From assembly GCA_017934975.1 (NCBI GenBank), contig JAGBIM010000022.1, positions 1 through 64,000 on the forward strand: a stretch of DNA of 64,000 bases. Reading direction: 5' to 3'. Numbering within the stretch: the stretch's first letter is position 1; every line of letters begins with the position of its first letter. The notes beneath the pieces were generated by a model. That model ran no database searches, was not told where the DNA came from, and saw only the letters and a program-made list of their open reading frames with translations. A program made the translations under genes and the position numbers. Source of the DNA: Clostridia bacterium (lineage in GTDB: Bacteria > Bacillota > Clostridia > Oscillospirales > UBA644). Shown here one piece after another: positions 1-64,000 of this stretch.

Positions 1-468
1 ATCACGGTATTTTTGATGATTATCTTTTGCGAGAGCTTCGGTGAGCACAGCAACCAAAGGACCGTTTCCGGAAAGATATACTGCACCTTCGTCTTCAACA
101 GGAGCATCATTTCCCTGATAGGTTTGTTTCACCGCAACATCAAGACCAACAAGCGTTTTACCTGCGCCGGGAACGCCAGTGACAAAACAAATGCTTTTTT
201 CTCCATTTGTCTTACTTTTTTGGATTACGTCAAGTATGTATTTGATTGTTGTATCGGTTGAAACCTTATCTGCCTCATGTCTTGTGATATTCTCAACTGA
301 ATGACTCTCATAAAGTGTTTTCGCCGCCTCAACAATAGTGGGCGTAGGTGCATAAGGGCTGATAATCCAATCGTTATGAACCGGAGTCTCATTCGGAAAT
401 TTATTCAATACGTTTTGAATCAGAGCGGAAATACCTGTCTTGCCGGTAATGAGCGGATTTATTACCAT
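1..468 (-). pseudogene. DUF2075 P-loop ATPase/helicase, 5'-truncated and cut by window edge
   Basis: The minus strand reads without a stop from an ATG at 468 to the window edge. It contains the Walker A motif GVPGAGKT followed by LVGLDVAVK, preceded by the stretch YAPTPTIVEAAKTLYESHSV. This matches my memory of the middle of DUF2075 proteins, a P-loop family annotated as ATPases or helicases. Family members usually carry well over 100 residues before this point, and those are missing here. A good ribosome binding site (AAAGGAGGTAA) serves a different ATG at 478, whose frame stops within about 26 codons. That suggests a frameshift or a deletion scar. The gene lies downstream of the AAA ATPase on the same strand, across an 86-bp gap. 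Family assignment is fairly secure. Pseudogene status is inferred, because the 3' part lies outside the window. Confidence 0.6.
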
Positions 469-536
469 ACTTTGACATTTTGATTACCTCCTTTCATTAT
501 GTTACCCTAATTCTAACAAAATGAAAGGCAAAAAGC

Positions 537-556
537 AAGTGGACAGGTGTCCACTT
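537..556. promoter_or_regulatory. 20-bp palindrome, possible operator
   Basis: AAGTGGACAGGTGTCCACTT has perfect 9-bp arms around a 2-bp centre and overlaps the stop codon of the upstream AAA/HTH protein. The spacer is too short for a good terminator hairpin and no T-run follows. A binding site for a dimeric repressor, possibly the HTH of the adjacent ATPase, is an inference. Confidence 0.45.
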
Positions 557-2327
557 ACTTTAACAACGCTTCTATAGATATATCCGCATATGTTGCTACA
601 GAAATGACATTTTCAAGCTTCGGAGATCTGAAGTGATCCCCTCTTCTGTGCCAAGACTTAATGGTATCAACTGATACATTCAGTTCTGTTGCCGCCATTT
701 CAAGGCTTTTATCTTTTTCTTTGATTACTTGATAGCAATTTTCTGCAATCTTTTGAGGATTCTTTTGAAACTCGACAACAACACTTTCCAAATTGAAAAC
801 ATCGCCAATCACAGATTTTAAAAGAGAGTTTCTTTCGAGTTTTGCGTCAATATATGAAACTATGGTTTCATCCTCCATACTCACAAATCCTACGCAGTTC
901 CATTCTTGCGGAATGAGATAGGGGCTGTGGGTGGAATAAACAACTCGGATGCCTTTTCGGGAAAGGTCCAAAAGGTCTATTAATATCTCCTTTTGTGCAC
1001 TCGGATGGAGCATTGATGCCGGCTCATCGATAATAAAGGTATCGCCCTCGGAAAGTGTGCACTTTACAAAGTAGTATGTAAAATACCACCGTCTGCCCGC
1101 ACTTGTTTTGTTCAGCGAAACGATTTGACCGTTATTTTCTTCGAGCTTGATCACGAGCTCATTCTTTTCACCAAGTGATACCGTGATGCTCTTATACATT
1201 CCTTCGTCAAAGGTCGGTCTGTTGCTGTTAAGCCACTCTTCAAACTCTTTGATCTCAGCATCGCTCAGCTTATGCTCTTTATCTCCAAGTAGCTTCGGCT
1301 TGTTATTTGCTTTGGCATATGCTTCGAAAACAACACGGGAAGGATCGTAATAGCGATTGTCATTTTCTCTTCGCAGATCCTTGAAAAGCACCTGATTGCT
1401 TTCATTCAAAAGATACCCGCAATTACCTCCGAATATGTGGCGAACCTTTCTCAAAAATTCAGTGATTGCACCGCAGGGGTCTGTGTCCATCAGTCTTTCG
1501 GACTGTGCTTTCAGTTTGGAGATAAGCTCATCGATCTTTTGACGGGAATCTTCCGTCTTTTTGTTGATCTTTGTGATCTCACACTTTATCGCCGTTTCGT
1601 TAATCGTAATGAATTTTTGTTCAAAGGGGGCAAGTTCAGGCTTCGTATATTTTAGTTTAAACGGAACAAGCTCTGTGTCAAGAGAACAAATATTACCTAT
1701 ACCAAAATGGTAATTTGAAAAAACAAAGCTATTATCAGTCTTTATGCCATCGGCATATACCTCAGACATTCGTTTTACTTGGTCTGCGAAAAGGCTTGCT
1801 CTGGATTTTAAAAACTCACAATTGGTGGTGTTACCTTTGCCGTCAGTCAATTCGTATCCGCGTAAAGAAAGAGCGTCCCGATCATCATAGGCAATTTTTT
1901 GTAATGCCTTTTCATAAGTTTCTATTGCTGCTATGAGCTCATTTGCAACCGCTCTGATATCTACCAACTCTTTTTTGAGTAGCGGAACGATGGACTCGGA
2001 TTCGATCGTGTCAATATGGAGAGTGTCTTTGCTGGAAGAGCATGCGGCAAAGGTCGCTTTCTCTTCCGAATACTCTTCACTGGGAAAAAGCTTTGCAAAT
2101 TCATCTTTTTCCAAACGAATATGCGCCTTGTACTGAAGTCCGCCTGCGCTGTGTTTTCCCGGAAGATTAGCATTAGTGGAAGCGATGTGCTCAAGGGCTT
2201 CAAGAAGGTTACTCTTTCCGCTTCCGTTTTTTCCGATCAGAACGGTCGGAAGTCCATCTTGAAAATTGACCGAAACCGGAGAGGCAATGGACTTATAATT
2301 ATTAATATCGATTTTGATCAGCTTCAT
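555..2327 (-). CDS. OLD/RecF-like AAA ATPase with C-terminal helix-turn-helix
   Basis: I chose the ATG at 2327 (590 aa) because GAGGTG lies 6 nt upstream; a GTG at 2336 is in frame but overlaps that site. The protein starts like an SMC/RecF/OLD ATPase, with Walker A GKNGSGKS at residues 32-39. A long helical insert follows, then a signature-like NKTSAGRRW, Walker B TFIIDEP at about 430 and a switch histidine in STHSP at about 466. OLD nucleases carry a Toprim domain after the ATPase. Here there is none; residues 541-590 instead look like an XRE-type helix-turn-helix (AATELNVSVDTIKSWHRRG). The next gene on the strand is a truncated DUF2075 ATPase. A role in phage defence or DNA metabolism is plausible but unproven. 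The ATPase family is confident, the function is not. Confidence 0.75.
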   Translation of the reverse strand: MKLIKIDINNYKSIASPVSVNFQDGLPTVLIGKNGSGKSNLLEALEHIASTNANLPGKHSAGGLQYKAHIRLEKDEFAKLFPSEEYSEEKATFAACSSSKDTLHIDTIESESIVPLLKKELVDIRAVANELIAAIETYEKALQKIAYDDRDALSLRGYELTDGKGNTTNCEFLKSRASLFADQVKRMSEVYADGIKTDNSFVFSNYHFGIGNICSLDTELVPFKLKYTKPELAPFEQKFITINETAIKCEITKINKKTEDSRQKIDELISKLKAQSERLMDTDPCGAITEFLRKVRHIFGGNCGYLLNESNQVLFKDLRRENDNRYYDPSRVVFEAYAKANNKPKLLGDKEHKLSDAEIKEFEEWLNSNRPTFDEGMYKSITVSLGEKNELVIKLEENNGQIVSLNKTSAGRRWYFTYYFVKCTLSEGDTFIIDEPASMLHPSAQKEILIDLLDLSRKGIRVVYSTHSPYLIPQEWNCVGFVSMEDETIVSYIDAKLERNSLLKSVIGDVFNLESVVVEFQKNPQKIAENCYQVIKEKDKSLEMAATELNVSVDTIKSWHRRGDHFRSPKLENVISVATYADISIEALLK

Positions 2328-2361
2328 ACTGCACACCTCGCAACATACCTTTGTTATTGAT

Positions 2362-2390
2362 ATTATACCATATTTTCACTCTTATTTCAA
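2362..2390 (-). promoter_or_regulatory. Sigma-A-type promoter of the AAA/HTH gene
   Basis: On the minus strand TTGAAA (2390-2385) is separated by 17 bp from TATAAT (2367-2362), 35 bp before the chosen ATG. Confidence 0.65.
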
Positions 2391-2429
2391 CTGAGGCTGT
2401 TCATCCATTCCGTTCTTTTCTGTGAACCC

Positions 2430-2522
2430 TTTCTTTGTCTACTGCGGAGCAATCATTGATATTGGTACTGATATATCCGCGCACATGGAAATGATCGGGA
2501 TTGTAGCAAAAATCGGAACAAT
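2430..2522 (+). repeat. Dispersed intergenic repeat, copy A
   Basis: This stretch is nearly the same as 7927-8020; the core (GATATTGGTACTGA to AAAATCGGAACA) differs at only a few bases. Several differences fall at third positions of one frame (GAIxDIGTDISAHMEMIG), and copy A's frame ends with TAA at 2557, just before a terminator. That is compatible with the 3' end of a lost gene. I do not recognise the peptide. The region 2328-2945 holds no intact gene: only the promoter above, this repeat, a terminator and a tRNA fragment. Confidence 0.6.
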
Positions 2523-2533
2523 CCAAAAAGGCC

Positions 2534-2562
2534 TTGACAAACCTCTGATTCAGAGTTAACAT
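2534..2562 (+). promoter_or_regulatory. Orphan promoter-like sequence
   Basis: TTGACA (2534-2539), 17 bp and TAACAT (2557-2562) form a promoter-like pair. It is followed within 15 bp by a terminator and by no gene, so any transcript would be very short. Confidence 0.35.
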
Positions 2563-2574
2563 ACAGACGGAAAA

Positions 2575-2616
2575 GCTCCCCCGAGATGAAAATCATCGTT
2601 TCGGGGGAGCGTTTTT
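2575..2616 (+). terminator. Rho-independent terminator
   Basis: GCTCCCCCGA and TCGGGGGAGC enclose an inner GATGA-AAA-TCATC stem, followed by GTTTTT. It is nearly identical to the terminator at 9012-9052, but with the AAA loop replaced there by TTT. Confidence 0.75.
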
Positions 2617-2769
2617 CTGACCACAGTTTATCCCACTTTGACGCACGGAATACACGGGAACAGTGGGCACAAGAGGTCAGGAGAGGGCTTAAAAATAATT
2701 AGAACGCATTAGAAATAATGCGAAAGCAGTAGAAACAAGGAGTTCTAAAGCATTTGGGACCAGGAGACA

Positions 2770-2797
2770 CGGAGTTCGAGTCTCCGCACTTCGACCA
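2770..2797 (+). other. tRNA 3' fragment (T-arm, acceptor strand, CCA), putative attachment-site scar
   Basis: A canonical T-arm (CGGAG, TTCGAGT loop, CTCCG) is followed by CACTTCG, discriminator A and CCA. No D-arm, anticodon arm or 5' acceptor partner precedes it, so it is only the 3' part of a tRNA. Such fragments are typical of attL/attR sites left by tyrosine-recombinase elements that integrate into tRNA 3' ends. A small hairpin, AAAAAACG/CGTTTTTT (2797-2814), follows. Confidence 0.55.
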
Positions 2798-2860
2798 AAA
2801 AACGACCGTTTTTTCAATATTCTGCACAATTTCTGATTTCGCAGAAAATTTTGACCACAA

Positions 2861-2885
2861 TTTGACCAGTACAGAACTGGTCAAA
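2861..2885. repeat. 10-bp inverted repeat
   Basis: TTTGACCAGT, a 5-nt loop and ACTGGTCAAA form a perfect hairpin. The heptamer TTGACCA also occurs just upstream (2851-2857), giving a cluster of TTGACCA repeats beside the tRNA scar. These may be recombinase or regulator binding sites; there is no T-run. Confidence 0.45.
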
Positions 2886-2945
2886 TTTGATGAACCTCGA
2901 CGTGTATTTGCTTCTCTTTCCTAGGAGCAATCAATGCAAGCAATT

Positions 2946-3255
2946 TTACTCTATGTATTGGAATTCTACCGCCTTATGCAATTGGATGGCAGACTGCAGC
3001 AGATCAACCGTATAATTGACTGTTTCATTTGTGGTCTTAGCTTTACCTTCAACGTACTGACGTCGCTTGAGCTGCTCTGCCTGATGAGGACTTGCCAAGG
3101 AAGAAACCTTTTCAACAAGAGTCAGGCTCTTGCTCTCTGAGATAAACTTTGCCGCCTGGATCGCCTCCACAATCATTTTCAGTTCGGCAAGTTCGAGCGA
3201 CCTGCTGCCGATGAAGTATTGGTTCTGTCGGCTCTTATTGCAGACAATGTCAATT
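2946..3255 (-). pseudogene. WYL-domain regulator fragment, truncated at both ends
   Basis: The frame reads IDIVCNKSRQNQYFIGSR, ELAELKMIVEAIQAAKFI, LASPHQAEQLKRR, TNETVNYTVDLLQSAI and AVEFQYIE, then stops. This matches the segment between the N-terminal HTH and the start of the WYL domain in WYL regulators. The HTH is missing: upstream the frame runs straight into the 3' end of the 5'-nucleotidase, in a different frame. The WYL domain breaks off at its first strand (FQYIE, then TAA at 2946-2948). The remnant lies between the tRNA scar and an intact gene, which fits a recombination junction. Confidence 0.6.
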
Positions 3256-3256
3256 T

Positions 3257-5038
3257 TTATTGAATTTCTTTCCGACGGTATATTGCCAAAGCGACAAGAG
3301 CAGAAAGGCTGAGGACTGCTAAGAGGATCCCTACAACAATATAGGAATTGTCGCCTGTTTGCAGAGAGGAAGGTTCTTTGTCCTCTTGTTCATTATTTTC
3401 GTTATTGTCGGGAGTCTCTGTAATCACGCCATCCGTAAAGGAGATGTTGGGCTTAACTTCAGCGTATTCTTCACCGATAACGCCATCCAGATGCTCGACA
3501 ATATAATTCTCAAGCAGTTCCACGTCCAGCGTTCCTTCAGCATCCAAAATCTTGGCATCCTTGAACATGGTCATACCGCCGCCAAAATCGAGGAGGAAAT
3601 AGTTGAAGCCTGCAAGAACATACTTACCGTTAGGATCCAGTGCTTTATATTCGCCGCTTGTCTTATCAAGGACCTTAACGTTATACACACGGTACGCACC
3701 GTCAACCTTTTCAAAAAATCCATTCGCATCCACCTTGACGGACGTAGGAATTGATTTATTGACCGAGAAAGTGACGCCCGACATATGTGGGAACGAGCCG
3801 TCTTCTTCTGGATAGTTCATCACAGCCATTTCAAGAAAATCGATGAGTATCTGTCCCGAAATTTCAGCAGTTACGATCTGATTATTAAACGGAAATACAG
3901 AGAAAATATCATTAAAGGTAATATCTCCCGATTCCATTGGTGCACGGAGACCTCCTCCATTGACAAAGGACATATCTGCATCGGTCATCACACGCAGAGC
4001 ATCCGAGCAGAAATCGCCAAAATTCGTTTCTGCGTTTCTTACCAAGCGGTTACCGTCTTTGTCGTGTGTGATAAACGCGACCTTGCTTTCGCCGATCTTG
4101 CGGTTACCAAGCTGCGCGTAGTTTTCATTGATTTCCGTTATATATGCATCGACAACCGGATCCGTTTTGGTATAGCTTTCCACCTCTACAAGTTCGGTAT
4201 CAAAGGCACCGTTCTTGATCGTGAGCTTTCCGATGTATTCAAACTTTGTTCCGGTAGAGGTTAGTAAAACATCGTCGCCACTCTTGTCTTTGATCACCTT
4301 TTCTTCAATGACTGAGTGAGAGTGAGCATCCAATACCACGTCAAAGCCATCGGTGTTTTCAATCACATCGGTAATGTCAGCCAAGTTGCCCGATTCATCG
4401 TAGCCGATGTGGGAAAGCGCAATCAAGTAATCAGCGCCTGCGGTTTCGGCTGCATTGATATTTGTCTGCACAATATCGTAAAGCTTTGACTCGTTGAAGG
4501 TATAAATCAACTCGCCTTTATCATTTTTGAACTGTGCAGGAGAAGACGAATTGATGGTTTCGGGCGTGGTAATGGCGATATAGGCGACGTCCACGCTTCC
4601 GTAAGACACAATCGTATATGGCTCAAAATAAGACTTATCCTCGCCAATCTTCTGAAAGTTACAGGAAATAAACTTTGTGTTCGACATAGCATTCAGCTCG
4701 TTAAGACGAGGAAGCTGATAGTCAAACTCATGATTGCCGAGAGCAATCGCATCATAGCCAACCTTGTTCATCAGATTTACTATGTACTCGCCCTTGGATA
4801 CAGCACCCAACGTTCCGCCTTGGACAAAATCGCCCACAGACACAACACCTACATTTGTGTGGGTTTCCAATAGCTCATTTTTCATTGCAGCAAGCTTTGA
4901 ATAACCCTCTACTGCGCAATGCACGTCGTTTTCATAAAGAATAATAATGTCATCCGAAGTTGCTTCCGCAAACGCTACAGTCGGAAACGTCCCAAGAACC
5001 AAAATCAAACTCAATACAACCAGAATTATTTTCTTCAT
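3257..5038 (-). CDS. Secreted, wall-anchored 5'-nucleotidase / metallophosphoesterase
   Basis: The start is the ATG at 5038 (593 aa), 7 nt after AGGAG; the ATG at 5044 sits too close to that site. Residues 1-24 form a Sec signal peptide ending AFA. A metallophosphatase domain follows, with YENDVH, GDFVQGG and GNHEFDY metal motifs, then the 5'-nucleotidase C-terminal domain (FGDFCSDALR, NGGGLR). The C-terminus has LQTGD (559-563), a hydrophobic segment and RRKE, which is a sortase-type anchor differing from LPXTG at one position. UshA/YfkN-type enzymes hydrolyse nucleotides or cyclic nucleotides outside the cell to salvage nucleoside and phosphate. The stop codon abuts the WYL remnant without a clear terminator. 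Confidence 0.88.
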   Translation of the reverse strand: MKKIILVVLSLILVLGTFPTVAFAEATSDDIIILYENDVHCAVEGYSKLAAMKNELLETHTNVGVVSVGDFVQGGTLGAVSKGEYIVNLMNKVGYDAIALGNHEFDYQLPRLNELNAMSNTKFISCNFQKIGEDKSYFEPYTIVSYGSVDVAYIAITTPETINSSSPAQFKNDKGELIYTFNESKLYDIVQTNINAAETAGADYLIALSHIGYDESGNLADITDVIENTDGFDVVLDAHSHSVIEEKVIKDKSGDDVLLTSTGTKFEYIGKLTIKNGAFDTELVEVESYTKTDPVVDAYITEINENYAQLGNRKIGESKVAFITHDKDGNRLVRNAETNFGDFCSDALRVMTDADMSFVNGGGLRAPMESGDITFNDIFSVFPFNNQIVTAEISGQILIDFLEMAVMNYPEEDGSFPHMSGVTFSVNKSIPTSVKVDANGFFEKVDGAYRVYNVKVLDKTSGEYKALDPNGKYVLAGFNYFLLDFGGGMTMFKDAKILDAEGTLDVELLENYIVEHLDGVIGEEYAEVKPNISFTDGVITETPDNNENNEQEDKEPSSLQTGDNSYIVVGILLAVLSLSALVALAIYRRKEIQ

Positions 5039-5096
5039 TTCCATTCTCCTAAAAAATTATTGCTTATTTTAATTGTTTACAAATCAATTCATTCAA

Positions 5097-5325
5097 TCAT
5101 ACATATCCCAAACACTGCTGTTCGTCGCCTTCGTAGCGTTCCTTCCAATTCGCGTAAGGATCTGCGTTGATGTCCCACCAATTGACGCCGTCATATTCAC
5201 ATACGTACACACCGGAAGCCGCCTTGACTTCCCTGTTATATTCGTAGGTTAATGTAGTTTTATTATAACATAAATTACAACGACCGTCAACAGTATCCGA
5301 CGGAAAAGTTCTCCAATTTCAGCAT
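5097..5325 (-). pseudogene. Unidentified gene remnant
   Basis: A minus-strand frame opens after a TGA and reads WRTFPSDTVDGRCNLCYNK, then ASGVYVCEYDGVNWWDIN, ADPYANWKERYEGDE and QQCLGYV before a stop. The composition is protein-like, with W, Y and paired Cys, but no start codon with a ribosome binding site exists in this frame. A possible start (ATGAAAATGCTG) lies in another frame that stops after 14 codons, so a frameshift is possible. I do not recognise the family. The rest of the 5039-5475 gap holds repeat copy C and no convincing promoter. Confidence 0.35.
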
Positions 5326-5358
5326 TTTCATTTTTTCTTCGTAATTATTGACGATGCC

Positions 5359-5393
5359 TCTTTTCCTTGTTCCCTGCGGGGCAATTGTTGACT
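5359..5393 (+). repeat. Dispersed intergenic repeat, short copy C
   Basis: TCTTTTCCTTGTTCCCTGCGGGGCAATTGTTGAC-type sequence matches the first ~33 bp of copy A (2430) and of copy D (6181). It sits upstream of the manganese catalase, and its end supplies a TTGACT. Confidence 0.45.
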
Positions 5394-5475
5394 CAATGCA
5401 GATTTGGCGGTGTGTTTGAATATTCGTTTCCGGATTGGCAAAAATAACTTATATCAAACAAATGGAGGTTATGAA

Positions 5476-6141
5476 ATGTTCAAACACGAAAAACTGTTGT
5501 TTCATCCCGTGGCGGTGGAGAAACCCAATCCGCAGTACGCGGCACTTTTACAGGAACAGCTGGGCGGCGGAAACGGTGAGCTGAAGGCGGCCATGCAGTA
5601 TATGTCCCAGAGTTTTCGAATCAAAGATCCCGAGATCAAGGATCTGTTCCTTGACATTGCGGCGGAGGAGCTGGGTCATATGGAGATGGTGGCACAGACC
5701 ATCAACCTCTTGAACGGTCACGACGTGGATGCCGAGAAGGTTCCCTGCGGTGAGATCCAGTCCCACGTGCTCTTAGGTCTTAATCCCGGTCTGATCAACG
5801 CTTCGGGTTATTCCTGGACGGCGGATTACGTGACGGTTACAGGCGATCTGTGCGCCGACTTGCTCAGCAACATCGCATCCGAACAGCGCGCAAAGGTGGT
5901 TTACGAATATCTTTACCGCCAGATCGACGACAAAAAGGTGCGCGAGACCATTGATTTTCTCCTGAACCGCGAGGAAGCGCACAACCAGATGTTCCGCGAT
6001 GCCTTTAACAAGGTGCAGAATTCCGGCTCTAACCGTGATTTCGGCACCACCAAAGCCGCGAAAATGTATTTCTCCATGTCGGACCCCGGTCCCAACGCAT
6101 TTGCAACGGGTGATACCAAGCCTGTTTCCTTTGATCAATAA
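5476..6141 (+). CDS. Manganese catalase family protein (CotJC-like)
   Basis: The start is the ATG at 5476 (221 aa), 7 nt after GGAGG. The protein is all alpha, with dinuclear-manganese ligands typical of the family: a Glu in GELKAAMQY, EELGHMEMV (E and H), a Glu in SEQRAKVVYEYL and REEAHNQMF (E and H). The C-terminal tail is short, as in the CotJC spore-coat branch rather than the long Lactobacillus enzyme. It should dismutate hydrogen peroxide, in the cytoplasm or in the spore coat. No cotJA or cotJB lies next to it, so a coat location is uncertain. A terminator follows at once, so the gene is probably monocistronic. Confidence 0.88.
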   Translation: MFKHEKLLFHPVAVEKPNPQYAALLQEQLGGGNGELKAAMQYMSQSFRIKDPEIKDLFLDIAAEELGHMEMVAQTINLLNGHDVDAEKVPCGEIQSHVLLGLNPGLINASGYSWTADYVTVTGDLCADLLSNIASEQRAKVVYEYLYRQIDDKKVRETIDFLLNREEAHNQMFRDAFNKVQNSGSNRDFGTTKAAKMYFSMSDPGPNAFATGDTKPVSFDQ

Positions 6142-6147
6142 CATGAA

Positions 6148-6190
6148 AGCCGATGAAGAATCAAACGATTCCGCATCGGCTCTTTTCTTT
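6148..6190 (+). terminator. Terminator of the manganese catalase gene
   Basis: AGCCGATG (6148-6155) pairs with CATCGGCT (6174-6181) and is followed by a T-rich run that forms the start of repeat copy D. Confidence 0.7.
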
Positions 6191-6238
6191 GTTTACTGTG
6201 TAGCAACGGTTGACAATTTCGCGATTTTATGATACAAT
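6181..6238 (+). promoter_or_regulatory. Repeat copy D with a consensus promoter
   Basis: The first ~36 bp match the 5' part of repeat copies A and C. The repeat ends in a perfect TTGACA (6210-6215), with TACAAT (6233-6238) 17 bp later. The 150-nt leader that follows contains an inverted repeat (GAGAGGTT/AACCTCTC around 6320-6352) with no T-run; its function is unknown. Confidence 0.65.
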
Positions 6239-6390
6239 AAAAGAACGGTTCAAGCAGAATTTATTTTTTGGAGAATGCTGTTTGAAGAGAAACAACACCT
6301 TGGAGATTGTAGCGTGACCGAGAGGTTCGCTGCAATATCGCAAAACCTCTCATACGATTGATTCGTCACAAGAATATTGGAGGTAACAAA

Positions 6391-7044
6391 ATGGAAAATT
6401 TGACGATACGTTTAGAGACCGAAAAAGACTACCGAGCCGTAGAAGAACTGACCCGCGAGGCGTTTTGGAACGTCTACAAGCCGGGAGCTGACGAGCATTA
6501 CTTCGTACACATGATGCGGAATCACCCCGATTTCATCCCCGAGCTTGCCTTTGTGCTTGAAAAGGACGGCGAGATCGTGGGAAACATCATGTACACGAAG
6601 GCGTGGCTTGAGGATGAGGACGGAAAACGCAAGGAGATCCTTTCCTTCGGTCCCCTTTGCGTTGCGCAAAAGTATCAAAGGCAGAAGCTTGGAAAACTAC
6701 TCATCGAGCATTCTTTCGAGGTTGCGCGCAAGATGGGTTACGACGTGAACATCAACTTCGGCAATCCGGGGAACTACGTCAGCCGCGGGTTTGTGAGCTG
6801 CAAGAAGAAAAACGTGAGCTTTGTGGCGGACGGAAACTTCCCGACCGCACTTCTCGTTTGCGAGCTTGTTCCGAACGTACTGGACGGCAAGAAGTGGATG
6901 TATATCCCCTCTACTGCCGCCGACTGTTGCGAGGACGTTGCCGCGGTCGAAGCGTTCGACGCGACTTTTCCTCCAAAAGAGAAAAAGTGGATGCCGAGTC
7001 AGGAAGAATTCTATATCTATAGTCATTCTTCCATGGTAAGATAA
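6391..7044 (+). CDS. GNAT family N-acetyltransferase (YhbS-like)
   Basis: The ATG at 6391 (217 aa) follows GGAGG by 7 nt. Residues 1-140 fit the GNAT fold: an N-terminal ENLTIRLETEKDY strand, GEIVGNIMYTKAW, the acetyl-CoA loop VAQKYQRQKLGKLLI (Q/RxxGxG/A type) and GNPGNYVSRGF. The substrate cannot be inferred. The gene has its own promoter within repeat copy D and a bidirectional terminator after it. Confidence 0.8.
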   Translation: MENLTIRLETEKDYRAVEELTREAFWNVYKPGADEHYFVHMMRNHPDFIPELAFVLEKDGEIVGNIMYTKAWLEDEDGKRKEILSFGPLCVAQKYQRQKLGKLLIEHSFEVARKMGYDVNINFGNPGNYVSRGFVSCKKKNVSFVADGNFPTALLVCELVPNVLDGKKWMYIPSTAADCCEDVAAVEAFDATFPPKEKKWMPSQEEFYIYSHSSMVR

Positions 7045-7053
7045 ACGCAAAAG

Positions 7054-7082
7054 CCGCTGAGGTTCAATTCCTCAGCGGTAAT
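7054..7082. terminator. Bidirectional terminator
   Basis: CCGCTGAGG, a 7-nt loop and CCTCAGCGG (7054-7078) are followed by TAATTTTT on the plus side and by TTTTGCG on the minus side. It separates two convergent genes. Confidence 0.75.
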
Positions 7083-7084
7083 TT

Positions 7085-7849
7085 TTATCTTTTCTTATAC
7101 ATGACAAGTTCGGGATTTTCGCCGTTTTCCCCGTAGGTGCAGATAAGGATGAAATCCATATTTGCGACGATGCCGAAGCATCGGTCGCCGCCGAATTCGC
7201 ATTCCAGCTGATATCCGAGATAGGTGGCGTTATCGTCGAGAAATTTGACGGTCTTGCCGTTGGGAAGACGGTATTCCAAATTGACGTAGCCGCCTACGAG
7301 CGCGCTAAGCTTTTCAAGCTTGGGCATTCCTTCAATGCCGAGAGCATTGATCTCATCAATCAGTTTACGCTTGAACTCCTCAAACTTTCCGCCGTCGTCG
7401 AGATTTTTATATTTCTTCCAATAGTCGAGCTTGGGAAGCATTTCCTTCAAATAGGCGCGAGCCTGCTCCGAGGGAAAGGCTTCGCTTGCCATATTCGCCA
7501 CGCAGACCTCGATCAGATCGTCCATATCGTGATACATATACTCCCCGTCGGCATAGCACCATTTGCAATAGTCTTCGTTAAAGATTCCATCCTTCTCGCG
7601 GCTGATGCTGCTGTCCTCCAGGGGCATACCGCAGCATTGACAGATCAATTCTCTCGGAGAGCCGAGGAGCGTGTTGATCGACACGTCGAAAAGCTTTGAA
7701 AGAAATTTGAGCGTTTCAGTGTTGGGTACCGTTTCGCCGTTTTCCCAGCGACTGACCGCCTGACGGGTGACGAATACCTTTTCGGCAAGCTCCTCCTGGG
7801 AGAGTCCTTTTTTCGTTCTGAGATCACGAATAATATCCTTTGTTTCCAT
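7085..7849 (-). CDS. XRE-family regulator with zinc-ribbon domain
   Basis: The ATG at 7849 (254 aa) follows a weak GGCGGT site. Residues 1-60 are a classic XRE HTH (LRTKKGLSQEELAEKVFVTR, QAVSRWENGETVP). A putative zinc ribbon follows, with CQCCGMPL and YCKWCYADGEY pairs, as in proteins annotated putative zinc ribbon / XRE. The last ~80 residues (LSALVGGYVNLEYRLPNG, CFGIVANMDFILICTYG) form a separate sensor-like domain that I do not recognise. The ligand is unknown. The gene is divergent from 8089 and its promoter lies beside repeat copy B. Confidence 0.8.
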   Translation of the reverse strand: METKDIIRDLRTKKGLSQEELAEKVFVTRQAVSRWENGETVPNTETLKFLSKLFDVSINTLLGSPRELICQCCGMPLEDSSISREKDGIFNEDYCKWCYADGEYMYHDMDDLIEVCVANMASEAFPSEQARAYLKEMLPKLDYWKKYKNLDDGGKFEEFKRKLIDEINALGIEGMPKLEKLSALVGGYVNLEYRLPNGKTVKFLDDNATYLGYQLECEFGGDRCFGIVANMDFILICTYGENGENPELVMYKKR

Positions 7850-7879
7850 ACGATTACCGCCTTTGATTTCTGTGGTTTT

Positions 7880-7908
7880 ATTATAGCATATTTTGGCACA
7901 AATAGCAA
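7880..7908 (-). promoter_or_regulatory. Promoter of the XRE/zinc-ribbon gene
   Basis: Minus strand TTGCTA (7908-7903), 17 bp, TATAAT (7885-7880). Confidence 0.65.
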
Positions 7909-7926
7909 GCAACGCGTTGTTGCGTT

Positions 7927-8020
7927 TTTTCATCCACTACGGGGCAATCACTGATATTGGTACTGACATATCCGCACACATGGAAATGATCGGGCGTGTG
8001 GCAAAAATCGGAACAAACCT
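7927..8020 (+). repeat. Dispersed intergenic repeat, copy B
   Basis: This closely matches copy A (2430-2522) from CTACxGxGGxGCAATCA through AAAATCGGAACAA. It fills the gap between two divergent genes and ends just before the promoter of 8089. Confidence 0.65.
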
Positions 8021-8028
8021 CGAGGGAC

Positions 8029-8057
8029 TTGAAAGTCGGGCGCATTTGTGCTATACT
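8029..8057 (+). promoter_or_regulatory. Promoter of the gene at 8089
   Basis: TTGAAA (8029-8034), 17 bp, TATACT (8052-8057), directly downstream of repeat copy B. Confidence 0.65.
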
Positions 8058-8088
8058 GTAAATACAGAATCGACAAGGAGGCTTGATT

Positions 8089-9006
8089 ATGCTTGAAATG
8101 AAAGAGTGTTGTAAGGTACCGTTTCCCGAAAAACTTTTTGAAGAGTACGAAGCAAGAGATACCGTCATTTACGCAAACGTTAACGCTTCCAAAGTTGTCG
8201 ATATGATGAAACGGTTCATTGCGATGCACGACGAACCTCTGTTTTTCATTTTGGAGATACCTTGCAAGCAGGAGGACGGCATTACAGAGTCTAAGAAGCT
8301 TGTAAATCTCGGAGAAAATACCGACGTTTATTTCATAAACGGAATGAACGGAGAGGTTGCAAATCAGACATTAGATGCACTCGGCGCCTCTCTTGTAAAA
8401 GACGGCATGAACACCTTCGGCATCGGTTGTCACGAATCTCACGAGGAAATTCTGTTTGGTCAATACAACGTGATGACGATCTATACCAAAAAGGCAGATT
8501 CATATCGTAAGTTTTTCAAGGAGTTTGGAATTAAAAAGGTTCAGAATCTCATTACCGCTTGGGATACCTTTGATTCTGATCATTTCGGCGAGTGCACCCT
8601 TTTCGTTTCAACGCAAACGGGAAAAACCATTTACGATGTTCCCGAAGATTACAAAGAATTCGGAATGTATCTGCACGAGCAAAGAATTGAGGACGAGGAA
8701 ATATACAACAAAGAAGTATCCCTCGACGAGTTAATCGGCAAAGTTCTTCTGGTCGGGATCACGTATTACACACACGACAATGAATTTATTGAGCAAAAAC
8801 AGTTCTACGGAACGGTCACAGAGGCAAACGAAAAAATTGTTCGTGTAGTTCAAAAAGACGGAACCGAATTTACTCTGCCTCCGGATTTAAGCTCAACCAA
8901 AAGAGCACGCCCCGGCGAATACAGATTGCGTTCTACGGGCGAGGTCGTCGTGAATCCCGACTTCCTTGCTAGCTGGAATCTGAACCGAGCAAAAGAAAAC
9001 GGATAA
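8089..9006 (+). CDS. Hypothetical protein, unrecognised two-part architecture
   Basis: The ATG at 8089 follows AAGGAGG by 7 nt and gives 305 aa. No signal peptide or membrane segment is visible. Residues 1-~200 (FFILEIPCKQEDGI, LVNLGENTDVYFING, YTKKADSYRKFFKEFGI) form one alpha/beta-looking part. Residues ~205-300 form a second part (LIGKVLLVGITYYTHDNEF, QKQFYGTVTEANEK, GEYRLRSTGEVVVNPDFL) that resembles small beta-rich domains I have seen attached to hypothetical proteins, but I cannot name it. Codon use is ordinary. It is flanked by its own promoter and terminator, so it is a single-gene unit. No function is proposed. Confidence 0.75.
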   Translation: MLEMKECCKVPFPEKLFEEYEARDTVIYANVNASKVVDMMKRFIAMHDEPLFFILEIPCKQEDGITESKKLVNLGENTDVYFINGMNGEVANQTLDALGASLVKDGMNTFGIGCHESHEEILFGQYNVMTIYTKKADSYRKFFKEFGIKKVQNLITAWDTFDSDHFGECTLFVSTQTGKTIYDVPEDYKEFGMYLHEQRIEDEEIYNKEVSLDELIGKVLLVGITYYTHDNEFIEQKQFYGTVTEANEKIVRVVQKDGTEFTLPPDLSSTKRARPGEYRLRSTGEVVVNPDFLASWNLNRAKENG

Positions 9007-9011
9007 CAAAA

Positions 9012-9052
9012 TTCCCCCGAGATGATTTTCATCGTTTCGGGGGAGTTTTTTT
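9012..9052 (+). terminator. Terminator, sister of the one at 2575
   Basis: TCCCCCGA (9013-9020) and TCGGGGGA (9037-9044) enclose GATGA-TTT-TCATC, followed by GTTTTTTT. It differs from 2575-2616 mainly by inversion of the three-base loop. Confidence 0.8.
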
Positions 9053-9086
9053 GAATTCTATCGCAAAAATTTCTCTTCGCTGTTTT

Positions 9087-9902
9087 TCATTGAGAGGCTT
9101 CGCTTTTATTCTTCAGAACCTGCTTGATCACCCATAATTGAAGCCGTTTTGGCAACAGATTCAGGAGCAGAAGCAGGGGATTCCGGTTGATGCTATAGGC
9201 AAAAACGGGGTTGGATTTTTTCAGAATCCGCAAAACCTTTTTCCCGATTTTTTCGGGCGGAACGCAACGGGCCTCTACCCGGTTGACGATGGACTTAAAA
9301 CGATCCGCGTTGCAGGTGTAATACTTCGTTTTTTCGCAAAAACGGTCCAGAGCGGTGGTAGAAACACCCAACATCCCCGTATCAACCGCACCGGACCGAA
9401 GAACCGAAACCGCAATGCCCTTCAGCTGCAATTCCATGCGAAGAGAATAGGCGTACTTGTCCAAAGCACCCTTCGTCACGGCGTAAACACCCGTGAAGGG
9501 TAAAGGGTCGAGGGGAGCCAGTTCACTGGTTGTGATCACGATGCGAGAGCCCTTTTTCAGCAAGGGCAGGAAGATTTTATTCACCAGAAAAACACCGCCC
9601 AGATTGATGCGGAAAATCCGTTCAAAATCTGCGGAATCCATTTCCACCAGCGAATCCAGCATATAGATTCCCGCAAAATGAATCACCGCACACAGCTCAT
9701 CGGTCACAGAACGAACTCGATCAAAGGCCTTTTGCACATCGGCTTCGTCGGTAAGATCCACTTGAATGGGAATCAAATTTTCTTCCTCTTCCCCGACGGT
9801 TTTATCCAAAGCAAAAACACGAAATCCATTGTCCCGCAAGCATTTCGCCGTGGCTTTTCCCATGCCGCCGTACGCACCCGTAATCAAAACTGACTTTTCC
9901 AC
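9087..9902 (-). CDS. Short-chain dehydrogenase/reductase
   Basis: I chose the GTG at 9902 (271 aa), 7 nt after AGAGGGGAG. The N-terminus has the NAD(P) Rossmann motif LITGAYGGMGKA, then HFAGIY in the NxAG position, a catalytic Ser in VITTSELAPL and the YAVTK active-site motif. The C-terminal ~45 residues are basic and hydrophobic (NPLLLLLNLLPKRLQL), as in membrane-associated SDRs such as retinol- or ketosphinganine-type reductases. The substrate is unknown. It has its own promoter and is not part of the hexuronate operon, which ends upstream at a hairpin. Confidence 0.82.
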   Translation of the reverse strand: MEKSVLITGAYGGMGKATAKCLRDNGFRVFALDKTVGEEEENLIPIQVDLTDEADVQKAFDRVRSVTDELCAVIHFAGIYMLDSLVEMDSADFERIFRINLGGVFLVNKIFLPLLKKGSRIVITTSELAPLDPLPFTGVYAVTKGALDKYAYSLRMELQLKGIAVSVLRSGAVDTGMLGVSTTALDRFCEKTKYYTCNADRFKSIVNRVEARCVPPEKIGKKVLRILKKSNPVFAYSINRNPLLLLLNLLPKRLQLWVIKQVLKNKSEASQ

Positions 9903-9932
9903 CTTGGTCTCCCCTCTCAGATCGTTATACCC

Positions 9933-9961
9933 ATTATAACACATTTTTCGGAAAATTGCAA
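9933..9961 (-). promoter_or_regulatory. Promoter of the SDR gene
   Basis: Minus strand TTGCAA (9961-9956), 17 bp, TATAAT (9938-9933). Confidence 0.65.
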
Positions 9962-9994
9962 CGGATTTTGAGGAAAAGTTTTGATCACGAAAAT

Positions 9995-10032
9995 CCCCCT
10001 CCGCACGGACGAATCTCGTCTATGGGAGGGGG
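9995..10032 (-). terminator. Terminator of the hexuronate operon
   Basis: CCCCCTCC (9995-10002) pairs with GGAGGGGG (10025-10032), with an inner ACGA...TCGT stem. On the minus strand it is followed by ATTTTCG, on the plus strand by CGTTTTTA, so it could act in both directions. Confidence 0.65.
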
Positions 10033-10050
10033 CGTTTTTATCAAATTCGG

Positions 10051-11073
10051 TTACCTTTGAACTCGGCCGCTTCCGTCACCGCCCGCAAGTTTCTCCACTT
10101 CCGCAACGCTGACGCGGTTGTAATCTCCTTCTACGGAATGCTTCAAGGTCGACGCGGCAACGGCAAATTCAATGGCAGACCGGGAATCTTTACCGCTCAA
10201 AAGGGCGTAAATCAAGCCGCCGCCGAAGGAATCACCACCACCGACGCGGTCAACGATATGAAGGCGATAGGACTTGGAGAAGCAATAATTCTCTCCGTCG
10301 TAGAGCATCCCCGCCCAATCGTTGTCGCTGGCAGAAAGAGAGGTGCGAAGGGTAATCGCCACTTTTTCGAACCCAAACCGATCGGCAAGCTGTTTGGCGA
10401 CGGATTTATATCCCTCGTGATTCAGCTTTCCGCCGGTAATGTCGGTATTCTCGGCCTCGATGCCGAAAACGTCTTTGGCGTCCTCCTCGTTGGAAATACA
10501 TACGTCCACGTACTGACAAAGATCGGTCATGGCCATTTTTGCCTGCTCCCGCGTCCAAAGCTTTCCGCGATAATTCAGATCGCAGGAGATCTTGACCCCG
10601 CGCTTCTTGGCGGCTTTGCAGGCCTGACGGCAGATCTCCACCAGATTTCCGCCGAGGGCGGGGGTGATTCCCGTAAAATGGAACCAATCGGCGCCGTCGA
10701 AAATGGAATCCCAATCGAAATCCGCACAGGTCGCTTCCGCAACGGACGAATGTGCACGGTCGTAAATACAGACCGAGCCTCGCTGTGACGCGCCTTTTTC
10801 AAGGAAATAAATTCCGACGCGGTCTCCGCCCCGTACGATTTTCGAGGTATCCACACCGAAATAACGCAAGGAATTGACCGCCGCCTGCCCGATGGCGTGG
10901 GTGGGGAGCTTGGTCACGAAAACGCTGTCCAACCCGTAATTGGCAAGGGACACCGCCACGTTGGCCTCTCCTCCGCCGAAGGTTGCCTGCATTTGATCGT
11001 TCTGAAAAAAACGGTAATATCCGTTGGGTGCAAGGCGAAGCATCAGTTCGCCGAAGGTCACGACTCGTTTCAC
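10051..11073 (-). CDS. kdgK: 2-keto-3-deoxygluconate kinase
   Basis: This is a PfkB-family sugar kinase of 340 aa. It has GGGEANVAVSLA near the N-terminus and the catalytic/anion-hole motif RVGGGDSFGGG near residue 285. It should phosphorylate 2-keto-3-deoxygluconate with ATP to KDPG, the substrate of the aldolase encoded just upstream. Its ATG overlaps the aldolase stop by 4 bp (ATGA), so the two are translationally coupled. It is the last gene of the uxuA-uxuB-uxaC-eda-kdgK block, which fixes the substrate better than sequence alone would. Confidence 0.92.
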   Translation of the reverse strand: MKRVVTFGELMLRLAPNGYYRFFQNDQMQATFGGGEANVAVSLANYGLDSVFVTKLPTHAIGQAAVNSLRYFGVDTSKIVRGGDRVGIYFLEKGASQRGSVCIYDRAHSSVAEATCADFDWDSIFDGADWFHFTGITPALGGNLVEICRQACKAAKKRGVKISCDLNYRGKLWTREQAKMAMTDLCQYVDVCISNEEDAKDVFGIEAENTDITGGKLNHEGYKSVAKQLADRFGFEKVAITLRTSLSASDNDWAGMLYDGENYCFSKSYRLHIVDRVGGGDSFGGGLIYALLSGKDSRSAIEFAVAASTLKHSVEGDYNRVSVAEVEKLAGGDGSGRVQR

Positions 11074-11627
11074 GCTTTTCCCTCCGCTGTTTTAAGTGCT
11101 TCTTTGACGAGAAAGCTGCCGCCCACGGCAAACACCCTGTCAAAGGCGAGATATTCGTCCAGATTGCTTCGGTCCACCCCGCCCGTAGGAATAAATTTCA
11201 CTTGTGGGAAGGGGGCAGACAGAGCTTTTAAAGCCTTCAGACCGCCGTGAAGGTCGGCAGGAAAAAACTTCACCGTTGTGATCCCGTGCTCCAGGGCCGA
11301 CATAATCTCAGTGGGTGTGACGCATCCGGGGTAATAGGGAACGTTTTTCCCGTTGCAGATTCTTGCAACTTCGGCAGAAAAACCGGGAGAAACGATGAAG
11401 GTTGCCCCCGCCGCAAGCGCCTGCTCGCATTGGGCGGAATTGATCACCGTTCCAGCCCCGATCTCCATATCGGGATAGTTCTTTACGGCGTAGGCGATGG
11501 CCTCTGCCGCACAAGCGGTACGGAAGGTGATTTCCGCACAGTTGATACCGTTGTTTTGCAGAGCCTTCAGAACTCTATCGGTTTGAGACAATTCCTGAAG
11601 AACTACGACGGGAATAAGCTTTTTCAC
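11070..11627 (-). CDS. eda: KDPG / 4-hydroxy-2-oxoglutarate aldolase
   Basis: The start is the GTG at 11627, which overlaps the uxaC stop (GTGA) and gives 185 aa, slightly short for the family. Class I aldolase features are present: the base Glu in CAEITFRT, GAGTVI, SPGF, YYPGCVTPTE and the Schiff-base Lys in TTVKFFPA. It cleaves 2-keto-3-deoxy-6-phosphogluconate to pyruvate and glyceraldehyde 3-phosphate, the last step of hexuronate catabolism in this operon. The TIM-barrel end motif PTGGVDRSNLDEYL is intact. Confidence 0.93.
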   Translation of the reverse strand: MKKLIPVVVLQELSQTDRVLKALQNNGINCAEITFRTACAAEAIAYAVKNYPDMEIGAGTVINSAQCEQALAAGATFIVSPGFSAEVARICNGKNVPYYPGCVTPTEIMSALEHGITTVKFFPADLHGGLKALKALSAPFPQVKFIPTGGVDRSNLDEYLAFDRVFAVGGSFLVKEALKTAEGKA

Positions 11628-12946
11628 GATTCGATCATCCTTTTCGCATTGTAGTAACAAATATTTTCTACCAAAGCCTGCGCGTTTATTCTGTCGTATT
11701 CGCCCTTTTCCACCAAATCGCCCACGTAATCGCACAAAATGCGACGGAAGAAATCAAAACGGCAGTAGCTTGAAAAGCTGCGGGAATCGGTGAGCATTCC
11801 AAGGTTATTCCCGAGGCTTGCGTATTCGGAAATAATCTTCAGATTGCGGCGGATCCCCTCCACCGTATCGTTGAACCACCAGGCCGCCCCCATCCGAACC
11901 TTACGAAAGGCTCCGCTGATACAGGCAAGAGAGGTAAGATTTGCATCGTTGAGAGTATATAAAACCGTTTCGGGGCGCTCCGCATCGTCAATGCGACGGA
12001 AGAAGCCAAGAAGATTTTCCACGGAAGGAGGTTCGCTGATCACGTCAAAGCCACTGTCCGCACCGCAAAGTTTGAACGTGGCGGGGTTCACGTTACGGGT
12101 AACGGCGATATGAAACTGCGCCGTAATATTCCGTTTTGCGTATTCCTTGTTTAACCACAGAAGAAGATACCCCGTCAGCATCTCTTTCTCGTCCCGGGAG
12201 AGTTTTGCACGGGACAGAAAAAGACTTTCGGCCTGCTCCCGATCGGCGTATGCAGAAGGGAAGCGATCCATTCCGTGATCGGCCATGCGGCATCCCTTTT
12301 CCACGAAGAAATCCAACCGCTGCGTCAAGGCGTTCATAAGATCGTCCAAGGTTTGGATCTCAATGCCCGATGCCTCCCCCAGTTTTTGGATATATTCCTC
12401 CTCAAAAGCAAAAAGCTTATCCGGGCGGAAGGTAGGGGTCACGCGGATATCGCCGTACTGCCCGTGATCCAAAAGTCCGTCTGCGGGATCGTCGGTGGTC
12501 GCAATGAACTCTACGCGAAAAGCCTGCAAAAGGGATTGCACGCTCAAATCCCGAAGCTTTTCATTGGCGGCTTGATAGATCTCCTCGGCGCTTTCCTTGT
12601 TCAGAGGAATCCCGATTCCGAAAATCTGCCTCAACTCAAGGTGAGTCCAGTAATAAAGGGGGTTTCCGATAAGATTCGGCATAATCTCCGCGTATTTCAA
12701 AAACTTCTCGTGATAATCCGCGCCTCCCGTAATATAGAACTCCTCTACCCCGTTCATGCGCATGGCGCGCCATTTATAATGATCGCCCGAAAGCCAAAGC
12801 TCTCCGATATCCGAAAAGGGATCGTTTCGAGCGATCTTCCCTGCACCCAGATGGCAGTGATAGTCCACGATGGGAAGATTGCGGACCTTTTCGTAGAGGG
12901 CTTTCGCCGTTTCATTATAAAGCAGAAGGTTTTCGTCAAAAAACAT
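11624..12946 (-). CDS. uxaC: Glucuronate (uronate) isomerase
   Basis: The protein has 440 aa, against about 465 for typical UxaC. The N-terminus carries PIVDYHCHLGAGKIA with the metal-binding HxH, and WRAMRMNGVEEFYITG follows. The C-terminal GMLTDSRSFSSYCRFDFFRR and NAKRMIES ending are typical of UxaC. It isomerises D-glucuronate to D-fructuronate, and galacturonate to tagaturonate. Only the glucuronate branch is complete here, because uxaA and uxaB are absent. It is 3 nt from uxuB and overlaps eda by 4 bp. Confidence 0.95.
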   Translation of the reverse strand: MFFDENLLLYNETAKALYEKVRNLPIVDYHCHLGAGKIARNDPFSDIGELWLSGDHYKWRAMRMNGVEEFYITGGADYHEKFLKYAEIMPNLIGNPLYYWTHLELRQIFGIGIPLNKESAEEIYQAANEKLRDLSVQSLLQAFRVEFIATTDDPADGLLDHGQYGDIRVTPTFRPDKLFAFEEEYIQKLGEASGIEIQTLDDLMNALTQRLDFFVEKGCRMADHGMDRFPSAYADREQAESLFLSRAKLSRDEKEMLTGYLLLWLNKEYAKRNITAQFHIAVTRNVNPATFKLCGADSGFDVISEPPSVENLLGFFRRIDDAERPETVLYTLNDANLTSLACISGAFRKVRMGAAWWFNDTVEGIRRNLKIISEYASLGNNLGMLTDSRSFSSYCRFDFFRRILCDYVGDLVEKGEYDRINAQALVENICYYNAKRMIES

Positions 12947-12949
12947 ACT

Positions 12950-13792
12950 TTATACCCCCGAATACGCGGCAAAACCGCAATCAATGGGGAGCACGACCCC
13001 CGTAATGGCGGAGGCAGAGCGATCGTCACACAGAAAAAGAGCACCGCCCAACAGTTCTTCCGCATCCACAAAGCGGTTCATGGGCGTTCCGTTCAGAATC
13101 TTGGCGCTGCGCGGAGTGGGCGTTCCGTCTTCATGGAAAAGAAGCGATCTGTTCTGAGCAGAAACCAAAAAGCCGGGAGCGATGGCGTTACAACGGATTC
13201 CCGTTCCCGCAAAATGCGAGGCAAGCCATTGGGTGAAGTTGGAAACCCCCGCTTTTGCGGCGGAATAGGCGGGAATTTTGGTCAAAGGCGTATAGGCGTT
13301 CATGGAAGATACGTTAAGAATACACCCCTTCTTTTTGGCAACCATGTCCTTGGCAAAGGTCTGGGTGGGCAAAAGCGTACCCTGAAAATTCAACTTAAAA
13401 ACAAAATCCACACCCTCTGCCTGCAGGTCGAAGAAGGATTTTCCTCCTTCCTTTGCCTCATGCTGATATTCGTTGTCGGTGGTGGCACGGGGATTGTTTC
13501 CGCCCGCACCGTTGATCAGAATATCGCAGGGCCCAAGGTCGGCAAGAACCTGCGCGTGCACCTGCTCCAGAGCTTCGGGATCCAGAACGTCGGCCCGATA
13601 GCCTTCGCAGCAATACCCCGCGGATTTCAATTCGTCCGCAAGATTTTTCACCGCTTCCTCGTTCAGATCGAGGGCGGCGACCTTCGCACCGGATTGAGCA
13701 AATGCCCGTGCCATCGCGCCGCAAATCAGCCCTCCGGCACCCGTAATCACCACGACTTTTCCGCCGTAATCCACGTTCAAAGGAAGGTTCAT
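12950..13792 (-). CDS. uxuB: SDR-type D-fructuronate reductase (mannonate oxidoreductase)
   Basis: This SDR has 280 aa with VVVITGAGGLICGAMA (cofactor site), NGAGGNNP, a catalytic Ser in LNVSSMNAYTP and YSAAKAG. The insert with NNPRATTDNEYQ and the partners on both sides match the Bacillus subtilis UxuB (YjmF) type, which is an SDR and unrelated to the E. coli UxuB. It reduces D-fructuronate to D-mannonate with NAD(P)H. It starts 3 nt after uxuA. Confidence 0.88.
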   Translation of the reverse strand: MNLPLNVDYGGKVVVITGAGGLICGAMARAFAQSGAKVAALDLNEEAVKNLADELKSAGYCCEGYRADVLDPEALEQVHAQVLADLGPCDILINGAGGNNPRATTDNEYQHEAKEGGKSFFDLQAEGVDFVFKLNFQGTLLPTQTFAKDMVAKKKGCILNVSSMNAYTPLTKIPAYSAAKAGVSNFTQWLASHFAGTGIRCNAIAPGFLVSAQNRSLLFHEDGTPTPRSAKILNGTPMNRFVDAEELLGGALFLCDDRSASAITGVVLPIDCGFAAYSGV

Positions 13793-13795
13793 CGT

Positions 13796-14884
13796 TCATT
13801 CTCCTTTTTGATTATATTTTTCAAGAGTGTCCCAAACTCCGAGCATATACATAATTCCGAGCGCACGATCGTAAAGACCGTATCCCGGACGCACCTTTCC
13901 CGGCCCCTCGTCCCAAAGATGGCGCCCGTGATCGGGACGGATATATCCCTCGAACCCACAATCGTGATAGGCCTTGAGAATCTCCAGAATTCCCGTATCC
14001 CCATCGCAATCCCGATGACTTGCCTCGGAAAAATCGCCGTTTTCAAAATGCTTCACGTTGCGGATATGAGCAAAGGCGATCCGAGAGCAATGCTTGCGGA
14101 TAATATCGGCCACGTTGTTTTTCGGATCTGCGTTCAAGCTTCCCGAACAAAGGGTCAGACAGTTGTATTCGTCGTCCACCATCTTCAGGAAGCGGTCAAT
14201 GCTTTCTTCGTTGACCAACAATCTGGGAAGTCCGAAAATATCCCACGGAGGATCGTCCATATGAATGGCCATTTTGATATCGCACTCACGGCAGGTGGGC
14301 ATAATTGCTTCCAGAAAATATTTCAGATTTGCCCAGAGGGTTTCGTGATCTACCCCTTCGTAGGCTTTAAAAAGCTCGTCCAGCTTCGCCATCCGTTCAG
14401 GCTCCCAACCGGGAAAGGACATATCGTATTTCTCGGTAAAATCAAGAATATACTTCGCCATGGCGTTGTAATCGTCCTGAATCATATTTTTTTCATAATA
14501 CAACGCCGTGGAGCCGTCCCCCACGGGATGGAACAGATTGCTCCGAGTCCAGTCGAAAACGGGCATAAAATTATAGCAGATCACTTTTACGCCGAATTTG
14601 GAAAGGTTTCGAATGGTGGTTTTATAATTTTCAATATATCCGTCACGGGTAGGAAGACCGATTTTAATATCGTCGTGAACGTTCACCGATTCCACTACGT
14701 CCATGTTGAATCCGTATGCGTCCAACTGTTTTTTTACCTCGGCAATCTCCTGCTCCTCCCACACCTCGCCTGGCATTTTATGGTGAAGAGCCCAGACGAT
14801 CCCTTCCACACCGGGGATCTGCTTAATGTCCGACAGTTTGATCCGATCGTTCCCTTCTCCGTACCAACGGAAGGTCATTTTCAT
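13796..14884 (-). CDS. uxuA: Mannonate dehydratase
   Basis: The ATG at 14884 (362 aa) gives the family N-terminus MKMTFRWYGEGNDRIKL and follows AGGAG by 8 nt; an in-frame ATG at 14890 is too close to that site. The TIM-barrel enzyme shows YNFMPVFDWTRS, LCSGSLNADPKN and FAHIRNVKH, with the metal-binding Cys and His residues. It dehydrates D-mannonate to 2-keto-3-deoxygluconate. It lies only 24 nt after the patatin gene, and no strong promoter separates them. Confidence 0.95.
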   Translation of the reverse strand: MKMTFRWYGEGNDRIKLSDIKQIPGVEGIVWALHHKMPGEVWEEQEIAEVKKQLDAYGFNMDVVESVNVHDDIKIGLPTRDGYIENYKTTIRNLSKFGVKVICYNFMPVFDWTRSNLFHPVGDGSTALYYEKNMIQDDYNAMAKYILDFTEKYDMSFPGWEPERMAKLDELFKAYEGVDHETLWANLKYFLEAIMPTCRECDIKMAIHMDDPPWDIFGLPRLLVNEESIDRFLKMVDDEYNCLTLCSGSLNADPKNNVADIIRKHCSRIAFAHIRNVKHFENGDFSEASHRDCDGDTGILEILKAYHDCGFEGYIRPDHGRHLWDEGPGKVRPGYGLYDRALGIMYMLGVWDTLEKYNQKGE

Positions 14885-14908
14885 ACCCATTGCTCCTTTT
14901 TTTAATCT

Positions 14909-15769
14909 TTAGTTTACCCCGCGTTCCCCCGAAATAAAATCTCTCAATTCCCCTATATGGGACAAAGCAAGGGCTCGCCCCTGCTCGTAACCGTCCCGCA
15001 AAAGAACGCGATCCTTTTCGGTTCGACGGATCTCCAAGGGCTCCGTGGGAGCAAGAACCAACGCTCTTCCGTCGGATTCGTACACCGAAAGACGGGCCAG
15101 GGTATCGTTGTAGATCCGATGCCGCTCCTTCAAGGTCGAAACCAGATGCGGATATTTTCGGTATTTCAGCCCCATCAGAAGGGCGGTTTTTTCCTTGGAT
15201 TTCCGAAACGCCCGATGGCGGGTCAAAATCACCACCACCCGGTCGCATCCGTCCCGAAAAGCCTGCTCCACGGGAATGGGATCCGCAATACCGCCGTCAA
15301 GATAGGGCTTGCCCTTCCAATCCACAATACGGGAAACGAGGGGCAAAGAAGCCGATGCCCGCACCGCGTCCACGTCCCGAATCAAATCTTCCACCTTCAG
15401 ATATTCCGCACGGCCGCTTTCGCAGTTCGTGGCAACGGAATAAAAAGTCGTTTTTCCCTGCAAAAAGGTTGCATTATCAATGGGATAAAGCTGCTCGGGA
15501 ATCTTGTGATAGAGAAAATCCGCGCCAAACAGATCTCCCGTACGAAGCAAAGAAGAAACGCTGCAATATTCTTTGTTATCCAGATAGTCGGTCATAACCG
15601 CGTATCCGCGCCCGATCTGACGGCTCAAAAAACTGCAGGCAAGACAGGAACCCGCAGAAACGGCGTGGCAGGAATCGAATTCCAATCCGTTTTCCAGAAA
15701 AACATCCAGAATTCCCGCCGTAAAAACGCCGCGCATGGCACCACCTTCCAGGACAAGCCCGATCTTCAC
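14909..15769 (-). CDS. Patatin-like phospholipase family protein
   Basis: I chose the GTG at 15769 (286 aa), about 9 nt after GGAG. The oxyanion hole GGAMRG lies near residue 10. The nucleophile elbow reads AVSAG instead of the usual GxSxG; Ser is kept but the first Gly is Ala. The dyad Asp lies in YLDGGIADPIPV. This resembles the YjjU/RssA group of bacterial patatins, predicted lipid acyl hydrolases with unknown substrates. No signal peptide is present. It sits between trmO and uxuA in a same-strand run, with 27- and 24-nt gaps. Confidence 0.88.
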   Translation of the reverse strand: MKIGLVLEGGAMRGVFTAGILDVFLENGLEFDSCHAVSAGSCLACSFLSRQIGRGYAVMTDYLDNKEYCSVSSLLRTGDLFGADFLYHKIPEQLYPIDNATFLQGKTTFYSVATNCESGRAEYLKVEDLIRDVDAVRASASLPLVSRIVDWKGKPYLDGGIADPIPVEQAFRDGCDRVVVILTRHRAFRKSKEKTALLMGLKYRKYPHLVSTLKERHRIYNDTLARLSVYESDGRALVLAPTEPLEIRRTEKDRVLLRDGYEQGRALALSHIGELRDFISGERGVN

Positions 15770-15796
15770 GCACAAGACTCCTTTCCGATCCACGTT

Positions 15797-16480
15797 TTAA
15801 GTAGTTTTTTTTGAAACCTCGCAGAGAATTGCACGGCTTTCCTCTACGCGAAAGGCTATGCGGTACTCTCCGCACTCAAAGGCGTAGACCCGTTGGGGAT
15901 CCTGTTGATAAGCGGGACGGGGATCCTCAGCCAACAAGGCACAGATCCATTCTCCGTCCTGCGCAGGAAGCACGTTCAGAATCCCGTCGGGATCCTCTAC
16001 GGAAAGTCTGTAATCCGAAAGGGGATCCGCAAAGCCACCCGTGGCATCGGGGATACAATCCGCCGCAGGCAAATAGGGTTTGATATCGTAGATCGGAGTT
16101 CCGTTCAGCAAATCCGCACCGCTGACCTCCACGTAAGGCCCGTCCTTGGCGTCGGAAACGATCTTTTCGATCTTCACGCAGGACAACCCCAGGGGGTTGG
16201 GGCGATAAGGGGATCGGGTAGCAAATACGCCCATACGGCGATTTCCTCCGAGTCGGGGCGGACGCACGGTGGGAGACCAACCCTCCGTCACGGCTTCGGA
16301 AAACTGCCAGATCAGCCAAAGATGGGAAAAGCCTTCCAGACCGCGCAAGGCGTCCGGGTTCCGATAGGCGGATTCAAAAACCACGCGGGAGCGGATCTGG
16401 GGCACCCGCCCGCTTTGACGGGGAATTCCAAATTTTCCGCTGAAGGGAGATTGAATCCGAGCAATGACCTTCAGTTCCAT
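15797..16480 (-). CDS. trmO: tRNA (N6-threonylcarbamoyladenosine-37-N6)-methyltransferase
   Basis: This 227-aa protein belongs to the TrmO/TsaA/YaeB family: GKFGIPRQSG, RVVFESAYRNPDALRGLEGF, HLWLIWQFSE, GVFATRSPYRPNPLGLS and YVEVSGADLLNGTPIYDIKPY. It uses SAM to methylate t6A37 in tRNA-Thr decoding ACY codons. It starts 1 nt after the uvrA stop, so it is co-transcribed with the excision-repair genes. Confidence 0.93.
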   Translation of the reverse strand: MELKVIARIQSPFSGKFGIPRQSGRVPQIRSRVVFESAYRNPDALRGLEGFSHLWLIWQFSEAVTEGWSPTVRPPRLGGNRRMGVFATRSPYRPNPLGLSCVKIEKIVSDAKDGPYVEVSGADLLNGTPIYDIKPYLPAADCIPDATGGFADPLSDYRLSVEDPDGILNVLPAQDGEWICALLAEDPRPAYQQDPQRVYAFECGEYRIAFRVEESRAILCEVSKKTT

Positions 16481-16481
16481 A

Positions 16482-19253
16482 TCAATCCTTCTTCTCCAAA
16501 AGGGGCTTCAGATACCGTCCCGTATAAGATTGTTCACAAAGGGCAACCTGACGGGGCGTTCCTTGGGCCACGATCAAACCGCCGCCGTCTCCCCCTTCGG
16601 GGCCGAGATCGATGACGTGGTCACAGACCTTGATAACGTCCAGATTATGCTCAATCACCACCACCGTGTTTCCCGCGTCGGTCAGCCGCTGCAGAACGTC
16701 GATGAGACGGTGAACGTCGGCAGCGTGAAGCCCCGTGGTGGGCTCGTCCAGCACGTATACGGTCCGCCCCGTTGCCTTTCGGCTCAATTCCGTGGCAAGC
16801 TTCACCCGCTGGGCCTCACCGCCCGAAAGGGTGGTAGAGGATTGCCCCAACTTGATATATCCCAATCCCACGTCAAACAAGGTTTGCAGTTTCCGACGCA
16901 GAGACGGGAAATTCTCAAAGAATTTAAGGCCTTCCTCTACGGTCATTTCCAGGACTTCGTAGATGTTTTTCCCCTTGAATTTGATATCCAGGGTCTCCCG
17001 ATTATAGCGTTTTCCGCCGCACACGTCGCAGGGGACGTAGATATCGGGCAAAAAGTGCATTTCAATCTTCGTCACGCCGTCTCCCGCACAGGCCTCACAG
17101 CGTCCTCCCTCCACGTTGAAGGAGAAGCGACCTGCCGTGTACCCCTTCGCCTTCGCTTCGGGAGTCTGGGCAAACAAATCGCGGATTTCGTTAAACATCC
17201 CCGTATAGGTGGCGGGATTGGAGCGAGGGGTTCTGCCGATGGGGCTTTGGTCAATACAGACCACCTTATCCACGTACTCCAGCCCGTCGATGCCGTCGCA
17301 ATCCCCCGCGATCACATGAGTGCGGTTCAGGGACGAGGCAAGGGTTTTATAAAAAATTTCGTTGATCAGACTGGATTTCCCCGATCCGGAAACGCCGGTC
17401 ACGCAGGTAAACAACCCAACGGGGATGGAAACGTCAATCCCCTTCAGATTGTTTTGCCGCGCGTTACGAACCGTCAGAAAACGGTCCGATACGGGACGGG
17501 TCTTTTCGGGGACCTCAATCCGCTTTTTGCCGAAGAGGTAGTCTCCCGTAATCGAGCCTTCACATTGAGCAATTCCCGCAAATTCCCCGGAATAAACCAC
17601 TTCGCCTCCGTGAATCCCGGGACCGGGCCCGATATCCACCAGCCAATCCGCAGCGCGCATGGTGTCCTCGTCGTGCTCGACTACGATCAGAGTATTCCCC
17701 AAATCACGCAATTGTTTCAACGTAGAGATCAATTTTTCGTTATCCCGTTGATGAAGTCCGATGCTGGGCTCGTCCAGAATATACAAAACGCCCGTCAGAG
17801 AGGAGCCGATCTGGGTGGCAAGTCGAATTCGCTGGGATTCACCCCCCGAAAGGGTTGCGGAAGAGCGAGCCAGAGTAAGATAACCCAAGCCGACCCGTTC
17901 CAAAAAGCCGAGGCGGGAACGGATTTCCTTTAAAATCAGATCCGCGATGGCCGCATCCCGCGGAGAAAGCTGCAGATTCTCCACGAATTTCAAACCGTCC
18001 GTTACGGAAAGATGGCAGAATTGATCTATATTCAATCCGCCCACCGTAACCGCGAGAGAAAGCTCGTTGAGGCGGGCTCCGTGACAGTCGGGGCAGGGCT
18101 TGTTACTCATTAACGCTTCGTATTCGGATTTCGCATAGGGGCTGGAAGTTGCTTTATACCGCCGCTCCAGAGTGGGAATGATCCCTTCGAATTCGGCACA
18201 ACCGTACAAAAGATCCCGCACCGTTTCTTCCTTCAGCTTTGCAACGGGGGTGCTGAGCTGATCCCCGTTCCGCTTGAAGATGGTATTGACCGCTTTCAGC
18301 AAATAGGAGCTGGTGGTCAGATTCCCGAATCCCATGGCACTGATCGCCCCCTCCAGCACGTTTTTGGAAGGATCGGGGATCAAAAGCTCGGGGTCGATCC
18401 GCATCAGATGGCCGATGCCGCTGCAGGTTTTGCAGGCCCCCATGGGATTGTTGAAGGAAAACATCCGCGGCGTCAGTTCTTCTATGCCCAAATCGTGCTC
18501 GGGGCAGGAATAACGCTGAGAAAACATCCGATCCTCTTCCCCGTCGGTCACCAGAATAAGCCCTTTACTGATGCGGGAAGCGATTTCGCAGGAATCGGTC
18601 AGCCGGCGGCGGGCATCCTCCCGTACGGAAAGACGGTCCACCACGATCTCAATATTATGCTTTTTGTTTTTCTCCAAAGGAATTTCGTCCATCAGATCGC
18701 AAACGGTTCCGTCCACGCGAACGCGCACGAATCCGTTCTTGCGGTAATCGGCAAACAGTTTTGCGAATTCCCCTTTTCGGCCGCGGATAACGGGAGCCAG
18801 AATCTGAATACGGGTTCCTTCGGGATACGCAAGAATTCGGTCCACGATCTGATCCAGGGGCTGCTTTTTGATCTCAATTCCGCAAACGGGACAGTGAGGG
18901 ATCCCGACACGGGCGTACAGAAGACGGAGATAATCGTAAATCTCCGTCGTCGTCCCCACGGTGGAACGGGGATTTTTCGACGTGGTTTTCTGATCGATGG
19001 AAATGGCGGGAGAAAGCCCGTCAATGCTGTCCACGTCTGGCTTTTCCATCTGGCCGAGGAACATTCGGGCGTAAGAAGAAAGAGACTCCACGTATCGCCG
19101 TTGCCCTTCCGCATAAATCGTATCGAAGGCCAAGGAGGATTTTCCCGACCCGGAAAGGCCCGTAAACACGATAAATTTGTTTCGGGGCAGGGTCAGATCC
19201 ACGTTTTTCAGATTATTTTGCCGCGCACCGCGGATGATCAATTTATCAATCAC
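16482..19253 (-). CDS. uvrA: UvrABC system protein A
   Basis: The start is the GTG at 19253, 8 nt after AAGGAGG, giving 923 aa. The N-terminus is [19 protein letters not shown]. Two ABC ATPase modules are complete: [15 protein letters not shown] with [12 protein letters not shown], and [13 protein letters not shown] with [12 protein letters not shown]. Zinc-finger CxxC pairs are present ([27 protein letters not shown]). UvrA is the damage-recognition dimer of nucleotide excision repair and loads UvrB, whose gene lies 1 nt upstream. Confidence 0.97.
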
Positions 19254-19254
19254 G

Positions 19255-21231
19255 TTATTTTCCTCCTTGGATTCTGCGGATTTCATCCCGCAGCTTTGCC
19301 GCCGTTTCGAAGTCCAGTACCTTTGCGGCTTCGTTCATTTCGCGGCTCAATTTATCAATCAGGCGGCGTTTCTCGTCCTTGGAAAGAGTCTTGGGATCCA
19401 CGGTTTTCACCTTTTCCGTATCTTCCTTGGATAGGGTGGTAAAGTTCATGGTACCCTCCACCTTCTTCACGATGGTCTTGGGCACGATTCCGTGCTCCGC
19501 GTTGTATTCGGCCTGAATCGAGCGACGGCGTTCGGTTTCGCGAATAGCGCCCTCCATGGCGGGGGTCACGCTGTCGCCGTACATAATTACCTTCCCCTCC
19601 GCGTTGCGGGCGGCGCGGCCGATAATCTGTATCAACGAGGTTTCGTTCCGCAAAAAACCCTGCTTGTCCGCGTCCAGAATGGCAATCAGAGAGACCTCGG
19701 GAAGGTCCAATCCTTCCCGCAAAAGGTTGATCCCGACCAGAACGTCGAAATCTCCGCTCCGCAGGTCCTTCAGAATCTGGATCCGATCCAGGGTTTCGAT
19801 ATCGTGATGCAGATACCGTACGCGGATATCCATCTTCGCCAGATAATCCGCCAGGGACTCCGCAAGCTTTTTCGTGACGGTCACCACGAGAACCCGTTCG
19901 TTTTTCGCAACGCGCGCGTTGATTTCGCTCAACAGATCATCAATTTGCCCCTCCGTAGGACGGACGGATATTTCGGGATCCAGAAGACCCGTAGGACGGA
20001 TAATTTGTTCCACGATTTGCGAGGATTCGGTGCGTTCGAATTCCGCGGGAGTGGCGGAAACGTAAATCACCTGATTGACGCGTTCGTCGTATTCCGAAAA
20101 ATTCAGAGGGCGATTGTCAAAGGCCGAGGGCAAACGGAAGCCGTAATCCACGAGACTGGTTTTTCGGGAGCGATCTCCTCCGCCCATGCCCCGCACCTGA
20201 GGCAACGTGACGTGAGACTCGTCCACGAACATGAGATAATCTTTGGGGAAATAATCAAGCAACGTATGGGGCGTAGAACCGGGGGCTCTGCCCTCCAGGA
20301 TACGGGAATAGTTCTCCACGCCCTTGCAATACCCCACCTGCTTGAGGAACTCCACATCGTACATGGTACGCTCTGTAATGCGTTGTGCCTCGATCAGCTT
20401 CCCCTGCGCCGTAAACCAGGCCGCACGCTCCTCCATCTCCCGCAGAATCTCTTCGATGGCAAGATCCATTTTGTCGGGCGTAATCAAATAGTGTACCGCG
20501 GGGAAAATCGCGCGATAATCGTACCGGGCGATCAATTCCCCCGTGATGGGGTCAATTTCGGAAATCCGATCGATCTCATCGTCAAAAAACTCAATGCGAA
20601 TGAGACTTTTTTCCGAATCCGCAGGAAAAACCTCCACGATATCCCCATGCACGCGGAAGGTTCCGCGGGCAATATCAAAATCGTTGCGGGTATAGTGAAT
20701 GGCGGTCAATTCCCGAAGAAGGACCTCCCGATCCTTCCGCTGACCCACGCGAACCGAAACGACTTGGGAGCGGTAGGATTCCGGATCACCCAAGGCGTAA
20801 ATACAGGATACGCTGGCAACGATGATCACGTCCCGCCGCTCAAACAGAGCCGAGGTGGCGGAATGACGGAGACGGTCGATCTCGTCGTTGATGCTCATGT
20901 CCTTTTCGATATAAGTGTCCGTGTGGGCAATATAGGCTTCCGGTTGGTAATAATCGTAGTAACTGACGAAATATTCCACCGCGTTATTGGGGAAAAATTC
21001 CCGGAATTCGGAGCACAACTGAGCCGCGAGGGTTTTATTGTGTGCCAGAATCAAGGTAGGACGATTCATTTGGGCGATGATATTCGCCATCGTAAAGGTC
21101 TTGCCGGAGCCGGTAACCCCGAGCAGCGTCTGCCGCTTGGAACCGTTCTTCAGACCGCGAACCAAATCTTCAATTGCTTTGGGCTGATCCCCTTTGGGCT
21201 GATAATCCGATACCAATTCAAACCGATCCAA
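19255..21231 (-). CDS. uvrB: UvrABC system protein B
   Basis: The start is a TTG at 21231 (658 aa), 8 nt after GGAAGGGAG; no ATG is available before [16 protein letters not shown]. Walker A is [10 protein letters not shown], the beta-hairpin region is [12 protein letters not shown], and the helicase motifs DEShVTLPQ and QIIGRAARN are present. The C-terminal UVR motif for UvrC binding ([16 protein letters not shown]) is intact. The likely promoter is weak at -35. I found no convincing Gram-positive LexA box (CGAACxxxxGTTCG) in front of it. Confidence 0.97.
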
Positions 21232-21273
21232 AAAGAATGCTCCCTTCCGTCTATCGAAATTTTCTTAAACTAT

Positions 21274-21302
21274 ATTATAGCATAAAATACGATATATTAG
21301 AA
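21274..21302 (-). promoter_or_regulatory. Putative promoter of the uvrB run
   Basis: Minus strand TTCTAA (21302-21297), 17 bp, TATAAT (21279-21274). The -10 is perfect and the -35 is poor. Confidence 0.5.
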
Positions 21303-21406
21303 GCATAAGAACAAAAATGTCAAAAAAAAATCATATCCCATCCCTCGATGCAAAAAAAGCGAAAAAAGCATATAATGGCACAGAATTTGAATGGGAGGAC
21401 CAGGTT

Positions 21407-22465
21407 ATGAACGGAAACACCATCCGCACCTTTTTGGGAGCCAATTCGTCTGTGGGGTTCTACAGTCTTTACGAGACGTTCGTGAAGGATTCCCGAACGA
21501 TCGTCATCAAAGGAGGCCCGGGCAGCGGAAAAAGCGGGCTGATGAAAAAAATCGCCGTATACGCAAACAGAAAAGGGCTTTTTACGGAGTATTGCTACTG
21601 CTCCTCCGACGGGGATTCCTTGGACGGGATCCGCATTCCGGAGAAAAAGCTGTGCGTAGTAGACGGCACGTCGCCCCACTTGATTGAACCGAAATTCCCG
21701 GGGGCAAAGGACGAAATATTCTACACGGGAAGCTTCTGGGACGGAAAAAAACTCCGAAACTCCTTATCGGAGATTCAGGATCTGACCGAACGGATTCAGG
21801 GTTGCTTCCGGCGGGCCTACCGATATCTGTCTGCGGGAGGGAGCGCCGCAGAGGATCTGCGCGCAACGGTCGGAAAGAAAACCGATCGGGATAAAATGCG
21901 GGAATTTGCAAAGAAATTAATCCGTAAACACGTAAAAAAAGAAAACAGAACAAGTGTTATATATCCGCGTTTTCTTTCGGGAATCACGCCGCAAGGGATC
22001 CGCGTCAACCGAGACACCGTATACACCCTGGCGGAAAAGGTCTTTGTCCTGCACGATCCTTTCCGCGCAGGGGTTCCTTTCCTGGAAGCAATCATCGAAG
22101 GGGCCATCGAATCGGGGCAGGATCTTTTCGTCTTTTACGATCCCCTTTGCCCCACGGTACCCGAACACGTTGCCCTTCCGTCGGCCGGAGTTGCCTTCGT
22201 AACCGAAAACAAAATCCACGCCTTTGAGCCCCAAAACGCGTACCGAATTCACACGGAACGTTTCTGTACTCTTGACAAAAAAGAAAATGAACGTTTTTCC
22301 GTTGCGGAAAAATTCCTTTCCGCCTGCCTGAACGAAGCGTTGGAATCCCTGAAGCGGGAAAAGGCATATCACGACGATCTGGAGGAATTCTACGTGGAAG
22401 CGATGGATTTCAAAAAGATGAATTTAGTCACGGATAAATGGATTGAAACGATTTTTCGGAAATAA
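21407..22465 (+). CDS. PRK06851-like P-loop ATPase
   Basis: I chose the ATG at 21407 (352 aa) because GGAGG lies 8 nt upstream and a TATAAT at 21371 lies in front of it; the longer frame from 21317 would include that promoter. Walker A is VIKGGPGSGKSGLMKKI near residue 30. A sensor-like YCSSDGDSLDGIRIPE and VVDGTSPHLIEP follow, and the second half holds LHDPFRAGVPFLEAII. This fits a Firmicute family of uncharacterised ATPases annotated PRK06851. No partner gene is evident. Confidence 0.72.
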   Translation: MNGNTIRTFLGANSSVGFYSLYETFVKDSRTIVIKGGPGSGKSGLMKKIAVYANRKGLFTEYCYCSSDGDSLDGIRIPEKKLCVVDGTSPHLIEPKFPGAKDEIFYTGSFWDGKKLRNSLSEIQDLTERIQGCFRRAYRYLSAGGSAAEDLRATVGKKTDRDKMREFAKKLIRKHVKKENRTSVIYPRFLSGITPQGIRVNRDTVYTLAEKVFVLHDPFRAGVPFLEAIIEGAIESGQDLFVFYDPLCPTVPEHVALPSAGVAFVTENKIHAFEPQNAYRIHTERFCTLDKKENERFSVAEKFLSACLNEALESLKREKAYHDDLEEFYVEAMDFKKMNLVTDKWIETIFRK

Positions 22466-22479
22466 TATCGAAAAAGGGC

Positions 22480-22525
22480 TTGACAAATCAAAAAAACCGT
22501 GATACAATACAACTGTTATATAACA
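22480..22525 (+). promoter_or_regulatory. Promoter and palindrome before the TetR gene
   Basis: TTGACA (22480-22485), 17 bp, TACAAT (22503-22508). The 12-bp palindrome TGTTATATAACA (22514-22525) covers the predicted transcription start, which is a typical autoregulatory operator position. A related palindrome occurs at 51551. Confidence 0.6.
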
Positions 22526-22549
22526 TTTTTTATAAGGAGGGGGATCTCC

Positions 22550-23116
22550 ATGCCGCCTAAAGTAAAAACGTCGAGAGACGACATTATCACCGCAGCGCTG
22601 GAACTGATCCGAAAAGAAGGAGAGCAGGGATTAAACGCCCGCGCCATTGCAACGGCGTTGGGGTGCTCCACTCAACCAATCTACTTTAATTTTGATTCCA
22701 TGGACACCCTGAAGGGAGAGGTGCGTAAGCAAGCGGAAGGAATTTACGAAGCCTTCGTTCAAAAGGAGACGGAAAAGGGGAAATATTCGGATTACGAGGC
22801 AAAGCAAATTGCCTATATCCGTTTTGCAAACAAAGAAAAACACTTATTTAAACTTCTGTTCCTCTGCGATCACGATTCTCCCGAGGAATCCGCAGAAGCA
22901 CTGGCGGAAAACGCGCGCGTTATCCGGGAAGAAACGGGAATCTCCCCCACCGACGCCTTTTATTTCCACCTGGAAATGCAATCCTGCGTGCATGGAATTG
23001 CGACGATGCTGGCCACGAATCAGCTTTCCTGGGACGGAAAGATCGTCAGCAAACTGCTTTCTGACGTTCAACAGGGGCTTCTGACCAAATACGGGGACGG
23101 GGAAGGAATTCAATAA
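22550..23116 (+). CDS. TetR/AcrR family regulator
   Basis: The ATG at 22550 (188 aa) lies about 10 nt after AAGGAGGGGG. Residues 1-50 are a TetR HTH (IITAALELIRKEGEQGLNAR, AIATALGCSTQPIYFNF). The helical C-terminal ligand domain is of the TetR_C type found in many Clostridia (AKQIAYIRFANKEKHLFKLLF). It stands upstream of the MFS transporter, which it may control along with itself. The ligand is unknown. Confidence 0.85.
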   Translation: MPPKVKTSRDDIITAALELIRKEGEQGLNARAIATALGCSTQPIYFNFDSMDTLKGEVRKQAEGIYEAFVQKETEKGKYSDYEAKQIAYIRFANKEKHLFKLLFLCDHDSPEESAEALAENARVIREETGISPTDAFYFHLEMQSCVHGIATMLATNQLSWDGKIVSKLLSDVQQGLLTKYGDGEGIQ

Positions 23117-23153
23117 AAGTCAACATTCCTCACTTTTTTCGCAATTTCCTCCC

Positions 23154-23182
23154 TTTACAACCGCGAATAACTCTGTTATACT
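23154..23182 (+). promoter_or_regulatory. Promoter of the MFS transporter gene
   Basis: TTTACA (23154-23159), 17 bp, TATACT (23177-23182). Confidence 0.6.
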
Positions 23183-23296
23183 GTACGCGTGTTGAGTCGT
23201 TACCTACATTATACCACGCAAAAAGTACATTGCAATTGCTTTTCTTGGCGAATGAGTTTGCATTTTTCGTCAAAATAATAAAAAGGAAATAAAAAC

Positions 23297-24586
23297 ATGA
23301 ACAAAACGACAATCGGTCAAGTCTCTAACGGATCGCAAAGCAAACGATTCAAACTTTACGGCTGGTTAATGCTGTTAAGCTTCGGCATTACATATCTGTT
23401 TTTCTACAACGGCCGACAGAACATCAACCTGGTCATGAGCGAGATGGCGGAAGATTTCGGATCCTCCACCGCCGCCCTCGGAGTAGTCTCCTCCGCCCTC
23501 TTCTGGTGCTACGCCTTCGGACAGCTGATCAACGGACGTCTGGGCGCTTATTTCGGATACAAGCGGTTTATGATGGTTGGGATCGTCGCTTCGGCAGTCA
23601 TCAACGTGGTCATCTCCTTCCAACATTCCATCCCCGTAATTGCCATACTGTGGGGCTTGAACGGATTTTTCCAATCTATGGTCTGGGCAAACGGTCTGGG
23701 CGTGCTTAACAAATGGTGGCCGAAAAAGAACCGCGGATTTGCAACGGGTCTGACCACGGCATTCTCGGGCATGGCGCAGGTGGTTACGTATCTGACCGTC
23801 CTCCTTTGCCTTGACTGGAATCCCGAATGGGGCTGGCGTGCCGCCTTCCGTTATCCCATGATCCCCATGCTGGTTATGCTCATTGCGTTTTTCTTTTTCT
23901 TCAAAGAGAAACCCGAAGACGTGGGGCTGGAACCCCTCAACGAAAGCGATCCCAACGCTGCCGCCCTGGAAGCCGCGGTCCAAAAGAACGGGTATCTTTA
24001 TCCTTACAAAGTTCTGTTTTCCGAACCGAAGGTTTGGTTGTTCTGTCTGATTTCCGCCATTGCCGGCGTGGGCCGTTACGGTCTTCTGACCTGGATTCCC
24101 ACGTATTTTACGGAACAACTGGGGCTTTCCATTAAAAACGGAATTCTAAGTTCCATCCTTCTCCCCCTCGGGCAGGCTTGTGCCATGTTCCTCTTCCCTT
24201 TGATCACGGACAAATTGCTGAAGGGCAAACGGGAGCCCATGCTGATCATCGCATCCTGCGTCACAATCATCGGGATGGTGGCATTCCCCTTCATTCAGAG
24301 CCAACCTCTTGCCTCGGGAATGTTGTTCCTCCTCGGCGTGTTTGCCATGGTCACGGGCGTAATCTGGGCCATTGCGGGGGATATCGGAGGAAAAGCGCTT
24401 TCCTCCACCGTCGTAGGGATCTTCGACTGGGCTGTTTATATGGGGGCTGCCATCCAGGCCTCGGTCTTCGGATTCGTCAAGGACCTCTTCGGCTGGCCTG
24501 CAATCTTCATCACCATCGGAGCTTTGTACATCATTCTGATCGTGCTGACGATGATTGCAAAGAACATGAAAACGAAAAACATCTGA
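23297..24586 (+). CDS. MFS transporter, organophosphate:phosphate antiporter-like
   Basis: The protein has 429 aa with about 12 hydrophobic segments. Segment 1 ends in FFYNGRQNINL; the GRLGAYFGYKRF loop is the MFS signature between TM2 and TM3; NKWWPKKNRGFATGLTTAFSG and the central FKEKPEDVGLEPL loop resemble the GlpT/UhpT/hexuronate branch. The substrate cannot be assigned. It could be a sugar phosphate, a glycerol phosphate or a sugar acid. The gene is preceded by a TetR regulator and its own promoter. Confidence 0.8.
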   Translation: MNKTTIGQVSNGSQSKRFKLYGWLMLLSFGITYLFFYNGRQNINLVMSEMAEDFGSSTAALGVVSSALFWCYAFGQLINGRLGAYFGYKRFMMVGIVASAVINVVISFQHSIPVIAILWGLNGFFQSMVWANGLGVLNKWWPKKNRGFATGLTTAFSGMAQVVTYLTVLLCLDWNPEWGWRAAFRYPMIPMLVMLIAFFFFFKEKPEDVGLEPLNESDPNAAALEAAVQKNGYLYPYKVLFSEPKVWLFCLISAIAGVGRYGLLTWIPTYFTEQLGLSIKNGILSSILLPLGQACAMFLFPLITDKLLKGKREPMLIIASCVTIIGMVAFPFIQSQPLASGMLFLLGVFAMVTGVIWAIAGDIGGKALSSTVVGIFDWAVYMGAAIQASVFGFVKDLFGWPAIFITIGALYIILIVLTMIAKNMKTKNI

Positions 24587-24615
24587 TTCCGCAAAGAAAA
24601 GTTAACAACGGCAAA

Positions 24616-24638
24616 AGCGAGGTGAACATCACCTCGCT
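24616..24638 (+). terminator. Hairpin after the MFS gene
   Basis: AGCGAGGTGA, a 3-nt loop and TCACCTCGCT. Only TCGTCT follows, so termination would be weak. Confidence 0.45.
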
Positions 24639-24739
24639 TCGTCTATGATAAATTCTTTATTTTAAATTTCGTGCAGTATAATTCTCCAATGATTACAAAT
24701 AATAACAGCACAATTTGTCATTCAAGGAGAAGTGAATAT

Positions 24740-25282
24740 ATGAAAGCAACGGGTATCGTCAGGAGGATTGACGATTTGGGGCGGATCGTTATTCCCAAAG
24801 AAATTCGCAAAACCATGCACATCCGCGAAGGAGCACAGTTGGAAATCTTCACGGATAACAGTGGAGGCGTGATCTTCAAGAAATATTCCCCCATCGGAGA
24901 GTTGGACGAATCGGCGGCAGATTATGCGGAAACCGTAGCCAGGATCACGGGAAACACCGTGGCGGTGGTGGATCGGGATTCGGTGGTTGCCGCGGCCGGT
25001 CCCGCAAAACGGGAACTGCAGAACAAGCAGGTTTCCAAGGACGCACAAACCCTGATCGAAGGGAGAAAGCAGTACGTCTACCGCATCGGCGAAGATCGGA
25101 AGCCTCTTTGCCAAGACCTGGAAAAGGCCTATGCCGGCGTAGTAAATCCAATTCTGCTGGAGGGAGACGCCATCGGCGCGCTGGTCATGCTGATTCCCGA
25201 AATGGGGAACGCCCCCAGTGACGCGGATACGAAGGTCCTTTCCGCCGCCGCACAGATCTTAAGCAAGCAAATCGAAACCTGA
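24740..25282 (+). CDS. spoVT: Stage V sporulation protein T
   Basis: The ATG at 24740 gives 180 aa, the size of SpoVT. Residues 1-50 are an AbrB-type swapped-hairpin DNA-binding domain (MKATGIVRRIDDLGRIVIPK, EIRKTMHIREGAQLEIF). Residues 60-180 form the GAF-like C-terminal domain (GNTVAVVDRDSVVAAAG, GALVMLIPEMG). In Bacillus SpoVT modulates sigma-G genes in the forespore. It is a single gene with a strong terminator after it. Confidence 0.95.
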   Translation: MKATGIVRRIDDLGRIVIPKEIRKTMHIREGAQLEIFTDNSGGVIFKKYSPIGELDESAADYAETVARITGNTVAVVDRDSVVAAAGPAKRELQNKQVSKDAQTLIEGRKQYVYRIGEDRKPLCQDLEKAYAGVVNPILLEGDAIGALVMLIPEMGNAPSDADTKVLSAAAQILSKQIET

Positions 25283-25287
25283 CGAAA

Positions 25288-25319
25288 AACGCTCACGGAA
25301 CCTGCCGTGAGCGTTTTTT
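25288..25319 (+). terminator. Terminator of spoVT
   Basis: AACGCTCACGG, a 6-nt loop and CCGTGAGCGTT, then T5. Confidence 0.85.
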
Positions 25320-25332
25320 ATCCGAAAACGAC

Positions 25333-25361
25333 TTGACAAAACGGAAAAAAACGGGTATACT
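25333..25361 (+). promoter_or_regulatory. Promoter of the MATE gene
   Basis: TTGACA (25333-25338), 17 bp, TATACT (25356-25361). Confidence 0.75.
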
Positions 25362-25394
25362 GTATTCGTATTAAAAAAGGAGTCTCCCCGTTCC

Positions 25395-26723
25395 ATGGAA
25401 ATCAAGCTTTCGGATCACTTTACATACAAACGGTTGCTACGGTTCACATTTCCCGCAATGGTCATGATGGTGTTCACCTCCCTCTACGGTGTGGTGGACG
25501 GCTTTTTCGTGGCAAATTATGCCGGAAAAACCGCCTTGGCAGCCATCAACTTCGTCTATCCGATTCTGAACATTCTTGCCATCTTCGGGTATATGTTCGG
25601 AACGGGCGGAAGCGCACTGGTTGCAAAAACCCTGGGGGAAGAAAAGCGAGAAAAGGCCAATCAACTCTTCTCTTTGTTCGTATACGTTTGCACGGCTCTG
25701 GGGATTCTGTTTTCGGTCCTGGGCGTCTTTTTGCTCCGCCCCTTGATGGAAACCCTGGGCGCGGAAGGAGAAATGCTGAACGAAGCGTATCTGTACGGGA
25801 ATATTCTGCTGATTTCGCTCCCCTTCTGGAATCTGCAGTTTCTGTTCCAGATCTTTTTTGCAACGGCAGAAAAGCCGAAACTCGGACTTCTCGTTACCCT
25901 GCTGGCGGGTGGGATCAACATGACCCTTGACGCGTTGTTCGTGGCGGGATTCGGCTGGGGACTGGTGGGGGCCGCCATCGCAACGGCTCTCAGCCAGTTT
26001 GCGGGAGGCGCGTTGCCGCTGATCTTCTTTTTCCGAAAAAACAAAACGCCCCTCCGTCTCGGAAAAACGAATTGGGATTCCAAAGCGCTGTTGCGAGGCT
26101 TTTCAAACGGCTTATCCGAGCTGGTCTCGGGCATTTCCGGATCTTTGGTCGGGATTCTTTACAACACACAACTGCTTCATTATGCGGGAGAGGACGGCGT
26201 TGCGGCGTACAGTATCATGATGTACGTATCCTTCGTCTTCATCGGGATTTTCTTTGGATACGCAAACGGATCCGCACCGATTATCGGATATCATTACGGA
26301 GCAAAGAATCACGAAGAATTACGCAATCTGTTCCGAAAAAGCGCGGTCTTGAACGGACTTGCTTCCCTCGGGATGTTCCTCAGCGCCTTTTTGCTTTCCG
26401 TGCCTTTATCCTGGATTTTCTCGGGGCAAGATCCTGTATTGTACGAAATGACCCTGCACGGATTTCGAATCTACGCCTTTTCGTTTTTGTTCTCCGGAAC
26501 GGCAATTCTCGGATCCTCCTTCTTCACGGCACTTAACAACGGTCCCGTATCCGCCGCAATCTCCTTTTTACGCACGGTAGTGTTTCAGGTGGCCTGCGTA
26601 CTGTTGTTCCCCACGTTCTGGGGCCTCTCCGGGATCTGGCTTTCCGTTGTGGTGGCGGAATTCCTTGCGGCGGCCGTAGCTATCCTGTTTCTGCTCGGAA
26701 ACCGAAAAAAATACCGTTATTAA
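25395..26723 (+). CDS. MATE family efflux transporter
   Basis: The protein has 442 aa and 12 predicted transmembrane segments arranged as two MATE repeats: PAMVMMVFTSLYGVVDGFFV with NYAGKTALAAINFVYP, and ELVSGISGSLVGILYNTQL in the second half. NorM/DinF-type MATE proteins export cationic drugs or metabolites with Na+ or H+. It lies 13 nt before a Spo0A-like gene on the same strand, so the two are probably co-transcribed. Confidence 0.9.
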   Translation: MEIKLSDHFTYKRLLRFTFPAMVMMVFTSLYGVVDGFFVANYAGKTALAAINFVYPILNILAIFGYMFGTGGSALVAKTLGEEKREKANQLFSLFVYVCTALGILFSVLGVFLLRPLMETLGAEGEMLNEAYLYGNILLISLPFWNLQFLFQIFFATAEKPKLGLLVTLLAGGINMTLDALFVAGFGWGLVGAAIATALSQFAGGALPLIFFFRKNKTPLRLGKTNWDSKALLRGFSNGLSELVSGISGSLVGILYNTQLLHYAGEDGVAAYSIMMYVSFVFIGIFFGYANGSAPIIGYHYGAKNHEELRNLFRKSAVLNGLASLGMFLSAFLLSVPLSWIFSGQDPVLYEMTLHGFRIYAFSFLFSGTAILGSSFFTALNNGPVSAAISFLRTVVFQVACVLLFPTFWGLSGIWLSVVVAEFLAAAVAILFLLGNRKKYRY

Positions 26724-26736
26724 GACGAGGAATTTT

Positions 26737-27537
26737 ATGAAAAAGAAATTTCGCGTAGTCATTATAGCAGACCGCGGCAAAGGCGAATACATTGCAAAGG
26801 TTATGCGCCTTGCCTTCGGGCGGGAAAACGTAATGGAATCGCCCCGCCCCGAAGACCTTTACGGAATGGTGAAGCTACTGAACCCCACGACCGTAATCCT
26901 TTCTCCCTTTTTGTTTTACAGACACAATCTTCAAGCCGAAGATATCAACGCCTTTCGGAAAAGATGGAAATTCCGGGTGCTGACCTTATACGAAACAGAG
27001 GATGCGCTGAAATATCGGGAATTTTATAAGGATTTAAAGCCCGCAAAGGAATACGTGGCACCGACGGAATATCTGACCATGGCTTTGGAAATTCCCAAAC
27101 TTTGCACCACGGTCTATCAACCGCGAAAACGGCCCCTTCAAGCAAAAACGCAGGAATCCATCCATCGGATTCTTGAAAGTTGCGGCTTCCACCTCAACAT
27201 GAAGGGCGCAGAGTTCCTGCAACACGCCCTGCTTCGGATGTATTTTGATCCGTCCTTACACAACAACGGAGGCGCTGCGACGCTTTACCGCGAAATTGCA
27301 GAAAAGAAGAACACCACGCCTCGCATCGTACAGCGTTCCATCCAGCGTTTTCTGGAAACCTCCTTGACGGCAAAAAGCGAAGAGGAATTGCGAAAAGCTT
27401 TGAAAATTCCGGATTTTTACAACTTTTCACCCGTTAACTTCGGACACTTTACCCAACTTTTCAACACCTATTTTACCATCCTGCACGGAGACCCTGCACA
27501 AATTCTGAAACAACCTAAAAAAAGGGAGATCAACTGA
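26737..27537 (+). CDS. Spo0A-like protein with degenerate receiver domain
   Basis: The protein has 266 aa. Residues ~140-225 resemble the Spo0A effector domain: ILESCGFHLNMKGAEFLQHA, then LLRMYFDPSL, LYREIAEKKNTTPRIVQRSI and QRFLETSL, which parallel the KGYxYLREAI and YPxIAKxxxTTxxxVERAIR motifs. Residues 1-~115 look like a receiver fold (FRVVIIADRGKGEY, NPTTVILSPFLF), but Ser56 stands where the phosphorylated Asp should be, and the acidic pair is reduced to one Asp. It may bind 0A-like DNA sites independently of phosphorylation. It follows the MATE gene and converges on sigE. Confidence 0.75.
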   Translation: MKKKFRVVIIADRGKGEYIAKVMRLAFGRENVMESPRPEDLYGMVKLLNPTTVILSPFLFYRHNLQAEDINAFRKRWKFRVLTLYETEDALKYREFYKDLKPAKEYVAPTEYLTMALEIPKLCTTVYQPRKRPLQAKTQESIHRILESCGFHLNMKGAEFLQHALLRMYFDPSLHNNGGAATLYREIAEKKNTTPRIVQRSIQRFLETSLTAKSEEELRKALKIPDFYNFSPVNFGHFTQLFNTYFTILHGDPAQILKQPKKREIN

Positions 27538-27544
27538 TCTCCCT
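27523..27544. terminator. Palindromic bidirectional terminator containing both stop codons
   Basis: AGGGAGATCA-AC-TGATCTCCCT is a perfect 10-bp inverted repeat. TCA (27530-27532) is the sigE stop on the minus strand and TGA (27535-27537) is the stop of the Spo0A-like gene. A run of A on the left and a T-rich stretch on the right give U-runs in both directions. Confidence 0.7.
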
Positions 27545-28246
27545 CAATTTTTCTTTTAATACGCCTAAAATTTTCTTTTCCAGACGGGATATGTAGGATT
27601 GAGAAATTCCCATCAGATCGGCAACCTCTTTTTGCGTATAGGGGCGTTGTCCCGTAAATCCGTAACGTAATTCGATGATTTTGCGGGATCGGGGAGAAAG
27701 TCTGCTGACTTCGGTTTTCAGAAACGCCACCTCGTCCTCCCGCTCAAGCTCCCGTCCGACCTCGTCCCCTCCCGAATCAAGAACGTCGCAGAGAAGTAAC
27801 TCGTTGCCGTCCCAGTCCACGTTCAGAGGCTCTTCGATGGAGACCTCGTTGCGCAGGTTTCCCGTTTTGCGCAGATACATCAGTATTTCGTTTTCAATGC
27901 AACGGGAGGCGTAGGTTGCCAATTTAATGTTCTTGCCGGGACAGTAAGTATTAACTGCTTTGATCAGCCCGATGGTGCCGATGGAGATCAGATCTTCGAT
28001 AGAGCAGGACAAGGTCGAAACCTCAAATTTACGGGCAATATACACGACCAGGCGCAGATTATGCTCAATCAACACGTCGCGGGAAGCGGAATCCCCCGTA
28101 ATCAGACGGGACAGGTGAAGCTGCTCTTCCTCTGCAGTAAGGGGGGAGGGCAACACGTCGCTGCCGTTGATATAAAAACAATCGCCCTCGCTCCCGTCTC
28201 CCCATAAAAACCGAAGCAGGTTGGACCATAAAAATTTGATTCGCAT
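27530..28246 (-). CDS. sigE: RNA polymerase sporulation sigma factor SigE (pro-form)
   Basis: The ATG at 28246 (238 aa) is 8 nt after AAGGAG, which lies inside the end of spoIIGA. A hydrophobic pro-sequence (MRIKFLWSNLLRFLWG and following) precedes region 2: HNLRLVVYIARKFE, EDLISIGTIGLIKAV, YPG-type YCPGKNIKLATYASRCIENEI. Region 4 ends in YTQKEVADLMGISQSYISRL. SigE drives early mother-cell genes after the pro-sequence is cut by SpoIIGA, encoded directly upstream. Confidence 0.97.
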   Translation of the reverse strand: MRIKFLWSNLLRFLWGDGSEGDCFYINGSDVLPSPLTAEEEQLHLSRLITGDSASRDVLIEHNLRLVVYIARKFEVSTLSCSIEDLISIGTIGLIKAVNTYCPGKNIKLATYASRCIENEILMYLRKTGNLRNEVSIEEPLNVDWDGNELLLCDVLDSGGDEVGRELEREDEVAFLKTEVSRLSPRSRKIIELRYGFTGQRPYTQKEVADLMGISQSYISRLEKKILGVLKEKLREIS

Positions 28247-28249
28247 CAC

Positions 28250-29083
28250 TCATTCTCCTTCCGAAAGTGTAGGACCGATTATCCCGCAAAAGCGACCGCA
28301 CCCGTCCAGACAGCGGGGCGTCACCGCAACGATTCCGTCCCGCGGAATTCCGTCCACGAAAAAAGCCTCCGGCAGAAAGGCGGACAACATCTCCCCCGTG
28401 CCCGAAATTCCGTGAATCGGGATGACCCTTGCCCGCGTTGCAAACCGTTGTGCAAAGCCATAGGATAACGGTTCGGGAAAAGACGCCCCGAAGGCCCGAC
28501 GCAGAGCGGAATATTCCAAAATCGCAACGGGCAGTCCGCTGACAGGGTCGGTCAGAAAATTTCCGCTGTCCCCGTAACACCGAAAGGTTTTTGCACATCC
28601 ATCCAAGATGACGGTACATTGAAAAATTTTCTTTTCTCCGATTCTGCGGGATCGAAACCGCAACAACGAAAACAACGCGCAAAAAGAGGCAAAAGCCCCG
28701 AAAAGCCCCTCAAAAAAAGAAACGGTAAAATATCCCCCCGCCGACAAAAATACCAAGGAAAACGCAGAAATCGTCCCACAAAACAACAAGGTAAGGGCAA
28801 AACGAACGCATCCTATTATAACGTAGAAGAGAACGTTTCGGACCGTTCCGCGCAAATTCTTTCCCCGCAAAAACAAAAAACACCCTATCAGCGAGAAAAA
28901 AAGAATCGTCAAAGCGTGGATTTCGGGCAGGACGGACAAAGCACTGCAAAGAGCAGAAAAAAGCAAAAACAGAATCTGAGACCAACGAGGGCGGGACAAA
29001 GGGTGAAATTTCAGATACAGATATAAGTTCCCTCCGTGAAGGGCAAGCCCCATGAAAAAGGCCAGATCCGGATAAACGACCAT
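28250..29083 (-). CDS. spoIIGA: Sigma-E processing aspartic peptidase SpoIIGA
   Basis: The ATG at 29083 (277 aa) follows GGGAGGG by 6 nt. About five hydrophobic segments fill residues 1-140 and a soluble half follows with the aspartic-protease motif YGDSGNFLTDPVSGLPV. SpoIIGA sits in the septal membrane and cleaves pro-SigE when SpoIIR signals from the forespore. The gene is coupled to sigE, with a gap of 3 nt. Sequence divergence is high, as usual for SpoIIGA, but the motif and neighbour make the call firm. Confidence 0.93.
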   Translation of the reverse strand: MVVYPDLAFFMGLALHGGNLYLYLKFHPLSRPRWSQILFLLFSALCSALSVLPEIHALTILFFSLIGCFLFLRGKNLRGTVRNVLFYVIIGCVRFALTLLFCGTISAFSLVFLSAGGYFTVSFFEGLFGAFASFCALFSLLRFRSRRIGEKKIFQCTVILDGCAKTFRCYGDSGNFLTDPVSGLPVAILEYSALRRAFGASFPEPLSYGFAQRFATRARVIPIHGISGTGEMLSAFLPEAFFVDGIPRDGIVAVTPRCLDGCGRFCGIIGPTLSEGE

Positions 29084-29102
29084 GCTTTTCCCTCCCACCA
29101 AC

Positions 29103-29147
29103 ATTATACCGCACGCAGGCGGAATAATTTGTCAAACGGGAGACGTC
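29103..29147 (-). promoter_or_regulatory. spoIIG-type promoter with 21-bp spacer and 0A-like box
   Basis: Minus strand TTGACA (29135-29130) and TATAAT (29108-29103) are 21 bp apart, too far for ordinary sigma-A use. Bacillus spoIIG has the same peculiarity (22 bp) and needs Spo0A~P. On the plus strand TTTGTCAAAC overlaps the -35 and is one base from the 0A core TGTCGAA; TTTTGAAAAAG lies 10 bp further upstream. Confidence 0.65.
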
Positions 29148-29185
29148 ATTTTGAAAAAGAATCTCGACGGATTTTGCACGAAAAA

Positions 29186-29213
29186 AAACGGCACCCGATT
29201 TTGGGTGCCGTTT
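29186..29213 (-). terminator. Terminator of rny
   Basis: On the minus strand a stem of AAACGGCACCC and GGGTGCCGTTT with a 6-nt loop is followed by a T8 run. Confidence 0.85.
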
Positions 29214-29227
29214 AAAAGAACGTTCGT

Positions 29228-30775
29228 TTATTTTGCGTATTCAATGGCGCGGTTTTCACGGATCACGTGAACCTTGATCTGACCGGGATATTCCAACTCG
29301 CTTTCGATGCGCTTTGCAATATCGCGGGCAAGGATGACCATATCGTCATCGTTAATGTCTTCGGGACGGACCATCACGCGGATTTCGCGGCCGGCCTGGA
29401 TCGCGTAGGTGCGTTCCACTCCCTTGAAATCGTTGGCAATGCCTTCCAGTTTTTCCAGACGCTTGATATAATTTTCAATATCTTCGCGGCGGGCACCGGG
29501 ACGGGCTGCGGAAATGGCGTCCGCGGCCTGAACGATGGCGGCGAGAACCGTCTTGGCTTCCACGTCGCCGTGGTGAGCCTCGATGGCGTGAACGATATTT
29601 TCGTGTTCCTTATACTTACGGGCAAGATCCACACCGATGGAGATGTGAGATCCTTCGGTTTCCTGGTCAACGGACTTACCGATATCGTGCAGAAGACCTG
29701 CGCGCTTGGCAGAGTTGATATCAACCTTCAACTCACCTGCAAGAATTCCGGAAAGATGGGAAACCTCGATGGCGTGATTCAACACGTTCTGACCGAAGGA
29801 CGTGCGATAGTGCAGGCGTCCCAGAAGGCGAACCAGCTCGGGATGAAGACCGTGAACGTTGGTTTCGAAGATGGCGCGTTCGCCTTCCTTCTTGATAACC
29901 TGATCCACTTCTTTACGCGCCTTTTCCACCATATCACCGACGCGGGTGGGGTGAATACGACCGTCCTGAATCAATCGCTCCAGGGCGATGCGGGCGATTT
30001 CGCGACGAACCATATCAAAGCTGGAAAGGGTAATGGTCTCAGGCGTATCGTCAATAATCAAGTCGACCCCCGTGAGATTTTCCAAAGCACGGATATTACG
30101 GCCTTCCCGACCGATAATACGGCCCTTCATTTCGTCGTTGGGCAGAGTCACCACGGAGACGGTGGCTTCAGACACGTGGTCGGACGCACACTTCTGAATA
30201 GCGCGGGAGATCAGCTCGCGGGCACGGACCTCAGCCTCTTCCTTCGTGCGGGCTTCCATATCCTTGATCATGGCGGCGGATTCGTGCTTCAGATCGTTCT
30301 GCAGGGATTCCAACAAATAGGCACGAGCCTGGTCTGCGGTCATCAGAGAGATCTGCTCCAGCATTTTCCGCTGTTCTTCGATGACTTCGGTCTTCTGCAC
30401 TTCCAGTGCTTCCAACTTTTTCATCTGACGTTCCATATTCTCTTCTTTGGTTGCATAAGAAGCCTCACGCTTGTCAAGGGTGGCTTCCTTCTGAACCAGA
30501 CGGTTTTCCATCCGCTGAAGCTCTCCGCGGCGTTCACGGATTTCTTTCTCTGCCTCGGTGCGACTTCTGTGGATATCTTCCTTTGCTTCAAGCAAGGCTT
30601 CTTTGGACTTGGTTTCTGCGGTTTTGATGGCATCATTAACGATATTCTTGGCTTTTTCTTCTGCGGAGCCGATGGCGGCTTCGCCGATCTTCTTACGATA
30701 GACGATTCCAACAAGGATTCCAAGGGGAACAGCAATGACGACACCAATCACCGCACCGATAACGTACGGGATCAT
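29228..30775 (-). CDS. rny: Ribonuclease Y
   Basis: The protein has 515 aa. An N-terminal membrane anchor ([20 protein letters not shown]) is followed by a long coiled coil (residues ~35-190). A KH domain ([21 protein letters not shown]) comes next, then the HD domain with [15 protein letters not shown] and [11 protein letters not shown]. It is the membrane-bound endoribonuclease that starts mRNA decay in many Firmicutes. It has its own promoter and terminator. Confidence 0.97.
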
Positions 30776-30835
30776 GATGTACCTCCTAATTTTTATCTGT
30801 ATCGAAAATTCAAAGAATTTAACACATACATATAT

Positions 30836-30864
30836 ATTTTATATTATTTTAATCACTTTGTCAA
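30836..30864 (-). promoter_or_regulatory. Promoter of rny
   Basis: Minus strand TTGACA (30864-30859), 17 bp, TAAAAT (30841-30836), with a 60-nt leader. Confidence 0.65.
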
Positions 30865-30959
30865 GATTGTTTGCCATAAAATAACGGTTTTGTCACAATT
30901 CGGAAAGAAGTGCACGGAAAAAGGAATTCGAAATCTTTTCGGAACGGAGGAAAAAGTAC

Positions 30960-30988
30960 TTGCAATTCCACGAAAAATATGATATAAT
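30960..30988 (+). promoter_or_regulatory. Promoter of the 31033-32833 operon
   Basis: TTGCAA (30960-30965), 17 bp, TATAAT (30983-30988). Confidence 0.7.
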
Positions 30989-31032
30989 GAATTCACACAG
31001 AACACACGACGTCCCGCAGAAAGGAGTTTCCC

Positions 31033-31320
31033 ATGAAAGAAAACAACCGCCCCGATGCCCGATCCTTTTTTACAAAGCACAAATCCGATCTGTTTTTCGC
31101 CGCTCTGGCGTTGATTTTAGTGACCGTCATGACCGTCTTTCTCTTCCGCTACTTAAGTCTGAGCAATCAGAGCAAGACCCATCCCGAGGAATACGGAACC
31201 CTTGCACAGGACCTCAACGATGCGAAAATGAAAAAGAACGAATTGGAATCCAACGTAAAGTCCGTCAACCGCGAATTGGAAGAACTGAACAAGCAGTTGT
31301 CGGCTTTAAGCGGAAATTGA
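31033..31320 (+). CDS. Small membrane protein with extracytoplasmic coiled coil
   Basis: This 95-aa protein has a good ribosome binding site (AGGAG, 6 nt). A basic N-terminus is followed by one membrane span (FFAALALILVTVMTVFLFRY, residues ~21-41). A predicted coiled coil rich in E, N and K follows (AKMKKNELESNVKSVNREL to the end). The shape recalls DivIC/FtsL-type proteins, but no family motif is visible. It is co-transcribed with the deacetylase-like gene 8 nt downstream, whose product also has a span followed by a coiled coil, so the two may pair. Confidence 0.7.
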   Translation: MKENNRPDARSFFTKHKSDLFFAALALILVTVMTVFLFRYLSLSNQSKTHPEEYGTLAQDLNDAKMKKNELESNVKSVNRELEELNKQLSALSGN

Positions 31321-31328
31321 GGTGAACC

Positions 31329-32225
31329 ATGAGACTGATCAGTATTTTCATCTCCTTTGCCGCGGCTCTGATCACGGTTTTGCTGGCTTTCGGATGCTAC
31401 AAAGAGCAGGTAGCACTGGATAACAACGGCGGAATGGAAGACACCCGCCAACGTATTGAACAGTACCGCAGAGAAATTGAAACGCTGGAAGCGCAACTGA
31501 AAGCCCTGGAAAATCAAAAACAGGAAGCTGCGGACCGGTTGGCCCTGTTGCAAAGCAAAGAGAACTACAAAACGGAACCCACCACCTTTCTGACCTTTGA
31601 CGGCGGATTTACGGCGAACACCGTAGAAATCGTTAAAATTCTGGACAAATACGAACTGAAGGGAACCTTCTTCATCATCGGGGAAACCCTGGAAAACAGT
31701 AAAACCATGCGGGAAGCGCTGAAGTCCGCGGCGGAATCCGGCCACAAAATCGGAATCCGTTCCTATAAAAACAGCGTTTCCACGATGTATAAGGACGAAG
31801 AAGCCTATTTTGAAGACCTCTACGCCTGCCGCGATCTGATCAAGGAAATCACGGGACAGGATGCGGTGTTGGTGCGGATGCCCGGCGGCACGGGTACGGC
31901 AGATATCCGCTTCAAGAAAAACACGGGAAGCGACGAGACGCTGCAGAAGGTGCTGACCCGACTGGAAGCCGAAGGATTCATGGTCAACGACTGGACGGTG
32001 AACAGCCAGGACACGGACAGCGATCTTTCTGCGGAGGACGTGGTTACCAACACGTTGTATTATTCCAAAAAGTACCTTACCACCACGTATAAGACCAATC
32101 TGATTCTGTTTACGGACACAAAGAAGACGGTCAGTTCGCTGCCCGGAATTATTGACGGGTTGAAAACGCAGGGATATTCCTTCTCGGGACTTCCCACGGC
32201 GATTACCATCACGCGACAAAGATAA
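31329..32225 (+). CDS. Polysaccharide-deacetylase-like protein lacking metal ligands
   Basis: The protein has 298 aa: an N-terminal membrane anchor, a coiled coil (residues ~35-80) and a NodB-like domain from ~85. The fold motifs are recognisable: TTFLTFDGGFTANTVEIVKI, LDKYELKGTFFIIGE and ESGHKIGIRSYKN. In active enzymes these read TFDDGxx and HSxxH. Here the second Asp is Gly and both histidines are replaced (R and N), and the C-terminal LxxHD position reads LFTDT. It is therefore probably a non-catalytic wall- or glycan-binding protein. No similar catalytic gene lies nearby. Confidence 0.75.
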   Translation: MRLISIFISFAAALITVLLAFGCYKEQVALDNNGGMEDTRQRIEQYRREIETLEAQLKALENQKQEAADRLALLQSKENYKTEPTTFLTFDGGFTANTVEIVKILDKYELKGTFFIIGETLENSKTMREALKSAAESGHKIGIRSYKNSVSTMYKDEEAYFEDLYACRDLIKEITGQDAVLVRMPGGTGTADIRFKKNTGSDETLQKVLTRLEAEGFMVNDWTVNSQDTDSDLSAEDVVTNTLYYSKKYLTTTYKTNLILFTDTKKTVSSLPGIIDGLKTQGYSFSGLPTAITITRQR

Positions 32226-32236
32226 GGAGACGAATC

Positions 32237-32833
32237 ATGCATAAACCCGAAGCACAGGAAGAAAATAAGAGGGTCTTCGTGGATCTTCTGAAATCCACCC
32301 AGCGGAAGGGTATCGATCTTCTGTTGGAATATCTGGAGACCAAAACCGATTTCTATTCTGCCCCCGCCTCCACCCGCTATCATAACAACTGCGTGGGAGG
32401 ACTTTTGGCGCACACGCTGAACGTGTACGAAAATTTCAAAAATCTTCTCGCGTTGCGGGGAATCGAAATGGCGGAGGAAAGCGTTGTCATCGTGGCGCTC
32501 CTGCACGATATCTGCAAATGTAATTATTACGTTCTGGAGCAGCGAAATAAAAAGATCAACGGAAAATGGGAGCAGGTTTCGGTCTGGTCCAACACGAAGT
32601 CCGTATCCCCGCCTCTCCCCCATTCCTACCGCTCCATCCGCATGATTCAGCAATTCTTCCGTCTGACTCCCCAAGAAGAACTTTGCATCTATTATCACAT
32701 GGGGCCCTACGGCGGAGAAGACTACGAATATCGGGGATTGCTACAAAAGGTGAACACCGATTACCCCGAATCACTCCTCTTCTACACTGCAGATCTTTTC
32801 TCCACCTATCTGGACGAAGAAACCTTTGAATAA
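32237..32833 (+). CDS. HD-domain phosphohydrolase-like protein
   Basis: The protein has 198 aa. The HD signature is present: STRYHNNCVGGLLAHTLNV, with ALLHDICK at residues 87-94 and IYYHMGPYGG downstream. This matches the short HD proteins annotated hydrolase in Clostridia and phages (YfbR/KdxA-like). The substrate is unknown. It is the third gene of the operon starting at 31033, 11 nt after the deacetylase-like gene. Confidence 0.8.
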   Translation: MHKPEAQEENKRVFVDLLKSTQRKGIDLLLEYLETKTDFYSAPASTRYHNNCVGGLLAHTLNVYENFKNLLALRGIEMAEESVVIVALLHDICKCNYYVLEQRNKKINGKWEQVSVWSNTKSVSPPLPHSYRSIRMIQQFFRLTPQEELCIYYHMGPYGGEDYEYRGLLQKVNTDYPESLLFYTADLFSTYLDEETFE

Positions 32834-32881
32834 CAATCTGCCGCTTCACAGTTTCGTTTCAATTATGTTACATTTTCGCCG

Positions 32882-32910
32882 TTGACAAACGATGGAAATT
32901 GTAGTATAAT
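32882..32910 (+). promoter_or_regulatory. tRNA promoter
   Basis: TTGACA (32882-32887), 17 bp, TATAAT (32905-32910), about 34 nt before tRNA-Met. Confidence 0.8.
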
Positions 32911-32943
32911 GGTCAAGCCGACAAAATGAAGCGGCAAGCAAAT

Positions 32944-33020
32944 GGCGGAATAGCTCAGTTGGCTAGAGCAAACGGTTCATACCCGTTAGGTCGCCGGTTC
33001 AAATCCAGCTTCCGCTACCA
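32944..33020 (+). tRNA. tRNA-Met (CAU)
   Basis: A complete 77-nt cloverleaf with acceptor GGCGGAA/TTCCGCT and encoded CCA. The anticodon stem is AACGG/CCGTT around loop TTCATAC, so the anticodon is CAU. The T-stem has one C-A mismatch. A lysidine-modified tRNA-Ile(CAU) cannot be excluded by eye. Confidence 0.88.
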
Positions 33021-33023
33021 GAC

Positions 33024-33098
33024 GGCCCGTTGGTCAAGTGGTTAAGACACGGCCCTTTCACGGCTGTAACAGGAGTTCGACTCTCCTACGGGTCACCA
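33024..33098 (+). tRNA. tRNA-Glu (UUC)
   Basis: A 75-nt cloverleaf with acceptor GGCCCGT/ACGGGTC, anticodon loop TTTCACG (anticodon UUC), T-arm AGGAGTTCGACTCTCCT and encoded CCA. It starts 3 nt after tRNA-Met and shares its promoter. Confidence 0.93.
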
Positions 33099-33104
33099 AA
33101 TAAA

Positions 33105-33135
33105 AACATCCGAACTTGGTTCGGATGTTTTTTTC
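33105..33135 (+). terminator. Terminator of the tRNA operon
   Basis: AACATCCGAAC, a 3-nt loop and GTTCGGATGTT, then a T-run. Confidence 0.85.
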
Positions 33136-33181
33136 TTTTTACCGAAAAAAGCCCGTTACGTCGAAAAAATTTGATTTCTCC

Positions 33182-33210
33182 TTGACGAATCGACAAAACT
33201 ATGCTATAAT
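33182..33210 (+). promoter_or_regulatory. Promoter of the lipoprotein gene
   Basis: TTGACG (33182-33187), 17 bp, TATAAT (33205-33210). Confidence 0.7.
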
Positions 33211-33241
33211 TGATGTATATCCCGTTATTTCGGAGGTTTTT

Positions 33242-34132
33242 ATGAAACGGATTTCTGCTCTTTTTCTTATATTTATTCTTCTTTGTCTTTGCGTTGGCTG
33301 CTCCGAAAACACAACCGAAGAGCCGCAAACGGTTTTTTCTCCGGAGGCGTTGGAGATTCTCAGCGACTTTGATCAAAAAACCGATTGGGACAACACCGCA
33401 ACGAAAATCGGCCTTGACGATGGGGAAATCACCGTGGAAGGCGAAGGAGCTGTTGCGGATGAGAACACGGTTACCATTTCGGCGGAAGGAACTTACATTC
33501 TTTCGGGTACCTTGAGCAACGGCACCGTTGTAATCGACGCGGCGAAAACCGATAAAATCCATCTGATCTTCAACGGCGTGCGGATCTCAAGCAAAACGAC
33601 GGCACCCGTTGCGATTTTCAGCGCCGACAAAGTGGTTATCACGTTGGCGGAAGGATCCGAAAACACGCTTTCGGACATTACCCGCCCCTACCGTGCCGAA
33701 AACGAAGACGAAGTTGCCAGCGCCTGCCTTTACGCGGAAGACGATTTGACGGTGAACGGCACGGGTAGCCTTGCCGTTGAGGCCGCAAACAACGGGATCG
33801 GCGGTAAAAACGACGTCCGGATCTGCGGCGGAACCGTTCAAATCAACGCCGTCAACAACGGATTAAAAGGCAAAGACAGCGTCGTGATTGCCGGCGGAAC
33901 CCTCTCGGTTCGAGCGGGAAAAGACGGCATCAAATCCGATAACGAAACCGAAGAAGGACGAGGGACCGTTCATATTTGCGGCGGAGAAACCTCCGTAACC
34001 GCAAAAGACGACGGGATTCAGGCCTTTACCGAGATCAAGATCACCAGCGGCGACGTCCACATTCAAGCGGAAGATAAAAAGCTGAACTGCGACGGAGAAA
34101 TCGTACTCAACGAAGGATATCATTTCGATTAA
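33242..34132 (+). CDS. Lipoprotein, Cthe_2159-like carbohydrate-binding family
   Basis: The ATG at 33242 (296 aa) follows GGAGG. A signal peptide ends in the lipobox LCVGC, so the protein should be lipid-anchored outside the membrane. After a linker come parallel beta-helix-like repeats: VVIDAAKTDKIHLIFNGVRI, NGIGGKNDVRICGGTVQI, NNGLKGKDSVVIAGGTLSV, KDGIKSDNE and DDGIQAFTEIKITSGDVHI. This fits the family annotated carbohydrate-binding domain-containing (Cthe_2159), though it is shorter than most members I recall. Substrate binding is inferred from the family only. Confidence 0.75.
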   Translation: MKRISALFLIFILLCLCVGCSENTTEEPQTVFSPEALEILSDFDQKTDWDNTATKIGLDDGEITVEGEGAVADENTVTISAEGTYILSGTLSNGTVVIDAAKTDKIHLIFNGVRISSKTTAPVAIFSADKVVITLAEGSENTLSDITRPYRAENEDEVASACLYAEDDLTVNGTGSLAVEAANNGIGGKNDVRICGGTVQINAVNNGLKGKDSVVIAGGTLSVRAGKDGIKSDNETEEGRGTVHICGGETSVTAKDDGIQAFTEIKITSGDVHIQAEDKKLNCDGEIVLNEGYHFD

Positions 34133-34145
34133 ATTATCACCATTG

Positions 34146-34176
34146 AAAAAAGCCACCGAAATTCGGTGGCTTTTTT
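34146..34176. terminator. Bidirectional terminator
   Basis: A6-GCCACCGA, AAT loop, TCGGTGGC-T6: symmetric, between convergent genes. Confidence 0.88.
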
Positions 34177-34221
34177 ACATTCCTCTGTCAAGAGCAGAGA
34201 ACTATACAAGTCGCTATAAAT

Positions 34222-35217
34222 TCAATTAACTTCGAACTGTTTCACAGAGGGAAAGGTGCTGTAGCGATCGTATCCGTATACAGAGCTATCGTCAAACCGT
34301 GCAAGGGTACTGCACGTTTCGTCGCTGATTCTTGTCCACAAATCCCCTTGAATATCGTATCGGTACGTACCGTTTATTTCGCTGTTTTTCAGTGGCCAAA
34401 ATTTCGCATCTACCCATTGGCGTGAAACGTACAGACCATCCATACCCGCGGAAACAGCCATAATTACCATATGGTTCGCTTCGGTTTCGTAAATCCGTCG
34501 CATTTCACCCGTTTTGTAAAAGTACAAATCCAAGGTATGACTGCCGATCCGTAACGCGTAATCGGTTGTATACAGATATGAAAATTCCAATTCCGTTTTT
34601 TCGTTGGGCCACGGAATTGCGTTGTTCGTCAATAACTGGGGAACATTTGTTTTTTCATAAAAAAGCTGGTATATACCGTCTCCGTTCCGATACACGATGC
34701 CGTCCTCGTACGAAGCTAATATTTCATGGAAAGACACCACTTTTTGAGGTTCGGTTTCTGTAATTTTGGCGGCATATAACGCAGTTTCATCGGTAAGATA
34801 CACCTGATCCCCGTGATATCCAACGCAAGTCCCCGACCATAATTCTACCAAATTTTCGTCTTCGGTGTTCATCAAATAAAGCGTGTCTTTGACTTGAACG
34901 AGCATCGTTTCGTCATCAAGAACAAGAAACCGTTTATAGTTTTTCGGAATTTCGGCAAAGGTACGGATCACGTTGTTTTTTACAACCCGAACAACGACCT
35001 TATCACCACGGTCTTCCGCAAAATATAGCAGGTTATCTCGCACGTAAAAAGAATTTTCTTCCATAGACGGAAAAGACGATTGATTCCGTGCGTAGGTAAG
35101 AGAAAGATTATCGGGAGTATACAGATAACAACAATTAAAAAACCACAAAGCAAACAATGCCGCTCCCAGTAGCAGACCGCAAAACAGCGTGATATGCCAC
35201 CCTTTTAATTTTCGCAT
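34222..35217 (-). CDS. Membrane-anchored hypothetical protein, possible beta-propeller
   Basis: The protein has 331 aa and starts after AAGGAGG. One N-terminal span (ITLFCGLLLGAALFALWFF) is followed by an extracytoplasmic part of repeated short beta motifs with aromatic ends: NLLYFAEDRGDKVVVRVVKN, DTLYLMNTEDENLVELWSG, QVYLTDETALYAAKI, GDGIYQLFYEKTN and HTLDLYFYKTGEMRRIYET. Such strings are typical of DUF5050-like or propeller folds, but I cannot name a family. It stands alone on its strand, 51 nt after the DUF4838 gene. Confidence 0.65.
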   Translation of the reverse strand: MRKLKGWHITLFCGLLLGAALFALWFFNCCYLYTPDNLSLTYARNQSSFPSMEENSFYVRDNLLYFAEDRGDKVVVRVVKNNVIRTFAEIPKNYKRFLVLDDETMLVQVKDTLYLMNTEDENLVELWSGTCVGYHGDQVYLTDETALYAAKITETEPQKVVSFHEILASYEDGIVYRNGDGIYQLFYEKTNVPQLLTNNAIPWPNEKTELEFSYLYTTDYALRIGSHTLDLYFYKTGEMRRIYETEANHMVIMAVSAGMDGLYVSRQWVDAKFWPLKNSEINGTYRYDIQGDLWTRISDETCSTLARFDDSSVYGYDRYSTFPSVKQFEVN

Positions 35218-35268
35218 TTTGTTATCCTCCTTAAACCGAAACTGCGGTTCCGCCCCGAATGTCTTCCG

Positions 35269-36210
35269 TTATTTTAAAGCGTCCGCCAAAGGAGTTACGT
35301 CAACGGGGGGATAGAGTTCGTCGTAATCGGGACCGAGGAAACAGCCGAAGGTGGCAACGTCGCGGAAGCCGAGGGCTTTATACTGCTCAATATCCTTCCG
35401 CATCCCCGCCTCGTCCAGATGAAATTCCTGAGGAGGTTTTTTCCACTTGGAGAAGAGGGAATTATCGTACCAATATTCCAGAACCTTGGCGTCTTCTTTT
35501 CCGAACCGTTCCATCAAAGGAGCGATCATCGCCTGTTCCCGTGCAATTCTCTCTGCGGCGTCCTCGGAATTTGCCACGTATTTTTCCATGGGTGCGTATT
35601 CCAGGAAAATATCGGGGTGCGCCTCGATCTTTTCGGGGAGAGCGAGACTGTCAAAATAAGCAAGATACGCCATTTTTGCATCGGGGATATGCTTTTTGAT
35701 CTCGGTCAGCATGGCGTTGAGCACCAAAAGCTGCTGATCGGAGGGGGAAAGATCCCGACAGTTGGGGCAATGACAATGCACGCTTTTTCCGTCGTCCATC
35801 CAGAAATAGAACCGATTGCCGCTGCGGTAAAGGGCCAGGGCCAGGTCCGCCGCCCGTTTTGCCACGTAATCCATGGCTTCGGGATTGGTCACGCAGAAGT
35901 TCCAATCGGCAGAGCGTTCTCCGTCCGCGTTTACACGGAAAAATTCGGGATGGGTTTCGAACAGATCGCGGGGAAGCAGGTATCCTGCCGCGTGGATTTC
36001 GTATTCGATCTCAAGCCCGCGTTCTGCCGCGCAATCGAGAAGAGCCCGATATTCGGGAGTCTTTAGGGATTCCAGCATGCTTTCAATGGACTTGACGGCG
36101 TGTTTACCGCCCCAAGGATGGATTCCCAGGGCGGAAATTCCCGCATCGGCCATACGGTCGATCCAGGCTTTGGTTAACTCTTCGGGATGAATCAGAATCT
36201 GACTTCTCAT
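35269..36210 (-). CDS. DUF4838-type glycoside hydrolase-like protein
   Basis: The protein has 313 aa without a signal peptide. Key motifs are LEIEYEIHAAGYLLPRDLF, FCVTNPEAMDYVAKRAADLA, FYFWMDDGKSVHCHCPNCRD and IFLEYAPM. The CHCPNC cluster followed by LSPSDQ occurs in DUF4838 proteins, which resemble alpha-glucuronidase-type TIM barrels. Hydrolysis of a sugar-acid glycoside is possible but unproven. It lies 11 nt after the Gfo/Idh/MocA gene, so the two probably act on the same sugar. Confidence 0.72.
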   Translation of the reverse strand: MRSQILIHPEELTKAWIDRMADAGISALGIHPWGGKHAVKSIESMLESLKTPEYRALLDCAAERGLEIEYEIHAAGYLLPRDLFETHPEFFRVNADGERSADWNFCVTNPEAMDYVAKRAADLALALYRSGNRFYFWMDDGKSVHCHCPNCRDLSPSDQQLLVLNAMLTEIKKHIPDAKMAYLAYFDSLALPEKIEAHPDIFLEYAPMEKYVANSEDAAERIAREQAMIAPLMERFGKEDAKVLEYWYDNSLFSKWKKPPQEFHLDEAGMRKDIEQYKALGFRDVATFGCFLGPDYDELYPPVDVTPLADALK

Positions 36211-36221
36211 AATAAGCTCCT

Positions 36222-37196
36222 TTATTTTTGATCTGCGGGATATACGATTCCCACAGACTTACGTACTGCATCCAAAATACGGAACGCGTTGAAAAATGCG
36301 GTTCCGTCGGTTTCGTCCCTCCGTGCCAAGGCGTCGGCGAAGGCCTCGCATTCGTAGACCATATCGTTCTTCTCCGTGTACGGCGCATAGGCTTTGTACG
36401 CACCCGAACGGAAGAAAATTTCAATTTTGCGGGGGGTGGAAATGGCGTCAATCACCATCGTACCCTCTTCCCCCTGAATCTCGCAGGCGCGGCTTGCGGT
36501 GGAAATTTTCGAATAATTCAGCGTGACGAGGAATCCGTCGTAGGTCATAACCGTACAGCCAACACCGTCCACGCCCCCGTCCACGGGAATCCCGAAACCC
36601 GAAACGGATTCGGGAACGCCAAACAGTTCCAGAGCAGGATAAAGACAGTATACGCCCAGATCCAGCAGCGCTCCGTTGGAAAACTCCGCCTTGAAGGTGT
36701 TCACGTCTTCCCCGCGCTTGTGGGCATCGTAACGGCTGGAATACTTGGAAAAATCAAAGCGGACGTTGCGAATGGGACCCAAATCGGCAAGATGCTCTTT
36801 CATCAAAGAATAGGCCGGCATCCAACGGGATTTATATGCCTCGGCAAGATAAGTACCGTTGCGTTTTGCACAGGCAACCATAGCCTCTACCTCACGAAGA
36901 TTGGAGGCCAACGGTTTTTCGCACAGAACCGGAATCTTGCGTTCCAGGAAAAACAAAGTCTGTTCACAATGCAACGCGTTCGGAGACGCAATATATACGG
37001 CATCTACTTCCTTTGCAAGATCTTCAAGGGTCGAGCAAACACAAGGGATACGGTGTTTTTTCGCAAAGGTCTCCCCCTTCGTCTTGCTGCGGGAATAAAT
37101 CGCTTTGGGTAGCGTTTTGGGGCACTGAGTCAGGGCCTGCGCCATCTTCTCCGCAATCTCCGAGGTTCCGATCAAGCCGAATCGAATTCGGTTCAT
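36222..37196 (-). CDS. Gfo/Idh/MocA family oxidoreductase
   Basis: I chose the ATG at 37196 (324 aa), preceded by AAGGAG. The N-terminal Rossmann motif is IRFGLIGTSEIAEKMAQAL. The family EKP motif is in VLCEKPLASN, and the substrate-domain motifs GALLDLGVYCLYP and EGTMVIDAISTPRKI are present. It should oxidise or reduce a sugar or sugar acid with NAD(P). Its 5' end overlaps the 3' part of the NfeD-like frame. Confidence 0.87.
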   Translation of the reverse strand: MNRIRFGLIGTSEIAEKMAQALTQCPKTLPKAIYSRSKTKGETFAKKHRIPCVCSTLEDLAKEVDAVYIASPNALHCEQTLFFLERKIPVLCEKPLASNLREVEAMVACAKRNGTYLAEAYKSRWMPAYSLMKEHLADLGPIRNVRFDFSKYSSRYDAHKRGEDVNTFKAEFSNGALLDLGVYCLYPALELFGVPESVSGFGIPVDGGVDGVGCTVMTYDGFLVTLNYSKISTASRACEIQGEEGTMVIDAISTPRKIEIFFRSGAYKAYAPYTEKNDMVYECEAFADALARRDETDGTAFFNAFRILDAVRKSVGIVYPADQK

Positions 37197-37467
37197 GATT
37201 TCCATCTCCTTGCAGTTCATCCATCGTATCGGCACACCGAACCTCACGAATCCAGCCGCGACAAAGCCAAATCAAGCCACCGGCACAAAAGACCGCAAGA
37301 AAGCATTGCACCCAAAGAGGAATCGAAAAAAACGATAGAACCAGCCCAAAAGCGGCTCCCACGGAGCAAAAAACGGCGTAATATCGCAAAAACATCATTT
37401 CCGCAAAGGCAAGCAACACGGTCAGACACAGCCATACGAGGGATAAATTTTCGGTTAAAACATCCAT
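37024..37467 (-). CDS. NfeD-like membrane protein, C-terminally truncated
   Basis: A strong AGGAGG precedes the ATG at 37467. Residues 1-70 hold three hydrophobic segments (LVWLCLTVLLAFAEMMFL, AVFCSVGAAFGLVLSFF, VQCFLAVFCAGGLIWLC), the arrangement of NfeD-family proteins. The expected OB-fold domain is absent. After residue ~78 the frame runs out of phase through the start of the Gfo/Idh/MocA gene and stops at 37024, with low-complexity sequence. It is probably a truncated gene that still supplies the promoter and leader for the operon. Confidence 0.45.
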   Translation of the reverse strand: MDVLTENLSLVWLCLTVLLAFAEMMFLRYYAVFCSVGAAFGLVLSFFSIPLWVQCFLAVFCAGGLIWLCRGWIREVRCADTMDELQGDGNHEPNSIRLDRNLGDCGEDGAGPDSVPQNATQSDLFPQQDEGGDLCEKTPYPLCLLDP

Positions 37468-37520
37468 AAAGACAACCTCCTCACGACCAGAATATGCCCG
37501 TCCCGCGGAAGGTATGTCTC

Positions 37521-37549
37521 ATTATAACATAGAACAAATAAAATGTCAA
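37521..37549 (-). promoter_or_regulatory. Promoter of the NfeD-like/Gfo/DUF4838 operon
   Basis: Minus strand TTGACA (37549-37544), 17 bp, TATAAT (37526-37521). Confidence 0.8.
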
Positions 37550-37618
37550 GACAGAACCGCAACGCATAAAATGGATTGAGCCGAAAAGGCTACTACGAGT
37601 TGAAAAAGAGGGATTTTT

Positions 37619-37837
37619 ATGAGTACGAGATGTCTCGGCGTACGGTCGGTGACTTACGCGCAGAAAGCCAGAGATGTCCTGACCGCAAACGGCGTTGCCT
37701 GCCGAATCCTGCGTCAGAACCGAATTTCGGGATGCGGGTGGTGCGTTGCCCTGTCCGCCGCAAGCATACCGAAGGCAGAGGCTCTGTTGCGGGAAAACGG
37801 CGTAAAAACCACGGGAGAATATTATGATCTATCTTGA
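37619..37837 (+). CDS. DUF3343 protein (putative Se/S carrier-like)
   Basis: This 72-aa protein has the DUF3343 pattern: VRSVTYAQKARDVLTANGV, ACRILRQNR and SGCGWCVALS with paired Cys, then AEALLRENGVKTTGEYY. The family is described as putative Se/S carrier proteins that bind the persulfide or selenide from a partner desulfurase. It overlaps the start of the cysteine desulfurase by 14 bp, which fits this partnership. Confidence 0.8.
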   Translation: MSTRCLGVRSVTYAQKARDVLTANGVACRILRQNRISGCGWCVALSAASIPKAEALLRENGVKTTGEYYDLS

Positions 37838-38960
37838 TAACGCGGCCTCGTCCCACCCGAAACCCTTGGAAGTTCTCCGTGCCGTATCCCGTCAACTGCG
37901 GGAAAACGGCGCAAATCCCGGTCGAAGCGGGCACAGAATGTCCGCAGACGCCTCGGAAACGGTTTATCGCACGCGGGCCCTTTTGGCGCAAGAATTCGGA
38001 ACGGACCCGGAAACGGTATTGTTCACGCAAAACACGACGGATGCAATCAACCGTGCCCTCAAAGGGCTTTTGCAAAAGGGAGATCACGTGGTGATTTCCG
38101 ATCTGGAACACAACTCCGTCTTGCGTCCCTTGGTTGCGTTGCGCGAAAAAGGGATTGAATTCGACGTGGCGCAAACAACCGAAAACGAAGAGGAAACCGT
38201 AAACAATTTTCAACAAAAAATAAAATCAAACACCAAATTGATATTCTGCACCCACGCCTCCAACGTGACGGGACAGATTCTTCCCGTTCACGCCGTCGGA
38301 GCCCTTTGTCGCCGTTACGGGATCCTCTTCGGCGTGGACGGAGCGCAGACCGCAGGCGTTGAGTCCTACGATCTCAAACGAGACCCGATCGACCTTCTTT
38401 GCATTCCCGGTCATAAGGGATTGTTAGGCCCGCAAGGGACGGGCGCGTTGATTTTATCGAGGCCATTGGATTTACTCCCCATAACGGAGGGAGGCACGGG
38501 GACGGACTCTTTGCTGGAAGCGCAACCGAAGATCTTCCCCGAGGGATACGAAAGCGGTACGCTGAACACTCCGGGCATTGCGGGGCTTGGCGAGGGGGTG
38601 CGGTTTATCCGAAAATACCGGGAAGCGATCCGGCGGCACGAAGGAAACCTCCGAAACCTGTTTTTGTCCGAAATGGAAACAATTCCACAATTCTGCATCT
38701 TGTCGCCCGTCGGGGAAAGCGTCGGCACCGTTGCAATCAATCATATCTCCTCACACTCGGAAGAACTCTGCCGTTTTCTGGATCAGTCGGGATTCTGTAC
38801 CCGCGGTGGGTATCATTGCTCGGCTCTGGCGCACAAAAAACTCAAAACCGAGGCGCAAGGGGCCTTACGGATCAGCTTCGGATACCGAAATACGGAACAG
38901 GACGTGCACGAATGTATAAGAATTTTGAAGATTTATCAAAATAATTGTGTACGTACTTGA
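37824..38960 (+). CDS. Class V aminotransferase / cysteine desulfurase
   Basis: The protein has 378 aa. YLDNAASSHPKP begins the fold; HASNVTGQILPV, FGVDGAQTAGV and IPGHKGLLGPQGTG (with the PLP lysine) follow. The active-site Cys region near RGGYHCSALAHK resembles SufS-type desulfurases. The TIGR01977-type group is often coded beside DUF3343, as here, and is thought to supply sulfur or selenium. No selD or molybdenum-hydroxylase gene is in the window, so the acceptor is open. Confidence 0.88.
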   Translation: MIYLDNAASSHPKPLEVLRAVSRQLRENGANPGRSGHRMSADASETVYRTRALLAQEFGTDPETVLFTQNTTDAINRALKGLLQKGDHVVISDLEHNSVLRPLVALREKGIEFDVAQTTENEEETVNNFQQKIKSNTKLIFCTHASNVTGQILPVHAVGALCRRYGILFGVDGAQTAGVESYDLKRDPIDLLCIPGHKGLLGPQGTGALILSRPLDLLPITEGGTGTDSLLEAQPKIFPEGYESGTLNTPGIAGLGEGVRFIRKYREAIRRHEGNLRNLFLSEMETIPQFCILSPVGESVGTVAINHISSHSEELCRFLDQSGFCTRGGYHCSALAHKKLKTEAQGALRISFGYRNTEQDVHECIRILKIYQNNCVRT

Positions 38961-38985
38961 TTTTTTCCCGGTTTACTGGTAAAAT
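38957..38985 (+). promoter_or_regulatory. Promoter of the cdaA operon
   Basis: TTGATT (38957-38962), 17 bp, TAAAAT (38980-38985); it overlaps the csd stop codon. The palindrome ATCTATATAGAT (38999-39010) and a GGTGAAC/GTTCGCC hairpin lie in the leader. Confidence 0.55.
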
Positions 38986-39076
38986 GAAATTGTATAATAT
39001 CTATATAGATTATTTGGGTGAACTTGCGAAGAGCACGTTCGCCGCTTCATAAATCAGAAAATCGGGGGACGTCGTT

Positions 39077-39943
39077 ATGCTGGAATTTTTCCGATCCATC
39101 GGGGACTTTATCGTAACCACGGTGCAGAATTTCATGTGGCAAGATCTGATCGACATAGCTTTCGTGGCGATCATCATCTACTACGTGCTGAAATTCATCC
39201 GTGATACGCGGGCTGCACAGCTTTTGAAGGGAATCATTCTTCTGATCGTCTTCTTCCAGGTTGCAAAATTTCTCAATCTGGAGGCCACGTCCTTTATCCT
39301 GAACAGCACCCTGGAATTCGGGCTTTTGGCCATTCTGATCGTATTCCAACCGGAGCTTCGAAGCCTTCTGGAGCGCATCGGACGGACGGGAAAAGGAAAA
39401 GGTCTTCCCTTCTTTGCCACGGAGAAGAAGCAGTCCGACGGGGAAATTGACGATAACATCAACAACATTGTGGACGCCGTAACGAATATGTCCGCAACGA
39501 AAACCGGCGCACTGATCGTGATTGAACGCAACACGAAGTTGGGCGAAGTGATCAATACGGGAACGAAAGTGGACTCCGCCGTGGTTTGCGACGTAATCCT
39601 GAACATTTTCTATCCGAAAGCTCCTCTGCACGACGGTGCCGCAATCCTGCGGGACGGCCGTATCGTTGCCGCCGGATGCTTCCTCCCTCTGACCACGAAG
39701 AAATTCGACAATGATCTTGGAACCCGACACAGAGCGGGAATCGGGGTCAGTGAAATCTCCGACTCGGTAGTTATTCTCGTCTCGGAAGAAACCGGAATCA
39801 TCTCGGTAGCACAGGAAGGAAACCTTACTCGCCGCCTGACACCCGCCGCCCTGAAAGCGTTACTGCAAAAGGAACTGAAACCCGACGAGAAAAAGGAAAA
39901 GCCCACCTTGCAAAATCTGTGGAAAGGACGGAACAAACAATGA
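39077..39943 (+). CDS. cdaA: Diadenylate cyclase CdaA
   Basis: The protein has 288 aa: three N-terminal membrane segments (residues ~20-95) and a DAC domain with PLHDGAAIL and GTRHRAGIG, the catalytic DGA and RHR motifs. It makes cyclic di-AMP from two ATP at the membrane, controlling potassium, osmolarity and wall homeostasis. It overlaps cdaR by 4 bp. The usual third gene, glmM, is not here; an FAD oxidoreductase follows instead. Confidence 0.96.
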   Translation: MLEFFRSIGDFIVTTVQNFMWQDLIDIAFVAIIIYYVLKFIRDTRAAQLLKGIILLIVFFQVAKFLNLEATSFILNSTLEFGLLAILIVFQPELRSLLERIGRTGKGKGLPFFATEKKQSDGEIDDNINNIVDAVTNMSATKTGALIVIERNTKLGEVINTGTKVDSAVVCDVILNIFYPKAPLHDGAAILRDGRIVAAGCFLPLTTKKFDNDLGTRHRAGIGVSEISDSVVILVSEETGIISVAQEGNLTRRLTPAALKALLQKELKPDEKKEKPTLQNLWKGRNKQ

Positions 39944-41220
39944 GCGAAAAGAAAAATCTTGCAACCCGCGTTTCCGCATTGCTTCGCAAAAACAGTTTCC
40001 TGAAGATCCTTTCCGTTCTTTTGGCGGTGATTTTCTGGATCTATATCCTTTACGTTCTGAACCCCGTAAACGATAAGGAGTTTAACCGTATTTCCGTCGA
40101 CCTTGCTTACGAAGGCTCCATCCCGGAACGAAACGGACTGATGCACCTTCTGTCTGACACGAACCTGTCCATCTACGTAAAGGTTTCCGGCTCCCGTTCG
40201 GAACTGATGAACGTTTCCGAAGCGGACATTCGGGCCACGCTGAACCTGAATCCCATCACGAGAGAAGGAACTCACAGTGTTGCGGTTTCGGTCAGCACGG
40301 GAAACAAAGATCTGAAAATCGTAGATTACGATCCAAAAAACTTCACCATTGAATTTGCCTCGGTTTCCAGCAGAACCATTCCCGTGGACTTGCAGGCATC
40401 GGGATCGCTTCCCGACGGATATTTTATCGAGCAATCCGGCATCTCCCCCACGGAAATTACCGTTACGGGTCCCGCAACCACGGTAGCGTCCATTGATAAG
40501 GCCTACGTATCGGTCCCCTTAACCAACGTAAAAGAAAACATTTCGGGCGAATTCGATATTTCGCTGGTAAACAAAAACGGGGAAAACGTGGACCGTAGGT
40601 TCCTAACCATTGCAAACGACGTGAAAAAGGCAGAAGCAAATCTTACGGTTCAATACCGCAAAGACATGGAAGCCACGGTGAACGTCATCAATTCCTCCGG
40701 AGGCAACGAGTCCGATTATATCACAGTCACCCTGGACACCCAGACCATTCAAGGAACGGGAAACGAAAAGGAACTGGCGGGCATTGAAAAATTCTCCGTG
40801 GGCACCATCGACACGTCCACCATCAAGGAAAGCGGAACCGTTACGCTGACCCTGCCCCAAAAGGAAGGTGTCGTGCTCAACAAAGAGCAGGTTATAGCCA
40901 CCGTTGAAGTTGCGCCGGAAACGGGAACGAAAGAAATTCTGTTCAAGGCCACCGACATTACGATCAACAATATGCCCCAGGGAACGGTGGGAGAGGTTAC
41001 CGCCTCTGCCCGTATTCGGATCCGCGCCAAGACGTCGGATCTGGAACTGCTGACGTCGGAAACGCTGAAATGTCAGGTAGATTATACCGACCGCACGGAC
41101 GATGGATCCTATCCCATTATCGTTTACGCAACCACGGGAAGCACGACGAGCTTTGGCGTCGTGGGCTCCTATTTCTTGACGGAAAGCCAAGTGACGGTCC
41201 ATGAAATCGGTCTTCATTAA
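39940..41220 (+). CDS. cdaR: YbbR-domain regulator of CdaA
   Basis: The ATG at 39940 overlaps the cdaA stop (ATGA) and gives 426 aa. One membrane span near residues 21-40 (ILSVLLAVIFWIYILYVLN) precedes several YbbR repeats (IPVDLQASGSLPDGYFIEQS, ISPTEITVTGPATTVASIDK). CdaR binds and modulates CdaA on the outer face of the membrane. Its 3' end overlaps the next gene by 20 bp. Confidence 0.9.
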   Translation: MSEKKNLATRVSALLRKNSFLKILSVLLAVIFWIYILYVLNPVNDKEFNRISVDLAYEGSIPERNGLMHLLSDTNLSIYVKVSGSRSELMNVSEADIRATLNLNPITREGTHSVAVSVSTGNKDLKIVDYDPKNFTIEFASVSSRTIPVDLQASGSLPDGYFIEQSGISPTEITVTGPATTVASIDKAYVSVPLTNVKENISGEFDISLVNKNGENVDRRFLTIANDVKKAEANLTVQYRKDMEATVNVINSSGGNESDYITVTLDTQTIQGTGNEKELAGIEKFSVGTIDTSTIKESGTVTLTLPQKEGVVLNKEQVIATVEVAPETGTKEILFKATDITINNMPQGTVGEVTASARIRIRAKTSDLELLTSETLKCQVDYTDRTDDGSYPIIVYATTGSTTSFGVVGSYFLTESQVTVHEIGLH

Positions 41221-42730
41221 CGATTTTCGCGCCTCCGTAGACTGTTCGGAAGAGCAGGTTTTAGCGAGGGCAAAGAAAGAATACGGTCTCCCCTCCCACA
41301 CGAAAGCATACGTTTACCGCAGATCGTTGGATACGCGAAAGGATCGCTTTTCTTTCGTCTATACCGTTGCCTTTGAAACCGATCGGGAGGACTCCCGCTT
41401 TCGCACGGTTCCGAGTTATACGCTTCCGCAAAGGATCGAAAAAGGCAAAACGGTTCCCGTCGTCGGATTCGGTCCTGCAGGGATGTTCTGCGCCTGGTTG
41501 TTGGCAAAATGCGGATGCAAGCCTTTGGTGATCGAGCGAGGACGGGCCGTAGACGAGCGTGTCAAGGACGTGGAATCTTTTTGGAACGGTGCCGAACTGA
41601 ACCCCGAATCAAACGTACAGTTTGGGGAGGGGGGCGCAGGAACCTTTTCCGACGGGAAGTTGACCACGCGGATTCACGATCCCCGTTGTCGCACCGTACT
41701 GGAGACCTTCGTGCAATACGGAGCCCCAAAGGAAATATTGTCCCTGGCAAAGCCCCACATCGGCACGGACAATCTGCAGAAAATCGTAAAGGCCCTGCGG
41801 GAAGAAATTATAAAACTGGGCGGCGAGGTTCGCTTTGAAACGAAACTGACCGATATCCGAATCGAAAACGGCACCTTGAAACAGATCTTTCTGAACGGAG
41901 AGGCTTTTGATACCGATATTGCGGTCCTGGCCATCGGAAACGGCGCGGAAGACACGTATAAAATGCTCTTGCGAAATCCCTTAGCCATTGAAAAAAAGCC
42001 CTTTTCCGTGGGGTTTCGCACGGAACACAGTCAGGATGCGCTGAATCACCGTATTTACGGGAAATATTACGGAAACGCAAATCTCGGTCCTGCAGATTAT
42101 CTGTTCAGCCACGTAACGGACAAGTCCAACGGAACGGCAGTATACTCATTTTGCATGTGTCCGGGCGGTCGCGTCGTCAACGCATCTTCCCTGCCAAACC
42201 GTCTGGTGACAAACGGCATGAGTTATTTTTCCCGAGACGGGAGAAACGCAAACGCGGCCATTCTCGCCTCGGTTCATCCCTCCTCGCCCGAGGAAGGATT
42301 GGCGTTGCAAAAACAGATCGAATCTGCCGCATGGAAGGTGGCCCAAGGATTGGGCCCCGCCACAACGGGAAAAGATTTTCTGAATAAACAAACCCCAAAC
42401 AAATTGAGCGGTCCCGACGCAACCTTCTGCCCCGGAGTCCGACCTTACGATATCAACGAACTGTTCCCCCCGAAAATCGCCGCACGGCTGCGGGAAGGCT
42501 TTGCAAAATTCCAAGAACGGATTTTGGGAAACGAACCCGCCTTGCTGACCGCCCCCGAAACCAGGACCTCTGCCCCGTTGCGCATTTTACGGGATGAAAG
42601 CACGCTGCAATCCGCTCTTTGCAAGGGGCTTTATCCTTGCGGAGAAGGTGCGGGATACGCGGGAGGCATTATGTCCTCCGCCGTGGACGGGCTGCGGGTA
42701 GCGGAACAGATACTGGAGACGTTGCAATGA
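41201..42730 (+). CDS. COG2509-like FAD-dependent oxidoreductase
   Basis: The protein has 509 aa and starts inside the end of cdaR. An N-terminal ~90-residue domain (RRSLDTRKDRFSFVYTVAF) precedes the FAD-binding VPVVGFGPAGMFCAWLLAK. VQFGEGGAGTFSDGKLTTR and the C-terminal YPCGEGAGYAGGIMSSAVDG are typical of the COG2509 family of uncharacterised NAD-utilising dehydrogenases. It is 4-bp coupled to an RseC-like gene. The substrate is unknown. Confidence 0.85.
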   Translation: MKSVFINDFRASVDCSEEQVLARAKKEYGLPSHTKAYVYRRSLDTRKDRFSFVYTVAFETDREDSRFRTVPSYTLPQRIEKGKTVPVVGFGPAGMFCAWLLAKCGCKPLVIERGRAVDERVKDVESFWNGAELNPESNVQFGEGGAGTFSDGKLTTRIHDPRCRTVLETFVQYGAPKEILSLAKPHIGTDNLQKIVKALREEIIKLGGEVRFETKLTDIRIENGTLKQIFLNGEAFDTDIAVLAIGNGAEDTYKMLLRNPLAIEKKPFSVGFRTEHSQDALNHRIYGKYYGNANLGPADYLFSHVTDKSNGTAVYSFCMCPGGRVVNASSLPNRLVTNGMSYFSRDGRNANAAILASVHPSSPEEGLALQKQIESAAWKVAQGLGPATTGKDFLNKQTPNKLSGPDATFCPGVRPYDINELFPPKIAARLREGFAKFQERILGNEPALLTAPETRTSAPLRILRDESTLQSALCKGLYPCGEGAGYAGGIMSSAVDGLRVAEQILETLQ

Positions 42731-43140
42731 GAGTCACGGGAAAAGTAGTAAAAATCGAAGAGAACCTTGCATTTGTTGAAGCTTCCAGACCTGCCTCCTG
42801 CGAGCATTGCGCAAACTCCGCCCTTTGCAACAAGAGGAACGTGGAGATTCACGCGCACAACGACATCGGTGCGGAAGCGGGAGATTGGGTGGAGGTGGAA
42901 ACGAACGAGGGAAAGGACGCCTATCGGATCCTTGCGTACATTTTCCTGACGCCCATTGCCATTCTGCTTTTGGCATGTTATCTTTTCACGATTTCCCCCT
43001 GGCTTACGCTGATTGCCCTTCCTTTAACGGCAATTTATTACGTGATTTTGCGTAAAATTAACGCAAACCATCCCATCCGAGCCCGCATCGTTGCACCTGC
43101 GACGGAACCGCAAAGCTGTTCGGACCTCGTACAAAAATAA
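42727..43140 (+). CDS. RseC/MucC-like (SoxR-reducing system) protein
   Basis: The ATG at 42727 overlaps the previous stop (ATGA); the protein has 137 aa. The N-terminal part has the Cys cluster CEHCANSALC, followed by DWVEVETNEG. Two membrane spans lie at about residues 72-110 (ILAYIFLTPIAILLLACYLF, SPWLTLIALPLTAIYYVIL). RseC proteins accompany SoxR-reducing or Rnf-type redox complexes. Here it is coded beside an FAD oxidoreductase, which suggests a redox role. Confidence 0.83.
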   Translation: MRVTGKVVKIEENLAFVEASRPASCEHCANSALCNKRNVEIHAHNDIGAEAGDWVEVETNEGKDAYRILAYIFLTPIAILLLACYLFTISPWLTLIALPLTAIYYVILRKINANHPIRARIVAPATEPQSCSDLVQK

Positions 43141-43158
43141 TAGAACGGAGATACGATC

Positions 43159-44061
43159 ATGAGAGCACATATCAAGTCCTTTTGCCTGGAATTCGATTAT
43201 CCCGAAGAAGCGATCAAGTCCCTGCTTGCGGACTTTGACGCGCTGAAAAAAACGGAATATTATAATCTTTTCAAGGCATACGTGAATCTGTATAAAACCG
43301 ACGACGCATCCTTCGACCACGGCTATGCCCTGCGGGCAACGAAACTGATTTCCGAAAAAACGGGAATCAATCGTTATGCGTTGGATCTGCTTCTGTACAT
43401 TTGCCTTGCCAAGCATTGCCGAGAATTGTATGATCAGGCAGAATTGCCCGTCAAGGTTTATCACGACAGTATGCTGGACCTGAAATGGAAACTGATGGAA
43501 TGCAAAAAGGTACGCGGTGTATGGGGCTCCTTCGTCGCAAGCTGGTTCAGCCGCTTTTTTGATCTTTCCCGTTTCGCTCTGGGTCGGTTGCAGTTTGAGG
43601 ATGATCCCTGCATGGAATCCTACGAAAAGAACGGAATCAAGCTGAATCCCGGAGATTGGGTCATCGGCATACACATTCCCTCCGCAGGAAAACTGACCAT
43701 GGAAGCCTGCATGGACTCCCTTCGGCAGGCGGCGGAATTCTTTGCGGACCGTTTTCCCGACGGCGTTGTAAAATTCCGTTGTCATTCCTGGCTTCTGGCG
43801 GGGAATCACAAGGACTATCTTGCCCCCGAAACGGGCATCCGAAAATTTGCCGACCTGTTTGACGTTGTCACCGTCACACCCCATCCGGAAGGATACGACC
43901 TCTGGAGAATTTTCAACAAGGAATACAACGGCTCTACGGAAGGCTTTCCTGCGGAAACCTCTCTGCAGAGAGCGTATCTGAAGATGCTGGCCGACGGAAA
44001 CGCCCCCGAAACGGGCCTGGGTTATATCTTCATGAAAGACGGAGAAATTATCAATCGCTGA
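43159..44061 (+). CDS. Acyltransferase domain protein (DUF5596 / GNAT_C-like)
   Basis: The protein has 300 aa. A helical N-terminal half (RATKLISEKTGINRYALDLL, LYICLAKHCRELYD) precedes a GNAT-like C-terminal half (GDWVIGIHIPSAGKLTMEAC, FRCHSWLLAGNHKDYLAPET, GLGYIFMKDGEI). This pattern matches proteins annotated acyltransferase domain-containing, with a DUF5596 N-terminus and a GNAT_C domain. The substrate is unknown. It is the last gene of the cdaA operon. Confidence 0.75.
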   Translation: MRAHIKSFCLEFDYPEEAIKSLLADFDALKKTEYYNLFKAYVNLYKTDDASFDHGYALRATKLISEKTGINRYALDLLLYICLAKHCRELYDQAELPVKVYHDSMLDLKWKLMECKKVRGVWGSFVASWFSRFFDLSRFALGRLQFEDDPCMESYEKNGIKLNPGDWVIGIHIPSAGKLTMEACMDSLRQAAEFFADRFPDGVVKFRCHSWLLAGNHKDYLAPETGIRKFADLFDVVTVTPHPEGYDLWRIFNKEYNGSTEGFPAETSLQRAYLKMLADGNAPETGLGYIFMKDGEIINR

Positions 44062-44075
44062 AAAACGAAGAAATT

Positions 44076-44106
44076 GCCTCTCGGATTTGTCCGAGAGGCT
44101 TTTTTT
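44076..44106 (+). terminator. Terminator of the cdaA operon
   Basis: GCCTCTCGG, a 6-nt loop and CCGAGAGGC, then T7. Confidence 0.88.
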
Positions 44107-44110
44107 GACT

Positions 44111-44152
44111 AAAAAGCCATCCCCTTGCGGAAATTCGCAAGGGGATGGCTTT
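44111..44152 (-). terminator. Terminator of gdhA
   Basis: A 17-bp stem (AAAGCCATCCCCTTGCG and its complement) with a 6-nt loop; on the minus strand it is followed by TTTTTAGTC. Confidence 0.8.
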
Positions 44153-44200
44153 ATCAACCGTAAAACGGCGCTTTTTGCGCGGTATTGCGGGATGTTTTGA

Positions 44201-45553
44201 TCAGATGATACCCTGAGCGATCATCGCATCGGCAACCTTTTCAAAGCCTGCGATGTTGGCTCCGGCGATCAGATCGCCTTCCATGCCGTACTTCTTGGCG
44301 GCTTCGTAGGAGTTCTTGTAGATATCGGCCATAATCTGATACAGTTTGGCGTCAACTTCTTCTGCGGTCCAGCTGTAACGCATGGAGTTCTGGCTCATTT
44401 CCAGACCGGAAACGGCAACGCCGCCTGCATTAACCGCCTTGGAAGGAGCGATGACAACACCGTTTTCCTTCAGGTAAGCAACGGCTTCTGCGGTGGTGGG
44501 CATGTTGGCAACTTCTGCGTAATACTTCAGGCCGTTGGCAACCATGTTCTTGGCGTCTTCGATACGGACTTCGTTCTGGGTAGCGCAGGGCATACAGATG
44601 TCAACCTTCTGTTCCCAGGGCTTCTTGCCTGCAAAGAAGGCAACACCGAACTTATCGGCATAATCCTGAACCTTATCGCGGCCGGAAGCACGCATTTCAA
44701 GCAGGTAGTTGATCTTTTCTTCGGTGACAACACCGTCGGGATCGTAAACGTAACCGTCGGGACCGGAAATGGTGACAACCTTACCGCCCAGCTCGGCAAC
44801 CTTCTTTGCGGTACCCCAAGCAACGTTACCGAAGCCGGAGATAGCAAAGGTCTTCCCCTTAACACTTTCACCGAAGGTCTTGAGCATTTCCACGACATAG
44901 TAAACGGCGCCGAAACCGGTGGCTTCGGGACGAATCAAAGAACCGCCGAAGGAACGGCCCTTACCGGTGAGAACGCCGGTAAATTCGTTGCGAAGTCTCT
45001 TATACTGACCGAACATGTAACCGACTTCGCGGGCACCTACGCCGATATCCCCTGCGGGAACGTCGGTGTCTGCACCGATATGTTTGGAAAGTTCCGTCAT
45101 AAAGGCCTGGCAGAACCGCATGACTTCTCCGTCGCTCTTGCCGCGGGGATCGAAGTCGGAACCGCCCTTACCGCCGCCCATGGGAAGGCCGGTGAGGCTG
45201 TTTTTAAAGGTCTGCTCAAAACCGAGGAACTTCATAATGGAATAGTTAACAGAGGGATGGAAACGGATACCGCCCTTGTAGGGACCGATGGCGGAGTTGA
45301 ACTGAACGCGGTAACCGCGGTTCACCTGAACCTTACCGTTATCGTCAACCCAGGCAACACGGAAGCTGATCTGTCGTTCGGGTTCTACCATACGTTCGAT
45401 CACGCCGCACTGTTCAAACTTGGGATTCTGCGCAATAACGGGTTCGAGAGATTCGAGAACCTCGTAAACGGCCTGCAGAAATTCGGGCTCGCCGGGGTTG
45501 CGCTTCTCTACGTTTGCATAAACGTCGTTGAGATACTGACTTTTGAAGCTCAT
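44201..45553 (-). CDS. gdhA: NADP-type glutamate dehydrogenase
   Basis: The ATG at 45553 (450 aa) follows GGAGG by 7 nt. This is the hexameric GdhA type: IGPYKGGIRFHPSVN, the catalytic Lys in LPMGGGKGGSDFDP, and DVPAGDIGVGAREVGYM. The cofactor region is FAISGFGNVAWGTAKK, and AVNAGGVAVSGLEMSQN is present. It interconverts 2-oxoglutarate plus ammonia and glutamate; NADP use is inferred from the subfamily. It is a single gene. Confidence 0.95.
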   Translation of the reverse strand: MSFKSQYLNDVYANVEKRNPGEPEFLQAVYEVLESLEPVIAQNPKFEQCGVIERMVEPERQISFRVAWVDDNGKVQVNRGYRVQFNSAIGPYKGGIRFHPSVNYSIMKFLGFEQTFKNSLTGLPMGGGKGGSDFDPRGKSDGEVMRFCQAFMTELSKHIGADTDVPAGDIGVGAREVGYMFGQYKRLRNEFTGVLTGKGRSFGGSLIRPEATGFGAVYYVVEMLKTFGESVKGKTFAISGFGNVAWGTAKKVAELGGKVVTISGPDGYVYDPDGVVTEEKINYLLEMRASGRDKVQDYADKFGVAFFAGKKPWEQKVDICMPCATQNEVRIEDAKNMVANGLKYYAEVANMPTTAEAVAYLKENGVVIAPSKAVNAGGVAVSGLEMSQNSMRYSWTAEEVDAKLYQIMADIYKNSYEAAKKYGMEGDLIAGANIAGFEKVADAMIAQGII

Positions 45554-45584
45554 TTTTTTACCTCCATATATTTTGGATGGTAAC

Positions 45585-45613
45585 ATTATATACCTTTCGG
45601 CGGAAAAAATCAA
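45585..45613 (-). promoter_or_regulatory. Promoter of gdhA
   Basis: Minus strand TTGATT (45613-45608), 17 bp, TATAAT (45590-45585). Confidence 0.7.
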
Positions 45614-45638
45614 GTCCTTGGCAAAAAATATACAAAAT

Positions 45639-45673
45639 GTTACGATTTTCGCTAAAACGGAAGGAATCGTAAC
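45639..45673. promoter_or_regulatory. Inverted repeat between gdhA and recA
   Basis: GTTACGATT and AATCGTAAC form perfect 9-bp arms 17 bp apart, located 26 bp upstream of the gdhA -35 and 64 bp upstream of the recA -35. It may be an operator for either gene. Confidence 0.4.
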
Positions 45674-45736
45674 CATGAAAAATCGAACAAATTGATAAAA
45701 AAATGAAACGCAAAGGGGAAAAAAAAGTAAAATCTA

Positions 45737-45765
45737 TTGCATTTTCCCTTCGCGCGGTGTATAAT
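45737..45765 (+). promoter_or_regulatory. Promoter of the recA operon
   Basis: TTGCAT (45737-45742), 17 bp, TATAAT (45760-45765). No complete CGAAC-GTTCG LexA box is visible nearby. Confidence 0.7.
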
Positions 45766-45827
45766 GAATTGAATTTATTATTAATTAAAAACAAGATCTC
45801 AAAAAATAAACGGAGGATTCGAACACC

Positions 45828-46925
45828 ATGGCAGATATGCAGGAAAACAGAAAAAAGGCCCTTGAAACGGCCCTCAGTCAAATTGAAAAGACCTTCGGAA
45901 AAGGCTCGGTTATGTCCTTGGGACAGAACTCCGCACTGAGCGTGGAAAGCATTTCCACCGGCTCTTTCGGTTTGGATCTGGCGCTGGGCGTAGGCGGTCT
46001 TCCCAAAGGCCGCATTATCGAAATTTACGGACCGGAAAGCTCGGGTAAAACCACCGTTGCCCTGCATACCGTTGCGGAATGTCAGAAACAGGGAGGCACC
46101 GCCGCTTTTATTGACGCAGAGCACGCCCTGGATCCCGTTTACGCGGCGCAACTGGGCGTTGATATTGATTCTCTGTTGGTTTCCCAGCCCGACAACGGCG
46201 AACAGGCCCTTGAGATCACCGAAACGCTGGTTCGCTCCGGGGCGGTAGATATCGTCGTGGTAGACTCGGTTGCGGCCTTGGTCCCCAAGGCGGAAATCGA
46301 AGGAGATATGGGCGATTCTCACGTGGGGTTGCACGCCCGCATGATGTCTCAGGCCCTTCGGAAGCTTGCAGGCATCATCTCCAAGACGAAATGTATTTGC
46401 ATCTTCATCAACCAGCTCCGCTCCAAGATCGGCGTTATGTACGGTCCCACGGAAGTAACCACCGGCGGGAACGCATTGAAGTTCTACGCCTCAGTTCGTC
46501 TGGACGTACGTCGCATTGAAACCCTGAAGAACGGCACGGAGGCTTACGGGTCCCGCACAAAGGTCAAGATCGTCAAGAACAAGGTCTCCCCTCCCTTCCG
46601 TGAAGCGGAATTCGACCTGATCTACGGGCAAGGCATTTCCCGCGTGGGCGAAATGCTGGACTGTGCCGTGAAGCTGAACATCGTTCAGAAATCGGGCGGT
46701 TGGTTCTCTTACGGCACCGAGCGTCTGGGCAACGGCCGCGAAAACGTCAAGAAGATGATCGAAAACGACGAAGCCCTGGCTCAACGGCTGGAAAACGACC
46801 TGAAGGCAAAACTGAAGGGCGACACGGAAGCAGTGGAAGAGGTCACCAAATCCTCCAGACAACCCAAGACCGCCACGGAAAAATCGGCAAACATCAACAT
46901 CTCCGCCGACGATTTTGAAGGCTGA
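45828..46925 (+). CDS. recA: Recombinase RecA
   Basis: The protein has 365 aa with Walker [25 protein letters not shown], the L2-region [17 protein letters not shown] and [15 protein letters not shown]. The C-terminal acidic tail ends in DDFEG. It catalyses strand exchange and stimulates LexA cleavage. The start follows CGGAGG by about 10 nt; an ATG three codons later is possible. recX begins 2 nt after its stop. Confidence 0.98.
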
Positions 46926-46927
46926 AA

Positions 46928-47566
46928 ATGATTCTGATCACCCAGGTCCGCCCCTACCGCCGCACGAAGCTTTTTGAGGTTTATTCGGAGACGGGGTTGG
47001 AATTTTTGGCAAACGAAAAATTTCTTCTGGATTTTTCCATCCGTCCCTACGCGGAATATTCGGAGGAAGAATTCGAACCCATCCGTGCCCGTGCTCTTCT
47101 GCTGGACGGAATCCGAAAGGCCGTGGATATTCTGAGCCGCAAGGATTATTCCAAAAAGGAACTGTTGCGTAAGCTGAAAGAGAAAGGGATTCCGGAGGAA
47201 GCGGCCATCGGGGCTGTTTGCTACATGGAACAACGCGGATACCAGGACGATTATCGTTACGCAAAACGGCTGGCAGAATTGGGAAAGCAGTCCTACGGCC
47301 GTGCCCGCGTGGAGCAAATGCTCTATCATCACGGGATTGAACGGGATACGGTGCGGGAGGTCCTGGAAGAGGTTTTTCAGAACGACGAAGACGAACACGA
47401 AAAAATCGACCGCATTTTCGCCTCTGCGGCAAGGGGAAAAGACCTGACCGATCCCGCCGCACGCAACAAGGTTTACGCAAAGCTTGTCCGTTTGGGCTAT
47501 AGCTCCTCTGCCGTTTCGGCGGCATTTTCCCGTTACAAATCGGCAGGAAAGGATGAATTGGATTGA
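46928..47566 (+). CDS. recX: Regulatory protein RecX
   Basis: The protein has 212 aa and is mostly helical with RecX repeats: ALLLDGIRKAVDILSRKDYS, KKELLRKLKEKGIPEEA, YLDD-like YQDDYRYAKRLAELGKQSYG and ARVEQMLYHHGI. It modulates RecA filaments. It sits directly after recA, and its stop codon overlaps the rimO start (TTGA). Confidence 0.93.
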   Translation: MILITQVRPYRRTKLFEVYSETGLEFLANEKFLLDFSIRPYAEYSEEEFEPIRARALLLDGIRKAVDILSRKDYSKKELLRKLKEKGIPEEAAIGAVCYMEQRGYQDDYRYAKRLAELGKQSYGRARVEQMLYHHGIERDTVREVLEEVFQNDEDEHEKIDRIFASAARGKDLTDPAARNKVYAKLVRLGYSSSAVSAAFSRYKSAGKDELD

Positions 47567-48861
47567 AGATCGGAATGATCGCGCTGGGATGTGCAAAAAA
47601 CCGCATTGACGCGGAAATGATGCTCGCCCATCTGACCCAAAACGGATTTACGATCTGTTCGGATTTTGCGGAATGCGACGCGGTAATCGTGCATACCTGC
47701 ACCTTCATCGACGCGGCAAAAACCGAATCCATCGATACGATTCTGGAAGCCGCCGTATACAAAACGACGGGAAAACTGAAAAAACTCATCGTTACGGGGT
47801 GTCTTGCAGAGCGGTACAAAGAACAGGTTCTTCAACTGCTCCCCGAAGTGGACGCATGCCTGGGCTCCCGCAGCTTTGACCGCATTATCGACGCGTTAAA
47901 CGCAACGAACCCCTTCGAGGAATACAAGCCTCTTTCCTGTCCGCCTCCCGAATTCGATCGGATTCTGACGACGGGAAACAAATCCGTATATCTGCGCATC
48001 GCGGAGGGCTGTTCCAACCATTGCTCTTACTGCGTGATTCCCTCCGTGCGGGGGGAATTCATCCCCCGATCCTACGAATCGGTTATGGCGGAAGCCTATA
48101 AATTGGCAGCACAGGGCGCCGTGGAGATCAACCTGATCGCCCAGGACACCACGAAGCACCCGGACCTCTGCCGATTCCTTCGGGATATTGCAAAGATCGA
48201 TTCGGTTCATTGGATCCGCATTCTCTACTGTCGCCCGGAAGAAATCAGCGACGAGCTACTGCAAACCATGGCGGAAGTGGGAAAATGCGTTCCTTACATT
48301 GACGTCCCCCTGCAACACGCATCGGGACGGATTCTGAAAAAAATGAACCGAACTTCGAACGATGGGGAATTATCCGCTTTGATTGCGAAAATCCGCACCT
48401 ATCTTCCCGATTGCAGCGTGCGAACCACCTTCATTACGGGATTTCCCACGGAAAGCGAAGAGGATTTCGAAATTCTCTGCAATTTCGTCAAGAAAAACCG
48501 ATTTTCCAACCTGGGCGTCTTCCCCTATTCCCGGGAAGAAGGAACGCCTGCAGGGCGGATGCGCGGACAAATCCCCGAAGAGATTAAACAGCGGAGGGCG
48601 GATATCGTTATGGAAATCCAGCACCGTTTGTTGGCAAGCACGAACCGTCCTTTGATCGGGAAAACGGTTGAGGTGCTATGCGAAGGAAAGCGAAAAGACG
48701 GAAAATATTACGGAAGAGCTTACTTCCAGGCCCCCGAAGTAGACGGGCAGATCATTTTCACGTCCGAAGAACCCGTAGAGGTAGGACAATTTATCCCTGT
48801 TCTTCTGAAACGGTATCGGGAATATGATTTCTACGGAACGACATCGTTTCAACAGGAGTGA
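47563..48861 (+). CDS. rimO: Ribosomal protein S12 methylthiotransferase RimO
   Basis: I chose the TTG at 47563, which overlaps the recX stop (TTGA) and gives the family N-terminus MKIGMIALGCAKNRIDAE (432 aa). The UPF0004 domain has cysteines in LGCAKN, VHTCTFI and VTGCLAERY. The radical-SAM motif is CSNHCSYC (CxxxCxxC), and a C-terminal TRAM domain ends the protein. It methylthiolates Asp in ribosomal protein S12. Confidence 0.95.
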   Translation: MKIGMIALGCAKNRIDAEMMLAHLTQNGFTICSDFAECDAVIVHTCTFIDAAKTESIDTILEAAVYKTTGKLKKLIVTGCLAERYKEQVLQLLPEVDACLGSRSFDRIIDALNATNPFEEYKPLSCPPPEFDRILTTGNKSVYLRIAEGCSNHCSYCVIPSVRGEFIPRSYESVMAEAYKLAAQGAVEINLIAQDTTKHPDLCRFLRDIAKIDSVHWIRILYCRPEEISDELLQTMAEVGKCVPYIDVPLQHASGRILKKMNRTSNDGELSALIAKIRTYLPDCSVRTTFITGFPTESEEDFEILCNFVKKNRFSNLGVFPYSREEGTPAGRMRGQIPEEIKQRRADIVMEIQHRLLASTNRPLIGKTVEVLCEGKRKDGKYYGRAYFQAPEVDGQIIFTSEEPVEVGQFIPVLLKRYREYDFYGTTSFQQE

Positions 48862-48865
48862 CGGT

Positions 48866-49459
48866 ATGAATAAGAGAGACATTCCAAACGCAATTTGTTG
48901 GTTTCGCATCGGGCTGATTCCCTTTGTGTTACTGTTTTTGATTCCCTCGGAGCTGATTGAGAATTTAATGGATTATTCTACGGCGGTTCTCGTTGCGGGG
49001 ATCATCTTTGCCGTCGCCATGACCTCGGACTTTATCGACGGAAAACTGGCACGCAAATACAACGCCACGACGAATCTGGGAAAATTCCTGGATCCTCTGG
49101 CAGATAAAGCCCTCGTATTGAGCGTCTGCATCGCCTTCACCAGCATTGATCTGTTCTCCGCGTGGGTCACCTGGTCCACCATTCTGATCCTCCTGCGGGA
49201 ACTTTTAGTTACGGGGCTTCGGCTCTCCGCCGCGTCGAAGGGCACGGTGGTTGCGGCAAACTGGTGGGGCAAGATCAAGACCGCGTTGCAGGGAATCACC
49301 CTTTTTGCAACCTTCGGGTGTCTGTACGCAGGGGAGCTTTTAGGAAAAACGGGAGAATTCCTGGCAATTTCCGAAATACTCTTCGTGATCACCGCGGTAT
49401 ATACCCTCATTTCCGCCATTCCTTACATCAAAGCGATTGCACCGAATCTGAAAGGCTGA
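48866..49459 (+). CDS. pgsA: CDP-diacylglycerol-glycerol-3-phosphate 3-phosphatidyltransferase
   Basis: The ATG at 48866 (197 aa) follows AGGAG. The CDP-alcohol phosphotransferase signature is complete: DFIDGKLARKYNATTNLGKF followed by LDPLADK, matching DGxxAR...GxxxDxxxD. Several membrane spans are present. It makes phosphatidylglycerol phosphate. The rimO-pgsA order is common in Clostridia. Confidence 0.94.
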   Translation: MNKRDIPNAICWFRIGLIPFVLLFLIPSELIENLMDYSTAVLVAGIIFAVAMTSDFIDGKLARKYNATTNLGKFLDPLADKALVLSVCIAFTSIDLFSAWVTWSTILILLRELLVTGLRLSAASKGTVVAANWWGKIKTALQGITLFATFGCLYAGELLGKTGEFLAISEILFVITAVYTLISAIPYIKAIAPNLKG

Positions 49460-49466
49460 TTTTTCC

Positions 49467-50135
49467 ATGTTCAAACGATTACGCTACGACATCAAGGCCA
49501 TTCGGGAACGTGACCCTGCCGCACGGTCCAACGCGGAGGTTTTCTTCTGTTATCCCGGACTTCGTGCTCTGATGTACCATCGCGTTGCAAACTTTTTTTA
49601 CCGTCATAACCATAAACTGATCGCCCGCATGATCTCCAACCGAGGCCGTCGCAAAACGGGAATTGAAATCCACCCCGCCGCAAAAATCGGAAAGGGGCTT
49701 CTCATCGACCACGGAATGGGCGTGGTCATCGGCGAAACGGCGGAGATCGGAGATAATTGCACCATTTATCACGGCGTTACCCTGGGCGGTACGGGAAAAG
49801 AATCGGGCAAACGCCATCCCACCATCGGGAACAACGTCTTTATCGGCGCCCATTCCCTGTTGCTCGGGTCCTTTACCGTCGGCGACAACAGCAAGATCGC
49901 CGCAGGATCCGTGGTTCTGCAGGATATTCCGCCCAACTGTACGGCGGTAGGATCCCCTGCCCGCATCGTCAAGCAGGACGGCGTTCGGTTGGACAATTTC
50001 GACAACGTGCACATTCCCGACCCCGTATCTCAGGAAATGTGCAGGCTGCGCATTCGGCTGGATCGGATGGAAAAGCAGCTTAAAGAAAACGATTCTTCCA
50101 ATATAAATGATACTGATTCACAGGAGAAAAACTGA
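49467..50135 (+). CDS. cysE: Serine O-acetyltransferase
   Basis: The protein has 222 aa. The N-terminal part (DIKAIRERDPAARSNAEVFF, CYPGLRALMYHRVANFFY) is followed by left-handed beta-helix hexapeptides: GIEIHPAAKIGKGLLIDHGM with the catalytic His, then GVVIGETAEIGDN, GVTLGGTGKE and KRHPTIGNNVFIGAHS. It makes O-acetylserine for cysteine synthesis. cysS starts 2 nt after its stop, linking cysteine supply and charging. Confidence 0.95.
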   Translation: MFKRLRYDIKAIRERDPAARSNAEVFFCYPGLRALMYHRVANFFYRHNHKLIARMISNRGRRKTGIEIHPAAKIGKGLLIDHGMGVVIGETAEIGDNCTIYHGVTLGGTGKESGKRHPTIGNNVFIGAHSLLLGSFTVGDNSKIAAGSVVLQDIPPNCTAVGSPARIVKQDGVRLDNFDNVHIPDPVSQEMCRLRIRLDRMEKQLKENDSSNINDTDSQEKN

Positions 50136-50136
50136 T

Positions 50137-51540
50137 ATGCTGAAGTTATACAACTCGCTGACCAACAAAGTTGAAGAATTCCGTCCGGAGGGCAACACCG
50201 TCCGCATTTACGCCTGCGGTCCTACGGTATACAACTTTTTCCACGTGGGCAACGCCCGCTCCTTCATGATGTTCGATACCCTGCGCCGCTATCTGGAATT
50301 CAAAGGATACGACGTACGGTACGTTCAGAACTTTACCGACGTGGACGACAAGATGATCAAGCGCGCAAACGAAGAAGGCATCACCATCGCACAGGTGGCA
50401 GAGAAATATATTAACGAATACTTCACCGACGCAGACGGATTGAACGTAAAACGCGCCACCGTCCACCCCCGCGCCACGGAGAACATTGACGGAATCATCA
50501 ACCTCGTTTCCACCCTGATCGAAAAAGGACACGCCTACGAAAGCAACGGAGACGTGTACTTCCGCGTCCGCAGTTTTCCCGAATACGGCACTTCCCTGCT
50601 GAAGCAATCTATTGAAGACCTTGCTTCGGGCGCCCGCATCGACGTGAACGAAATCAAGGAAGATCCTCTGGATTTTGCTCTTTGGAAGGCTTCCAAACCC
50701 GGAGAGCCCTCCTGGGATTCGCCTTGGGGCAAGGGCCGTCCCGGCTGGCATATTGAATGCAGCGCCATGGCGAAGCGTTATCTGGGCGACGCAATCGACA
50801 TTCACTGCGGCGGACACGATCTGAAGTTCCCCCATCACGAAAACGAAATTGCCCAGTCGGAATGCGCCAACGGTTGCAAATTTGCAAAGCATTGGTTCCA
50901 CATCGGGTTCGTGAACGTAAATAACGAAAAAATGAGCAAATCCAAGAATAACTTCTTTACCGTCCGCGATCTGGCGAAGGTTTACGGATATCTGCCTCTG
51001 CGGTACTTTGCCGTTTCCGCACACTATCGTATGCCCATCAACTACGAACCCGGCATCATCGAACAGGCGAAGGCTTCTCTGGAGCGAATCCATAACTGCC
51101 TTGCAAACCTGAAATTCCTGGCAAAGAACGCCTCCGAAACGGAGTTGAGCGAAGAGCAAAAGGCTTACGTTGCCTCCTTTGACGAATACCGCAACCGCTT
51201 CGAAGAAGCCATGGACGACGATCTGAACACGGCAAACGCCATTACCGCTATTTTTGATCTGATCAAGCAGATCAACGTAACCGTAACGGACGGTATGCCC
51301 AAAGCGGTTTACGAAACCCTTTTGAACAAGGCGGAAGAGTTGGTCGATGTTCTGGGCCTTCTTCCCAAAGAAGAAGCGGCAAACGACGAGGATGCGGCAA
51401 TCGACGCGCTGATCGAAGAACGCACCGCTGCCCGCAAAGCTAAGGATTGGGCAAAGGCCGATGCCATCCGCGATCAACTGACCGCCATGGGAATCGTTCT
51501 GGAAGACACGCCCGCCGGAATTCGTTGGAAACGAATTTAA
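50137..51540 (+). CDS. cysS: Cysteinyl-tRNA synthetase
   Basis: The ATG at 50137 (467 aa) follows AGGAG by 9 nt. Zinc and ATP-site motifs are present: YACGPTVYNFFHVGNAR (HIGH variant HVGN), GWHIECSAMA, CGGHDLKFPHHENEIAQSE and the KMSKS loop in NNEKMSKSKNNFF. The anticodon-binding domain follows. No T-box leader is present, because the gene is inside the cysE transcript. Confidence 0.97.
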   Translation: MLKLYNSLTNKVEEFRPEGNTVRIYACGPTVYNFFHVGNARSFMMFDTLRRYLEFKGYDVRYVQNFTDVDDKMIKRANEEGITIAQVAEKYINEYFTDADGLNVKRATVHPRATENIDGIINLVSTLIEKGHAYESNGDVYFRVRSFPEYGTSLLKQSIEDLASGARIDVNEIKEDPLDFALWKASKPGEPSWDSPWGKGRPGWHIECSAMAKRYLGDAIDIHCGGHDLKFPHHENEIAQSECANGCKFAKHWFHIGFVNVNNEKMSKSKNNFFTVRDLAKVYGYLPLRYFAVSAHYRMPINYEPGIIEQAKASLERIHNCLANLKFLAKNASETELSEEQKAYVASFDEYRNRFEEAMDDDLNTANAITAIFDLIKQINVTVTDGMPKAVYETLLNKAEELVDVLGLLPKEEAANDEDAAIDALIEERTAARKAKDWAKADAIRDQLTAMGIVLEDTPAGIRWKRI

Positions 51541-51550
51541 AAATAACATT

Positions 51551-51567
51551 TGTTATATAATATAACA
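51551..51567. promoter_or_regulatory. 17-bp palindrome upstream of recG
   Basis: TGTTATATAATATAACA is a perfect palindrome around a central base and contains a TATAAT. It is related to TGTTATATAACA at the TetR promoter (22514). Confidence 0.5.
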
Positions 51568-51579
51568 TATACAACAAAA

Positions 51580-51612
51580 GGAGCGTCGCCCGTCTTTCAG
51601 GGCGGCGCCTCC
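51580..51612 (+). promoter_or_regulatory. GC-rich leader hairpin that buries an AAAGGAG
   Basis: GGAG...GTCGCCC, an 8-nt loop and GGGCGGC...CTCC form a strong stem. It includes the GGAG of AAAAGGAG (51576-51583). There is no T-run, so it is not a standard terminator. Confidence 0.5.
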
Positions 51613-51647
51613 CCATCTCTGCAAGTGAGCATAATCAGAACAAAACC

Positions 51648-53675
51648 ATGATTGACGTGATCAACAGTCCCGTAACGGTTCTGCGCGGAATCGGACAAAA
51701 GAGGGCTGAACTGCTGGCAAAACTGAATATTCACACCTGCGGAGATCTGATCAGTTATTTTCCCCGCGGGTACTTGAACATGTCGGAAGTGAATCCCATT
51801 GATCAGATTCAAAACGGACAGATTGCCACCGTGGTGGCAAAAATCAGCTCCGACGTTTCAAAGCGAACGGGAAAACGGGTCACCCGCTATATGTTTTCCG
51901 TCTCGGATCCGAAGGGAAATACGATTTTCGTGGTTCTGTACAATCAGACCTACACGGCAAACCGTCTTCACCCCGGAATGACGGTGCTGTTGCACGGCCC
52001 CGTTTCGGTGATAGGATGCGTCCGTCGCATGGAGTCCCCAAAGATCAAGATCGAGGGCGTTCCCGAAATTGAGGCGGTTTACCCTTTAACCGAAGGCGTT
52101 ACGGGAGCTTCGCTGTCCCGCAATATCGCAACGGCGCTGGAGGCCTGCAAATCTCAATTAAAGGAGATGCTTTTGCCCGAAATCCGCAAGCAGGCGGACC
52201 TGCCGGAGCGGACGGAAGCCTTCCGCATGATTCATTTTCCCAAGAACATGGAAGAGGCGGAGCGGGCGAAAAGACGCTTTATTTTCGAAGAGCTGTTTCT
52301 GTTCACCGTGGGCGTTCGCATTTTAAAACTCCGTTTGCGAAAGCAAAACGCGTTCCCCCTTCAGCCCATGGATCTGACGCCCTTTCTCAAGCAGATTCCC
52401 TTTCCCTTTACAAACGCCCAAAAACGGGTCATCCGCGAATGCTTTGACGATATTCGCCGCCCCTGGCCCATGTCCAGGCTGGTTCAGGGCGACGTGGGGA
52501 GCGGGAAGACGGCCATTGCCGCCGCCGTGGCGTACCTGACGGCCAAGAACGGAAAACAGACCGCATTAATGGTCCCCACGGAAATCCTTGCCCTGCAGCA
52601 CTACGAATCCCTTTCCGCATTACTTTCCCCTTGCGGAGTCAAGGTAGAACTGCTGACGGGGTCCATGAGAGCAACGCAAAAGCGGGACATTCTCCTTCGC
52701 CTGGAAGCGGGTGAAACGGATCTCGTGATCGGAACGCATACGCTGATCCAAAAGAACGTGAAGTTTCACAATCTTGCCGTTGCCATTGCCGACGAGCAGC
52801 ATCGCTTCGGCGTACAACAACGGGCGGCCATTCAGGAGAAGGGCGAAAATCCCCATATGCTTTTCCTCTCCGCCACGCCGATTCCCCGCTCGCTCGGGTT
52901 GGTTCTGTACGGAGATCTGGACATCTCCGTTCTGGACGAATTGCCGCCGGGACGGATTCCCGTGGCCACCCGAAAGGTGGGAACGGACATGGAAGACCGC
53001 CTGTACGGTTACGTGCGGGATCGGGCGCTTGCGGGAGAGCAAGCCTACGTGGTCTGTCCCACGGTAGAAGGAAGTGACGAGATAAAAAGCGCGGTGGATT
53101 TCTGCGAAAAACTGCAATCCACTCACCTGCGGGGCGTTTCGGTTGCGTGCCTGCACGGTCGCATGAAAAGCGAAGAGAAAGAGCGGATTCTGACCGAATT
53201 TTTACAGAATCGCATTTCCGTATTGGTCTCCACCACCGTCATCGAGGTGGGGGTAAACGTCCCCAACGCCACCACCATGGTCATTGAAAACGCAGAGCGG
53301 TTCGGGCTGTCCCAACTGCATCAGCTGAGGGGACGGGTGGGACGCGGAAAGCGGGCATCCTATTGCTTCGTGGTGTCCGACGATTCCGGCGAAGAAGCAA
53401 CGGAACGGCTGAACGCCTTCTGCAAAACCAACGACGGCTTTGAAATCAGCCGCAGAGATCTTGAGCTGCGGGGACCCGGGGATTTTCTCGGAAACCGTCA
53501 GCACGGGCTTCCCCCCTTCCGCATCGCGGATCTGGCCCGGGACATGAAGATCCTGGAGCAGGTATCGCAAATTGCAGACAAGTTGTTCGAAGATCCCTCC
53601 TGGTTTATTCTCCCCGAAAACCGAACGCTTTTCGTGGCTTCCTCGGAAATGTTGCGTTCGGCTACCTTACAATAA
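51648..53675 (+). CDS. recG: ATP-dependent DNA helicase RecG
   Basis: The protein has 675 aa. The wedge domain is at the N-terminus (NSPVTVLRGIGQKRAELLAK). Helicase motifs follow: QGDVGSGKTAIAAAVAYLT (I), IADEQHRFGVQQRA (II, DEQH), LSATPIPRSLGL (III) and RVGRGKRASYCF (VI). The QFGxHxxL-like and GDFLGNRQHGLPPF end is typical of RecG. It remodels stalled forks. Unlike its neighbours, the ATG at 51648 has no clear ribosome binding site; only a weak AAGTGAG lies about 18 nt upstream. Confidence 0.96.
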   Translation: MIDVINSPVTVLRGIGQKRAELLAKLNIHTCGDLISYFPRGYLNMSEVNPIDQIQNGQIATVVAKISSDVSKRTGKRVTRYMFSVSDPKGNTIFVVLYNQTYTANRLHPGMTVLLHGPVSVIGCVRRMESPKIKIEGVPEIEAVYPLTEGVTGASLSRNIATALEACKSQLKEMLLPEIRKQADLPERTEAFRMIHFPKNMEEAERAKRRFIFEELFLFTVGVRILKLRLRKQNAFPLQPMDLTPFLKQIPFPFTNAQKRVIRECFDDIRRPWPMSRLVQGDVGSGKTAIAAAVAYLTAKNGKQTALMVPTEILALQHYESLSALLSPCGVKVELLTGSMRATQKRDILLRLEAGETDLVIGTHTLIQKNVKFHNLAVAIADEQHRFGVQQRAAIQEKGENPHMLFLSATPIPRSLGLVLYGDLDISVLDELPPGRIPVATRKVGTDMEDRLYGYVRDRALAGEQAYVVCPTVEGSDEIKSAVDFCEKLQSTHLRGVSVACLHGRMKSEEKERILTEFLQNRISVLVSTTVIEVGVNVPNATTMVIENAERFGLSQLHQLRGRVGRGKRASYCFVVSDDSGEEATERLNAFCKTNDGFEISRRDLELRGPGDFLGNRQHGLPPFRIADLARDMKILEQVSQIADKLFEDPSWFILPENRTLFVASSEMLRSATLQ

Positions 53676-53727
53676 AGTACGCGTGTAACAAGATTGTGAC
53701 ATTTTATCGGAAAACCTCTCCCATCTC

Positions 53728-53756
53728 TTGACAAACGAGGGAAAAAGTGGTACAGT
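53728..53756 (+). promoter_or_regulatory. Heat-shock operon promoter
   Basis: TTGACA (53728-53733), 17 bp, TACAGT (53751-53756), just before CIRCE. Confidence 0.75.
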
Positions 53757-53763
53757 ATTCATG

Positions 53764-53790
53764 TTAGCACTCCCCCGCAAAGAGTGCTAA
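53764..53790 (+). promoter_or_regulatory. CIRCE operator
   Basis: TTAGCACTC, 9 bp, GAGTGCTAA is a perfect consensus CIRCE site. HrcA binds it and represses the hrcA-grpE-dnaK-dnaJ operon. Confidence 0.98.
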
Positions 53791-53816
53791 AACGAAACCG
53801 ATTCGGGAGGGAAGTT

Positions 53817-54833
53817 ATGACCTTGGATGCTCGAAAGCAACTGATTTTATCGGCAATCGTTTCGGCCTATATCGAAACGGGTGAACCCGTAGGCTCAAAA
53901 GCCCTCCTTGCACGGGAACGGCTGAACGTCTCCCCCGCCACGGTCCGTAACGAAATGTCGGAATTGGAGCGGTTGGGATACCTGAAGAAAACCCATACCT
54001 CTTCGGGGCGAATTCCCTCCAACGCAGGGTACCGTTATTACGTACAGACCCTGACGCCTTATCGGCTCACCGCCACGGAATTGCGGAATCTTGACGAAGC
54101 CTTTGAAACCTCCGTCAGTCTGGAAGAGCTGCTGGAAGCGTCTACGCAAAATCTTGCAAACTTCTCCGGGTGTACCGTTTTCGGAATTTCCCCCCACTGT
54201 CCCGATGGGATCTACCAATTCGAGGTGATTCCCGCAGGAAAACGAATCCTGGCCATCATGGTCATCGCTTCGGGCGGTGCGGTGAAGAATTACTTTTATC
54301 GGGCCACGGAAGACGTTACGGCAGAAGACGCCGCAAGCCTCACGAAAATCATCAACACGGTCTTTGCGGGTTTTCCCATAGACCGCATCGGAGAAGTCCG
54401 CATGATGCTCCTGGAGCATGAAATCAAAACCCATTGCGGAAAGCACCTTGGAATTCTGAACACCGTCCGGAAGATTTTAGACGGCGCACGGGATTACGAG
54501 CTGCACATCGGCGGCACGGGAAACCTGTTGAGACACCCCGAGTTTTCCGATATCGAGACCGCCCGCGGATTCATGAACATGATTTCCGCACGGGAGCGGA
54601 TCTTGCAGGCGATGCTGGCAAACCGTCCCGAGGACGAGGTGGAAATCCGCATCGGTGCGGAAAACGGACTGTTTGACAGTCCCCACGCAAGTTTGATCAC
54701 ACTGTTTTGTGATAAAAAGTTTCCCGTAATGATGGGCTTGATGGGCCCGACACGGATGAACTACGCCCGTACGATTGCAGGATGCAATCACGTGATGTTG
54801 CACTTGAAAAACTTTATCGAACGGGAATATTAA
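53817..54833 (+). CDS. hrcA: Heat-inducible transcription repressor HrcA
   Basis: The ATG at 53817 (338 aa) follows GGGAGGG. A winged HTH (DARKQLILSAIVSAYIETGE, RLNVSPATVRNEMSELERL, GYLKKTHTSSGRIPSNAGYR) precedes the GAF-like and dimerisation domains (LLIGTEN-like RIGAENGLFDSPHASLI, GPTRMNYARTI). It represses its own operon through the CIRCE site 27 bp upstream and is kept active by GroEL. Confidence 0.97.
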   Translation: MTLDARKQLILSAIVSAYIETGEPVGSKALLARERLNVSPATVRNEMSELERLGYLKKTHTSSGRIPSNAGYRYYVQTLTPYRLTATELRNLDEAFETSVSLEELLEASTQNLANFSGCTVFGISPHCPDGIYQFEVIPAGKRILAIMVIASGGAVKNYFYRATEDVTAEDAASLTKIINTVFAGFPIDRIGEVRMMLLEHEIKTHCGKHLGILNTVRKILDGARDYELHIGGTGNLLRHPEFSDIETARGFMNMISARERILQAMLANRPEDEVEIRIGAENGLFDSPHASLITLFCDKKFPVMMGLMGPTRMNYARTIAGCNHVMLHLKNFIEREY

Positions 54834-54848
54834 GGAAAGGATCGGATC

Positions 54849-55346
54849 ATGAAAGATAAGAAAAAGCAGACTCAGGAAGAAACGGTGGAAGAAACCGTTC
54901 AACCCGTAGAAGATATCCCCGAAGAAAAAGCTCCCGTCACGGACGAATGGCACGATCGGTTTATCCGTCTTGCGGCGGATTTCGACAACTTCAAAAAGCG
55001 GTCGAAGGCAGAAAAAGACGCGGTGTATTCCAACGCCGTTGCCGACGCGGTTTCCACCCTACTGCCCATTCTGGATAATCTGGAGCGGGCGGTTCTGGCC
55101 GTGGAAGAAGGTCCCCAACGGGACGGCGTTAAAATGGTTCTCGATCAGGCGTTAAAGGCCTTCGAATCCATGAACGTAACCCCCGTGGGAGAAGCAGGCG
55201 ACCCCTTTGATCCCCAGATCCATAACGCGGTCATGCACGTAGACGACGAATCTCTGGGCGAAAACACCATTGCAGAGGTTTTGCAAAGAGGGTACCGTCT
55301 CGGCGAAAAGGTCGTTCGCCACGCCATGGTCAAGGTTGCAAATTGA
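54849..55346 (+). CDS. grpE: Nucleotide exchange factor GrpE
   Basis: The protein has 165 aa: an acidic, disordered N-terminus, a helix with RLAADFDNFKKRSKAEKDAV, and the C-terminal beta domain (NVTPVGEAGDPFDPQIHNAV, VLQRGYRLGEKVVRHAMVKV). It releases ADP from DnaK. It is 15 nt after hrcA. Confidence 0.97.
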   Translation: MKDKKKQTQEETVEETVQPVEDIPEEKAPVTDEWHDRFIRLAADFDNFKKRSKAEKDAVYSNAVADAVSTLLPILDNLERAVLAVEEGPQRDGVKMVLDQALKAFESMNVTPVGEAGDPFDPQIHNAVMHVDDESLGENTIAEVLQRGYRLGEKVVRHAMVKVAN

Positions 55347-55354
55347 CCCCGTAA

Positions 55355-57235
<1,881 letters not shown>

Positions 57236-57248
57236 CGGAACAAAGACA

Positions 57249-57279
57249 CGTATCAAGGGGACCCTCTCCCCTTGATACG
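57249..57279 (+). repeat. 13-bp perfect hairpin between dnaK and dnaJ
   Basis: CGTATCAAGGGGA, a 5-nt loop and TCCCCTTGATACG. No T-run follows, so it is more likely an mRNA stability, processing or attenuation element than a terminator. Confidence 0.65.
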
Positions 57280-57305
57280 CCGTATAGAATGGACAAACGG
57301 AAGTT

Positions 57306-58463
57306 ATGGCAGACAAGAAAGATTTTTACGAGGTCTTGGGCGTACAGAAAAGCGCCAGCGCCGACGAGTTGAAAAAAGCCTATCGGCAGATGGCAAAAAA
57401 GTATCACCCGGACCTTCATCCAAACGACAAAGAGGCCGAACAGAAATTCAAAGAAATCAACGAGGCGTACGAAGTTCTGTCCGATGCCGACAAACGGGCA
57501 AAATACGACCAATTCGGTCACGCAGGCATAGACCCGAATTACGGAGCAGGAGCCGGATACGGCGGCGGTTACGGTGGCGGTTACGGCAACGTGGACCTGG
57601 GCGATATTTTCGGTGACGTATTCGGCAATTTCTTCGGAGGCGGTTCGACCCGCAGACGATCCTCCGCCGTTCCCGGAGCCGACGTGGACGTTTCGCTCAC
57701 CCTCACCTTTGAAGAAGCGGTTTTCGGTTGCAAAAAGCAGGTAACCGTAACACGGAAAGAAAACTGTACGGAATGTAACGGAACGGGGGCCGCAAAGGGC
57801 ACCACCGCGGAAACCTGCCCCACCTGCCGCGGAACGGGACGGGTTCGAACCGTGTCCCAGACCATGTTCGGCGCCATGCAGAGTGAACGGACCTGTACCA
57901 CCTGCTACGGAACGGGTAAAATCATCAAAACCCCGTGCAAGAACTGCAACGGAACGGGACAGGAACGCAAGCAGAGAACCATTTCGGTCAACATTCCTGC
58001 AGGAATTGCCCACGGTCAGGTCGTCACCTTAAGCGGACAGGGCTGTGCCGGAATCAAGGGAGGTCCCGCCGGGGATCTGAATATCTCCATCTCGGTGAAG
58101 GCCCATCCCATTTTTGAGCGGAAAAACTTTGATCTTTTCTGTGAAATTCCCGTAACCTTTGCCCAAGCTACGCTGGGCTGCGAAATTGAAGTTCCTCTTC
58201 CCGACGGAACGAAAACCACGCAAAAGATCAGCGACGGAACCCAAAGCGGAACCGTGTTGACGCTGAAGGGGAAGGGTGTTCCCTACCTGAACGCAAAGGG
58301 AAGCGGAAATCTTTACGTAAAAGTTGCCGTGGAAGTGCCCAAGCATCTGACCTCCCGTCAGAAAGAACTCCTGCGGAAATTCGAATCGATTGAGAACAAG
58401 CGGGCTTATGAAAAACGGGAATCCTTTGCTGATAAAGTGAAAAAATTCCTCAACGGAAATTAA
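57306..58463 (+). CDS. dnaJ: Chaperone DnaJ
   Basis: The protein has 385 aa. The J domain has the HPD motif ([11 protein letters not shown]), followed by a Gly-rich linker ([13 protein letters not shown]) and four CxxCxGxG zinc repeats ([32 protein letters not shown]). The C-terminal substrate domain is complete. It stimulates DnaK ATPase. It lies 70 nt after dnaK, beyond a strong hairpin. Confidence 0.98.
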
Positions 58464-58473
58464 TTACAAACGT

Positions 58474-58510
58474 AAATTGCGGGTGCAGATAAGACACCCG
58501 CAATTTTTTT
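58474..58510 (+). terminator. Terminator of the heat-shock operon
   Basis: AAATTGCGGGTG, a 9-nt loop and CACCCGCAATTT, continuing into T-run. Confidence 0.88.
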
Positions 58511-58563
58511 CGGGAAATTTTCGTTAAAAATCCAAAGAAATGCTTAAAATTTTCAAAAAACGG

Positions 58564-58592
58564 TTGCAATCCTGAAAAATATATGGTATAAT
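58564..58592 (+). promoter_or_regulatory. Promoter of the YD-repeat gene
   Basis: TTGCAA (58564-58569), 17 bp, TATAAT (58587-58592). Confidence 0.75.
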
Positions 58593-58647
58593 AAGATATA
58601 TAAGTATGCACATTCCCCGAAACCCAAAGAAAGGACGGTTCCTTTAT

Positions 58648-61008
58648 ATGGATTCCAACTATTTGGACGAATTGAAACAATTGAAAGAACAGAAGGACGC
58701 GGATCTGGAAAAGCTTCAGGAAGAAGCCAGCATGAACATCCCCGATCTGGAGGAAACGAATATTCCTTTAGATTTGGAGGAGGATCCCATCCCTTCCGAG
58801 GAGACCATCAAGTTTGAGCCCGTATCTCAGACCTCCGAGGAAAAAGGTCCCGCGCCTGCAGGCGGACGAAGAGCGCGCCAGCCTTCGGAAGACGAACTTG
58901 CCGCAAAGAAAAAGAAAAAGCGCACCCGTAATATCGTTTTAATCTCCCTCTCCTCTTTCGTGGCTCTGTTGGCAATTCTGTTGGTGGTCTTTTTTGCGGT
59001 GAAGAACGCAAACAAGTCCGAGTACACCTACGAATACTGGGGCATGGGTCTGGATATCGAAAACGGCGTTGCGGAATACGACTTTTTCGGAAACATCACC
59101 ACGCTGACCCGTTTTGACATCATCGGTCAGCCCGAATACGTTGCCGAATTTGAAGACGGAAAATGCGTAAAAGAAACGAAATACGACGCCGAAGGGAAAG
59201 TAATCCACTACTACACCCACGAATACGAAAACGGCGAGCGGATTTTGTCCTCTTATTTTGAAGGGGGCGAATTGGTCTATTCGGAACGCTATACGAGAAA
59301 GAGCTCCTTTGCGCTGGAGGCGGAACGCACCTATTACAAGGAAGAAGGCCGCACGGAGACCGCAACCCTTACGCTGAAGGACGGCAAGCTTGTCACGCGC
59401 GAGGTTTTCAAAAACAACCTTCTGGCGCAGCGCACCACCCATGACGGGACGATGATCACCGTCAAGGAACTGTTTGATGCAAACGGCGCCCTGGAGACCA
59501 AAACCACCTACGAATACAATCGGGAAAAGAAACAGCTTCTGACCGAAACGGAATACGATGCAAACAACGCCGTACTGACCCGCAAAGTCAACACCTACGA
59601 TGAAAAGAACGGTCTTTTGAAGGATACCTCCTGCTTCGACGGAAACGGGGATCTGCTTTATAACGACGCCTATACTTACAACCACAGCAACAACCCCATC
59701 CGCCAGGTTCATTACATCATTAACCCAACTACCAAGCAGAAGGAAATTGAATATTCCATCATCAACGAATTCGACAAGAGCAATCGCGTCATCAAGACCA
59801 CCCGTCAGCTTCCCAACGGCGAAATCGAATCCAGCTTCGGGTACGTTTACGATGATAACGGTTATATTTCCAGAAAGAACTCTTATCGGAAAGAAACCAT
59901 CGAATGGTACGTCAACTACACCCGCACCGCAAGCGGAACCGTAACCCAGGAAGAGCGCTACAACAGCAACAATATTCTGTTGGAAAAGATTCTGTACAAC
60001 GACAAGGGTCTGATTACGGAGCAAACCACCTACAACGAGGCAGGCGTTACGCTGCAACAGATCAAGAATCAGTACGATGCAAAGCAGAAAAAGAACCGCC
60101 AAACCATCACGACCTACGCGGAAGACGGGTCGGTTCTGAAGACCGTAGACGAACAGTTGGATGCGAAGGGCTTAGTCACCATCCGCATTACGGAGGAACC
60201 TGCCGCAGGTCTTTTCGAACACGTTCTGTTTGCCTATAACGATAAGGGCGTTGCGGAACGTCTGACCTTCTTTGCCAAGAACGGTCAGATCCTGAAGAGC
60301 ACCGCCGTTGACGAAAAATCCCGCGTTGTAAACGAGTCGGTATACGAAAACGGCATCGAAAAAGAATACAACGAATACGTCTACAACGATAAGGATCAGG
60401 TTGCCGTCAAGAAGTGCACCGACCGCAGAACGGGCGCCTTCCGCAGCATTGCCTATACCTACAACGAAACGGGACTCCTGATTGAATCGGCAGAAAGCGA
60501 CGAGAAGAATATCGTTCTGAACAAGAAAAAGTACGACGAACTGGGGCGGGTTTCCGAAGAAGCAATTCTGGATACGGCCGCAGGGGAAGTCAAAGAAACA
60601 AACAAGTACGAATACGACGAACAGAATCGTGTAATTGCCTGCGATAAATTCGACAAAGACAACGAGTTCGTATCGAAGACTCTGTACTATTACCGCGACG
60701 ACGGAAGTCACTATTTCGTGGTATACGACGAGAACAACAATATCATTGAAGATTCCCGCAACCCCGACGTGGGCCCCTCTACGGACGTCACCGACTCGGA
60801 CAACACCACCGATACCTCTTCGGACGAAATCACCGACGATACGGACGTAACGGATACGGAATCGGAAAATTCCGGAAGCACCTCTTCCACTGACGAAAAT
60901 TCGGATGATCCTTCCGACGGGGGCTCCACCTCGGACGAAGTTTCCGATGAAAGCGACGAATCGGATATCAGCGATAACGAAGAAAACGACGTCAGCAACC
61001 AGGAATAA
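58648..61008 (+). CDS. Type II membrane protein with YD-like repeats and acidic tail
   Basis: I chose the ATG at 58648 (786 aa), 9 nt after AAGGACGG; the ATG at 58606 lies only ~8 nt from the predicted transcription start. Residues 1-94 are acidic and then Lys/Arg-rich, so cytoplasmic; a span covers ~95-118. Residues ~125-710 are a long series of ~20-residue beta repeats of the form YxYNxxGLLxExxxYDxxxxL, such as YTYNETGLLIESAESDEKN and KKYDELGRVSEEAIL, resembling RHS/YD repeats. The last ~75 residues are almost only S, T, D and E. There is no LPXTG, RHS core motif or toxin domain. It stands alone between terminators. Confidence 0.78.
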   Translation: MDSNYLDELKQLKEQKDADLEKLQEEASMNIPDLEETNIPLDLEEDPIPSEETIKFEPVSQTSEEKGPAPAGGRRARQPSEDELAAKKKKKRTRNIVLISLSSFVALLAILLVVFFAVKNANKSEYTYEYWGMGLDIENGVAEYDFFGNITTLTRFDIIGQPEYVAEFEDGKCVKETKYDAEGKVIHYYTHEYENGERILSSYFEGGELVYSERYTRKSSFALEAERTYYKEEGRTETATLTLKDGKLVTREVFKNNLLAQRTTHDGTMITVKELFDANGALETKTTYEYNREKKQLLTETEYDANNAVLTRKVNTYDEKNGLLKDTSCFDGNGDLLYNDAYTYNHSNNPIRQVHYIINPTTKQKEIEYSIINEFDKSNRVIKTTRQLPNGEIESSFGYVYDDNGYISRKNSYRKETIEWYVNYTRTASGTVTQEERYNSNNILLEKILYNDKGLITEQTTYNEAGVTLQQIKNQYDAKQKKNRQTITTYAEDGSVLKTVDEQLDAKGLVTIRITEEPAAGLFEHVLFAYNDKGVAERLTFFAKNGQILKSTAVDEKSRVVNESVYENGIEKEYNEYVYNDKDQVAVKKCTDRRTGAFRSIAYTYNETGLLIESAESDEKNIVLNKKKYDELGRVSEEAILDTAAGEVKETNKYEYDEQNRVIACDKFDKDNEFVSKTLYYYRDDGSHYFVVYDENNNIIEDSRNPDVGPSTDVTDSDNTTDTSSDEITDDTDVTDTESENSGSTSSTDENSDDPSDGGSTSDEVSDESDESDISDNEENDVSNQE

Positions 61009-61019
61009 GATCCGACGAA

Positions 61020-61050
61020 AAAACTCCCCTTGCAACGCAAGGGGAGTTTT
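61020..61050. terminator. Bidirectional terminator
   Basis: AAAACTCCCCTTGC, AAC loop, GCAAGGGGAGTTTT; it ends both convergent genes. Confidence 0.88.
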
Positions 61051-61063
61051 CTTATGGAAGAAA

Positions 61064-62344
61064 TCAATCAATAAAATCCATAATATCCAGATTCAACATG
61101 GGCATGAGACGGGTCAGAAGCATACGGTGGCGCATATAGGGATGGAACCGCAAAGAATCCTGCAGCAGAGCGGGAGGAACGTGAACCGCTTCGGGATCTA
61201 CGACGGCACCCGCAGCCTTCATCTTCTTCATCAAAACCTCGTCCGTGGGAAGGGTTTCTTTGATAATGCGGCGGATCTCGGGCCATTTCGCCTGAAGATC
61301 GGCCGGATCTACCTCGTCGGTCACGGTGGGGTTATTCAGCTTTTTGATGTCGTCGTGCAGGACGGCGTCGTACTTGGAATAAACCTCGTCCCAATCCGTG
61401 GCGTCGGGAACGGCGGTTACCGATTCCACACGGTCGGCAATGTTGTGGTAGGCGCGATTCAGAAGAACGGTGGCAACGCCGACCTTTTTCCCGTGATAGT
61501 CGGGCCAGATGCCGCGAATTACTTTATAACATTCCAGATAGTGCGACACCACGTGCTCCGCACCGGAAGCGGGACGGGAGCATCCCGCAAGTTTCATGGC
61601 AAGCCCGGTCATTACCAAGGATTCCATAATAGCGCCTGCAGCCTCTTCGCTGTTCTCGGTAACCCGTTCGGCCAGATCCATAATACGGTCGGTAGCGGTT
61701 TTGGTGAGGTTTGCAATATTTTCGCAGTAATATTCCCCCGTAAGCAGGGTGGAAAGTTTCCAGTCCACGAGGCCGATGTACTTGGCGACCATATCACCGA
61801 ATCCGGAAGATTTCAGTTCCACGGGAGCCGCCGCAAGGATCTTGGTGTCGGCAATGATCACCGCAGGCTGCGCCGCCTGCCAAGAGGATTTGAAGTTGTT
61901 TTCGATAATGGGGGCCGTATCCGAAGCAAAGCCGTCCATGGAAGGCGCGGTAGCAAAAATGCAGAACATTTTCTTTTTGCGGAAGGACGCCACACGGCAA
62001 AGATCGTTCAGAGATCCCGTCCCCACGGAGATGATTCCGTCCACGTCTTCTGCCAGAGCCTCGATTTCCACAACCTGCTCCACGCGAGCACTTTTCATGT
62101 TTTCATATACCAATTTCTTTACGTGGAAGCCTTCTTCCTTCAGAGCCGGAAGAATCCCGTCCGCCGCCGCGAGGGTGTTCTCGTCCGCGACGAGAAGAAC
62201 GGTCTTGGGGAAGCCCGCATCGGCAAGAATTTTACCCGTTTTCGCGGTGATACCGCTTCCGATCTCCACCACCTTGGTGTCGAAGGTGTGTACCCGTCCG
62301 CAGGGGCAGTTTTCCATGTCTTTAAGAATTTTGTTCAAATCCAT
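61064..62344 (-). CDS. sn-glycerol-1-phosphate dehydrogenase (AraM/EgsA-like)
   Basis: The protein has 426 aa. The iron-containing dehydrogenase-like fold shows GIISVGTGSLNDLCRVASF, FATAPSMDGFASDTAPII, SSGFGDMVAKYIGLVDWKL and metal-ligand histidines in GAEHVVSHYLE and DYHGKKVGVAT. These match the bacterial AraM (EgsA) family, which reduces dihydroxyacetone phosphate to sn-glycerol 1-phosphate. It is the last gene of a minus-strand run with rnmV and a FemAB-like gene, 29 nt after the latter. Confidence 0.88.
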   Translation of the reverse strand: MDLNKILKDMENCPCGRVHTFDTKVVEIGSGITAKTGKILADAGFPKTVLLVADENTLAAADGILPALKEEGFHVKKLVYENMKSARVEQVVEIEALAEDVDGIISVGTGSLNDLCRVASFRKKKMFCIFATAPSMDGFASDTAPIIENNFKSSWQAAQPAVIIADTKILAAAPVELKSSGFGDMVAKYIGLVDWKLSTLLTGEYYCENIANLTKTATDRIMDLAERVTENSEEAAGAIMESLVMTGLAMKLAGCSRPASGAEHVVSHYLECYKVIRGIWPDYHGKKVGVATVLLNRAYHNIADRVESVTAVPDATDWDEVYSKYDAVLHDDIKKLNNPTVTDEVDPADLQAKWPEIRRIIKETLPTDEVLMKKMKAAGAVVDPEAVHVPPALLQDSLRFHPYMRHRMLLTRLMPMLNLDIMDFID

Positions 62345-62373
62345 GTTGCATTTTCTCCTTTACGATCTATCGA

Positions 62374-63573
62374 TTATTTTTTACCTTTCAAAAGAAGGGC
62401 CGTACGGATATAGATCCGCTTGGCAAAGGGCAGGAATCGGTTCATAAACCGATACAAAAGAGGACGAACGGGATATTCCAGTTCCCCGATATATTCCACC
62501 ACGGTGGGGTTGAATTTCAATTTGAAATCCGACAGAGGATCGTCTAAGTCCCCCTTGATTCCCATAAAGCTGAAGACGGAGCATCCCTGCTCGCGGAAAT
62601 ATTTCATCGCCTCGAACCGAATCTGGTTGGTGGTGCGGAACCGGGGGAACACCCGATCGTCAAAGCCGCTGTACAACAAATACGCCGTGTCGTTGCTCCG
62701 AACCATCTGCAGAGCGGACATGGGGATCACGTCCCCGAATTCCAGCCATTTTTCGGCTTCCGCCCGATCCTTGGCCGTCTGCTCGTCCTGAGGCTGAGAA
62801 TCGAGAAAGGCGATAAACTTCCGCAGGTCCATTTTGGCAAAGAAAAACATACAATCGTCCCCGAAGGCCTCGGTCATGCGCTGAAAATATGCGGGATCCC
62901 GCAAAAGAATATGCTGACGCTCCTCCGTGTGAGAGCTGATCTCACAAAAAAGCTTGATATCCTCTTCGGTGTTCCCGCGGGTAAAGAAAATTCCGCGGGA
63001 TTCGGTATATTTTCCGATGAACTTACGGATTTTTTTATCGAAGCCCTTCAACATATCCTCGTCACTGCGCGGTTGTCCGTCGCAGGTCAGGGAATATTCC
63101 GCATTGAATCGGGGTTGGGTATAGGAATGAAAATCGGTAGCAAAGCCCCGATGGATCCAACCGTTTTCCTGCAGAGATTGCAAAGCACGGTACCCCGTCT
63201 CCTCTTCCGTCTTCTCCCCTTTGTACAAACGGGACAGGACGATTTCGGGGTCGATGCGGACCATGTAAGCCCCCAGCGATTTTGCGTAGGCTCGGATCGA
63301 TTGGGTAAACTCCCGCAGAGTGTCCGTGTCGGAATAATCCATCATAAATCCGCGAGGAGCGTAGATGAGCTTCTGTCCCGTGGGAAGACGGCGGATCAAC
63401 AGATGAGAGACGGCAACGGGGACCCCGTCTTTACGAAGTCCGCACAAAACGCTGTCCCAACCACTTTTCACCTTGGCCCAAGCCTCTTTTTGCATGAGAT
63501 TGCAATGGGGCAAGGTCTCCACGAAGGCACGGTATTCCGCAGAATCCATGGGCACGATAAATTCGTAATTCAT
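62374..63573 (-). CDS. FemAB-like peptidoglycan interpeptide bridge ligase
   Basis: The ATG at 63573 (399 aa) follows AAAGGAG by 7 nt and lies 1 nt after the rnmV stop. The FemABX double-GNAT fold is visible: NLMQKEAWAKVKSGWDSVLC, PTGQKLIYAPRGFMMDYSD, AYMVRIDPEIV, KFIGKYTESRGIFF and the C-terminal MGIKGDLDDPLSDFKLKFN followed by EYIGELEYPV. These enzymes use aminoacyl-tRNA to add amino acids to lipid II. The bridge residue cannot be predicted. Confidence 0.9.
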   Translation of the reverse strand: MNYEFIVPMDSAEYRAFVETLPHCNLMQKEAWAKVKSGWDSVLCGLRKDGVPVAVSHLLIRRLPTGQKLIYAPRGFMMDYSDTDTLREFTQSIRAYAKSLGAYMVRIDPEIVLSRLYKGEKTEEETGYRALQSLQENGWIHRGFATDFHSYTQPRFNAEYSLTCDGQPRSDEDMLKGFDKKIRKFIGKYTESRGIFFTRGNTEEDIKLFCEISSHTEERQHILLRDPAYFQRMTEAFGDDCMFFFAKMDLRKFIAFLDSQPQDEQTAKDRAEAEKWLEFGDVIPMSALQMVRSNDTAYLLYSGFDDRVFPRFRTTNQIRFEAMKYFREQGCSVFSFMGIKGDLDDPLSDFKLKFNPTVVEYIGELEYPVRPLLYRFMNRFLPFAKRIYIRTALLLKGKK

Positions 63574-63574
63574 A

Positions 63575-64000
63575 TCAAAACTCCTTTGCATCGCGGAAAA
63601 ATTCCTCCCGCGTACGCATGGCATTCAAAATTTCCAGAAACTTTTTGGGGGACAGATGAGCGGGCAGCCCCAGTTTTTCCTGATAACGAGCTCGCTTCAG
63701 ACTACTGTTCTCTCCCCCCAGAAGACCGACACCGTACAGATCCGCACCGGTGATAGGATCTCGGATAGGCTTTTCGGAAGAAACGGCGAAGGAAAGGATC
63801 GACGCGAGGGTTTCCTCGGACATGGCCTCCACCCCAAGTTTTCCCTCCGCAGAGGGATGCTTTTTCCGCTTTTCTTTCCCGTATCGGTCGGGAACATAGG
63901 CGTTGCGGATGAATTCCGCGCCTACGGCACCGATGATATAATTGCGGATGGCCATCCCGGATCGGTCGGAATCGGTGAGCAAAATCAATCCTTTTTGTCG
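63575..64000 (-). CDS. rnmV: Ribonuclease M5, partial (5' end beyond window)
   Basis: The open frame enters from the window edge (RQKGLILLTDSDRSGMAIRN), so its start is not visible. The Toprim acidic motif TDSDRSG is present, followed by KKHPSAEGKLGVEAMSEETL and LYGVGLLGGENSSLKRARYQ, as in RNase M5, which matures 5S rRNA. The C-terminal end is complete. It overlaps translationally with the FemAB-like gene (TGATATG). Confidence 0.85.
   Translation of the reverse strand, partial: RQKGLILLTDSDRSGMAIRNYIIGAVGAEFIRNAYVPDRYGKEKRKKHPSAEGKLGVEAMSEETLASILSFAVSSEKPIRDPITGADLYGVGLLGGENSSLKRARYQEKLGLPAHLSPKKFLEILNAMRTREEFFRDAKEF

What the first reader, a model, noticed from the sequence alone, without database searches (positions are those of the whole stretch)
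1..2390. OLD-like ATPase whose nuclease end is replaced by a DNA-binding domain, beside a truncated DUF2075 ATPase and a 20-bp palindrome
The ATPase has Walker A, Walker B and the switch His but no Toprim; its last ~50 residues look like an XRE HTH. Downstream lie a perfect palindrome and a 5'-truncated P-loop ATPase. Together this could be an autoregulated, possibly defence-related two-ATPase module, now partly broken. Defence is inference only.
Basis: partly seen in the sequence, partly recalled or inferred. Interest (0 to 1): 0.55.

Follow-up and report, generated by a model that had tools for sequence, protein, structure and literature searches.

The report
ATPase with swappable nuclease switch
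In gut bacteria of the Clostridia group, a likely anti-phage ATPase carries its own DNA-binding domain and, by sequence evidence, uses it to control the gene of a partner DNA-cutting enzyme next door; in this genome that partner gene has been lost and only its switch, start signal and first codons remain.

Summary
In detail: a 590-aa OLD/PtuA-like ATPase without Toprim but with a C-terminal XRE-type helix-turn-helix (HTH), a near-perfect 20-bp palindrome, and a 5'-truncated DUF2075 gene. The two-ATPase reading does not. All seven full relatives found carry the HTH and are followed by a ~103-aa HNH nuclease gene, not DUF2075. In the window the nuclease's ribosome-binding site and first four codons survive, then DUF2075 begins at its codon 148: a likely deletion. 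The palindrome belongs to the lost gene's promoter: its centre lies 31 bp upstream of the -10 box, and 13 of 15 HTH-bearing loci have a palindrome at 30.5-32 bp although its sequence changes. Palindrome sequence follows the HTH, not the ATPase body. The same nuclease also sits behind two unrelated protein types, each with a separate small HTH gene and such a palindrome; three nuclease loci without a recognised HTH lack it. Best reading: the ATPase is also the transcription factor of its effector nuclease, activator slightly favoured over repressor. It resembles Septu in parts and M.SsoII/C-proteins in control. Phage defence is inferred. New variant of a known kind; this copy is broken.

The parts
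555..2327 (-). OLD/PtuA-like AAA_15 ATPase, 590 aa, no Toprim match
   Evidence: body dN/dS 0.19 against L006
558..785 (-). coding region of the C-terminal XRE-type helix-turn-helix domain
2362..2390 (-). promoter-like site of the ATPase: TTGAAA, 17 nt, TATAAT (11 of 12)
   Evidence: matches of this kind are expected by chance in the scan (5 found, 4.7 expected)
537..556 (-). operator-like palindrome AAGTGGACACCTGTCCACTT, centre 31 bp upstream of the -10 box; overlaps the ATPase stop codon
532..561 (-). the same palindrome read as a terminator-like hairpin (13 pairs, 5 G-C) followed by T-rich sequence
510..515 (-). -10 box TAGAAT of the lost nuclease gene's promoter (hexamer at -35, 17-nt spacing, is TTGCTT at 533-538, 3 of 6)
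487..492 (-). ribosome-binding site AGGAGG of the nuclease gene
   Evidence: conserved in most relatives
467..478 (-). surviving first four codons (MSKY) of the HNH nuclease gene; beyond the junction this frame stops after 25 residues
467..469 (-). 3-bp microhomology (TAT) at the junction between nuclease gene and DUF2075
   Evidence: one search compared
1..468 (-). 5'-truncated DUF2075 / SLFN-g3 helicase-like gene (PDC-S41), running off the contig end

Best explanation
The ATPase is one half of a two-gene, probably anti-phage, ATPase + HNH nuclease system and is at the same time the transcription factor of its partner. It has its own promoter. Its C-terminal HTH binds, presumably as a dimer, the palindrome between the two genes, which abuts the -35 position of the nuclease promoter, and sets the level of nuclease mRNA, most likely as an activator in the way of lambda CI or R-M controller proteins (inferred), possibly in response to infection sensed by the ATPase (inferred). 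The ATPase probably also works with the nuclease as protein, as PtuA does with PtuB (inferred). In this genome a deletion removed the nuclease, leaving ATPase, operator and promoter in front of a DUF2075 fragment. Shown by sequence: HTH, HNH partner in relatives, operator geometry, operator-HTH covariation, the junction. Inferred: binding, sign of control, defence. My estimate that the HTH controls the nuclease gene through the palindrome, whichever sign, is about 0.8; the confidence given is for the activator form.
For: HNH gene directly downstream in 7 of 7 full relatives. Across 15 HTH-bearing loci (window included) the mean palindrome score at exactly 31.0 bp from the -10 box is 5.73 of 8, next offset 2.87, maximum over offsets in 1000 mononucleotide shuffles 3.53; 13 of 15 have at least 6 of 8 within 30.5-32 bp (2.5% expected per locus). 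One locus per operator type (six, picked by me, L048's left out) gives 6.83 in the 30.5-32 window against at most 5.33 in 1000 shuffles. Three nuclease loci without a recognised HTH score 4, 2, 2 there and 5 at best anywhere 15-60 bp upstream. Among the eight fused ATPases operator similarity follows HTH identity (Mantel r 0.72, 0 of 5000 permutations), not the body (r -0.02, p 0.46): window/L006 body 82%, HTH 24%, operator 5 of 16; L047/L049 body 92%, HTH 28%, operator 6 of 16; window/L009 body 46%, HTH 55%, operator 15 of 16. Operators stay while flanks drift: window/L009 15 of 16 against 9 of 23 in the spacer; L042/L044 16 of 16 against 9 of 23. HTH fold closest to C.AhdI and SinR. For activation: site abuts -35, spacing to -10 nearly fixed, -35 hexamers mostly weak (mean 3.1 of 6, range 2-5).
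Against: No binding or expression data. A repressor could use the same site. HTH code and palindrome are adjacent, so one recombination event could carry both without a functional link. L048 has only a degenerate palindrome (4 of 8) and L043 scores 5 of 8. In 6 of 8 ATPase loci the palindrome is itself a terminator-like hairpin. The 15 loci are related and not independent; the Mantel test has eight sequences, two of them (L009, L047) close. Some -35 hexamers are fair (L067 5 of 6, four others 4 of 6). The control loci are few, and L069 has no convincing -10 (CAGGGT). No PADLOC model matched the partner proteins of the other types (5 of 5).
Confidence: 0.5

Rival explanations
1. Same operator and same HTH, but the ATPase is a repressor that keeps the nuclease low until infection, in the manner of CapS or RptR.
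For: The site touches the -35 region; XRE domains of CapH and SinR (repressors, as I recall) are among the structural matches; the published immune regulators CapS and RptR are repressors (passages, abstract).
Against: The centre stays within 30.5-32 bp of -10 across four to six different operator sequences, which activation needs and repression does not; most -35 hexamers are weak.
Confidence: 0.3
2. The palindrome is only the intrinsic terminator of the ATPase gene, and the HTH binds something else, for instance phage DNA.
For: Hairpin of 13 pairs with a T-rich tail at 532-561; the best terminator-like hairpin overlaps the palindrome in 6 of 8 ATPase loci.
Against: L006 has the palindrome without such a hairpin, and in 6 of 7 separate-HTH loci another terminator-like hairpin ends 4-16 bp before the operator (none found by the rule in L068); a terminator needs neither a fixed distance to -10 nor sequence conservation, and both are seen; the three loci without a recognised HTH lack it, two of them keeping a terminator-like hairpin elsewhere.
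Confidence: 0.12
3. The ATPase and DUF2075 form an autoregulated two-ATPase module.
For: Adjacency in the window only.
Against: DUF2075 found near 0 of 7 ATPase relatives in the DNA fetched (the contigs of L048 and L006 are short); both the nuclease and the DUF2075 genes are truncated at the junction.
Confidence: 0.02
4. The junction at 467-469 is an assembly chimera at a contig end and the real genome still has the nuclease (does not exclude the control model).
For: The junction lies within 470 bases of the contig end of a 71%-complete MAG.
Against: Only 3 bp are shared at the junction, shorter than usual assembler words (recalled); G000 shows no HNH relative at the limits, though 29% of the genome may be missing.
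Confidence: 0.2

Closest known systems
Septu (PtuA ATPase + PtuB HNH nuclease) and the PtuAB effectors of type I-A retrons (PMC11555353, PMC13096335: passages read)
   Same: AAA ATPase followed by a separate HNH nuclease gene; PtuA models and PDB chains of retron PtuA are among the matches.
   Different: 41 bits against a cut-off of 500 for NCBIfam PtuA; the HNH proteins matched no PADLOC model called PtuB; the ATPase ends in an XRE HTH and the nuclease has its own operator-like palindrome and promoter.
M.SsoII / M.Ecl18kI (R-M methyltransferase with an N-terminal regulatory domain modelled on phage 434 repressor; PMC3978073, passages read)
   Same: An enzyme of the system carries a DNA-binding domain for a quasi-palindrome between the genes (AGGACAAATTGTCCT, core GGACA..TGTCC as here) and thereby stimulates the partner nuclease gene.
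   Different: Methyltransferase instead of ATPase; domain at the N-terminus; it acts by repressing its own promoter, whereas here the half-site was not found at the ATPase promoter.
R-M controller (C) proteins such as C.AhdI, C.Esp1396I, C.BclI (PMC4041747 and PMC3874152, passages read)
   Same: XRE fold (among the top structural matches); operator at a nuclease promoter; in two of the partner types here a small stand-alone HTH protein.
   Different: No methyltransferase seen in the unit; the regulator is fused to an ATPase in the window's type; one operator seen instead of OL/OR.
OLD family ATPase-nucleases
   Same: ATPase domain (PDB 6p74, OLD family, E 3.5e-9).
   Different: No Toprim nuclease domain.
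CapK/CapS and RptR regulators of defence operons (PMC13373217 passages, PMC12255303 abstract and outline)
   Same: Palindrome-binding regulators next to immune genes.
   Different: Those are separate repressors; here the DNA-binding domain is part of the ATPase.
PDC-S41 (PADLOC candidate, DUF2075)
   Same: The gene fragment at 1-468.
   Different: Not a conserved partner of this ATPase.

Membership tests
Septu (PtuA/PtuB) | ATPase reaches the curated PtuA score | tested here: not met
   41 bits against cut-off 500 for NF041760
Septu (PtuA/PtuB) | separate HNH nuclease gene next to the ATPase | tested here: met
   7 of 7 full relatives; Pfam HNH/HNH_4 in the four scanned, two of them below the curated cut-offs; lost in the window
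Septu (PtuA/PtuB) | the nuclease belongs to the PtuB family | tested here: inconclusive
   none of four HNH proteins matched a PADLOC model named PtuB at E up to 0.1; two matched Cas9 HNH regions weakly; that PtuB models are in the library was not checked
Septu (PtuA/PtuB) | PtuA-PtuB protein complex | not testable with these tools
   no complex prediction available
OLD family | C-terminal Toprim nuclease domain | tested here: not met
   no Toprim match; XRE-type HTH instead
PARIS (AriA/AriB) | AriA ATPase with AriB Toprim partner | tested here: not met
   AriA models are the best PADLOC hits (E 5.5e-26), with profile lengths like Pfam AAA_15 and AAA_21, so probably generic (inference); the partner in relatives is HNH
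R-M unit with C-protein control | XRE regulator | tested here: met
R-M unit with C-protein control | operator at the nuclease promoter | tested here: inconclusive
   sequence geometry fits; binding not tested
R-M unit with C-protein control | cognate DNA methyltransferase | tested here: inconclusive
   none noticed by eye in the ORF lists of the ATPase-type loci; two loci of other types have one within a few kb, L067 and L043
anti-phage defence system | protects against phage | not testable with these tools
   only indirect: one chosen neighbour each in L042, L043, L047, L067, L068 matches PADLOC models

The most novel reading that the evidence does not exclude
The HTH-operator pair is an exchangeable connector: one HNH effector gene, with its operator, is plugged behind unrelated partner proteins (OLD-like ATPase, DUF4238 protein, a family without Pfam match), each of which supplies a matching HTH, fused or separate. 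In the ATPase form one polypeptide both senses infection and switches on transcription of its own nuclease, and HTH plus operator are swapped together by recombination so that neighbouring systems do not cross-talk.
Probability: 0.35. Interest if true: 0.75.

Novelty: new variant of a known kind. Interest (0 to 1): 0.6.

Why it matters
Two-gene ATPase-nuclease defence systems are usually discussed as controlled at the protein level (my reading of the field). Here the sequence record points to a second layer, with the ATPase carrying the DNA-binding domain for its effector's promoter. It gives a directly testable link between HTH subtype and operator, with natural swaps as controls, and suggests how one effector can be recruited by unrelated partners.

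Tried and rejected
Relatives in IMG/VR: none confirmed for the ATPase or the HNH. HNH in phage records: none; in plasmid records one, Mycoplasmopsis cynos, 43% identity, with a different annotated neighbour. AlphaFold of the whole ATPase with two sequences failed (mean pLDDT 42.5), so no fold search was made with it; only the C-terminal model was used (best of five; the others 46-54). Foldseek gave no match at E <= 0.001 and VIA-align Z values of 7-8.5 are modest for a small helical domain; I rely on them only together with the profile matches.

Sensor-promoter comparison: sensor promoters were picked as the best of 120 bases, nuclease promoters at a fixed place, so the contrast in -35 quality is biased and is only a hint. 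In a first pass the start of L011 was misassigned; corrected. Weaker HNH rows were dropped and not studied: 13 and 5 new ones (E 1.3e-21 to 2.4e-12; open frames 155-956 aa), and L012, L013. L008 (Paenibacillus, 27% over part of the ATPase) was not studied either. One search (2 of 2 genomes of one genus) gave only known loci. HTHs of L044 and L068 were recognised by reading the translations, not by a model.

Literature: Septu papers (listing; passages of PMC11555353 and PMC13096335); the Septu structure paper PMC12318543 is not held. Searches for an ATPase-HTH-HNH arrangement listed no paper whose title or shown start of abstract describes it; one search listed 15 of 19 and 15 of 186 papers, and papers outside that library were not searched. 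PMC12799240 (abstract and outline) describes another interchangeable effector pair. The lambda CI geometry (-42) and gene labels such as manganese catalase are recalled, not looked up.
Full report
What is there. The window is the first 64 kb of contig C33 of a 71%-complete genome. On the minus strand lies a 590-aa ATPase (2327..555) with AAA_15/AAA_21 matches and no Toprim match, and with Walker A, Walker B and STH motifs. The last ~75 residues are an XRE-type helix-turn-helix by several moderate lines of evidence: eight homologous C-termini as a profile match PDB 3bs3 at E 8e-4 and the separate HTH proteins described below with hhalign probability 94%; modelled alone the domain has pLDDT 84.6 in the best of five models, and its top structural matches include C.AhdI, SinR, C.BclI, P22 c2 and CapH, none at Foldseek E <= 0.001. 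The palindrome (537-556) overlaps the stop codon; its arms are perfect and its two central bases are not.

The real partner. In named genome contigs one full relative was found (L006, 71%), a decayed one (L007, first 38 residues) and a partial distant hit (L008, not studied). A search of 394 genomes of the order found matches in 4, the window's own and three more (L009, L010, L011). Each of these four full relatives is followed by a ~103-aa HNH nuclease gene beginning MSKY/MSKF (Pfam HNH/HNH_4). A profile of this nuclease (A1) matched 25 of 395 genomes of one family at E <= 1e-6, 14 of them strongly (E <= 2e-48), and 12 of 325 genomes of the order at E <= 1e-12, 6 strongly, 3 of these new. Searches of 398 genomes of the phylum (2 weak matches), 227 of another family (2, both known), 2 of a genus (2, both known) and 4 of a third family (1, known) added no strong locus. 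That makes 17 strong nuclease loci; L006 and L014 are the same contig by length and sequence.

Partners of the nuclease. In 7 of 17 the upstream gene is the ATPase with the fused HTH (L006=L014, L009, L010, L011, L047, L048, L049). In 4 it is a 362-379-aa protein (two scanned, no convincing Pfam match) followed by a separate ~72-aa HTH protein (L041, L042, L050, L067). In 3 it is a DUF4238 protein followed by a separate HTH (L043, L044, L068). In 1 it is a 502-aa protein with no recognised HTH and the nuclease 31 bp behind it (L045). In 2 no partner was seen (L046; L069, where the contig ends 656 bases upstream). Evidence. The partner types show no similarity to each other at E 1e-4, except that the first 45 residues of the 502-aa protein match a stretch upstream of the partner in L050. 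The nuclease itself is close across types (L009 versus L041 88%, L044 83%, L006 84%), so it has moved between partners. The HTH gene of L067 has an in-frame stop, and the nuclease frame of L050 has one.

What is broken in the window. Most relatives share, with small variations, AAAGGAGGTA(A/C)TCAAAATGTCAAAGTA at the nuclease start. The window has the same ribosome-binding site and ATGTCAAAGTAT, then turns into DUF2075 sequence. A DUF2075 gene with 97% aa identity over the fragment lies in genome G034 of the same family, itself cut by a contig end; the window's copy starts at its codon 148, out of frame with the nuclease start. The two sequences share only TAT at the joint, as expected for a deletion between short homologies; an assembly chimera is not excluded. 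DUF2075 is not found near any of the seven ATPase relatives in the DNA fetched. The ATPase itself is intact and its body has dN/dS 0.19 against L006.

The palindrome is part of the nuclease promoter. Aligning the nuclease upstream regions by their -10 box shows a palindrome centred 30.5-32 bp upstream of -10 in most HTH-bearing loci: GTGGACA-N2-TGTCCAC (window, L009, L047), GGGTACA-N2-(T/A)GTACCC (L010, L011), GGGTGGTGCGCCACCC (L049), TGAAC-CGA-GTTCA (L006), AACC-N4-GGTT (L041, L042, L043, L044, L050, L067), TGAACCGACGGTTCA (L068). The mean score of the 15 loci at 31.0 bp is 5.73 of 8, next best offset 2.87; the maximum over all offsets in 1000 mononucleotide shuffles was 3.53. Thirteen of 15 loci reach 6 of 8 within 30.5-32 bp; L043 reaches 5 and L048 4. 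Since the loci are related, I also took one locus per operator type (six; my choice, L048 left out): 6.83 in that 30.5-32 window, 3.67 in the best other window, at most 5.33 in 1000 shuffles. The three loci without a recognised HTH score 4, 2 and 2 and at most 5 anywhere 15-60 bp upstream; L069 has no convincing -10. With -10 at -12 the centre is at about -43, so a 16-bp site ends where a -35 box would begin.

The operator follows the HTH. Among the eight fused ATPases, operator similarity correlates with HTH identity (Mantel r 0.72; 0 of 5000 permutations) and not with identity of the ATPase body (r -0.02, p 0.46). Two natural swaps stand out: window/L006 (body 82%, HTH 24%, operator 5 of 16) and L047/L049 (body 92%, HTH 28%, operator 6 of 16). 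Conversely window and L009 differ through most of the protein (46%) but share 15 of 16 operator bases. Synonymous sites in the swapped HTH regions are saturated or nearly so while those of the body are not, so the HTH was probably exchanged by recombination. A caution: HTH code and operator are adjacent, so linkage alone could carry them together; the conservation of operators against drifting flanks (15 of 16 versus 9 of 23 for window/L009, 16 of 16 versus 9 of 23 for L042/L044) and the constant spacing argue for function. In the 13 loci scanned for exact half-sites (L048 and L050 not scanned) these occur at the nuclease promoter and not at the promoter of the partner gene; single half-sites occur elsewhere in five of them.

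Terminators. By one simple rule the best terminator-like hairpin overlaps the palindrome in 6 of 8 ATPase loci; in 6 of 7 separate-HTH loci it ends 4-16 bp before the operator; none is found in L006, L048 and L068. So in most loci the partner's transcript probably ends before the nuclease gene, and where the HTH gene is separate the operator is not the terminator.

How it probably works. Step 1, shown by sequence only: ATPase and nuclease have separate promoter-like sites with a hairpin between them. Step 2, inferred: the ATPase binds the palindrome through its HTH. Step 3, inferred and less sure: binding recruits RNA polymerase, because the site has the position used by lambda CI (recalled) and recalls the activating site of C-proteins, which recruit the sigma subunit (PMC4041747, passages), because -35 is mostly weak (mean 3.1 of 6, range 2-5), and because spacing is fixed; repression remains possible. 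Step 4, inferred from Septu: ATPase and HNH act together during infection. Defence is supported only by context: one neighbour each from L042, L043, L047, L067 and L068 matches PADLOC models, but I picked them because they looked like defence genes and ran no control, and the five partner proteins of the other types matched no PADLOC model.

Comparison and novelty. It works like a Septu-type ATPase-HNH pair put under the kind of control known from M.SsoII (PMC3978073) and R-M controller proteins; by the tests listed it is a member of none of these as far as they could be tested. I found no description of this arrangement in the searches named under Tried and rejected. I rate it a new variant of a known kind. 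The copy in the window is a relic without its nuclease; the interest lies in the family it revealed.

Noticed in passing
window 2430-2537 and 7925-8032: 108-nt direct repeat, 83% identical, 5.5 kb apart; only these two copies were found in the held genome. Function unknown; the first copy lies just upstream of the ATPase promoter.
   Followed up: partly
L007:6001-6114: Decayed ATPase start (first 38 residues, 92% identical) near a gene that I take for a manganese catalase (label recalled) and a METKD... XRE regulator that also occur in the window; suggests turnover at a shared hot spot.
   Followed up: partly
L049:5260-5445, L006:8226-8345, and L041, L047, L050: Small gene (about 55 aa) downstream of the HNH gene in both the ATPase and the 375-aa partner types; also an NNPNN-rich 58-aa gene (L043, L045, L049) and an acidic 59-aa gene (L010, L067).
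   Followed up: partly
L009 versus L047: Synonymous divergence of the HTH region (0.11) is much lower than that of the ATPase body (0.44), as if the HTH-operator segment had been homogenised recently.
   Followed up: no
L056:5282-5512: A small XRE-like gene directly precedes the DUF2075 (PDC-S41) gene in G034; similar small genes precede the type IV restriction gene in L068 and, with one ORF between, DUF2075 in L057.
   Followed up: no
L045:6604 and L050:2402-2518: The first 45 residues of the 502-aa partner in L045 match (64%) a stretch just upstream of the partner gene in L050, perhaps a remnant of partner exchange.
   Followed up: no
L028-L040, L061-L065: Weaker relatives of the HNH domain, mostly inside larger reading frames (155-956 aa), in the same order; possible fused effectors.
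   Followed up: no
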